Shown: positions 1-37,213 of the stretch, in pieces
How positions within the stretch are numbered: the stretch's first letter is position 1
Layout: each line of letters begins with the position of its first letter
Assembly (NCBI GenBank): GCA_029279965.1
Contig: JAJUHJ010000018.1
Span: 1-37,213, forward strand
DNA length: 37,213 nucleotides
Direction of reading: 5' to 3'
Source of the DNA: Phyllobacteriaceae bacterium
GTDB taxonomy: Bacteria; Pseudomonadota; Alphaproteobacteria; Rhizobiales; Rhizobiaceae
Program-made: the position numbers and the translations under genes
The notes under the pieces: generated by a model
Seen by the model: the letters and a program-made list of their open reading frames with translations, nothing else
Told to the model about the DNA's origin: nothing
Database searches by the model: none

Positions 1-123
1 AATACCAGAGAAGTTCCCTTCAAATGTCATGCTCCAACTGTGCTTTGGAACGAACGGCATGATTCGGGCGTCCGCTCTCCGAGTTGTTATGCTGCGTAAT
101 TGATGAACCTGACATGAAAATGG

Positions 124-489
124 CTATGTCTCATCCAGACCGAGTTCCTTGCGTACCCGCTTCGTCAGCCCGCGGGCGACAAGGCGGTAGCTCTCCTCAA
201 GATATCCTTCCAGGACCGCATCATCCACGATCTCGCGCCCGTAGCGCTGAAGCCATTTCATCCCGCGCGAAGCGAGATAAGGCGCTGGCCTCAGCCCCGG
301 TTCGTCCTTGAGAATCTCGTAGGTGATGTCGGAGCACTTGAATGTGATGCCAAGATCATCCCCCTTGCTCCATCCGGCGATGGCGAAAACTCTCCCCCCA
401 ACCTTCCACACATGCGCACCACCCCACTGCACCACGTGTGTGGTATGCGGGAGGGAGGCGCAGAAGCTGTTATAGTCTTCGATCTGCAA
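124..489 (-). CDS. MmcQ/YjbR-like DNA-binding protein family
   Basis: A 121-residue protein of the MmcQ/YjbR (CyaY-like fold) family. The family pattern is visible: an N-terminal helix, then VVQWGGAHVWKVGGRVFAI, a short segment with TFKCSD, and the conserved PAPYLASRGMKWLQ region near residues 67-80. Members are small and single-domain; the double-wing fold is described as DNA-binding, but the cellular role is poorly defined. The start is a TTG with GAGG six bases upstream. An ATG slightly upstream lies in another frame, and the TTG matches where relatives begin. It sits 21 bases downstream of the clpB stop on the same strand, so it is probably read from the clpB transcript. Family call is confident; function is not. 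Confidence 0.85.
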   Translation of the reverse strand: MQIEDYNSFCASLPHTTHVVQWGGAHVWKVGGRVFAIAGWSKGDDLGITFKCSDITYEILKDEPGLRPAPYLASRGMKWLQRYGREIVDDAVLEGYLEESYRLVARGLTKRVRKELGLDET

Positions 490-510
490 CCGCGCCTCGC
501 CCTTTCCATC

Positions 511-3123
511 CTATGCCGCGTTCTCGACCGCCTCCCCCGCGTCCCTGCGCGAGCGGAAATTCAGCCGATCGGAGCCCGCGGTCACCTTGACAGTCGATCC
601 GTCGAGAACGTCGCCCATCAATATCCTTTCCGCAAGCGGATCCTGCAACTCCTTCTGCATGACGCGCTTCAAAGGACGGGCACCATAGGCCGGATCATAG
701 CCCTTGTTGGCCAGCCAATCGATCGCCTCCTGCTCCATGTCCAATCTGATCTTCCGGTCCTCCAGCAGGCGTTCGATGCGCTCAAGCTGAATCCGCACGA
801 TCGCACCCATATCCTGCCGGCGAAGCCGGTGGAACAGGATCACCTCGTCCACGCGATTGAGGAACTCCGGCCGGAAGGCAGCCCGCACCACCCCCATCAC
901 CTCATCGCGGACCTTGTCGACGTCTTCGCCTTCGGCAAGATTGACGAGAAATTCCGCGCCCAGATTCGATGTCATGATGATGAGCGTGTTCCGGAAATCG
1001 ACGGTCCGCCCCTGACCATCGGTCAGCCGTCCGTCGTCGAGCACCTGGAGCAGCACGTTGAACACATCCTGGTGCGCCTTTTCGATCTCATCGAAAAGAA
1101 TCACCTGATACGGCCTGCGACGCACTGCCTCGGTCAACACGCCGCCTTCCTCGTAACCGACATAGCCGGGAGGCGCGCCGATAAGCCGAGCCACGGAATG
1201 CTTCTCCATGAATTCGGACATATCGATTCGCACCATTGCGTGCTCATCGTCGAAAAGGAAGTTGGCAAGCGCCTTGGTAAGCTCGGTTTTGCCCACGCCT
1301 GTGGGGCCGAGAAACATGAACGAGCCGATCGGCCGGTTCGGATCCTGCAGCCCCGCGCGGGCGCGGCGCACCGCCTTGGAAACCGCCTGCACCGCCTCGC
1401 CCTGCCCAATGACGCGCTTGGCAAGCTCGTCTTCCATCCGAAGCAGCTTCTCGCGTTCGCCCTCGAGCATTCGGTCGACCGGAATGCCGGTCCAGCGCGA
1501 AACGATGTGCGCCACGTGATCCGGCGTTACGGTCTCCTCGACCATGCTGCGAGACCCTTCGCCGGTTGCCTCCGCCTCGACCAGTCTCTTTTCCAACTCG
1601 GGAATGCGGCCATAGGCCAGTTCGCCAGCCCGCTGAAACTCACCCTTGCGCTGCGCGATGGCCAACTCGTTACGCGCTTCGTCCAATTGGCGTTTCAGAT
1701 CCGCTGCCAACCCCAGCTTGTCCTTTTCGGCAGCCCACGCACTTGTCAGCCGGGCAGATTCCTCCTCGAGATCGGCGAGCTCTTTCTCCAGCTTCTCCAG
1801 CCGGTCTTTCGAGGCCTCGTCCTTTTCCACGCGCAGCGCCTCGCGCTCGATCTTAAGCTGCATGATGCGCCGGTCGATCTCGTCCAGTTCCTCCGGTTTC
1901 GAGTCCACCTGCATCCTCAGCCGTGAAGCAGCCTCGTCCACCAGATCGATGGCCTTATCGGGGAGAAAACGGTCCGTGATGTAACGGTTCGAGAGGTTTG
2001 CCGCGGCGACGAGCGCGGAATCGGAGACGCGCACCTTATGATGCTGTTCGTATTTCTCCTTCAGTCCCCGCAAGATCGAGACGGTGTCCTCGATTGTCGG
2101 CTCGTCAATGAAGACAGGCTGGAATCGACGGGCAAGCGCTGCGTCTTTCTCCACATGCTTGCGGTATTCGTCGAGGGTCGTTGCGCCCACGCAATGCAGT
2201 TCGCCGCGCGCCAATGCCGGCTTCAGGAGGTTCGAGGCGTCCATCGCGCCATCGGCCTTGCCGGCCCCGACCAGCGTGTGCATCTCATCGATAAAGAGGA
2301 CCACGCCGCCGGCCGCTGCCTGAATTTCGGACAGCACGGCCTTCAAGCGCTCCTCGAACTCACCGCGGTACTTTGCGCCCGCGATGAGAGCGCCCATGTC
2401 GAGCGCCATCAGTTGCTTGTCCTTCAGCGATTCAGGTACGTCGCCGTTGACAATCCTGAGCGCCAGGCCCTCGGCGATGGCCGTTTTGCCGACGCCGGGC
2501 TCTCCAATCAGAACGGGATTGTTCTTTGTGCGCCGCGATAGCACCTGAATGGTGCGGCGGATTTCATCATCGCGGCCGATCACCGGATCGAGCCGGCCGG
2601 CGCGTGCATCGGCGGTGAGATCGCGCGCATACTTCTTCAGCGCATCATAGCCCTGCTCCGCATTCGCGGAATCGGCCGTACGCCCCTTGCGGAGATCGTT
2701 GATAACCTGGTTCAGCGCCGTCGGCGTCACACCGGCCTTGGTGAGGATTTCCGCCGTCTTGGCCGATTTCTCGACCGCGAGAGCAGTTAGCAGGCGCTCG
2801 ACCGTGACAAAACTGTCTCCAGCCTTCTTCGCGATCTCTTCCGCTGTCGAGAAAACCTTTGCGAGCGGCTGGGCGAGATAAAGCTGGCTGTTGCCGCCTT
2901 CGACCTTTGGCATGGCCTCGAGCGCTGCATCCACGCCGAGCTTCACGTCGCGCACATTGCCGCCAGCGCGCTCTATCAGAGAGGCGGCAAGTCCCTCATC
3001 GTCATCGGCGAGTACCTTCAAAAGGTGCTCAGGCGTGAACTGCTGGTGATTGCTGGAAAGAGCGAGCATCTGCGCGGATTGTATGAAGCCGCGCACCCTC
3101 TCTGAGTATTTTTCGATGTCCAT
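511..3123 (-). CDS. clpB: ATP-dependent chaperone ClpB (disaggregase)
   Basis: ClpB is a hexameric AAA+ unfoldase of the cytoplasm that works with DnaK/DnaJ/GrpE to pull proteins out of aggregates after heat stress. The 870 residues match the usual length. Order of domains: Clp N-terminal repeats (about 1-145), first AAA+ module with Walker A GEPGVGKT (207-214) and Walker B VVLFIDE (274-280), the coiled-coil middle domain (about 405-525) that separates ClpB from ClpA/ClpC, then the second AAA+ module with Walker A GPTGVGKT (606-613), pore loop GYVGYEEGG (653-661) and Walker B VILFDE (674-679). There is no ClpP-docking IGF-type loop evident. The ATG has a GGAG-rich stretch upstream. An RpoH-type promoter lies about 120 bases upstream. 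Confidence 0.98.
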
Positions 3124-3241
3124 ATCCGTGTCTCCATCTCCATCCCGACCCGCTTGGCGGCATCGGGCAGGCTAATGTGACGAACCCCCGCAGCGATGAT
3201 GCAGATCAAGGCCGTTCCGTCGGCGGGTTCCTACTTCGAGG

Positions 3242-3270
3242 ATATGGGGACATTCTGCGCCAGCCACAAG
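3242..3270 (-). promoter_or_regulatory. Heat-shock sigma-32 (RpoH) promoter of clpB
   Basis: Read on the minus strand: CTTG (3270-3267), a 17-base spacer, then CCCCATAT (3249-3242). This matches the RpoH consensus (CTTG-rich -35, CCCCAT-type -10) in both elements and spacing. It leaves a 5' leader of roughly 110 bases before the clpB ATG at 3123. clpB is a classic RpoH target, so sequence and context agree; no experiment supports it here. Confidence 0.85.
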
Positions 3271-3291
3271 ATGGTGCGCGCGTTTACAATG

Positions 3292-3329
3292 CATTGGCCC
3301 GGAAGCCGTTTCCGGTTTCCGGGCCAATG
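3292..3329 (-). terminator. Perfect 13-bp hairpin downstream of the DUF4167 gene
   Basis: CATTGGCCCGGAA (3292-3304) pairs perfectly with TTCCGGGCCAATG (3317-3329) around a 12-base loop. It lies 41 bases past the DUF4167 stop and just upstream of the clpB promoter, so it most likely ends the DUF4167 transcript. There is no good U-tract on either side, so it may block 3' decay or need Rho rather than act as a textbook intrinsic terminator. Confidence 0.6.
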
Positions 3330-3369
3330 GGCTTATCGGTGATGAGGTGTTTAAGAAAGACGTTGGGCG

Positions 3370-4119
3370 TTAGCTCTGGGCCGCCACTTCTTCCGAATTC
3401 GAACCTTCACTCGCGTCACTGGCGGGAGCGGTTTCGACCTTGCGCGTGCGGGGACGCCTGGTGCGCTTTACCGGCTTTGGAGCGGCCTCCGCAGCACCTT
3501 CTTCCACGGACGCGTCGGAACCCTCTGTCTTGCTCGGTTGCGATTCGGTGCCTTCAGCCACCTGATGAGCATCCGTGTTCTCAGCGCCCTCAGCGGACTG
3601 GTCGTGCCCATTGGCCTTGCCGTTGGCAGCGGCCTTGCGGCGCCCGTTCGGTTTGGCCGTACTGCTGGATTTGGCTTCATCGCTGCCGTTGACCTGCCGG
3701 TCTTTCAGCGCCACCTCCGCAGGTGTCCCCTCAATGACAGGCTGAGGCCCGGAACCATCGTTGAACGGTCTGCGCTCCTCATTACCTGCGCTGGCGGTCT
3801 CCTGCTGGTCCTCGCGCGCGTCGAAATCGTCGTCTTCGCTTCTGTCACGCGCATTCTGCTGGGGCTGGGCCTGCGCCTGCGCGGCGGCGATGAGTCGATT
3901 ATAATGTTCGGCGTGCTGCAAATAATTTTCAGCCATGACACGATCACCGGAACTTTGGGCATCGCGTGCAAGTGCTGCGTATTTGTCGGCCACCTGTTGT
4001 GCCGTGCCACGGATCTTCACATCCGGACCGTTGCTTTCATAGCTGCGGGTCAGCGGATTGGGCCCCTTACGGTTGTTGCCGCGTCCGCGCATACGCCTGT
4101 TCTGCTGTTGTGGCCTCAT
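3370..4119 (-). CDS. DUF4167 domain protein
   Basis: A 249-residue protein. The N-terminal DUF4167 block starts with MRPQQQNRRMRGRGN, continues with KGPNPLTRSYESNGPDVK and a helical stretch (ADKYAALARDAQSSGDRVMAENYLQHAEHYNRL, described here as residues about 45-75 in pieces), typical of this alphaproteobacterial family. The remainder is low-complexity, charged and Ala/Glu/Ser-rich, ending in a basic KRTRRPRTRK patch, so it is probably disordered. The very basic N-terminus suggests nucleic-acid contact, but no function is established. The reading frame stays open 71 codons further upstream; I chose the internal ATG at 4119 because the family begins at MRPQQQN and AGTGGA precedes it. Confidence 0.88.
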   Translation of the reverse strand: MRPQQQNRRMRGRGNNRKGPNPLTRSYESNGPDVKIRGTAQQVADKYAALARDAQSSGDRVMAENYLQHAEHYNRLIAAAQAQAQPQQNARDRSEDDDFDAREDQQETASAGNEERRPFNDGSGPQPVIEGTPAEVALKDRQVNGSDEAKSSSTAKPNGRRKAAANGKANGHDQSAEGAENTDAHQVAEGTESQPSKTEGSDASVEEGAAEAAPKPVKRTRRPRTRKVETAPASDASEGSNSEEVAAQS

Positions 4120-4429
4120 TCCACTCTCTTCGTTTGAGACGGCTATCGATTGATCGAATCGCGTGTTGGTTGGTGAAGGACAACGGGCGTGAAAGCCGTT
4201 TTCCTTACATCTCTCCCCGGCGGTGTACCGCACCCGTAAACGCGGCCGCGAATGCCATGCCCGACCTGCTTCGTATCCACTGGCCGAATGATCCCCGCAC
4301 GAAGCAAATGCGTCGAAAGCGCAAGAAGGCAATCTGTCCGCGGGAACCGAATCGAAAACGGCGCTGCCTGCTTCGTCTCATCCGGCAGGCGGAACCTAGC
4401 GGCATTCCAACTGTTTGCCAAGCGTTTTT
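4120..4429. other. 310-base gap between prmC and the DUF4167 gene
   Basis: This gap must hold the DUF4167 promoter on the minus strand, but I see no convincing -35/-10 pair. A 96-codon minus-strand frame begins at 4433 with an ATGA overlap of the prmC stop and ends at 4143; its product has no recognisable family and an unconvincing composition, so I do not call it a gene. Confidence 0.5.
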
Positions 4430-5338
4430 TCATCCGGTCATTTTCGGCGCCGATGGGCTGTCGATCTTGAAGGCGATCGCCCGATCGCGACCGCCGAGAT
4501 CCCGCGCCGCATCCACGGCGCGATATCCACGCTCGGCAAATATGCCGACGACTCCCGCCTTCTGATCGTGACCCGTTTCCACAGCGATAAGCCCGTACTC
4601 GGTCAAATAGCGATGCGCATGTGCAGCGATCGATCTGTATGCATTCAAACCGTCCGCTCCTCCATCGAGTGCGGCAAGCGGATCATGCTCACGAACTTCG
4701 CGCTGAAGCGTTTTCAAATCACCCGTGCGAATATAGGGCGGATTGGAAACGATGAGGTCGAATACACCTTCGACATTATCCAGCCAGTTGGATCTGAGCG
4801 CGGTAAACCTTTCGGTATATCCGTTCAGTTGGGCGTTCAGACAGGCTGTTTCAAGAGCGTCCAGCGAAATATCGGTCGCTGTCACCATCGCCTCGGGCAC
4901 AATGCTCAAAAGCGCCAGCGCAATCGCGCCCGTTCCCGTCCCCAGGTCCAGGATACGGCAACACCCGCAATGTTCCGCGATTCGCCGGGCATGTTCGGCA
5001 GCCAGGTCCACAAGCGTCTCGGTGTCCGGACGGGGTTCAAGCGTGGCCGGTGAAAGTTTCAACGACAGTCCATAGAAGGCGCGATAGCCGAGAATGCGGT
5101 GGACCGGTGTGCCGGCACACCGCTGCCCGATGGCCGATTGCACGGCCTCCACACCTTCCACCGCCCTGTCCGGCGATGAAATGGCTTCAGCACGTGTTGT
5201 TCCGGTGAAGTGTTCCACAAGCAGCCGCGCCTCAAGGCCAGGATCGTCTATCCCCGCCTCTTCCAGGCAGCGCCTTGCCCAATCCAACAGGTCACCGAGT
5301 GCCGGCGGCCGAGAACGCTGTTGAGACAGCTCAGCCAT
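4430..5338 (-). CDS. prmC: Release factor glutamine methyltransferase PrmC
   Basis: PrmC (HemK) transfers a methyl group from SAM to the glutamine of the GGQ motif in release factors RF1 and RF2, raising termination efficiency. The 302-residue protein shows an N-terminal helical domain (about 1-85), the EPRPDTE segment (101-107), SAM motif I DLGTGTGA (131-138) and the N6/glutamine-methyltransferase signature NPPY (199-202). The start at 5338 overlaps the end of prfA by eight bases, tying expression of the enzyme to its substrate RF1. A longer frame reaches 17 codons into prfA, but MAELSQQR fits family starts better. Member of the lysC-ptsP-prfA-prmC unit. Confidence 0.95.
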
Positions 5339-6410
5339 CCATTCCTGTCTCGGCCAAAAGCTTCGACTGGTGATCGGCAACAAGAGCATCGATCACTTCA
5401 TCGAGTTCGCCTTCCATCACCCGATCGAGCTTATAGAGCGTCAGATTGATACGATGATCCGTCACCCGTCCCTGAGGGAAATTGTAGGTGCGGATGCGTT
5501 CGGACCGGTCGCCGGTTCCAACCTGCAGCCGCCGCGTCTCCGAGCGCTCCTCTGCGGCCTTCGTACGTTCGGCATCGAATAGGCGTGCACGCAGCACCTG
5601 CATGGCGCGCGCCCGATTCTGGTGCTGGGATTTTTCTGCCTGCACCACCACGATACCTGACGGGATATGTGTGACCCGCACGGCCGAGTCCGTCGTGTTC
5701 ACGTGCTGCCCGCCCGCTCCGGATGCGCGCATGGTGTCGATGCGGATATCCTCCGGCCGGATGTCGACGTCCACTTCTTCTGCCTCCGGCAGAACCGCGA
5801 CCGTCGCCGCCGACGTATGGATACGCCCTTGCGTCTCGGTTGCCGGTACCCGTTGAACACGGTGCACACCGGATTCGAACTTCAGGCGGGAAAATACACC
5901 GCGCCCGGAAACCGAGGCGATGATTTCCTTATAGCCGCCGGCTTCGCCTTCGCTGGCCGAGACCACTTCCACGCGCCAGCCCTGATCGCTTGCGTAGCGC
6001 TCATACATGCGGAACAGGTCGCCGGCGAACAGCGCTGCTTCATGTCCTCCCGTTCCGGCTCGAATCTCGAGGATGGCGTCCTTCCGGTCGGCTTCATCCT
6101 TGGGCAGAAGCATCACCCGCAGCTCCTCCTGCAAGGTTTCCATCCGCTCGTTAACGTCCTTGCGATCTGCTTCCGCCAGCTCGCGCATTTCCCGCTCGGT
6201 GGACCCGTCGGCGATCATGGCATCTAGATCGGCAATCTCATCTTCAGCGCTCTTCAGCGCGCGAATCTTGCCGGCGATGTCCTGCAAGTCCGCATATTCG
6301 GCAGCGAGCTTCACATAAGCGTCGGGCGACGGGCCAGCTGCCATCTGCGTCTCGATCAACTCGAAACGTTTCAGCACCTGGTCCATGCGCTCGCGCGGCA
6401 GCTCAGTCAT
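5331..6410 (-). CDS. prfA: Peptide chain release factor 1
   Basis: RF1 reads UAA and UAG stop codons and triggers peptidyl-tRNA hydrolysis in the ribosome. The 359 residues match the usual length. The stop-codon-reading tripeptide PAT lies in [14 protein letters not shown], and the catalytic GGQ lies in [19 protein letters not shown] (rather than SPF) identifies RF1 and not RF2. The N-terminal half is the helical RF1-type domain. It sits 17 bases after ptsP and overlaps prmC, its modifying enzyme. Confidence 0.98.
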
Positions 6411-6427
6411 TTATCGCTCTTGGAATC

Positions 6428-8698
6428 TCAGACAGGAATATCGTGCTTCTCGGCAAATTGCCTCAGCTCGGAGCGGATATCGGCTTTCGCGCCGTGATTG
6501 GCAAGGGCGTCGTCCATCAGTTCCGTCAGTTCCGCAAGCGGCACCTCGCACAGCATGGCCTTCACCGGACCGATGGCAGCGGGGGCCATCGATATGGAGC
6601 GGAAACCGATACCGATAAGCGCCATGGCCGAAATCGGGCGTCCCGCGAGCTCTCCACACAGGGTCACCGGGGTATGACTCGCCTGACCTGCCTGAGCGAT
6701 CTGGCGCAGAAGCCGTAGAAACGGCACGCCGAGCGGGTCGAACCGATCCGAGATGAGTGTATTGCCACGATCGGTGGCAGTGACGAACTGGAACAGATCA
6801 TTGGAACCGACCGAAACGAAATCCACCGCCTGCATCAGTTCATCGAGCTGCCATAGAAGCGCGGGAACCTCGATCATCGAGCCCAGCTTCAGGCTGGTAG
6901 GCAGAAGATAGGCGAAACGCGACAGATGCCGCACCTCGCGATCGATAATCGCGCGCGCCTGGCGGATCTCCTCCACCTCCGTCACCATCGGCAGCATCAG
7001 CTTCAGCTCGCGCCCGCCAGCCGCCTTCAGCAACGCCCGGATCTGCGTACGCAACAGGCCCGGCCGGTCTAGCGTCAGGCGTATTGCCCGCCAGCCGAGA
7101 GCCGGGTTTTCCTCGTGCAGGGCGCCCTTGAAATAGGGCAACACCTTGTCGCCGCCTATGTCTATCGTGCGGAAGGTCACCGGCCGGTTGCCCGCAGCGT
7201 CGAGAACTTCGCGATAAAGCCGCTCCTGCGCCTCCACGCGGGGGAAGGTCGAAGCAACCATGAACTGCAACTCGGTGCGGAAGAGGCCGATTCCGGCCGC
7301 ACCCGACTGCGCGAGTTGCGGCAGATCGACCGCAAGCCCGGCATTCATCATAAGCTCCACCGGAACGCCGTCTTTTGTTACCGAGGGCTTGTTGCGCAGT
7401 TCACGATAAAGCCGCTGCCGCCGCGCGCGGAAACGTACCTTCTCCGCATAGGCCGTCTCGATATCGGCCTGTGGCCGCAGGTGCACCTGCCCCTCTTCGC
7501 CGTCGACGATGATAGGATCGCCGTTTTCCGACATGGAAACGGCACCTTTGGCCTGTCCCACCGTCGGGACGCCTAGAGCCCGGGCCACGATGACGATATG
7601 GCTGGTCGGGGCACCCTCTTCCAGCACCAGGCCGCGCAACCGTTCACGCGGATAATCAAGCAGTTCCGCCGCGCCCATGGAGCGGGCAACGAGAATCGCA
7701 TCCCTTGGCATCACCTCGGCGAGCGCATCCGGACCGCGCCCCATGAGCTGGCGCAGCAATCTGTTGCCCAGATCGTCGAAATCGCTCATACGCTCGCGCA
7801 AATAAGGATCCGTCATGTGCAGCATGCGCGCGCGCATATCGCTCTGTACCTTTTCCACCGCCGCTTCAGCGGTTAAGCCATTCTCGATCGCCTCCTGCAG
7901 CCGCCGCGCCCAGCCATGGTCGTTGGCAAACATCCGATAGGCTTCCAGCACCGCCCGGTGCTCACCCTCGAACGCCACGTCGCGTCGCGACAGCATATCG
8001 TCGATGGATAGCCTCAGAGAACTCAGCGCCTCGTCAAGCCGCTCCAGTTCACGCTCGGAATCCTCGTTGAACAGATTGGTGACGACGATGCGCGGCTCGT
8101 GAAGGATGACGTGACCGAGCCCGATTCCCTCGTTGAAGGGCAGCGCCTTCATCGTGACGGAGCGCCGCAGGTCGAGTTCTATTCCCGGTCGGTTGAGCCG
8201 CGCCAGATCGCCGGTGGCAATCATCTCGGCGATCACCATCGCCACCGTCTCCAGCGCCTCCATCTCGTCCTCACGATAATGGCGCATTGTGCGGTTCTGC
8301 ACGACGAGCACACCCATTACCCGGCCGGCTCGCAGCACCGGCACACCCAGGAAGGAGTGGTAGATCTCCTCGCCGGTCTCCGGCAGATAAGCAAAGGCGG
8401 GGTGGTTCTGGGCGTCGACGAGATTGAGTGGCCGGGCGCTGGCGGCAATGGTGCCTACCAGCCCTTGTCCAAGGCGCAGTTGCGCCAGATGGACCGCGTT
8501 CGGATTAAGACCCTCGGTCGCGTAAAGCTCCAGGATGGAGTCGGCGCGCAGGATATAGAGTGAGCAAACCTCAGCGACAACGTTCTGCGCGATCTCGCGG
8601 ACAATATGATCCAGCCGCTCCTGCGGCTCGAGAGGCTCCGCCATCATTTCGCGGAGACGTTTCAGCAATACACGTGGGCCGGCGCTAGTCTCTCGCAT
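6428..8698 (-). CDS. ptsP: PTS enzyme I-Ntr (phosphoenolpyruvate-protein phosphotransferase PtsP)
   Basis: First enzyme of the nitrogen PTS: it autophosphorylates from PEP and passes phosphate to NPr and then EIIA-Ntr, a regulatory chain that senses glutamine/2-oxoglutarate rather than importing sugar. Domains over 756 residues: an N-terminal GAF sensor (about 25-165), the enzyme I N-terminal region, the phosphohistidine swivel domain with GAPTSHIVIVARALGVPT (active His near 367), and the C-terminal PEP-binding TIM barrel with GIGLFRTE, ALGWRAIR and CGELAGR. The frame extends 21 codons upstream to a TTG, but ATG at 8698 has GGAGAGA six bases upstream and matches relatives. It lies 70 bases downstream of lysC. 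Confidence 0.96.
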   Translation of the reverse strand: MRETSAGPRVLLKRLREMMAEPLEPQERLDHIVREIAQNVVAEVCSLYILRADSILELYATEGLNPNAVHLAQLRLGQGLVGTIAASARPLNLVDAQNHPAFAYLPETGEEIYHSFLGVPVLRAGRVMGVLVVQNRTMRHYREDEMEALETVAMVIAEMIATGDLARLNRPGIELDLRRSVTMKALPFNEGIGLGHVILHEPRIVVTNLFNEDSERELERLDEALSSLRLSIDDMLSRRDVAFEGEHRAVLEAYRMFANDHGWARRLQEAIENGLTAEAAVEKVQSDMRARMLHMTDPYLRERMSDFDDLGNRLLRQLMGRGPDALAEVMPRDAILVARSMGAAELLDYPRERLRGLVLEEGAPTSHIVIVARALGVPTVGQAKGAVSMSENGDPIIVDGEEGQVHLRPQADIETAYAEKVRFRARRQRLYRELRNKPSVTKDGVPVELMMNAGLAVDLPQLAQSGAAGIGLFRTELQFMVASTFPRVEAQERLYREVLDAAGNRPVTFRTIDIGGDKVLPYFKGALHEENPALGWRAIRLTLDRPGLLRTQIRALLKAAGGRELKLMLPMVTEVEEIRQARAIIDREVRHLSRFAYLLPTSLKLGSMIEVPALLWQLDELMQAVDFVSVGSNDLFQFVTATDRGNTLISDRFDPLGVPFLRLLRQIAQAGQASHTPVTLCGELAGRPISAMALIGIGFRSISMAPAAIGPVKAMLCEVPLAELTELMDDALANHGAKADIRSELRQFAEKHDIPV

Positions 8699-8768
8699 CG
8701 GATCTCTCCACGGACTCGCCGGGCTGCCAACGGCAGCACCTGAAGCCAGGTTCAAAGACAAGTGTCTT

Positions 8769-10043
8769 TTATTGCTTATCCAGACCGTAAACGGAATGCA
8801 AAGTCCGCACGGCCAATTCCGCGTAGGGACCGTCGATAAGGATGGAAATTTTTATTTCCGATGTTGTGATGGCGCGAATATTGATGCCTTTTTCCGCCAG
8901 TGCCTTGAACGCGGTCGCGGCCACGCCGGTGTGGCTGCGCATGCCGATGCCAATGACTGACACTTTCACCAGCCCGGTTTCCGACTGGATGGCGTCGAAA
9001 CCGATGCCGTTGCGGACATTCTCGAGGACGCCGACCGCTTTTTCCACATCGCTCGCGGGCACGGTAAAGGTCATATCCGTTCGCGATCCGTCCTCGGATA
9101 CGTTCTGGACGATCATGTCGACATTGATGTTGGCCTCGGCCAGAGGCCCGAAAATGCCGGCGGAGACGCCCGGCCTGTCGGCCAGCCGGCGCAACGAAAT
9201 CTGCGCCTCGTCCTTTGCATAGGCGATGCCGGTAACGACTTGCTGTTCCACGATTTCATCCTCGTCGCAAATAAGCGTGCCGGGCGGATTGTCGAAATCG
9301 CCCATTCCCGGCGCGTCCGGGTCCTCGAATGACGATCTGACGAAGGTTCTGACCCGATGCACCATGGCCAACTCGACAGAGCGGACCTGCAGAACCTTGG
9401 CCCCGAGGGAGGCCATTTCCAGCATTTCCTCGAAAGATATTCTTGCCAGCCGACGCGCCTTCGGCTCAACGCGCGGATCGGTCGTGTAGACGCCATCCAC
9501 ATCCGTGTAGATGTCACAGCGATCTGCCGCCAGACCGGCAGCAACAGCAACCGCGCTCGTATCCGACCCGCCACGGCCCAGCGTGGCAATACGGTTATCG
9601 GGCGCAATGCCCTGGAAACCGGTTATCACCGCCACTTGTCCAAGACCCATGCGCCGCACGATCTCGCTGCCGTCGACGTCGAGAATACGCGCTGCGCCGT
9701 GGCCATTGTCGGTGCGAATGGGAATTTGCCAGCCCTGCCAAGAGCGCGCGTCGACGCCGATCGACTGCAACGCGATTGCCAGAAGCCCGCTCGTCACCTG
9801 TTCGCCCGAAGCAACGATCGCATCATATTCGCGTGCGTCGTAGATGGGCGAAGCGGCACCCGTGGCGAGGGGCATACTGCGCACCCAGTCAACGAGTTCA
9901 TTGGTCTTTCCCGCCATTGCGGAGACCACAACGGCCACCTCATGCCCCGCATCCACCTCGCGTTTGACGTGACGTGCCACATTGTGGATGCGGTCCAAAT
10001 CGGCGACGGAGGTTCCGCCGAATTTCATCACGAGACGCGCCAT
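8769..10043 (-). CDS. lysC: Aspartate kinase
   Basis: Phosphorylates aspartate, the committed step toward lysine, threonine and methionine. The 424-residue, single-function enzyme shows the kinase signature KFGGTSVADLD (7-17), GRGGSDTSA (156-164) and TDVDGVYTTDPR (180-191), followed by two ACT domains (about 265-424) that carry allosteric control by end products. It lacks a homoserine dehydrogenase part. It heads the lysC-ptsP-prfA-prmC unit; AAGGAAA precedes the ATG. An internal start giving a separate beta subunit is known in some bacteria but I did not identify one here. The 208-base gap to ubiG holds divergent promoters; CTTGCG-N17-ATATTG on the minus strand is only a weak candidate. Confidence 0.97.
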   Translation of the reverse strand: MARLVMKFGGTSVADLDRIHNVARHVKREVDAGHEVAVVVSAMAGKTNELVDWVRSMPLATGAASPIYDAREYDAIVASGEQVTSGLLAIALQSIGVDARSWQGWQIPIRTDNGHGAARILDVDGSEIVRRMGLGQVAVITGFQGIAPDNRIATLGRGGSDTSAVAVAAGLAADRCDIYTDVDGVYTTDPRVEPKARRLARISFEEMLEMASLGAKVLQVRSVELAMVHRVRTFVRSSFEDPDAPGMGDFDNPPGTLICDEDEIVEQQVVTGIAYAKDEAQISLRRLADRPGVSAGIFGPLAEANINVDMIVQNVSEDGSRTDMTFTVPASDVEKAVGVLENVRNGIGFDAIQSETGLVKVSVIGIGMRSHTGVAATAFKALAEKGINIRAITTSEIKISILIDGPYAELAVRTLHSVYGLDKQ

Positions 10044-10251
10044 GGTTCTGGGTCAGTTTCCTTGCCATCGCCGGTGGAATAACAGCCGGACGTTCGGAAT
10101 TTCCATGCCGCCCGGAATGCGGCGAGCCTTCAATATCGAAAGGTCGGATAATCCGCAAGCAAGCTCCTCTATAAGTCGCGCATCAATACGCCAGCCTTGA
10201 CATCACGTCCGCTGCATCCGACTTCATGGCTTCGTCAAAGGAGACCATGCG

Positions 10252-11010
10252 ATGTCAGAAGGCCGACGAACGACCATTGACGCCGGGGAAGTAGAGCGCT
10301 TTTCCGCGCTGGCCGCGGAGTGGTGGAATCCCAACGGGAAATTCCGCCCGCTCCACAAATTCAATCCGGTTCGGCTGGCCTATATCCGCGATCATGTCGC
10401 CGCTCATTTCGGCCGCGATGCGCGCGGCGCAAAACCTTTCGAGGGCCTGCGCATTCTCGATATCGGGTGTGGCGGCGGTCTTCTGTGCGAGCCGATGGCG
10501 CGCCTTGGCGCTTCAGTGGTCGGCGCCGATGCCTCCGAGACCAACATCGAGGTTGCCAAGATCCACGCCGCCGAGAGCAGAGTGAAGGTGGATTATCGGG
10601 CGGAGACGGCGGAGGCGCTTGCCGAAAAGGGCGAGAGGTTCGACGTCATTCTCAACATGGAAGTGGTCGAGCACGTCGCAGACATCGATCTGTTCATTGA
10701 AAAATGTGCCGAGATGCTCAATCCCGGCGGCATCATGTTTGTGGCCACGATCAACCGCACGCTGAAGGCACTGGGTCTTGCGATAATCGGTGCCGAATAT
10801 GTGCTGCGGTGGCTGCCGCGCGGAACGCACCAGTATGGCAAGCTGGTGCGGCCGGAGGAACTCGAGCGCGCGCTGACCGCCGCCGGCCTCGTCATGAAGG
10901 ACCGCACCGGCGTCGTCTACAATCCGCTTTCAGATCGTTGGGGGCGTTCGCAGGATATGGACGTCAACTACATGGTTCTTGCGGAACGCCCAGCCGAAGC
11001 GCAGAACTGA
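10252..11010 (+). CDS. ubiG: Ubiquinone biosynthesis O-methyltransferase UbiG
   Basis: Carries out both O-methylations in ubiquinone biosynthesis (at the C5-hydroxy stage and the final demethylubiquinone stage). The 252-residue protein begins with the UbiG-typical [21 protein letters not shown] segment (roughly 17-37), then SAM motif I LDIGCGGG (69-76), ADAS after the second strand, and NMEVVEHV; the C-terminal [10 protein letters not shown] region is also typical. AGGAG lies about eight bases before the ATG. It is transcribed away from lysC and ends 13 bases from the end of the convergent DUF1178 gene. Confidence 0.96.
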
Positions 11011-11023
11011 ACCTGCCGGACCG

Positions 11024-11449
11024 TCAGTTCCGGTTCTCCGGAAGCATGGGCAACGGCATGAAGTCCACGCCGTCTTCCACAAGGCCTTTCGCCTCCTCGG
11101 CGGTTGCCTCACCATAAATGCCACGCGGCTCCACTTCGCCGAAGTGAATCCGCCGCGCTTCCTCTGCAAATTTGTCGCCTACGTAGTCGGCATTTTCACG
11201 GATCTTTTCCGACAGAGCCTTGAGCTGCGCCAGTGCCTTTTTCTGTGTCTCGTCCATGCCGAGCGCGACCTGCTCCGTCTTCCGGCTTTTGGCCACTGCC
11301 GGTGCCATCAGCGCCTTGCGCACCTCGCTCGAACCGCAGTGAGGACAAGAAACCAGCTTGCGATCCTTCTGGTCTTCGAAATCATCACCATTGCGGAACC
11401 ACGCCTCGAATTCGTGTTCCTTCTCGCACACAAGCCCGAAGCGGATCAT
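11024..11449 (-). CDS. DUF1178 family zinc-ribbon-like protein
   Basis: A 141-residue protein of the alpha/betaproteobacterial DUF1178 family. The start MIRFGLVCEKEHEFEAWF with Cys8, and a CPHCGS knuckle near residues 35-40, suggest a small metal-binding head; the rest is helical, with the conserved EEARRIHFGEVEPRGIYG block. Function unknown. The ATG overlaps the nitrilase stop by four bases (ATGA), with GAGGAG eight bases upstream, so translation is coupled. It is the last gene of comF-grxC-nit-DUF1178. Confidence 0.9.
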   Translation of the reverse strand: MIRFGLVCEKEHEFEAWFRNGDDFEDQKDRKLVSCPHCGSSEVRKALMAPAVAKSRKTEQVALGMDETQKKALAQLKALSEKIRENADYVGDKFAEEARRIHFGEVEPRGIYGEATAEEAKGLVEDGVDFMPLPMLPENRN

Positions 11450-12297
11450 GATGCATTCTCCTCGGACACAGCTTCTGTCACGGCAAACTCGCGTATGTTT
11501 TTCAGATTGGGAATTTTGCGGCGCGCTTCTGCGGACGCACCCGGCTCGATATCGGCGACAACAACGCAGGGCTCGTCATGGGTGGCTTCGGCCACAATCC
11601 GCCCCCACGGATCGACGATCAGCGAATGCCCAAAAGTCTCGCGGCCATCCTCGTGTTGCCCGCCCTGGGCCGCCGCAATCAGCCAGGCACCATTCTCGAT
11701 CGCTCTCGCCCGCGTCAGGACATGCCAGTGTGCCTCGCCGGTCTGGCGCGTGAAGGCGGCAGGCGCGGTCAACACCTTAGCGCCGGCAAGTGCTTGAGCG
11801 CTGAAGAGTTGCGGGAAGCGCAGATCGTAGCAGATGGAAAGGCCAATGCGCGCAAAGGGCAATGCCGCGACCACCGCGCGGGTGCCAGCGGCGTAGGTTG
11901 CCGATTCGCGCCAGCTTTCGCCATTGTCGAGATCGACATCGAACATGTGAATTTTGTCGTAAGTGGCGATTTGCCGACCGTCAGGCCCGAAAAGGAAAGC
12001 GCGATTGGCCACCTTTCCCCCACCGAGCGCAATGGCCGTAGAGCCCAGATGGACAAAAAGCGAAAGTTCCTTCGCCAATTCACCGGCGCGGTGAACGAGC
12101 GGGTCGTCATCTTCCGGGCGGATTCGCTCCAAAAGCTTCTCGCGATCACGCACGAGAATGCCGGTCATCTCGGGGCTCTGCACGTAGCGCGCGCCTCTTG
12201 CAGCCGCCTCGCGCACCAGAGTCTCGAATGTGCTGCGATTGGTGTCCGGCATCTCGCCTGAGCGCATCTGCAACGCCGCGACACGCATCACGCTCAT
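11446..12297 (-). CDS. Carbon-nitrogen hydrolase, Nit1/Nit2 type (likely deaminated-glutathione amidase)
   Basis: A nitrilase-superfamily amidase of 283 residues. The catalytic triad is visible: Glu43 in SPEMTG, Lys115 in YDKIHMFD, and Cys156 in SICYDLRFP. The KIHMFDVD and CYDLRFPQLF forms match the Nit1/Nit2 branch, whose characterised members hydrolyse deaminated glutathione or omega-amides as metabolite repair. Its place beside glutaredoxin fits a glutathione link, but the substrate is inferred. Start and stop overlap grxC and DUF1178 by four bases each. MRVAALQ, three codons in, is an alternative start. Confidence 0.92.
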   Translation of the reverse strand: MSVMRVAALQMRSGEMPDTNRSTFETLVREAAARGARYVQSPEMTGILVRDREKLLERIRPEDDDPLVHRAGELAKELSLFVHLGSTAIALGGGKVANRAFLFGPDGRQIATYDKIHMFDVDLDNGESWRESATYAAGTRAVVAALPFARIGLSICYDLRFPQLFSAQALAGAKVLTAPAAFTRQTGEAHWHVLTRARAIENGAWLIAAAQGGQHEDGRETFGHSLIVDPWGRIVAEATHDEPCVVVADIEPGASAEARRKIPNLKNIREFAVTEAVSEENAS

Positions 12298-12569
12298 TTG
12301 CCGTCTCCGTTCTCTGACTCAAGCATGCTGTCAAGCCGCCCTTCACGCTCCAGCGCATGGAGCTCGTCAGAACCACCTATATGCCTGTCCCCGATGAAAA
12401 TCTGCGGGAACGTTGACCGCCCCCCCGCACGCTGAATCATTTCCTGGCGCAGATCGGCCGAAAAGCTCGCGTCGTGCTCGACATAGGCGACGCCCTTGCG
12501 GTCCAAAAGCCGTTTGGCCGCTGCACAATAACCGCAGCCCATTCGGGTATAGATCGTTACATTCGACAT
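12294..12569 (-). CDS. grxC: Glutaredoxin 3
   Basis: A 91-residue dithiol glutaredoxin that reduces disulfides and glutathione mixed disulfides using glutathione. The active site CGYC (12-15) follows TIYTRMG; the cis-proline TFPQIFIG and the GGSDEL glutathione-contact motif are present. The length and CxYC motif place it with GrxC and not the monothiol GrxD type. It lies 27 bases after comF and overlaps the nitrilase by four bases. Confidence 0.96.
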   Translation of the reverse strand: MSNVTIYTRMGCGYCAAAKRLLDRKGVAYVEHDASFSADLRQEMIQRAGGRSTFPQIFIGDRHIGGSDELHALEREGRLDSMLESENGDGK

Positions 12570-12596
12570 AGCATCATCCGCTTGCGTCCTTGGCGG

Positions 12597-13370
12597 CTAT
12601 ATAAGGGCGGTATCGTCGGACGCAAAGCCGTCATCCAGAACCCGGGCGAAAGTCAGCACGTCTACCGCGTCAGCGCCGGCCCGTTTCAACGCCCGGCTTG
12701 CCGCCTTGACCGTGGCACCGGTCGTATAGACATCGTCTATCAGGAGCGCGCGCCTGCCGGAAAGCACGGCACGCCCCGCGGGAGGGACCTGAAACGCTCC
12801 GCGCACATTGGTTTCCCGTTCACGCAATCCCAGCCCCACCTGCTGACGCGTGATCCGGCGGCGCACCAGCGCCTCAGGTTCGTAATCGAGCCCGGCCAAC
12901 GTTGCAAAGGCCCGCGCAAGTTCCGCCGACTGGTTGAAACGCCGGGAGAAGAACCGCCGACGGTGTAGGGGCACCGGCACCACGACGGGCCTGTCTGCGA
13001 CGAGTTCGCCAGCGGCCCGCAGCATCCAGCGCGCCATCCAGGGAGCAAGATCCGTACGGTCCCCAAATTTGAGCCCCTGCGCCAGGCGGCGCGCAACCCC
13101 CTGATAGGCCACCGCTGCGCGGGCGCGGGCGAAGGGCGGTGGATCGGCAATGGCCTCTGCCGACAAAAACCCCTCACCCATGTCGTGGTCGAACGGCGTT
13201 CCCATCACCGGGCACCAGGGACGCTCCAGAAAGCGCAGCCCCGGCCAGCAGTCCGCACATAACGTTCCGGGCGCGGCGACAAGGTTACGGCAACCGAGAC
13301 AAGCTGGCGGAAAGAGCAGCCGCACCGTCATCTCTCGCGCAGCTTTGCCAGCCCGGTTTGAAAGTGTCAT
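12597..13370 (-). CDS. ComF family protein (phosphoribosyltransferase fold)
   Basis: A ComF/GntX-type protein of 257 residues. The N-terminal zinc finger has CLGC (24-27) and CADC (38-41); the C-terminal type I phosphoribosyltransferase domain holds the PRPP loop LLIDDVYTTGAT (209-220), and RRRFFSRRFNQS in the middle is typical of ComF. In naturally competent bacteria ComF acts in DNA uptake; here there is no competence context and the role is unknown. The frame is open 58 codons further upstream across the start of the divergent gene; I chose 13370 because it leaves an intergenic promoter gap. The ATG at 13331 is an alternative. Confidence 0.9.
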   Translation of the reverse strand: MTLSNRAGKAAREMTVRLLFPPACLGCRNLVAAPGTLCADCWPGLRFLERPWCPVMGTPFDHDMGEGFLSAEAIADPPPFARARAAVAYQGVARRLAQGLKFGDRTDLAPWMARWMLRAAGELVADRPVVVPVPLHRRRFFSRRFNQSAELARAFATLAGLDYEPEALVRRRITRQQVGLGLRERETNVRGAFQVPPAGRAVLSGRRALLIDDVYTTGATVKAASRALKRAGADAVDVLTFARVLDDGFASDDTALI

Positions 13371-13425
13371 CTCTTGTTCGCTCGAAAACCTGTCCCCACC
13401 TTTGCACCATAGCACTTTTGTGCCA

Positions 13426-13439
13426 TTGCGCACGCGCAA
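13426..13439. promoter_or_regulatory. Palindrome between divergent comF and methyltransferase-like genes
   Basis: TTGCGC-AC-GCGCAA, a 6-bp inverted repeat with a 2-base centre, lies 56 bases before the proposed comF start and 16 bases before the plus-strand gene. A nearby GCAC-TTTT-GTGC adds a second small dyad. The place and symmetry fit an operator, but no regulator is known to bind it. Confidence 0.35.
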
Positions 13440-13454
13440 CGAGAGCAGTCGCGA

Positions 13455-14330
13455 ATGGAAACGATATTCGACGCAAGGCTTGCGCTTGCCCGCAAGCTGC
13501 GCGCCCTGCAAAACGGCACGAGCACGGACTTCCTCATGCGCCATGTCGCTGGCGATCTGTCAGACCGCCTGGCGACGATCGGGCGTCATTTTTCGAAGGC
13601 CGCTGCCATTTTCTGCATCACCGCGGATGCGGCCGATGCCGTTTCGTCGAGCGGAAAGGCCGACCATATCGTCCGCGTTGAGGCGGACAGGCGGCTGCTC
13701 TCACAAGCATATGACGGACTGGTCGCAGAACCTGAAATTCTGCCGCTCGGTGCTGAAAGCACCGATCTCGTGGTTTCCCTGATGACGCTGCACGAAGCCA
13801 ACGACCTGCCCGGGCTTCTGGTGCAGATCCGGCGTGCCCTGAGGCCCGACGGACTGTTTCTCGGCTCGATGGCCGGCGCCGGCACCTTGCAGGAGCTGCG
13901 GCAATGCCTGCTTCAGGCCGAAACCGAGGTCAGCGGCGGCGCAGCACCACGAGTCAGCCCTTTCACAGATGTGCGCGAGGTGGGAGCTCTCCTTCAACGC
14001 GCGGGTTTCGCCTTACCGGTCGCTGATATCGAGCCGCTAACCGTGCGGTATGCAACAATGTTCGATCTTATGCGCGATCTGCGGGGAATGGGCGCCACGA
14101 ACGCGCTGATGGAGCGCAGCCGCCGGCCGGCGACGCGCCGACTGTTCCTCCGCGCGGCCGAACTCTACCAAGAACAGTTTTCCGATCCGGATGGGCGCAT
14201 TCGCGCCAGCTTCAACATCGTCTGGATGTCCGGCTGGGCGCCGGACGCGACCCAGCAGAAGCCGCTCAAGCCGGGTAGCGCAAAGGTTTCGCTGAAGGAT
14301 GTGCTGTCGTCCCCGAACCCGCCAGACTGA
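13455..14330 (+). CDS. SAM-methyltransferase-fold protein, BioC/NDUFAF5-like
   Basis: A 291-residue protein related to the alphaproteobacterial group close to mitochondrial NDUFAF5, an assembly factor that modifies a complex I subunit. The start IFDARLALARKLRA, a methyltransferase-type LVVSLMTLHEANDLPGLLVQIRRALRPDG segment (around 113-141) and the PFTDVREVGALLQRAGF segment fit class I methyltransferases. However, the glycine-rich SAM motif I is missing: the matching strand reads AAIFCITADAADAV. It may therefore have lost, or not need, usual SAM binding. It is transcribed divergently from comF. The link to complex I is inferred only from family similarity. Confidence 0.8.
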   Translation: METIFDARLALARKLRALQNGTSTDFLMRHVAGDLSDRLATIGRHFSKAAAIFCITADAADAVSSSGKADHIVRVEADRRLLSQAYDGLVAEPEILPLGAESTDLVVSLMTLHEANDLPGLLVQIRRALRPDGLFLGSMAGAGTLQELRQCLLQAETEVSGGAAPRVSPFTDVREVGALLQRAGFALPVADIEPLTVRYATMFDLMRDLRGMGATNALMERSRRPATRRLFLRAAELYQEQFSDPDGRIRASFNIVWMSGWAPDATQQKPLKPGSAKVSLKDVLSSPNPPD

Positions 14331-14335
14331 GCCGT

Positions 14336-14503
14336 TCAATCAGGCCTGATCGTGGAATGCTGCTCGCTTTGCCCGTAGACGGTGTCCACCTGATGCCGCA
14401 GTTCGGCAGCGGCCACGATGATCGCCAGCAGCAGGAAACCAACGATGAGGGTACACTCGATGGCGCCTGTTGCGTTCCGGCTTTGAAGCAAATCCTTGAA
14501 CAT
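14336..14503 (-). CDS. Small Flp/Tad-type pilin-like protein
   Basis: A 55-residue protein. MFKDLLQSRNATGAIECTLI has the layout of a type IVb prepilin: short charged leader, an A/G-I-E motif (Glu16), and then a hydrophobic helix (about 17-34, VGFLLLAIIVAAA). The Glu five residues after the likely cleavage point and the short tail fit Flp/TadE-like proteins, although Ala rather than Gly would sit at -1 and Cys replaces the usual Tyr. AGGG overlaps the end of the upstream gene, eight bases away. No tad/cpa machinery is in the window. A longer open frame exists upstream, but it is out of place with the neighbour gene. Confidence 0.65.
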   Translation of the reverse strand: MFKDLLQSRNATGAIECTLIVGFLLLAIIVAAAELRHQVDTVYGQSEQHSTIRPD

Positions 14504-14511
14504 GCTCGCCC

Positions 14512-14820
14512 TCAGCACGCGCCGCGCCTGCTCCCGTGCGGATCGACGATACAGGAAGCATGAGGGTTCGGCTGGAGGATGCTGCGCCGGACGGTGAAGA
14601 CATTGCCGTCTCTGAGCGAGCCGGTTGTCACTGGGTCGATACCGACGCGGTGTGTTGCCATGTCCCGGGTTTTCCGGTCGAGAACAGGCGTCAGAATAAG
14701 CGCGAGGGCAATCGCGGCGGAACCGAAAAGCAGCACGATTCGAACCAGTCCCATGCCCGCACGCTCCAGGCGCGTCCAAGCTCTGCGACCGCCCGGATCG
14801 TTCTGGAAAAGTGAACTCAT
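14512..14820 (-). CDS. Small membrane protein, function unknown
   Basis: A 102-residue protein with one clear membrane helix (about 24-44, GLVRIVLLFGSAAIALALIL), then a polar region with HRVGIDPVTTGSL and, near the end, a pair of Cys (CIV...GAC) that could form a disulfide outside the membrane. The ATG is preceded by GGAGAGG. It is followed after eight bases by the Flp-like gene, so the two are probably one transcript. I recognise the pattern as a conserved hypothetical of rhizobia, without known function. Confidence 0.7.
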   Translation of the reverse strand: MSSLFQNDPGGRRAWTRLERAGMGLVRIVLLFGSAAIALALILTPVLDRKTRDMATHRVGIDPVTTGSLRDGNVFTVRRSILQPNPHASCIVDPHGSRRGAC

Positions 14821-14902
14821 TGTCCTCTCCGGCAGTGCTGGAATTCGCCCTTCGAGGTAAAATTGTCAGCTTCGCCTAAAGGAACGCTTAACGCCGAACG
14901 GA

Positions 14903-15310
14903 TCAGAGCAGATCGATCAGGAAGGGAATAAGCGGTGCATCGGCCGGCGGCATGGGAAAATCGCGCAGGCGCTGCGGGCGCACCCACTTGATCGCTTGCC
15001 CTTCGCGCGATTGCGGCATGCCCCAGAAGCGGCGGCAAACGAACAGAGGCATGAGCAGGTGAAAATCATCATAGCTGTGGCTGGCGAAGGTCAGTGGCGC
15101 GAGGCAGGCCGTTCTGGTTTCGATGCCAAGTTCTTCATGAAGTTCACGGATCACCGTCTCTTCGGGCGTCTCGCCCGGTTCCACCTTTCCACCGGGAAAC
15201 TCCCATAGGCCCGCCATGGGCTTGCCTTCCGGCCGCTGCGCAAGAAGCACGCGTCCATCGGCGTCGATCAGTGCGCAGGCTGCCACCAGGAGAACCGGCT
15301 TAGGCTCCAC
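14903..15310 (-). CDS. mutT: MutT-type (deoxy)nucleoside triphosphate pyrophosphohydrolase
   Basis: A 135-residue Nudix hydrolase. The Nudix box runs from GGKVEPGETPEE into RELHEELGI (about 40-62), preceded by LLAQRPEGKPMAGLWEFP, which is the MutT subgroup pattern; such enzymes clear oxidised nucleotides such as 8-oxo-dGTP. The start is GTG, three bases after the acetyltransferase stop, so translation is likely coupled. It belongs to the argJ-GNAT-mutT minus-strand run. An exact substrate cannot be read from sequence. Confidence 0.92.
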   Translation of the reverse strand: MEPKPVLLVAACALIDADGRVLLAQRPEGKPMAGLWEFPGGKVEPGETPEETVIRELHEELGIETRTACLAPLTFASHSYDDFHLLMPLFVCRRFWGMPQSREGQAIKWVRPQRLRDFPMPPADAPLIPFLIDLL

Positions 15311-15313
15311 AGC

Positions 15314-16114
15314 TCAGGCCTTCACTGACGGCGGCTGACGATAATGATAGCGGTAGACGTCTTCGAAACCGAGCGAATAATAGAGCCCCAGAGCCGTCTT
15401 GTTCTCATCTTCAACCTGAAGCCAGGCCACGTTCGCACCTCGAAGATGCGCCCACTTGAGCGCCGAAAGCAGCATGCGCCGGCCAAATCCCTTGCCACGG
15501 TGCGCCCTGGCCGTTGCCACCTCGAAAAGGCCGGCGAGATCACCTTCATGCACGCAAATGGCCGTGGCGACAGGAACATCATGCTGCTCGAGAATGAATA
15601 GCCCCGCCTGCGGCCGGATCGAGCTGACCACCTCGGTAAAGCCCGGTCGCAGCTCTGCGTCATATCCGTGTACCTGGAAGGCGGCGGTAACGAAGCGGTT
15701 CAGATCCTTGAGCGGGATCTGGTGCATCGCTTTGCCGACAATATCGCCGGTGAGCCTCAGGCGCATTACCCTCGATTCTTTCAGCGTCGACCAGCCTCTA
15801 GCATCCAGGTATTCGGAGATGGCCGGTGCGGCGAGCGGTGAAATGCGAAAAGTGAGCGGCCGCCCATATGCCTGGAAGCGGCGCTCAGCCTGTTCGACGC
15901 GCTCCTTCAGGCGATGATCGTCACCGGGGTCAAGCGGGTTGATCGAGTTGAGGCGCAAGGCGGGATGGCTGCCCGTCAGCCGCACTGCCCATGTGCCGTC
16001 ATATTGCACGGAGGTCGCCGGCCATGCCCGAAAACCTGCCGCTTCAAAGCGGCGGATAACCGCCAGCCGTTCGGCCGTTTCCTTCTCCACGCCGTCAGCT
16101 CCTGTAGTCGCCAT
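15314..16114 (-). CDS. GNAT family N-acetyltransferase
   Basis: A protein of 266 residues with a C-terminal GNAT domain. The acetyl-CoA loop is in [21 protein letters not shown], followed by [20 protein letters not shown], the usual beta-5/alpha-4 end. The N-terminal half ([14 protein letters not shown]...GTWAVRLT) is typical of a rhizobial group found after argJ. Substrate unknown. The ATG at 16114 overlaps the end of argJ by 20 bases; an alternative GTG at 16090 lies just after the argJ stop with AGGAG eight bases upstream and may be the true start (258 residues). Confidence 0.88.
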
Positions 16115-17336
16115 TGATGGCCACATACTCCTTTGTGAGGTCGCAGGTCCAGACAGTCGCCTTGCCGCGTCCCATGCCGAGATCGACATGAATGACGATC
16201 TCGTCACGCTTCATATAGGCCGAGGTCTCTTCCTCTGAATAGTCGGGATCGCGTTCGCCCTCATGCGCCACGCGGATACCGCCGAACCAGATGGCAATGC
16301 GATCGCGGTCGGCCGGCTCTCCCGCCTTGCCGACAGCCATCACAATGCGTCCCCAATTGGCATCCTCGCCGGCGATGGCTGTCTTGACCAGCGGGGAATT
16401 GGCAATGGAAAGAGCGACACGTTTGGCCGAGCGCGCGGACGTCGCCCCCGTCACATTCACCTCCACCTGCTTGCGCGCGCCCTCGCCATCACGCACGACC
16501 TGCAGTGCCAGCTCCTTCAAAAGTCCGGCGAGCGCCTTCCGGAACGGTGCTAAGCGAGCATCGCGAACATCCTCGATCCGGGGCGCGCCACGCATTGCCG
16601 CCTTGCCCGTGGCAAACAGCATCAGCGTATCGCTCGTGGACGTGTCGCTATCGACCGTGATGGCGTTGAATGTCTTTCCCGTCGCCTTCGTGAGAAGTTG
16701 CTGCAGCACCGGGGCGGCAATCGGCGCATCTGTCGCGACGAAAGACAACATGGTGGCCATGTCGGGGGCAATCATCCCCGCGCCCTTGGCAATACCGTTG
16801 ATGACGATTTCCGCGTCGCCGAGCCGGGCCGTCGCCGTGACCAGCTTGGGATAGGTATCGGTGGTCATGATGGCCCGCGCTGCGTCATCCCAGCCGGCGG
16901 GCTCCGCCTGCTTTACGAGGTCATCCAGCAGGCCGGAAAAGCGGTCGGCTTCCAGCGGCTCGCCGATAACTCCTGTTGAGGCGAGGAACACCTCGTCTTC
17001 GTGACTGCCGACCGACCGTGCGGCCGCCTGTGCCGTCAGCGCCGTGGCTTCCCGGCCCCTACGGCCGGTGAACGCATTGGCATTACCCGAATTGACGACG
17101 AGAATACGGGCCCTGCCCCCGGCGATATTGTTCCGGCAAAATTCAACCGGGGCAGAGGGACACTTGGAGCGGGTGAAGACACCGGCAACCTCGGTTCCCT
17201 CATCAAACACCATGACCATAAGGTCTTTGCGGCCCTTGTATTTGATGCCTGCCTCCACGGCGGCAAGGCGCACACCCTCCACCTGCGGCATTTGTGGATA
17301 GTGTTTCGGCGCGAGCGGAGAGAGGGCATCTGACAT
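16095..17336 (-). CDS. argJ: Bifunctional ArgJ (glutamate N-acetyltransferase / N-acetylglutamate synthase)
   Basis: ArgJ moves the acetyl group from N-acetylornithine to glutamate (step five of arginine synthesis) and can also make N-acetylglutamate from acetyl-CoA. The 413-residue precursor shows the self-cleavage site MATML (193-197): cut between Ala194 and Thr195, leaving Thr195 as nucleophile. The oxyanion region [11 protein letters not shown] (81-91) and C-terminal end with [11 protein letters not shown] are typical. The ATG has GGAAA upstream. It follows a terminator after the isomerase gene, so it probably has its own promoter, though I could not pick one out. Confidence 0.97.
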
Positions 17337-17438
17337 GATTTTTCCGGGGAAATTAATGGATTCCTTCGTCTCCCGTCTGCCTCATGCGGCACACGGGCGC
17401 AAGCTGAAATACATTAACCCGGACGAATCGGTAATCCG

Positions 17439-17473
17439 AAAAGAAAAGCCGCGGGAGCGTGCGCCCCCACGGC
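17439..17473 (-). terminator. Rho-independent terminator of the peptidylprolyl isomerase gene
   Basis: On the minus strand, GCCGTGGG pairs with CCCGCGGC (one T-G wobble; arms at 17473-17466 and 17455-17448) around a 10-base loop, followed at once by TTTTCTTTT (17447-17439). It lies 31 bases beyond the isomerase stop and upstream of argJ. Confidence 0.85.
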
Positions 17474-17503
17474 AACAGCGCAAGGAGAAGAAGCCGGCAA
17501 AAG

Positions 17504-18397
17504 CTATTGCTGGCTTTCCTCGTCCTGGTCGCTACCGACCTGCTGCTGGAAGAGCTGATCGACGGTGGTTTTCAGTTCTTCGTTCGGAATATCCAATTCG
17601 GCATCGCTGCGCAGCGAAGCCAGTTGCTCGATATACTTGTCACGAATGAGCAGGGAGCGAATCTGATCCTCCACCTGTTCGAAGGGGGGCGGCTCCTGCA
17701 TGCGCTTGTCCTCGACCTTGATCACGTGCCAGCCGAAATCGCTCTGCACCGGCTCCTCCGAGTGGGTGCCGGGCTCCATGGCGAAGGCCGCCTCGGAGAA
17801 TTCCGGCACCATTCGGTCGGCCGTGAAATAGCCGAGGTCTCCGCCATTGGCGGCAGCACCGTCCGTCGATTTTTCCTTGGCGATTTCGGCGAAGTCGCCC
17901 CCATTGTCGAGCTGCTCGACAATCTCGTTCGCCTCTTCCTCGGTCTCTACAAGGATGTGGCGGGCATGCACCTCTTCCTTCGGCTCGATCTTTGCCATTT
18001 CCGTATCATAGCGTGCGCGCAGCTCCTCCTCGCTGAGGCCGCCGACCACGTTCTGATCGATGTAGGCACTGTGCAGCGCGCGCTCGCGCAAAAATTTCAT
18101 CTGCTGCTGGAAATCGGCGCTCTCATCGATGCCCTGCTCTTCCGCCTCGGCAGCAAACAGCCGTACATCAATGACGGCGGAAAGCGCGGCGGCGCGGCGT
18201 TGCGCCTCCGGAAGCTGGCCGAACTGCGGACCAAGCTCGCTTTGGGCAAGCGCAAGATCGCTTTCGGTGATGGGCTGCCCGTTGAGTGTGGCCACCACGC
18301 TGTCTTCGTCCTGCGCGAAGGCGGGAACACAGGCAATCGCGGCCATAATAGCGGCAGCACCTGCCTGGAACAGATGGTGGCGAAGGGAATGCTGCAT
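17504..18397 (-). CDS. Secreted parvulin-type peptidylprolyl isomerase
   Basis: A 297-residue periplasmic foldase of the PrsA/SurA-like type. A signal peptide covers about 1-28 (hydrophobic AAAIMAAIACVPAFA, cleavage before QDED). An N-terminal SurA-like helical region follows, then the rotamase domain (about 142-232) with ARHILV, GGDLGYF and FGWHVIKV, and a Gln/Glu/Asp-rich tail. It likely helps outer-membrane or secreted proteins fold after SecA-driven export; secA is its divergent neighbour. The frame is open 41 codons upstream, but MQHSLRHH gives a proper signal peptide and has GGAG ten bases upstream. Confidence 0.93.
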   Translation of the reverse strand: MQHSLRHHLFQAGAAAIMAAIACVPAFAQDEDSVVATLNGQPITESDLALAQSELGPQFGQLPEAQRRAAALSAVIDVRLFAAEAEEQGIDESADFQQQMKFLRERALHSAYIDQNVVGGLSEEELRARYDTEMAKIEPKEEVHARHILVETEEEANEIVEQLDNGGDFAEIAKEKSTDGAAANGGDLGYFTADRMVPEFSEAAFAMEPGTHSEEPVQSDFGWHVIKVEDKRMQEPPPFEQVEDQIRSLLIRDKYIEQLASLRSDAELDIPNEELKTTVDQLFQQQVGSDQDEESQQ

Positions 18398-18513
18398 CGG
18401 CAAAAATCTCCAGTCGTCGGTGGGGGGCTTCCGCCCGTACAGATATCTATTTGCCAACCGAAACCACCAGGATGTGGCGGATTTATGCGGGCGTTTATGG
18501 ATTTTACGCGGCG

Positions 18514-18542
18514 TTGACATCGCTGATGGCCCCTCTTATCTC
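18514..18542 (+). promoter_or_regulatory. Candidate secA promoter
   Basis: TTGACA (18514-18519), 17-base spacer, TATCTC (18537-18542). The -35 is perfect and the -10 moderate. It gives a leader of about 110 bases before secA. The same 261-base gap must also hold the promoter of the divergent isomerase gene. Confidence 0.55.
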
Positions 18543-18658
18543 TCCTTCGACCCAGCGTCCAGAAGCATTTCCGGACGTTCCCTTTGCCAGTAACAGCTTG
18601 ATACCGGTTCATCGGCCGGTTTCTCGATAATGGCATATGCGATTTGAAAGGACCGGGA

Positions 18659-21394
<2,736 letters not shown>

Positions 21395-21426
21395 GCTTCA
21401 GCGCGTCGCGCCCATTTCACGATCCA

Positions 21427-21462
21427 GCATGATTCTTCGGGTAGAGCCGGAGTAAATCATGC
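21427..21462. terminator. Hairpin downstream of secA
   Basis: GCATGATT (21427-21434) pairs with AATCATGC (21455-21462), and inside it CTTCGG (21435-21440) pairs with CCGGAG (21447-21452, one G-T), loop GTAGAG. That makes a 14-bp stem with a 2-base bulge, 33 bases after the secA stop. No U-tract follows, so it may protect the 3' end or act with Rho. It resembles small palindromic repeats of rhizobial intergenic regions, but only one copy is in the window. Confidence 0.5.
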
Positions 21463-21581
21463 GTGAGCATCGAGATACCGGTCGGGATCGCTGCCGATTC
21501 GACAATTTCACCTTTCGCAACCTGCTCTTAAACACTCTGCGCTAGACCTTCACTTGTTACGGGGCAAAGCGGAGTTGTGAG

Positions 21582-22994
21582 TTGCGCTTTTCGGCGGCAA
21601 TGGCGGCTGAACGTCTCCTGCCGGAGCGGCTGGCAGCGCGTGCACGGCCCTGGGCGCACAAAGTGGACCGGCTGATCTTTGCCGCAGATGCACAAAGTCA
21701 GGCCGGGCGCATGTCGCTGATTGCCTTTGCATTGCGCATCATCAACGCCTTCATAGCCTTTGCGAGCCAGGTCCTTCTTGCCCGCTATATGGGCGGCTTC
21801 GAATACGGAATTTTCGTTCTCGTCTGGGTGACGATGATCATCCTCGGCAACATCTCTTGCCTTGGTTTTCACACCTCGATCATCCGCTTCATTCCCGAAT
21901 ACCGGGCCAAGGAGCGCTTTGCCGAGCTACGCGGAATCCTCATTGCCAGCCGCATTCTGGTGTTCCTTTTTTCCACCATTGCCGCCACGATTGGCGCCAT
22001 TGGCATCTGGCTCTTCAAGCCAGCCATGGAAGCCTACTATGTGGTGCCGTTCTACCTGGGCCTCGTTTGCCTGCCCATGATGGCCGTTTCCGACCAGCTT
22101 CAGGGCGTCGCGCGTGCCAATGCCTGGGCCTGGTGGGCCATGACGCCAACCTATCTCGTGCGTCCGCTGCTCATTCTGCTCTTCCTCTGGGTCCTGCATA
22201 TGGCAGGTCACGCTCCCACCGCCACGGGTGCGGTGATCGCAGCGATACTCGCCACCTGGCTGACCACCATCATCCAGCTTGCCGGCATGGGCGCTGGCAC
22301 GGCCCGACAGGTGCCACCGGTCAAGCCGCGCTTTCTCCTGCGATCCTGGATCGTCATTTCGCTCCCCATCTTCCTGGTGGAGAGCTTCTTCTTCATGCTC
22401 ACCAACGCAGACGTGCTGATGGTCGGGCTTTTCATGGCGCCCACCGATGTCGCCATCTACTATGCGACCGTGAAGACGCTGGCGCTGGTCCATTTCGTCT
22501 ATTTCGCGGTCAAGGCCGGTGTTGCCCAGCGCTACGCCGCTTACATTCATGGCGGCGAAAACGCGGCCCTTGCCCGCTTTGCCCGCGAAACCGTGGCGTG
22601 GACATTCTGGCCCTCGCTCGCCATGGGTGTGGTCGTCCTCATCCTCGGGAAACCAATCCTGATGCTTTTCGGGCCTGAGTTCGACACGGGCTATCCGCTT
22701 CTTTTCCTGCTGGTCGCAGGCGTCATCGCCCGCGCAGCGGTGGGACCGGCAGAGAGTCTGCTGACCATGAGCGGGCATCAGAACGCCTGTGCGGCGATCT
22801 ATGCGACAACGCTGGCGGTCAACATCATCCTCAACTTCATGCTGATCCCGTTCATCGGCCTTTGGGGAGCTGCGATCGCCACTGCCACGGCCACATGCGT
22901 CGAGGCCACTTTTTTGTCCATCGTCGTGCGGCGGCGGCTCGGGATCGCCATGGCGATCGTCGCGCCGATGACGCTGCGAAAGGAGGCGCAGTAA
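21582..22994 (+). CDS. Polysaccharide flippase-like membrane protein (Wzx/MATE-like family)
   Basis: A 470-residue polytopic membrane protein with about 12 hydrophobic segments. The segment MSLIAFALRIINAFIAF followed by QVLLARYMGGFEYGIFVL is the usual opening of oligosaccharide flippases, and the late MSGHQNACAAIY...NFMLIPFIGLWGAAIATA fits the MVF/Wzx fold. It probably moves a lipid-linked glycan across the inner membrane for surface polysaccharide export; the substrate is unknown. The start is a TTG with GGAG seven bases upstream; an ATG at 21600 is an alternative with poor ribosome-binding signal. The stop shares one base with the next gene's ATG. Confidence 0.87.
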   Translation: MRFSAAMAAERLLPERLAARARPWAHKVDRLIFAADAQSQAGRMSLIAFALRIINAFIAFASQVLLARYMGGFEYGIFVLVWVTMIILGNISCLGFHTSIIRFIPEYRAKERFAELRGILIASRILVFLFSTIAATIGAIGIWLFKPAMEAYYVVPFYLGLVCLPMMAVSDQLQGVARANAWAWWAMTPTYLVRPLLILLFLWVLHMAGHAPTATGAVIAAILATWLTTIIQLAGMGAGTARQVPPVKPRFLLRSWIVISLPIFLVESFFFMLTNADVLMVGLFMAPTDVAIYYATVKTLALVHFVYFAVKAGVAQRYAAYIHGGENAALARFARETVAWTFWPSLAMGVVVLILGKPILMLFGPEFDTGYPLLFLLVAGVIARAAVGPAESLLTMSGHQNACAAIYATTLAVNIILNFMLIPFIGLWGAAIATATATCVEATFLSIVVRRRLGIAMAIVAPMTLRKEAQ

Positions 22995-24271
22995 TGGTGG
23001 CGGTTCCGCTCGTTGAAGAAACGGGAGGCAGTGCCTCCGGCGCCATGATCGGCGACCTTGCCGGCGTCCCCGAAGCGGGCACGAGCGCCGATATGGAGTT
23101 GCTCTCGGCCAGCCGGCCCCTGCGCCGGCTGGCGATCTATGCAGCCTCGGCGGGATTCGACCTGGTGGAGGAACTGGATCATCTCGCCGCCCGCGCCATC
23201 GAGCCCAACCTCTTCTTCAATCCCCGCTTTCTGGCACCAGCCATGCCGCGCCTGGAGGACCGTGAGGTGCGTCTTGCGGTGATCCGGGACGGCACCGAGG
23301 AAAAGAGCCGTCTGCGCCTCCTGATCCCCTTTTCCGTCGAGAAGCCGCCCGTGCCGATTGGCGTGTCGGTGTTGCGGGCCTGGGCACACCCTTTCGGCCC
23401 GCTGGGCACGCCACTTGTGGACGGAGATGATCCGGTCGGCGTGATGGAGGATTTTTTTACCATGCTCGCCCGCCCGCATCTTCAAATGCCGAAGGTTTTC
23501 GTGTTTCCCTCCACGCGTCTGGATGGTCCCTTTGCCGCGGCCCTTCGTGCTGCAGCCGAGGCGCGGAACCTGCCGCTGATAACGGCGAGCGAAGCAGAAC
23601 GGCCCATCCTTGAAAGCGACCTCGATGCAGAGGCCTATCTTCGGCGGAGCCTGCGCGCGCATCACCATCGCGAATTCCGCCGCCTGAAGAGGCGGTTGTC
23701 GGAACAGGGCCGCCTGGAACACCGCATCGCGCGCCAACCGGAAGAGATCCGGCAGGGCATCGAGACCTTTCTCACCCTCGAAGCCTCTGGCTGGAAGGGG
23801 CGGGATCGCACGGCAATGGCCGCTGATCGTTACCGCGCGGCCTTCGCCCGCGAAGCGGTGGATCGTCTTGCAGAGCGCGATCTGTGCCGCATACACACGC
23901 TGGTGCTGGACGACAGGCCCATTGCCTGCCTCGTCGTCTTCGTGGAATCGGGCGTCGCCTACACCTGGAAAACAGCCTACGATGAAAGTTATGCGGCCTA
24001 TTCCCCCGGCACTCTCTTGATGATCGAGGTAACGAAGAGTCATCTCGACGATCCAAACATCACCGTCACCGATTCCTGCGCCGTGCCGGACCATCCGGTG
24101 ATGAGCCGCTTGTGGTCGGAGCGCCGCGCGATCGGCACGTTCGTGATCGGGCTTCAGCCCAATGCCGAAAGGCTTGTCCAGCGTGCTGCCGGGCAGATTC
24201 ACTTGCATGCCGGAACACGCAAGGCGTTGCGCATCCTGCGCCACCGGATTCGACGGCTGATACGCCGCTGA
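22994..24271 (+). CDS. CelD/BcsL-type GNAT acetyltransferase
   Basis: A 425-residue protein of the GNAT CelD/BcsL (Acetyltransf_6) group, whose members are found in cellulose and exopolysaccharide gene clusters. Landmarks: EPNLFFNPRFLAPAM near residue 65, the RRSLRAHHHREFRRLKRRL basic helix (about 215-235), FLTLEASGWKGR, and a late AYTWKTAYDESYAAYSPG block where the acyl-CoA/acceptor site should lie. No signal or membrane helix. AAAGGAGG precedes the ATG, which overlaps the flippase TAA by one base: a coupled pair. The frame is open 44 codons upstream within the flippase gene, but that part is out-of-frame overlap. Likely role: decorating the glycan moved by the flippase (inference). The 174 bases to etfB show no clear promoter. 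Confidence 0.88.
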   Translation: MVAVPLVEETGGSASGAMIGDLAGVPEAGTSADMELLSASRPLRRLAIYAASAGFDLVEELDHLAARAIEPNLFFNPRFLAPAMPRLEDREVRLAVIRDGTEEKSRLRLLIPFSVEKPPVPIGVSVLRAWAHPFGPLGTPLVDGDDPVGVMEDFFTMLARPHLQMPKVFVFPSTRLDGPFAAALRAAAEARNLPLITASEAERPILESDLDAEAYLRRSLRAHHHREFRRLKRRLSEQGRLEHRIARQPEEIRQGIETFLTLEASGWKGRDRTAMAADRYRAAFAREAVDRLAERDLCRIHTLVLDDRPIACLVVFVESGVAYTWKTAYDESYAAYSPGTLLMIEVTKSHLDDPNITVTDSCAVPDHPVMSRLWSERRAIGTFVIGLQPNAERLVQRAAGQIHLHAGTRKALRILRHRIRRLIRR

Positions 24272-24445
24272 ACCTTGACGATATTGACGCTTGGGCCGCG
24301 CCTCATTACGGTTCCGGCGCGGGCGCTTGAACGAGTGGCCCCGCTGTTTCGTTTTCCCCCGGACATGGCGGAAATCGGCAACCGGACCGGATCGCCTGCG
24401 TGATATCCGAGCACCGGATGGCTGAATTGAAAGAGGTGTGCGTGC

Positions 24446-25195
24446 ATGAAAGTCCTTGTTCCGGTCAAGCGTGTGATCGACGCGAACGTGAAGCCGCGCG
24501 TAAAGGCGGACGGCTCAGGCGTCGAGCTTGCCAATGTGAAGATGGCGATGAACCCGTTCGATGAGATAGCGGTGGAAGAGGCCATCCGCTTGAAGGAAGC
24601 CGGCAAGGCGAGCGAAATCGTTGCCGTCTCGATTGGCCCGGACAAGGCGCAAGAGACGCTGCGCACGGCACTTGCCATGGGGGCGGATCGCGCGATTCTG
24701 GTCAAGAATGACGAGCCGGTCGAGCCGCTCGATGTAGCGAAGATCCTCAAGGGCGTGGCCGGGGAGGAGCAGCCCGGCCTCATCATTCTCGGCAAGCAGG
24801 CAATTGACGATGACGCGAACCAGACTGGTCAGATGCTGGCGGCATTGCTCGGCTGGGCACAGGGCACCTTCATCTCCAAGCTCGAGATCGATGGCGAGAA
24901 GGCCACGGTGACACGAGAGGTCGACGGCGGCCTTCAGGTGGTGGAACTGACGCTCCCTGCCATCGTAACCACGGATCTGCGCCTCAACGAACCCCGTTAT
25001 GCGTCACTGCCCAACATTATGAAGGCCAAAAAGAAGCCGCTGGATGAAAGGACCCCGTCGGATTACGGCGTCGACGTGAAGACGCGGCTGAAAGTCCTGA
25101 AGACTGAGGAACCTGCAAGCCGCAAGGCAGGCGTCAAGGTGAGCTCGGTCGCCGAGCTGGTGGACAGGCTGAAAAACGAAGCCGGCATATTGTGA
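24446..25195 (+). CDS. etfB: Electron transfer flavoprotein beta subunit
   Basis: ETF takes electrons from acyl-CoA and other dehydrogenases and hands them to ETF-ubiquinone oxidoreductase. The 249-residue beta subunit begins [19 protein letters not shown], binds AMP in place of nucleotide, and shows the signature [20 protein letters not shown] (about 171-190), whose Leu forms part of the dehydrogenase recognition loop, then KKKPLDE. AAAGAGGT precedes the ATG. It is followed after 28 bases by etfA. Confidence 0.97.
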
Positions 25196-25223
25196 CAGCG
25201 CGATAGGAAAGGGAAAGACGACA

Positions 25224-26153
25224 ATGGCAATTCTCCTGATCGCGGAACACGACAACCAGTCGCTTTCCGACCAAACGGCAAGGACCCTTTCGGCAGCCGC
25301 AAATATCGGCGGTGATATCGACCTCCTGGTTGCCGGAAAGGACGCCCGGCCGGCCGCGGAGGCCGCTGCAAAACTTTCGGGCGTGTGCAAGGTGCTGCTC
25401 GCCGAAAGCGAAGCACTGGCCGAACGGCTGGCAGAGCCTCTGGCTGCAACGATCGTGGCGCTGGCGGATGGATACGACACCTTCCTCGCTCCGGCGAGCA
25501 CCACCGGCAAAAACGTCATGCCGCGCGTCGCTGCTCTCCTCGACGTGATGCAGATCTCCGATATCATCGAGGTGGTGGACGCCAACACCTATAAGCGCCC
25601 CACCTATGCGGGCAATGCGATACAGACGGTCGAGACGACGGATCCCAAGCGCGTCATCACCGTTCGCACCTCGTCTTATTCACCGGCGGGCGAAGGCGGC
25701 TCCGCGCCGGTGGAAAACGTGTATGCCGCAGCGGACCCCGGCCTCTCGTCCTTCGTCGAGAACAGAATTGCCGAGAGCGACCGGCCCGAATTGACTTCGG
25801 CGAAGATCATCATTTCCGGCGGCCGGGCGCTGGGTTCGGCAGAAAAATTCCAGGAAGTGATCCTGCCTGTGGCAGACAAGCTGGGCGCAGCGATCGGTGC
25901 AAGCCGCGCTGCGGTGGATGCGGGTTACGCACCGAACGACTGGCAGGTGGGACAGACCGGCAAGGTGGTCGCTCCCGAGCTCTACATTGCTTGCGGCATC
26001 TCCGGCGCCATCCAGCATCTGGCGGGAATGAAGGACTCCAAAGTTATCGTCGCCATCAACAAGGACGAGGAAGCGCCGATTTTCCAAGTCGCCGACTATG
26101 GCCTTGTCGCAGACCTGTTTGACGTCTTGCCAGAACTCGAAAAGGCACTTTGA
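25224..26153 (+). CDS. etfA: Electron transfer flavoprotein alpha subunit
   Basis: The FAD-holding subunit, 309 residues. The C-terminal FAD domain shows [14 protein letters not shown], the family signature ([19 protein letters not shown], then [15 protein letters not shown]) and the final [21 protein letters not shown]. The N-terminal half packs against EtfB. GGAAAGGGAAAG lies before the ATG. The 102-base gap to hbdA contains no clear terminator, so the three genes may form one operon. Confidence 0.97.
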
Positions 26154-26255
26154 CAATCCTCCAGCGGCGTGCAGAATCCGTGAGGCGGGCGGATGGAATG
26201 TCCCGCCTTTCTCTTTGTGCGTGCGCCACGACACGCCCCTGAACGGATCAGCAAT

Positions 26256-27137
26256 ATGACAGGCAATATCAGGAAAGTGGGGATTGTCGGCGCCGGTCAG
26301 ATGGGCAGCGGCATCGCGCATGTAACCGCGCAGGCGGGCTACGATGTTAAGCTTTACGACCTGTCGCCGGAGCGTATCGAAGCGGGCATTGCAACCATCA
26401 GCGGAAACATGGCCCGCCAGGTCTCTTCGGGCAAGCTCGACGAGAAGACCCGTCAGCAAGCACTGGCACGCATCACGCCCGCCGCGGCACTGGAGGACCT
26501 TGCAGATGCCGACCTGGTGGTCGAGGCGGCGACTGAAGACGAGGCCGTCAAGCGCAAGATCTTTGCCCAGCTCTGTCCCATGCTCAATCCCGAAGCGTTC
26601 ATCGCCACCAACACCTCCTCGATCTCCATCACACGGCTGGCTTCCCAGACGGACCGCGCGGAGCGCTTCATCGGCATTCATTTCATGAATCCGGTGCCCG
26701 TGATGAAGCTGGTGGAGCTGGTACGCGGCATCGCCACAGAGGATACAACTTTCGAGGCGGCCCGCGGCTTTGTGGAAAGTCTCGACAAGACCATCACTGT
26801 TGCCGAAGACTTCCCCGCCTTCATCGTCAACCGCATCCTTCTGCCGATGATAAACGAGGCAATCTACACCCTCTATGAGGGCGTGGGATCGGTGGAGGCA
26901 ATCGATACGGCCATGAAACTCGGCGCCAACCATCCCATGGGGCCGCTGCAGCTAGCCGATTTCATCGGGCTCGACACCTGCCTTTCCATCATGCAAGTGC
27001 TTTATGAGGGATTGGCCGATTCCAAGTACCGCCCCTGCCCATTGCTGGTGAAATATGTGGAGGCGGGCTGGCTGGGCCGGAAGGCTGGCCGCGGCTTCTA
27101 CGATTATCGCGAAGATCCGCCAGTCCCCACGAGATAG
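26256..27137 (+). CDS. hbdA: 3-hydroxybutyryl-CoA dehydrogenase
   Basis: Oxidises (S)-3-hydroxybutyryl-CoA to acetoacetyl-CoA with NAD(P), or the reverse. The 293-residue protein has the nucleotide-binding GAGQMGSGIA (about 10-19), the signature IGIHFMNPVPVMKLVELV with catalytic His, the paired Glu, and NRILLPMINEA with the conserved Asn; the C-terminal LGANHPMGPLQLADFIGLD is typical. The frame extends 21 codons upstream of the ATG at 26256 but MTGNIRKVGIVGAG fits the family. Its place after etfBA is a conserved rhizobial arrangement and links the product to beta-oxidation or butyrate/PHB metabolism. Confidence 0.94.
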   Translation: MTGNIRKVGIVGAGQMGSGIAHVTAQAGYDVKLYDLSPERIEAGIATISGNMARQVSSGKLDEKTRQQALARITPAAALEDLADADLVVEAATEDEAVKRKIFAQLCPMLNPEAFIATNTSSISITRLASQTDRAERFIGIHFMNPVPVMKLVELVRGIATEDTTFEAARGFVESLDKTITVAEDFPAFIVNRILLPMINEAIYTLYEGVGSVEAIDTAMKLGANHPMGPLQLADFIGLDTCLSIMQVLYEGLADSKYRPCPLLVKYVEAGWLGRKAGRGFYDYREDPPVPTR

Positions 27138-27141
27138 AGCT

Positions 27142-27675
27142 TCATACTTTCGCCTCGACGCGAGAAACCCGCGTCGCCACTGCCTCCAGCCAGTGGTCAC
27201 GTATGTCGAGGGCCTTCAAATGGTCGACCGTGTTTAGGACATAGTCTTCATTGCGCCCGGACTGGCCCACCGCGCCGGAGACACGCTGGGCAGCATGCTC
27301 CACGTCGAGTCTACCGGCGTATTGGGGATGCGTGCGGTCGACAACATAGGTCAGCGCCTCCACCTCCGGACCGTCCTGAAGGCGAATGCGCACTCGCCGC
27401 TCGTGATAGACGTTGTTCACCAGTTCGCGTTCGCGCAGATACGCGATCACCTCTGCCGAAAGCTCGCCCGGCACATTGAACGCCAGGCCCAGGCAGGAGC
27501 CGCCCCGGTCCAGCCCGAGAACCAGCCCGGGTCTGTCCGGCGTGCCGCGATGGACGTGTGAGTGTACGCAAAGCGCGCGCCGATAGCCGAAGACACGCGC
27601 CTTCTTTGTTTCCACATGGGCAAAACCGGGCCGCCACATCAAAGACCCGTAGCCAAAAACCCAAAAATCGTCCAT
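27142..27675 (-). CDS. Gamma-glutamylcyclotransferase, ChaC-like
   Basis: A 177-residue ChaC-type enzyme that probably cleaves glutathione to 5-oxoproline and Cys-Gly. The substrate loop YGSLMW (9-14) follows MDDFWVFG, and YLRERE (79-84) carries the expected catalytic Glu84. GYRRALCVHSHVHRGTPDRPG is also ChaC-like. The frame reaches six codons further to a TTG; ATG at 27675 matches relatives and has AGGGG just upstream. It converges with hbdA, the stops lying four bases apart. Confidence 0.93.
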   Translation of the reverse strand: MDDFWVFGYGSLMWRPGFAHVETKKARVFGYRRALCVHSHVHRGTPDRPGLVLGLDRGGSCLGLAFNVPGELSAEVIAYLRERELVNNVYHERRVRIRLQDGPEVEALTYVVDRTHPQYAGRLDVEHAAQRVSGAVGQSGRNEDYVLNTVDHLKALDIRDHWLEAVATRVSRVEAKV

Positions 27676-27735
27676 TTCCCCTAACTTCTGCAAATGCCGC
27701 GCCCATAGATTGATTCGCGTAGCGGGAGGAGCCGT

Positions 27736-28719
27736 ATGGCGTCAAGAACACATTCTGGATCACGCTTCGGCCGCCGCATCATATGGCTGGCCTTGGGCGT
27801 TCTGGTTGTCCTGTTGGCCTATACGGGTGGCTGGTTCTATGCCGCGCGCGCGCTGGAAAGCCGGGTCACGGCAAGCATCGCGCAGATCGACGGCAACGGT
27901 GTGCGGGCCTATTGCGAGGAGCCGGAGGCTCGCGGCTACCCATTCCGGATTGGGCTCTTCTGCCGCAGCATGTATTACGAGAATGTTTCCGACGGCATCT
28001 CGATTCAGGCTGGTGCTTTCCGATCCGCCGCCAATGTCTATCAACCGTATCATATCGTCGGCGAAATGGATTCACCGGCGACAGTCGTCCTGCCCCATCT
28101 CGTCCCGCTTGAGGCACGATGGCAAAGTTTGCGCGCACGCGCGCAACTCGCAGACCCCCTGCCCGAGCGCATCTCCGTGGAGGGACGTAACGTCGAGATC
28201 TTTGCCCTGGAAGGCGATGATGCGCCGTTGGCCACAGTGGAGGCCATGCAGCTTCATGCCAGAAGGCAGGGCACCGACGTGGAAGCCGCAACCAGTTTCA
28301 GCGGCCTCCTCGCTGGCAATGAAATCGCTTCCGGCCTGCCTCTTCTCGAAGGCCGCGCGCAGCTTTCGATTGAGGACGGCACGCAACGTATCGAAGCGAA
28401 GCTGTTCGATCTTCACGGATTATCCACATACATCCACGAACTGGTCATCGGCCTTGCTGGAGAGGAGGCGGGGATTTCGCTCTCGGGGCCCGTTTCAATC
28501 GACGAAGACGGTCTGATCGACGCGGAACTTTCGTTGAAGGTTCATGACGCAGCAGCCGCGATGCAACTCGCGGCTAAGATTTTTCCCCAGGCGCGCGATG
28601 AAATCACAGCCGCTTCGTCGGTGATCGATAATCTCGGCGATGCGCCCCTCATGCTGCGCGTGTCACGTGGCCGGGCCTTTCTCGGCTTCATTCCCCTCGG
28701 ACGAATTCCGCCGGTCTGA
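27736..28719 (+). CDS. DUF2125 domain protein
   Basis: A 327-residue protein of the alphaproteobacterial DUF2125 family. One N-terminal membrane anchor (about 13-35) follows a basic RFGRR stretch; the rest is predicted to lie in the periplasm, with the family block GVRAYCEEPEARGYPFRIGLFC, whose two Cys may form a disulfide, and repeated beta-type segments. No enzyme motif is seen; function unknown. GGGAGGA precedes the ATG. It is transcribed divergently from the ChaC-like gene, 60 bases away, and is followed by a double-palindrome repeat. Confidence 0.88.
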   Translation: MASRTHSGSRFGRRIIWLALGVLVVLLAYTGGWFYAARALESRVTASIAQIDGNGVRAYCEEPEARGYPFRIGLFCRSMYYENVSDGISIQAGAFRSAANVYQPYHIVGEMDSPATVVLPHLVPLEARWQSLRARAQLADPLPERISVEGRNVEIFALEGDDAPLATVEAMQLHARRQGTDVEAATSFSGLLAGNEIASGLPLLEGRAQLSIEDGTQRIEAKLFDLHGLSTYIHELVIGLAGEEAGISLSGPVSIDEDGLIDAELSLKVHDAAAAMQLAAKIFPQARDEITAASSVIDNLGDAPLMLRVSRGRAFLGFIPLGRIPPV

Positions 28720-28734
28720 CGGAAAGCGCCATAG

Positions 28735-28831
28735 CATCGGCCGGAAATCTTGATCGATTTTCGGAAAGCACGATGCGTGGCTTCGATGAGGTAGAGCGTC
28801 CTTGTGCGTCCAAAAAGACGCACGGCGCTAT
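28735..28831 (+). repeat. RIME-like double-palindrome repeat, copy 1
   Basis: About 97 bases. First palindrome: CCGGAAATC with GATTTTCGG (one G-T pair). Second: GTGCGTC with GACGCAC around CAAAAA. It shares a 26-base identical stretch (28753-28778) and a 15-base stretch (28814-28828) with the copy at 33181. Size, two-palindrome layout and intergenic position recall the mosaic elements (RIME) described in rhizobia. Its last bases form the TAG stop of the convergent transporter gene. Confidence 0.8.
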
Positions 28832-29454
28832 CGGGTCGACCCGACCGGCCTGAGCACCGATAAAAGCGCGCCATAAGGCACCAGCATGACAAGGCTGACG
28901 AGGAGTTTCACGCCGAAATCGCCGAGCGCCAGCGAAACCCAAAGCGGCACGCTTGCGTCAGTGCCAAACAGGAATACGGAAAATGGAAGCGACCCGTCCT
29001 CAAGCCCCAACCCAGTGTCGAGGAAGGAGAACGCGGCCGCAAAGGCGATCGAGAAGAACAGCACCGTATCCAGCACCGAACCGATGAGCGTCGAGACGAG
29101 CGGCGCCTGCCACCACGCGCTCCCCCGCAGCCGGTCGAAGATGGCAACATCAAGAAGCTGTGCGGCGAGGAACGCCATGCCCGAGGCGAGGGCAAGGCGT
29201 GGGGTCGCCAGCCAGATCGATAGAAGCACCGCCACACCAAAACCGACGAGAACAACGCGGCGTGCGGCCTTCGGGCCGAACTGCCGGTTCGTCAGATCGT
29301 TGATGAGAAAGGCAACGGGGTAGGTGAAAGCGCCCCAGGTGAGAATTTCGCCAAGCCCGAAATGAGCGAAGGGGAACTGCACCAGAATGTTTGAGGCGAC
29401 CACGACGGCCGCCATCGCGGCCACGAATGGCCATACTGCTTGGATGCGGAGCAT
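28828..29454 (-). CDS. Queuosine precursor transporter, VUT/YhhQ family
   Basis: A 208-residue inner-membrane protein of the VUT (COG1738, YhhQ) family, which imports queuosine precursors (preQ0/preQ1) for tRNA modification. It has about six hydrophobic segments; family motifs include ASNILVQFPF, WGAFTYPVAFLINDLTNRQFG, MAFLAAQLLDVAIFDRLR, WWQAPLVSTLIGSVLDT and FSIAF. No queuosine enzyme gene is in the window. The gene follows rpmB by 51 bases, and that gap carries a preQ1-I-type riboswitch reaching into the start codon, so synthesis is probably shut off when preQ1 is plentiful. The stop codon lies within an intergenic repeat. Confidence 0.93.
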   Translation of the reverse strand: MLRIQAVWPFVAAMAAVVVASNILVQFPFAHFGLGEILTWGAFTYPVAFLINDLTNRQFGPKAARRVVLVGFGVAVLLSIWLATPRLALASGMAFLAAQLLDVAIFDRLRGSAWWQAPLVSTLIGSVLDTVLFFSIAFAAAFSFLDTGLGLEDGSLPFSVFLFGTDASVPLWVSLALGDFGVKLLVSLVMLVPYGALLSVLRPVGSTR

Positions 29455-29481
29455 TTTTTTATCCTGGGTGATGGAACCAGC
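29452..29481 (-). promoter_or_regulatory. PreQ1-I-type riboswitch overlapping the transporter start codon
   Basis: Minus-strand elements in order: CTGG (29480-29477), loop TTC-CAT-CA, the Cys-like specificity base C (29468), CCAG (29467-29464) closing helix P1, then GAT and an A6 tract (29460-29455), then ATG (29454-29452). The order GG-TTC-NNN-...CACCC...ATAAAAAA-NNN is the preQ1-I core. Loop CAT (29473-29471) is complementary to the ATG, giving the three-pair P2 pseudoknot. AGGA, the only ribosome-binding site, overlaps the 3' strand of P1. Ligand binding would hide both the ribosome site and the AUG. Family and gene context agree. Confidence 0.85.
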
Positions 29482-29505
29482 GGGCTTGAGGCGCCCTGCG
29501 GAAAC

Positions 29506-29802
29506 TCAGGCTTCGGCCTGCTCTGCCAGCTTCTTTGCCACCTGCTTCTTCAAGAGGCGCGCGCGCTGCGAAAGCTCGTTGGACTTCGCCTTCAAGAGAA
29601 AGGCGTCAAGCCCGCCACGATGCTCCACCGTACGCAGCGCACTGGCCGAGACACGCAAACGAACGTTCCGCTCCAGAGCCTCGGAGATCAACGTTACGTC
29701 GCAGAGATTGGGGAGGAAGCGGCGCCGGGTCTTGTTGTTGGCGTGGCTTACATTGTTGCCGCTCATAACGGCTTTGCCGGTCAGTTCGCAAGCGCGGGAC
29801 AT
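29506..29802 (-). CDS. rpmB: 50S ribosomal protein L28
   Basis: L28, 98 residues, a structural protein of the large subunit. The start [20 protein letters not shown] and [17 protein letters not shown] are diagnostic; the zinc-finger Cys set of some L28 forms is absent apart from the two scattered Cys. AAAGGT lies before the ATG. It is probably the first gene of an rpmB-transporter transcript, with a good promoter about 90-120 bases upstream. Confidence 0.97.
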
Positions 29803-29894
29803 TTTGTTACCTTTATCTTTCGGGCCACCGCCGCTTTACACGCCATCCTGTGGCGCGCGGAGACATTCTGGCGACCTCGTGGAATTCGGGCCTG

Positions 29895-29923
29895 CCATAA
29901 AGTTTTTCAGGCTCGCGGTCAAG
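29895..29923 (-). promoter_or_regulatory. Candidate sigma-70 promoter of rpmB
   Basis: Minus strand: CTTGAC (29923-29918), 17-base spacer, TTATGG (29900-29895). The -35 is the exact alphaproteobacterial consensus and the spacer ideal; the -10 is only moderate against CTATAT. The leader would be close to 90 bases. Confidence 0.6.
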
Positions 29924-29950
29924 TATCGGGTCGAATGCCGGACGATAGCA

Positions 29951-29992
29951 GGCCCGGAGGAATGGGAGATCCATCCCTCCGGGCCCGTTTTT
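29951..29992. terminator. Strong GC hairpin after the phytase-like gene
   Basis: GGCCCGGAGG (29951-29960) pairs perfectly with CCTCCGGGCC (29976-29985); inside, ATGG and CCAT extend the stem around loop GAGAT. On the plus strand a TTTTT (29988-29992) follows, as in an intrinsic terminator, yet no plus-strand gene is known upstream. On the minus strand it lies right after the phytase-like stop, with an A-run before and no U-run after. Most likely it ends or protects the minus transcript. Confidence 0.6.
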
Positions 29993-32193
29993 CAGTTTAC
30001 AGCCTCGAGCTGCCCCAGCTTGACGAAGATCGTCTCACCGGAGGAGTCATCCACACCATCATTGTCGGTGACGAAAAACGCCTCGCCCTCAGCATCGATG
30101 GCAAAGCCTTCGATCTTGTCGACCACATAGCCATTGGCAGCCTCACGCATGTCCTCGAGGAGATCGCGCGCCAGCGTCTTCTCGACAAGCGGCAGGTCGG
30201 AATCGAGCGCAACCGGCTGGAAACCCTCCAGCGCCACCCGGTAAAGCCTCTTGATGCCGGCACGCGCACCGATCTGGTTATCACGCTCGATAATATAAAG
30301 ACTACCTTCATGCGCCGTGATTTCCGACAGGCCGACCCAGCCGCGTTCCGCCTCGTCCAGCGGATAGCGGGCGGCAAGCCATTGCTCGTCGGCCGGCCTG
30401 TAGGCAAGCAGTTTCACCTGGCCTTCCGGATCGTCCTTCCATTCCCGCTGCATTGCCATGACGAGCATCATCTCGTTGCCCTCGCCAACGACGGTAATGC
30501 CCTCGAAACCGTATCGCCGAGCCTGTGCCAGCAGCTCTGCCGGAAGGGCAATTTCGTTGTCGATGACGCCTTCACTGTCCGTATGGTAGAGCGCGTGCGG
30601 TATGAGATCGGCGCTGTCGCCCTCCGAGGCGAGCCAGAAGCCGCCTTCTCCGTCTGCTGCGACACCTTCAAGATCAAGTTTCTGCGCCGGCGCGGTGCCG
30701 CGCTTCACCACGATCTTGCGCGTGATTTCGGCGGGTGCAACCGTCGCATCGATCTCATAGATCGCAGGCTCGCTGCCATAGAACGAGTCCGAAACGGCGT
30801 AGAGACGACCGGCGTGTACGGGATCCGCCGCCAGGCCGGAAAGAGCGCCCCAGCCGATCGGCTTCCCATCCTGAACGGTCGAGCGGATCATCGGATAGGC
30901 GGGCGCGTCTTCACTGAGTTCATAGACCATGACATGCGAACGTGCACCACCATCCTCCACCAGATCTTCCTCGTTCGCCGTCACCAGCAGATTGCGATGC
31001 GGGATGGCAAGAACACCTTCGGGACCGATGCCGGAGGGCAGCACCTGTACAAATTCCGGCTCCTCGCCCGTATCGCGATAGACAGCGATAAGCGATGCTC
31101 GCTCAAGAGCGACGAAAAAGTAGTTCTGGTCGGCGAAAGTGGCCGCTTCCATGCCTTCCGGTTCGACGCCCTTGGCATCCGAGCGTCCATCAGGATAGTG
31201 GCCGGCAAGCGCCGCCTGATGGTCGAGTTCTGCTCCGGAATCGTAAAGCACCTCGCCCGACCTCGAGAAGATGGTGAAACTGCGCGAGCCGCCTTCATAA
31301 TCACCCTCATTGGCGATCACCAACCGCTCCTCGTCCAGCCATTTCACTGCATCCGGCTCCCGCCGAAGACCTTTCGCGGACTGGTCGAAACGCAATGCGC
31401 CGTCATCCAGCAAATCGATGTTCTCGACATCTCCTTCTCCGGCTGAGAAATGGTCGACAACCTCGCCGCTCTCGGCAGAGACGATGACGATATGGTTGTT
31501 CTCCTGCAAGGTGACCGCTATCTCGCCCGCCGCGTTGAAATCGACGAATTCCGGCTCGGGGTCCTCAGGAGCGATCTCGGCAAGCCCTGTCAGGTCTACT
31601 GTCCTGCCACCCCCACAATCGGGCATCCCTTCGCTCAGCGGGAAGATCTGCAGTGTCCCGGCTGGCATCTGCGGGATGGCGCCGTCATTCAAATCCTCGT
31701 CGCGCTCATTCTCGATGGCGACGGCAAGAAACCGTTCATCGTGGCTAACCGCCACGGAATCGGGCTGACCGGCCAGCGTGCACGAGATTTGCGCATTTCT
31801 TTCTGCAATGTCGATCACGAGCAGGTTGCCGGAGGGATCCGCGTAGCTTCCGGATGTGTTGATAGCAGCGATGGCGGTCGCGCCTATCGCCGCTACCGAC
31901 GTCGGTTCGCCCTCCACCTCGATGCTGCCTCCCGGCGCAGGCGCCGCGGGATCGGAGATGTCGATGAAGCCAATCGCGCCCAGCGGGCTATCGGAATAGA
32001 TGAGCGTGTTGCCGTCCCCGCTCACGGTGATGATTTCGGACGACGTGACACTGTCTAAATCGGCTTCGGCAGGCAAATTTTCGGCCACTGCGAACGTCGC
32101 GATACGGTTGAATGCCATCTCGGCAGAGGCGGGCATCACCGTGGACAGCGAAAGTGCGGTGGTGAGCGCGCAAAAAAGCGAAGGTCGTTTCAT
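29992..32193 (-). CDS. Secreted esterase-like/phytase-like beta-propeller protein
   Basis: A 733-residue exported protein. Signal peptide about 1-24 (LFCALTTALSLSTVMPASA). The N-terminal half has beta-propeller-type repeats (SGDGNTLIYSD, GNLLVIDIA, VSHDERFLAVAIEN, VEPEGMEAATF). The C-terminal half (about 410-733) fits the phytase-like domain family: GWGALSGLAADP, YAVSDSFYGSEPAIYEID, DLEGVAADGEGGFWLASEG, RYGFEGITVVGEG, and a final KIEGFAIDAEGEAFFVTDNDG with acidic, probably calcium-binding residues. Likely role: release of phosphate from organic phosphate in the periplasm or outside; the enzyme activity is inferred from family name and from the PHO-box array upstream. GGGAGAGG precedes the ATG. 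Confidence 0.88.
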   Translation of the reverse strand: MKRPSLFCALTTALSLSTVMPASAEMAFNRIATFAVAENLPAEADLDSVTSSEIITVSGDGNTLIYSDSPLGAIGFIDISDPAAPAPGGSIEVEGEPTSVAAIGATAIAAINTSGSYADPSGNLLVIDIAERNAQISCTLAGQPDSVAVSHDERFLAVAIENERDEDLNDGAIPQMPAGTLQIFPLSEGMPDCGGGRTVDLTGLAEIAPEDPEPEFVDFNAAGEIAVTLQENNHIVIVSAESGEVVDHFSAGEGDVENIDLLDDGALRFDQSAKGLRREPDAVKWLDEERLVIANEGDYEGGSRSFTIFSRSGEVLYDSGAELDHQAALAGHYPDGRSDAKGVEPEGMEAATFADQNYFFVALERASLIAVYRDTGEEPEFVQVLPSGIGPEGVLAIPHRNLLVTANEEDLVEDGGARSHVMVYELSEDAPAYPMIRSTVQDGKPIGWGALSGLAADPVHAGRLYAVSDSFYGSEPAIYEIDATVAPAEITRKIVVKRGTAPAQKLDLEGVAADGEGGFWLASEGDSADLIPHALYHTDSEGVIDNEIALPAELLAQARRYGFEGITVVGEGNEMMLVMAMQREWKDDPEGQVKLLAYRPADEQWLAARYPLDEAERGWVGLSEITAHEGSLYIIERDNQIGARAGIKRLYRVALEGFQPVALDSDLPLVEKTLARDLLEDMREAANGYVVDKIEGFAIDAEGEAFFVTDNDGVDDSSGETIFVKLGQLEAVN

Positions 32194-32249
32194 TTCCTCT
32201 CCCTCAGCGGTTGGAACGCCGCTTATTGGAGGGCGAGGATTTCAAACGC

Positions 32250-32278
32250 ATGACAGATCAATGACAATCCGATGACGT
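32250..32278 (-). promoter_or_regulatory. PHO box array (PhoB binding site)
   Basis: Minus strand reads ACGTCAT-CGGA-TTGTCAT-TGAT-CTGTCAT: three 7-base half sites each separated by four bases (11-bp period). The last two form an 18-bp PHO box that differs from the CTGTCAT-N4-CTGTCAT consensus at one base. Orientation is toward the phytase-like gene, 56 bases before its ATG. No strong -10 follows at the expected ten-base distance, as is common in activator-dependent promoters. Confidence 0.85.
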
Positions 32279-32326
32279 CTTCTATTGTTGTGACGACATC
32301 TTTCCTTTGTTTTATCGCATCGCTTT

Positions 32327-32355
32327 CTTGCCAGCTCCGGCGAATGCAACTATAT
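32327..32355 (+). promoter_or_regulatory. Housekeeping promoter of the trcR-like gene
   Basis: CTTGCC (32327-32332), 17-base spacer, CTATAT (32350-32355). The -10 is a perfect and the -35 a five-of-six match to the alphaproteobacterial consensus CTTGAC-N17-CTATAT. Transcription would begin near 32362 and give a leader of about 70 bases with two hairpins. Confidence 0.8.
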
Positions 32356-32374
32356 AAACCCCATTCCCGAAATT

Positions 32375-32411
32375 GGTGGTAATGACCACCGCCCGCGCTT
32401 GGGACGCGGGC
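32375..32411 (+). promoter_or_regulatory. Two adjacent hairpins in the trcR leader
   Basis: Hairpin 1: GGTGGT-AATG-ACCACC (32375-32390). Hairpin 2 begins on the next base: GCCCGCG-CTTGGGA-CGCGGGC (32391-32411). Both stems are perfect. AGGA of the ribosome-binding site begins seven bases later (32419) and the ATG is at 32431. No U-tract follows, so this is not an obvious terminator; it may control translation or stability. Confidence 0.65.
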
Positions 32412-32430
32412 GAAGATCAGGATATTCGCG

Positions 32431-33120
32431 ATGGCCAATACGCTTCTCATGCCCAAGGCAACAGCCGTCTGGCTGGTGGACAACACGGCACTGACGTTTG
32501 ATCAGATTGCCGAGTTCTGCAAGCTCCACCCGCTCGAGGTGAGTGCGATTGCCGATGGCGACGCGGCTCAGGGCATCAAGGGGATGGACCCGGTGATGAC
32601 CGGACAGCTGACGCGCGATGAGATTGCGCGCGGCGAGGCAGACCCGGATCGCCGGCTGAAGCTTTCCGAACCGAAAGTGCGGGTGCCCGAGACCAAGCGC
32701 CGAGGGCCGCGTTACACGCCGCTCTCCAAGCGCCAGGATCGACCCAACGCCATTCTGTGGTTGGTACGCAATCATCCTGAGTTGAAGGATGCGCAGATTT
32801 CCCGTCTCGTAGGCACGACCAAATCGACCATCGAGCAGATCCGCAACCGCACACACTGGAACTCGGCCAATCTGGTGCCGATGGACCCCGTCACGCTTGG
32901 CCTGTGCTCGCAGATCGATCTCGACCTGGAAGTCGAACGCGCTGCACGCAATGCACCGCCACCGCCGCCCACCGGCGACACCCTGCTTCCTGCCTCTCAG
33001 ACGGAGGACCTGCCCGTCGAAGAGCAAAAACAGGATGCTGAGGATGAGCTGGACGCGGATGCAGTGTTCGCCAAGCTGTCTTCGCTCAAGTCGAACAGCG
33101 ACGCGGATGATGAGGACTGA
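32431..33120 (+). CDS. trcR: DUF1013 / TrcR-type cell cycle regulator
   Basis: A 229-residue protein of the alphaproteobacterial DUF1013 family, named cell cycle transcriptional regulator TrcR in current annotation. MPKATAVWLVDNTALTFDQIAEFCKLH is the typical opening, with a first helix-turn-helix-like segment (about 22-45). A second lies near 118-140 (AQISRLVGTTKSTIEQIRNR), followed by THWNSANLVPMDPVTLGLC. The tail from about 170 is Pro/Glu/Asp-rich and likely disordered. It probably binds DNA and the transcription machinery. AGGA sits eight bases before the ATG; promoter and leader hairpins are listed separately. The symbol rests on the family name. Confidence 0.88.
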   Translation: MANTLLMPKATAVWLVDNTALTFDQIAEFCKLHPLEVSAIADGDAAQGIKGMDPVMTGQLTRDEIARGEADPDRRLKLSEPKVRVPETKRRGPRYTPLSKRQDRPNAILWLVRNHPELKDAQISRLVGTTKSTIEQIRNRTHWNSANLVPMDPVTLGLCSQIDLDLEVERAARNAPPPPPTGDTLLPASQTEDLPVEEQKQDAEDELDADAVFAKLSSLKSNSDADDED

Positions 33121-33180
33121 GGGCTCACGCAGCGCCAACATCCTTTTACAGCACGCCGCGCGGTTTTCAGTGATCTACAG

Positions 33181-33274
33181 CATCGGCCCGAAAATCTGAA
33201 TCGATTTTCGGAAAGCACGATGCGTAGGTTTAATTCGATAGCGCGTCCTGTCATCCGGAAAGACGCACGGCGCA
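33181..33274 (+). repeat. RIME-like double-palindrome repeat, copy 2
   Basis: About 94 bases. First palindrome: CCGAAAATC with GATTTTCGG, perfect. Second, weaker: GCGTC with GACGC, with an outer GCGC. It shares 26 identical bases (33200-33225) and 15 identical bases (33259-33273) with copy 1, in the same orientation. It fills most of the gap between trcR and the convergent nuclease gene, ending five bases from the nuclease stop. Confidence 0.82.
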
Positions 33275-33278
33275 CTAA

Positions 33279-33797
33279 CTAGCCGCAATAGCTGATACGT
33301 GTGCCGCCGGAATAGGCCCGAGCGAGCGTTCGGGCGAGCAAATCGCTCGCCACGTGCCGATTCTGGGCCGTTACAACATCCGCGAGCACACGGCCGAAAT
33401 ACTTGTCGCCGCTGATGTTGCGGATCTCGACGGTCGAGTCGCCGATCATCTCTTCCAGTGCGTCACGGGATTTCCGCGCGGCAGCTTTCTCAACGGCGCA
33501 GCGGGTACGAATCTCCGGCGCGTCGATACCGCGAATGCGGACATTCACCGTCACCGTCTGGCCGGGCCAGATATGAGCCGTGGCGATAAAACTGTCGCCG
33601 TCGATCACACGCACCACCCGTGCTTCCACCGGGCCAGGAAGCACCTCCTCTGCCGAGCCAGGCAACGTTCCAAGGGCAACCAGTGCGCCGATGGCTGACA
33701 CTATGTCTTTAAATCCGTGGCCAGTGCACCTGGAAAAAAGACCCTGGCTGTTGGACCGATGTGTTTTTCCGGTAGAGATTGAAGAGCGACGCGCCAT
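33279..33797 (-). CDS. Thermonuclease (SNase-like) family protein, exported or anchored
   Basis: A 172-residue protein with a staphylococcal-nuclease-like domain (about 58-172). The active residues are present: Asp68 in VIDGDSF, Arg87 and Asp92/Glu95 in RIRGIDAPE, and Arg136 in KYFGRVLA. A basic N-terminus followed by a hydrophobic stretch (about 31-47, DIVSAIGALVALGTLPGSA) suggests export. It probably cuts DNA or RNA outside the cytoplasm in a Ca-dependent way. The frame extends 12 codons to a TTG; I prefer ATG at 33797, but neither start has a strong ribosome-binding site. Confidence 0.85.
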   Translation of the reverse strand: MARRSSISTGKTHRSNSQGLFSRCTGHGFKDIVSAIGALVALGTLPGSAEEVLPGPVEARVVRVIDGDSFIATAHIWPGQTVTVNVRIRGIDAPEIRTRCAVEKAAARKSRDALEEMIGDSTVEIRNISGDKYFGRVLADVVTAQNRHVASDLLARTLARAYSGGTRISYCG

Positions 33798-33801
33798 AAA
33801 G

Positions 33802-33815
33802 AGGAATATATTCCT
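33802..33815. promoter_or_regulatory. 14-bp perfect palindrome at the nuclease start
   Basis: AGGAATATATTCCT is fully self-complementary and lies five bases before the proposed ATG of the nuclease gene. On the minus strand it could fold over or near the ribosome-binding region or serve as an operator. If translation begins at the upstream TTG it lies within the coding region. Confidence 0.35.
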
Positions 33816-33942
33816 GATGTGATCGAAAGGCAAGCCGGCAAAACGACGCTACCAGTTTCTGGAACTGCGCCGCATGCGGAAATTGTCTGTCGGTTATGGT
33901 GCGCTGATCTGGGGCGTGTTCACGGTCCGCGGGAGGCCGAAA

Positions 33943-34167
33943 TCAGAAATCCGTGGCGATTCCCTTGACCTCCCAATCGCCATAGCGGGCTGGGTCCGGT
34001 CCCTTGCGCCCGCCGATCTCGCGTGCGGCCGCTGCCTGTTCATGCTTCCGGCGCCGCTCCTCCGCCTCCTGCAGGGCGCGCCGAGCGGCGGCGGGCAGAT
34101 CTTCAACAGAGCGGGCTTTTCCGGTTTCGTTTTTCGTTTCGTTCAAGGCTCTTTTCCCGTGACGCAC
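33943..34167 (-). CDS. DUF1674 protein, SDHAF4-like succinate dehydrogenase assembly factor
   Basis: A 74-residue protein. The C-terminal block KGPDPARYGDWEVKGIATDF is the DUF1674/SDHAF4 signature; the mitochondrial homologue (Sdh8/SDHAF4) binds flavinylated SdhA and helps assemble succinate dehydrogenase. The N-terminal part is a charged helix (RALQEAEERRRKHEQ). The start is a GTG without a clear ribosome-binding site, so the true N-terminus is uncertain. It is divergent from htpX. Confidence 0.82.
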   Translation of the reverse strand: MRHGKRALNETKNETGKARSVEDLPAAARRALQEAEERRRKHEQAAAAREIGGRKGPDPARYGDWEVKGIATDF

Positions 34168-34177
34168 GTGGCGATTT

Positions 34178-34206
34178 GTTGAATATGCACAAGCCCGTTC
34201 CCATCA
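34178..34206 (+). promoter_or_regulatory. Candidate RpoH-type promoter of htpX
   Basis: GTTG (34178-34181), 17-base spacer, TCCCATCA (34199-34206). The spacing equals that of the clpB promoter in this window and CCCAT is kept; one base in the -35 and the edges of the -10 differ. htpX is a heat-shock gene in E. coli, which supports the call. Confidence 0.5.
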
Positions 34207-34211
34207 TATAT

Positions 34212-34234
34212 CAAGCGGGTTCGCCGGACAAAAG
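34212..34234 (+). promoter_or_regulatory. Hairpin in the htpX leader
   Basis: CGCCGGA (34212-34218) pairs perfectly with TCCGGCG (34228-34234) around a 9-base loop. It lies between the proposed -10 and the GGAG ribosome-binding site at 34258-34261, so it would be at the 5' end of the mRNA. Role unknown; 5'-end protection or temperature-dependent folding are possible. Confidence 0.45.
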
Positions 34235-34269
34235 TGATCCGGCGTGATTCCGGATACGGAGCCACTGAC

Positions 34270-35211
34270 ATGAACATGATTCGCACTGCAATGCTTCTGG
34301 CGTTCATGACGGCGCTCTTTATGGGTGTCGGCTATCTCATCGGCGGGACAGGCGGCATGACGATCGCCTTCGTCATCGCGGCCGGAATGAATCTGTTCAG
34401 CTACTGGAATGCCGACAAGATGGTGCTGCGAATGCACCACGCGCGGGAAGTGGACGAGCGCACCGCTCCGGAGTTCTACCGTATCGTACGTGACCTGGCG
34501 CGGAATGCCGGCCTGCCCATGCCGCGCGTTTACATTATCGACAATCCGCAGCCCAATGCGTTTGCCACCGGGCGTAACCCGCAGAACGCAGCCGTTGCGG
34601 CAACAACCGGTCTGCTTCAGCGTCTCTCGCGCGAGGAAGTGGCCGGTGTCATGGCACACGAGTTGGCGCACGTGCAGAACCGCGACACGCTAACCATGAC
34701 GATTACAGCAACACTGGCGGGCGCAATCTCCATGCTCGGCAATTTTGCCCTCTTTTTCGGCGGCGAGCGCAACAACAACAATCCGCTCGGCTTCATCGGC
34801 GTTCTCGTCGCGATGATCGTCGCGCCACTGGCGGCGATGATGGTGCAAATGGCGATTAGCCGTACGCGCGAATATGCCGCCGACCGCCGCGGCGCGGAAA
34901 TTTGCGGACAGCCGATGTGGCTTGCCTCCGCCTTGGGCAAAATCGCTCGCGGCGCGCATCAGGTCGTCAATCCGGACGCGGAACGCAATCCGGCGACAGC
35001 ACACATGTTCATCATCAATCCCCTGTCCGGCCAGAGGATGGACGGCCTGTTCTCTACCCATCCGAACACGGAGAACCGCATTGCCGCCCTGACAGAACTG
35101 GCGCGCGAGGCGGGCCTGACCGGCACCGGCGAGTTGGCGGGCGGTGATCCGGCCGCAAGGGGACCTTGGGGGCGCAGAAGCATGGGCGGCCGCACGGGGC
35201 CCTGGTCGTGA
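34270..35211 (+). CDS. htpX: Membrane zinc metalloprotease HtpX
   Basis: An inner-membrane protease that, with FtsH, removes misfolded membrane proteins. The 313-residue protein has two N-terminal membrane helices (about 5-25 and 27-45), the zinc motif HELAH (130-134), further hydrophobic segments (145-165, 172-195) and the third zinc ligand Glu201 in [11 protein letters not shown]. The tail is Gly/Arg-rich. The frame extends 12 codons upstream but ATG at 34270 has GGAG eight bases upstream and starts MNMIRTAML as in relatives. Its stop overlaps the proposed rsmB GTG. Confidence 0.96.
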
Positions 35212-36602
35212 GGCGGACGACCGCGCGACGACAAACCCGCCCTGGAGCTAAGAGTAGATTCCACACAGGGACGCAACCTGAGGACAAGCCCGGTCTTGAG
35301 CTGCGCAGAACAGCAACCCGGCTGCTGGCAGCGATCATCGACACGCGGACGCCGCTTGACGCGCTGACGGATGGTGAGCACGGCCACCCGCAGTTTCTGG
35401 CACTTTCACCGCGCGACCGGACCCTCTTGCGGGCCATTCTCGTCAGCGCTCTGCGACACCGGCTGACGATCGAGAAGCTGATTGGCGCACGTCTGCAAAA
35501 GCCCCTGCCGCCGAAAGCGCATGCGCTGTCCCATATCCTGCATGTCGGCGCGGCGCAGATCCTCTTTCTTGACGTCCCGGACAGCGCCGCTGTCGATCTT
35601 GCCGTCACACAGGCCAAGGCAGATCCACGGGCGGCGCGCTTTTCCGGCCTCGTCAACGGCATCTTGCGCAACATCGCCCGCGAGAAAGACGACGCACTGC
35701 CGCGTGCCCTTTCCACTACCTCCGATGCACCCGAATGGTTCGCCGAGCGGCTGCGCGCCGCCTATGGCGCGGAGGAAACCAATGCCATTTTGCGAGCCCA
35801 CCGGCGGGAGCCACCTGTCGATTTCACCGTAAAGGACGATCCGCAGCATTGGGCGGAGCAGCTTGGCGGATACGTTCTGCCCAACGGCTCGGTACGCCTG
35901 GACCGCCTCGGCGCATCCGTCCCGGAGCTTCCGGGCTATGCCGAGGGCGGGTGGTGGGTCCAGGACGCCGCCGCCAGCCTGCCGGCGCGCCTGTTGGGGG
36001 ACGTTCAAGATCTGGCGGTTGCTGATCTATGCGCCGCCCCCGGCGGGAAGACAGCTCAACTTGCCCATGCCGGAGCAAAAGTGACGGCGGTTGATCTCTC
36101 CACAAACCGGTTGAAGCGGCTTGCCGGCAATCTCGACCGACTGAAGCTGGCAGCCGAAATCGTGGAGGCGGATGTTCTGACATGGCAACCGCATCGTCCG
36201 TTTGATGCGGTGCTGCTCGACGCGCCCTGCTCCTCCACCGGCACCGTGCGCCGCCATCCGGACATTCCATGGACCAAGACGCCGGAAGATATCACCCGTC
36301 TCGCGGACCTGCAAAAACGACTGCTCGAACGTGCTTCGTCTTTTGTCCATCCCGGCGGTGTGGTGGTCTTTTCCAACTGTTCGCTCGATCCCGCCGAGGG
36401 GGAGGAACTGATACGCGGCACCCTGGCTGAGCGAAAGGATCTGCGGCTCGACCCTATTCTGCCCGAAGAAGTGCCGGGAACCCGCCATTTTGTAACACCG
36501 GAGGGCTTCGTGCGCACTACGCCGGCAGCAATCCGCGATGACGAGCATCTGGGGGATGTCGATGGCTTCTTTTGTGCGCGGCTGCGTGTCTGTCGGACCT
36601 GA
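35208..36602 (+). CDS. rsmB: rRNA (cytosine-5) methyltransferase RsmB/NOP2 family
   Basis: A SAM-dependent RNA m5C methyltransferase; E. coli RsmB modifies C967 of 16S rRNA. In 464 residues it has the NusB-like RNA-binding N-terminal domain (about 30-165), SAM motif CAAPGGK (275-281), the releasing Cys341 in DAPCSSTG and the nucleophile Cys391 in [13 protein letters not shown] chose GTG at 35208, which overlaps the htpX stop as GTGA; a TTG at 35166 would add 14 residues inside htpX. No ATG start fits. A few relatives carry other target sites, so the exact base is inferred. Confidence 0.92.
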
Positions 36603-36787
36603 TGGGAAGATCGTCCGCACTGCGCCTTTCCCGTTCAGTTCCCAGATCCGGCATGCGCCACGCCCGAAACCCAACTGTCCACACGGCCTAGGATTTCTCC
36701 TTCGCACAAGCGCTTGAATCATCTACTGTCTTGTCCTGCAAAGCATGCACTCCAGCATCGTTGCAAAACTCTTGGGTGCGATTCCGA

Positions 36788-37213
36788 ATGGCCAGCGGTT
36801 TGAGCCCGCTTTTATGGGACCTTGCAGCGCGCCAGGCATGGCGGCGCTTGCGCCGACGCCTGCGCGCGGGGCCGGTCTATCGCTGGCGTTATACGGGACG
36901 CACGCCCGAGCGCGTCTTGATCGCACCGCCGGATCTGCGCCTCGCCGATCCCGCCATTGCCCGCGAGATCTACAATGGCCGCTTCCTGTTTGCAGGGCAT
37001 CTGGTGGAAACCGGCGGCGAATCGCCCTTCCACATGGAAGTCGGCAATCAGGTCTGGCTCGACAAGCTCCACAGCTTCCGCTGGCTGCGGCATTTGCATG
37101 CCGCGGGGACAGAACTGGCCGCGGCCAATGCCCGCGCGCTCGTGGGTGACTGGATCGATCTTCATGGACGGCGTATCAGCGGCCTTGAATGGAACCCGGC
37201 CATCACCGCGCGC
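36788..37213 (+). CDS. Heparinase II/III family protein, 5' part only
   Basis: The first 142 codons of a frame open to the window edge. The product begins MASGLSPLLWDLAARQAWRR with a basic stretch RRLRRRLRAG, then YRWRYTGRTPERVLIAPPDLR, FNG-type region IYNGRFLFAGHLVETGG, WLDKLHSFRWLRHLHAAG and ANARALVGDWIDLHG, the pattern of rhizobial heparinase II/III-like proteins found after rsmB. Only the N-terminal helical part is visible; the catalytic residues would lie beyond the edge. An in-frame GTG at 36776 is an alternative start; no strong ribosome-binding site is seen. The 185 bases upstream show no clear promoter. Confidence 0.85.
   Translation, partial: MASGLSPLLWDLAARQAWRRLRRRLRAGPVYRWRYTGRTPERVLIAPPDLRLADPAIAREIYNGRFLFAGHLVETGGESPFHMEVGNQVWLDKLHSFRWLRHLHAAGTELAAANARALVGDWIDLHGRRISGLEWNPAITAR

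Follow-up and report, generated by a model that had tools for sequence, protein, structure and literature searches.

Can a start codon be at once the signal for translation and a strand of the RNA sensor that controls it? The question is raised by a queuosine precursor transporter gene of the COG1738 family, located behind rpmB, at whose start the minus strand reads CUGG-UUC-CAU-CAC-CCAG-GAUAAAAAA-AUG in the 5′ to 3′ direction. The window, that is, the whole stretch of DNA analyzed, comprised 37,213 nt from Phyllobacteriaceae bacterium (assembly GCA_029279965.1, contig JAJUHJ010000018.1, positions 1 to 37,213; GTDB lineage Bacteria; Pseudomonadota; Alphaproteobacteria; Rhizobiales; Rhizobiaceae); "the family" (f1) refers below to the window's own family. 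An initial annotation had described a preQ1-I-like element consisting of P1 CTGG/CCAG, a TTC-CAT loop, CACCC, an A6 tract and ATG. All of these letters were present in that order on the minus strand, and the AGGA that had been placed across P1 indeed shares its AG with this stem and ends 7 nt before the ATG. Both neighboring genes, rpmB and then the transporter, were named as expected by profile searches, the transporter scoring 94.4 bits with TIGR00697 (cut-off 50.95) and 89.5 bits with Vut_1 (cut-off 27.2). Just 5′ of P1, a G+C-rich inverted repeat (GGGC...GCCC; window 29483-29497, minus strand) was noted, likewise present in several relatives, which is possibly the rpmB terminator or a hairpin stacking on P1.

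Following comparison with related genomes, we consider it very probable that the element is a translational preQ1-I riboswitch resembling type III, in which the start codon, rather than the Shine-Dalgarno (SD) sequence, would supply one strand of P2. The positions of its predicted parts and of the flanking genes are given in Table 1.

Table 1. Genes and predicted aptamer parts in the window.
Feature	Position	Strand	Basis
Queuosine precursor transporter COG1738/QPTR, predicted controlled gene	28828..29454	-	TIGR00697 and Vut_1 profiles
rpmB (L28), upstream gene on the same strand as the transporter	29506..29802	-	Profile searches
Whole predicted aptamer, from P1 5′ strand to first base of codon 2	29451..29480	-	Window sequence
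P1 5′ strand, CUGG	29477..29480	-	CUGG/CCAG in 166/168 copies
U6-U7-C8 (UUC form)	29474..29476	-	Letters of the window
Predicted P2 5′ strand, anti-start-codon CAU	29471..29473	-	CAU in 168/168; third base free in the pattern
L2, CAC; last C corresponds to the preQ1 specificity base	29468..29470	-	C demanded by the pattern; preceding base A in 140/168
P1 3′ strand, CCAG	29464..29467	-	Pairs with CUGG
SD AGGA, overlapping P1 3′ strand and L3	29462..29465	-	AGGN or GGGA in 158/168
L3, GAUAAAAAA (GAT and A6 in DNA), also the SD-AUG spacer	29455..29463	-	Exactly so in 122/168
Start codon AUG, predicted P2 3′ strand	29452..29454	-	AUG triplet in 168/168
First base of codon 2 (C)	29451..29451	-	Pairs with loop position 8 in UGG/UGC forms, not in the window's UUC form

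Copies were collected using a pattern that required a paired 4-base P1, a T after P1, CA in the loop, a C before the P1 3′ strand and at least four A followed by ATG, GTG or TTG. Left free were the third base of CAN, the first base of the start triplet (A, G or T), loop positions 7 and 8, the junction, in part the first three P1 bases, and all bases downstream of the start triplet. The constancy of U6, of the specificity C, of the adenines before AUG and of P1 pairing is therefore partly by construction.

In a first survey, the transporter was sought in 101 genomes and the upstream DNA was inspected. Within the family, it was found in 58 of 61 genomes, and the element was located at 56 of these genes, 55 by the strict pattern and one, in G020 (L045), with P1 CCGG/CCGG; the remaining two were G019 (L064) and G021 (L053, a degenerate copy). 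A second set covered 58 further genera of the family, with the transporter in 56 and the element at 53 of them (lacking in G487, G463, and G496). Combined, 109 of 114 transporter genes carried the preQ1-I features (P1, A-rich L3, C before the P1 3′ strand, U after the P1 5′ strand, and P2), these features being the search conditions. At strongly matching transporters from other families of the order, the element was present in 0 of 18. A third set of 39 genomes was picked for oddity and yielded losses and variants of the element; it stands outside the count of 109/114, its copies being included in the 168 analyzed below. Conservation of the CAT/ATG complementarity and the A-tract among relatives, on which the initial annotation had made its proposal depend, was thus observed within the family and not in the other families of Hyphomicrobiales. 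The proposed unity of aptamer and start was supported, and its restriction to "this species" was not, the element occurring throughout the family.

A covariance model (R1) was built from the first 55 copies (alignment A1). Its only match at E ≤ 1 in the window genome was 29446-29481, at 58.3 bits. Over 394 genomes of the family, 375 matched at E ≤ 1 and approximately 355 at E ≤ 1e-5 (rows counted by eye); the lowest family copies in an R1 search scored 34 bits, and weak second matches were also seen in family genomes. Over 397 genomes of the order, scores were at least 45 bits in 19 of 21 family genomes and at most 25.4 bits in 18 other genomes, and over 289 genomes of the class nothing outside the family exceeded 25.4 bits. 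Three loci (L108, L245, and L246) were inspected as candidate copies and taken as chance. When named genomes were scanned with a pattern covering only the long-tail form (one extra A), 12 matches were obtained, in records titled Rhizobium, Neorhizobium, Endobacterium, Mesorhizobium, Aureimonas, Bartonella, Pseudohoeflea, a Phyllobacteriaceae MAG and a Rhizobiales bacterium. Copies were obtained from at least 94 genera in total. The element characterizes the whole family of the rhizobia group and is not general in Hyphomicrobiales.

At 17 family transporters without the element, R1 gave only two matches, of 12-14 bits, neither of which was accepted as a copy; L195 and L053 showed degenerate remnants by eye. 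Other type III-like hairpins were sought at loci without a listed element, and only five loci were obtained, their hairpins being the element itself (copies or duplicates). Seven genomes of the g88 group were examined, all containing the transporter; two larger ones kept the element and it was gone from five small ones. Loss of this type was seen at L184, L185, L188, L191, and L193, the aptamer being kept in the larger relatives L186, L187, and L239. One g88 genome with the element is 80% identical to Bartonella sp. M0177 over 1.6 kb, which makes g88 a probable Bartonella. For B. henselae, a lack of the enzymes that convert preQ1 to Q has been reported (PMC11570991), which may fit relaxed control. 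Six g218 genomes had the transporter and lacked the element. Separately, G663, listed with 4% contamination, carried two transporter copies (L284 and L263), each with its own UGG-form element, and the open reading frame behind the aptamer AUG in G020 (L275/L045) was 264 aa long, including roughly 50-60 additional residues at the N-terminus.

A match to the Rfam model RF00522, by which the initial annotation would have had the element judged, was not obtained: a 76-nt scan in the window gave 11 bits (gathering cut-off 39), and the cut-off was exceeded in 0 of 30 family genomes. The yhhQ leader of E. coli MG1655, which we take to be the crystallised type III aptamer, reads GGG-UUCCCUCAC-CCC and has tusA, not rpmB, as its neighbor gene; RF00522 gave no match at this leader (L088, 5000-5300). 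RF00522 thus seems not to cover type III, and since it also misses this leader, its miss in the window does not discriminate. These scans suggest that the Rfam preQ1 model misses both the predicted anti-AUG form and type III.

Base pairing was analyzed in 168 non-redundant copies, defined as having a different 5′ context, from fetched loci. Majority shares per column were calculated for 56 loci, mostly one per genus. The mean was 0.39 over the 40 nt upstream, values of 0.98-1.0 were reached in the columns of CTGGT..CAT except for its two variable loop columns (0.66 and 0.73), and ATG was at 1.0, followed by codon 2 at 0.36-0.43. In part, the fixed columns follow from the search pattern itself; the coverage of 109/114 genes does not. 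P1 deviated from CUGG/CCAG in two copies, each with a compensated double change (CUAG/CUAG in L180, CCGG/CCGG in L045). The P1 5′ strand was followed by UU in 93 copies and by UG in 75, the first U being set by the pattern, and where the base before the final, pattern-set C of L2 was not A, it was C or T (28/168). The three CAU/AUG pairs never vary.

Variation informative on P2 was found next to the start codon. All 56 copies with loop UGG-CAU had AUG-C and all 19 with UGC-CAU had AUG-G; for the 93 copies with UUC-CAU, the base after AUG was A in 55, C in 25, T in 13 and G in none. The 102 copies from the two surveys alone gave G-C in 35/35, C-G in 9/9 and no G in 58 copies of the UUC form. 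Judged by these counts, the predicted fourth P2 pair, between loop position 8 and the base after AUG, forms either way round, as G-C or C-G, and appears to be avoided in the UUC form. Loop position 7 and the second base after AUG would pair in 76/168 copies, which does not support a pairing there. A tree was constructed from the transporters of 120 of the 168 copies, namely those with the whole gene on the locus. This tree implies 6 changes of loop form. For the base after AUG, it implies 22 changes within the 69 UUC rows and none within the 39 UGG or the 12 UGC rows. The UUC rate would predict approximately 13 and 7 changes, giving Poisson P(0) values of 2e-6 and 8e-4; these values are rough, since parsimony counts are treated as events. 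Covariation with codon 2 is based on 6 loop changes. Independent-pair tests, carried out on an earlier tree that included five wrong-frame proteins, had 3 pairs each, none opposed, and were therefore not able to reach significance.

A pair counter, applied to 43 of 60 distinct forms (equal length only), gave 92.7% paired, a value reached in 0 of 500 shuffles. The covariation score of 0.034 lay above shuffles and was matched by a +3 slide control (0.037, with 26.5% paired), and the count of further pair types was not above shuffles in these 43 rows. Folding energy compared with shuffles gave no signal (z 0.06 for 34 nt, 0.22 for 63 nt), and with 63 nt of context the minimum-energy fold differs from the proposed pseudoknot. 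As thermodynamics alone shows nothing, the case rests on comparison. The coverage of 109/114 genes and the covariation beyond AUG argue for a preQ1-I-like element with the start codon in its pseudoknot more strongly than had originally been stated.

According to one alternative, the element is a preQ1-I aptamer acting only via burial of the SD in P1 and L3, the complementarity of CAU and AUG being incidental. Such a reading accommodates the AGGN or GGGA found at P1/L3 in 158/168 copies, as well as the description of types I and II as burying only the first two SD bases in P2 (PMC10622847). It does not account for pairing that goes beyond AUG and tracks the loop as G-C and as C-G, nor for the ten copies without a P1-linked SD (L024, L073, L196, L197, L199, L200, L202, L203, L223, and L225). 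The best-matching frame behind each of the 168 copies was a transporter frame, and the transporter continued in AUG's own frame in 159, the window included (L239 judged on approximately 12 residues in both cases). Copies with a P1-linked SD (AGG or GGGA) had AUG in frame with the transporter in 158/158. The ten SD-less copies have AGC and a fifth P1 pair, G-C (10/10), are all of the UGC form followed by AUGG-A, and keep CAU/AUG and the C-G pair after it in 10/10. In nine of them the transporter lies in another frame, with ATG or GTG 8-11 nt after the GGA of AUGGA; the tenth, L223, has GTG in the same frame, at the position where its relative L197 starts, and is ambiguous. On the tree, the SD-less state requires at least two changes (7 rows). 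From the frame of the transporter and the distance to ATG or GTG, AUGGA is probably the SD in these copies; on loss of the SD from P1, AUGGA in P2 would take over this role and the start would move downstream, as in E. coli type III. Since the pairing is kept though the gene starts elsewhere in nine of ten, CAU/AUG appears to be held as RNA structure and not as coding sequence. We regard SD burial alone as unlikely. The claim that aptamer and translation start are one object holds for 158/168 copies and has to be withdrawn for about ten, whose pseudoknot AUG is not the start codon.

The aptamer might also recognize another deazaguanine, for instance preQ0 or queuine. Substrates of this transporter family include preQ0 and preQ1 (E. 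coli) as well as queuine (Chlamydia) according to PMC11130926, and variants at loop positions 7-8 could alter selectivity. The queuosine genes of the window genome speak against this option, which we hold to be improbable. Genes for TGT and QueA are adjacent (contig C55:16954-19121), and QueA is described as acting after insertion of preQ1 (PMC11570991). QueF, sought by profile search in this assembly of 206 contigs, gave no match, and preQ0 would thus be a dead end. Matches to the QueC family scored 21.1 bits (22 with neighbors) and 21.6 bits (cut-off 22); 41 of 41 genomes counted were over this cut-off, with 180-234 bits in 11 of them, and the weak matches are read as other enzymes. Among 25 family genomes, a strong QueC match was present in 4 and QueF exceeded its cut-off in 12. 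With TGT and QueA present, no QueF and only weak QueC matches, the transporter is probably the main source of preQ1 in the window genome, as far as an assembly in 206 contigs can tell, and the organism is likely a preQ1 salvager. Two reports support preQ1 uptake in the rhizobia group: 300 nM preQ1 rescued queC and queF mutants of S. meliloti (PMC3568095), and B. henselae QPTR uses preQ1 (PMC11570991); the word "riboswitch" is absent from the main texts of both papers. Paralogous transporters without the element were noted at G007:C14:274148-278263 and G065:C22:7663-16981, near QueC and a partial TGT match or near QueF; these loci are perhaps 7-deazaguanine clusters of another kind.

Very unlikely, in our assessment, is the absence of any riboswitch, the transporter start being a site for a protein such as L28 or for an antisense RNA. 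An rpmB match was located at most 1 kb upstream on the same strand in 168/168 copies, its aligned end 26-464 nt from the element, and the 29-nt near-invariant stretch could be a protein site. However, rpmB also precedes 15 of the 17 family transporters without the element, so this gene order is independent of the element; variation tracks base pairing, and E. coli yhhQ has a near-identical loop beside tusA rather than rpmB. Moreover, the bases that do not vary coincide with those described as surrounding preQ1 in the structure from E. coli (PMC10622847). Finally, a chance resemblance, or a strong initiation site conserved without a fold, is hardly credible: folding energies equal to those of shuffles and the sub-threshold RF00522 score would fit it, but it is already contradicted by the comparative data, namely the presence at 109/114 family genes with poorly conserved flanks, the compensated P1, the covariation beyond AUG and the retention of AUG where it is not the start.

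In short, the preferred reading, a preQ1-I switch with the start codon in P2, would operate as follows. Without ligand, the A-rich tail and AUG would be free and the ribosome would start on AGGA/AUG. On binding of preQ1, the H-type pseudoknot would close, with CUGG/CCAG as P1 and loop CAU and AUG as P2; the A-tract would lie along P1 and preQ1 would sit between the helices, with the AUG paired next to it. SD, spacer, and AUG, in that order, coincide with the 3′ half of the aptamer, so that sensor and initiation site would be one object. All three would be hidden from the ribosome together, and transporter synthesis would consequently drop when the precursor is abundant, independently of rpmB. 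A minority of lineages has lost the P1-linked SD; there, the role of SD probably falls to AUGGA in P2, and the gene would start 8-11 nt further on.

Probably, this arrangement represents a fourth preQ1-I design. The pseudoknot that binds the ligand would use the start codon as one of its structural strands, placing the A in the ceiling of the pocket and the G in P2, and in nearly half of the copies the fold would reach codon 2 and dictate the first base of the protein's second codon. The P2 strand would have been re-used at least twice in one family as SD, with the start moved to another frame. The preQ1-I switches described so far in the literature consulted hide the SD or form a terminator. 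Among the literature matches listed (title and start of abstract), no alphaproteobacterial preQ1-I element was found and none pairing with a start codon; a 2014 subtype survey may include rhizobial sequences. Between a switch directed against the SD and one directed against the start codon, the ligand pocket being shared, a single compensated change (loop CCU versus CAU, tail AGG versus AUG) would make the difference; one bacterial family apparently contains both designs. This makes testable whether masking of AUG alone is sufficient for translational control and how expression platforms are exchanged, and it would provide a case of a riboswitch constraining coding sequence. For the transporter, a probable regulator can thereby be assigned in no fewer than 94 genera. 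In rhizobia and related bacteria, the opening bases of a gene for import of a tRNA-modification precursor appear to belong to a very small RNA that would sense this precursor and mask the start signal itself rather than only the landing site of the ribosome.

Several known switches were compared with the element. SAM-II and other direct-occlusion switches are small pseudoknots containing translation-initiation signals (PMC10907184), as the pseudoknot predicted here would be. There, the ribosome-binding site is buried, and the sections of that source consulted describe no start codon as a pseudoknot strand. Type I preQ1-I aptamers (Can) share UU on top of the P1 5′ strand with the UUC form (93/168). 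They differ in their UC at the junction to the P1 3′ strand and in a larger loop that accommodates two ligands (PMC11625349), whereas the junction here is AC in 140/168. This AC and the A-rich L3 are common to type II (Tte, B. subtilis queC; RF00522), which has a canonical P2 in B. subtilis queC (PMC11625349). The element departs from type II in its predicted anti-AUG, used instead of an SD or terminator strand, and in its RF00522 score of 11 bits.

Most features are shared with type III. Both precede genes of the same family (yhhQ/COG1738) and share an H-type pseudoknot of P1 and P2 (predicted for the element), a C before the P1 3′ strand, an A-rich tail and an adenine directly before the P2 3′ strand. 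The loop of the UUC form, UUCCAUCAC, is the same as that of E. coli at 8/9 positions (UUC-C(C/A)U-CAC), the sole difference, E. coli C10 to A10 here, matching the change of G29 to U29 and of AGG to AUG. In the E. coli structure, U11-A28, C10-G29, and C9-G30 are paired and the triples U7-A27-preQ1 and C8-A28-U11 are formed (PMC10622847); U7 and C8 of the window correspond to the bases of these triples. By contrast, the second loop form (UGG/UGC, 75/168), with a fourth P2 pair, carries at position 7 a G instead of the U that takes part in U7-A27-preQ1 in E. coli. Type III is marked by an occluded AAGG, by UU and AC junctions and by a range almost wholly within Pseudomonadota (PMC11625349), described elsewhere as almost exclusively gammaproteobacterial (PMC10622847), whereas the element occurs in one alphaproteobacterial family. 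All 168 copies have AUG as the predicted P2 3′ strand (the start codon in 158) rather than the AGG of the SD, and the SD lies on P1; the ten SD-less copies, in which P2 carries GGA, are closer to type III. Because P2 is not the SD in 158/168 copies, the element was not filed as type III, though it would work like type III, and it is best called a sibling or derived form of that type.
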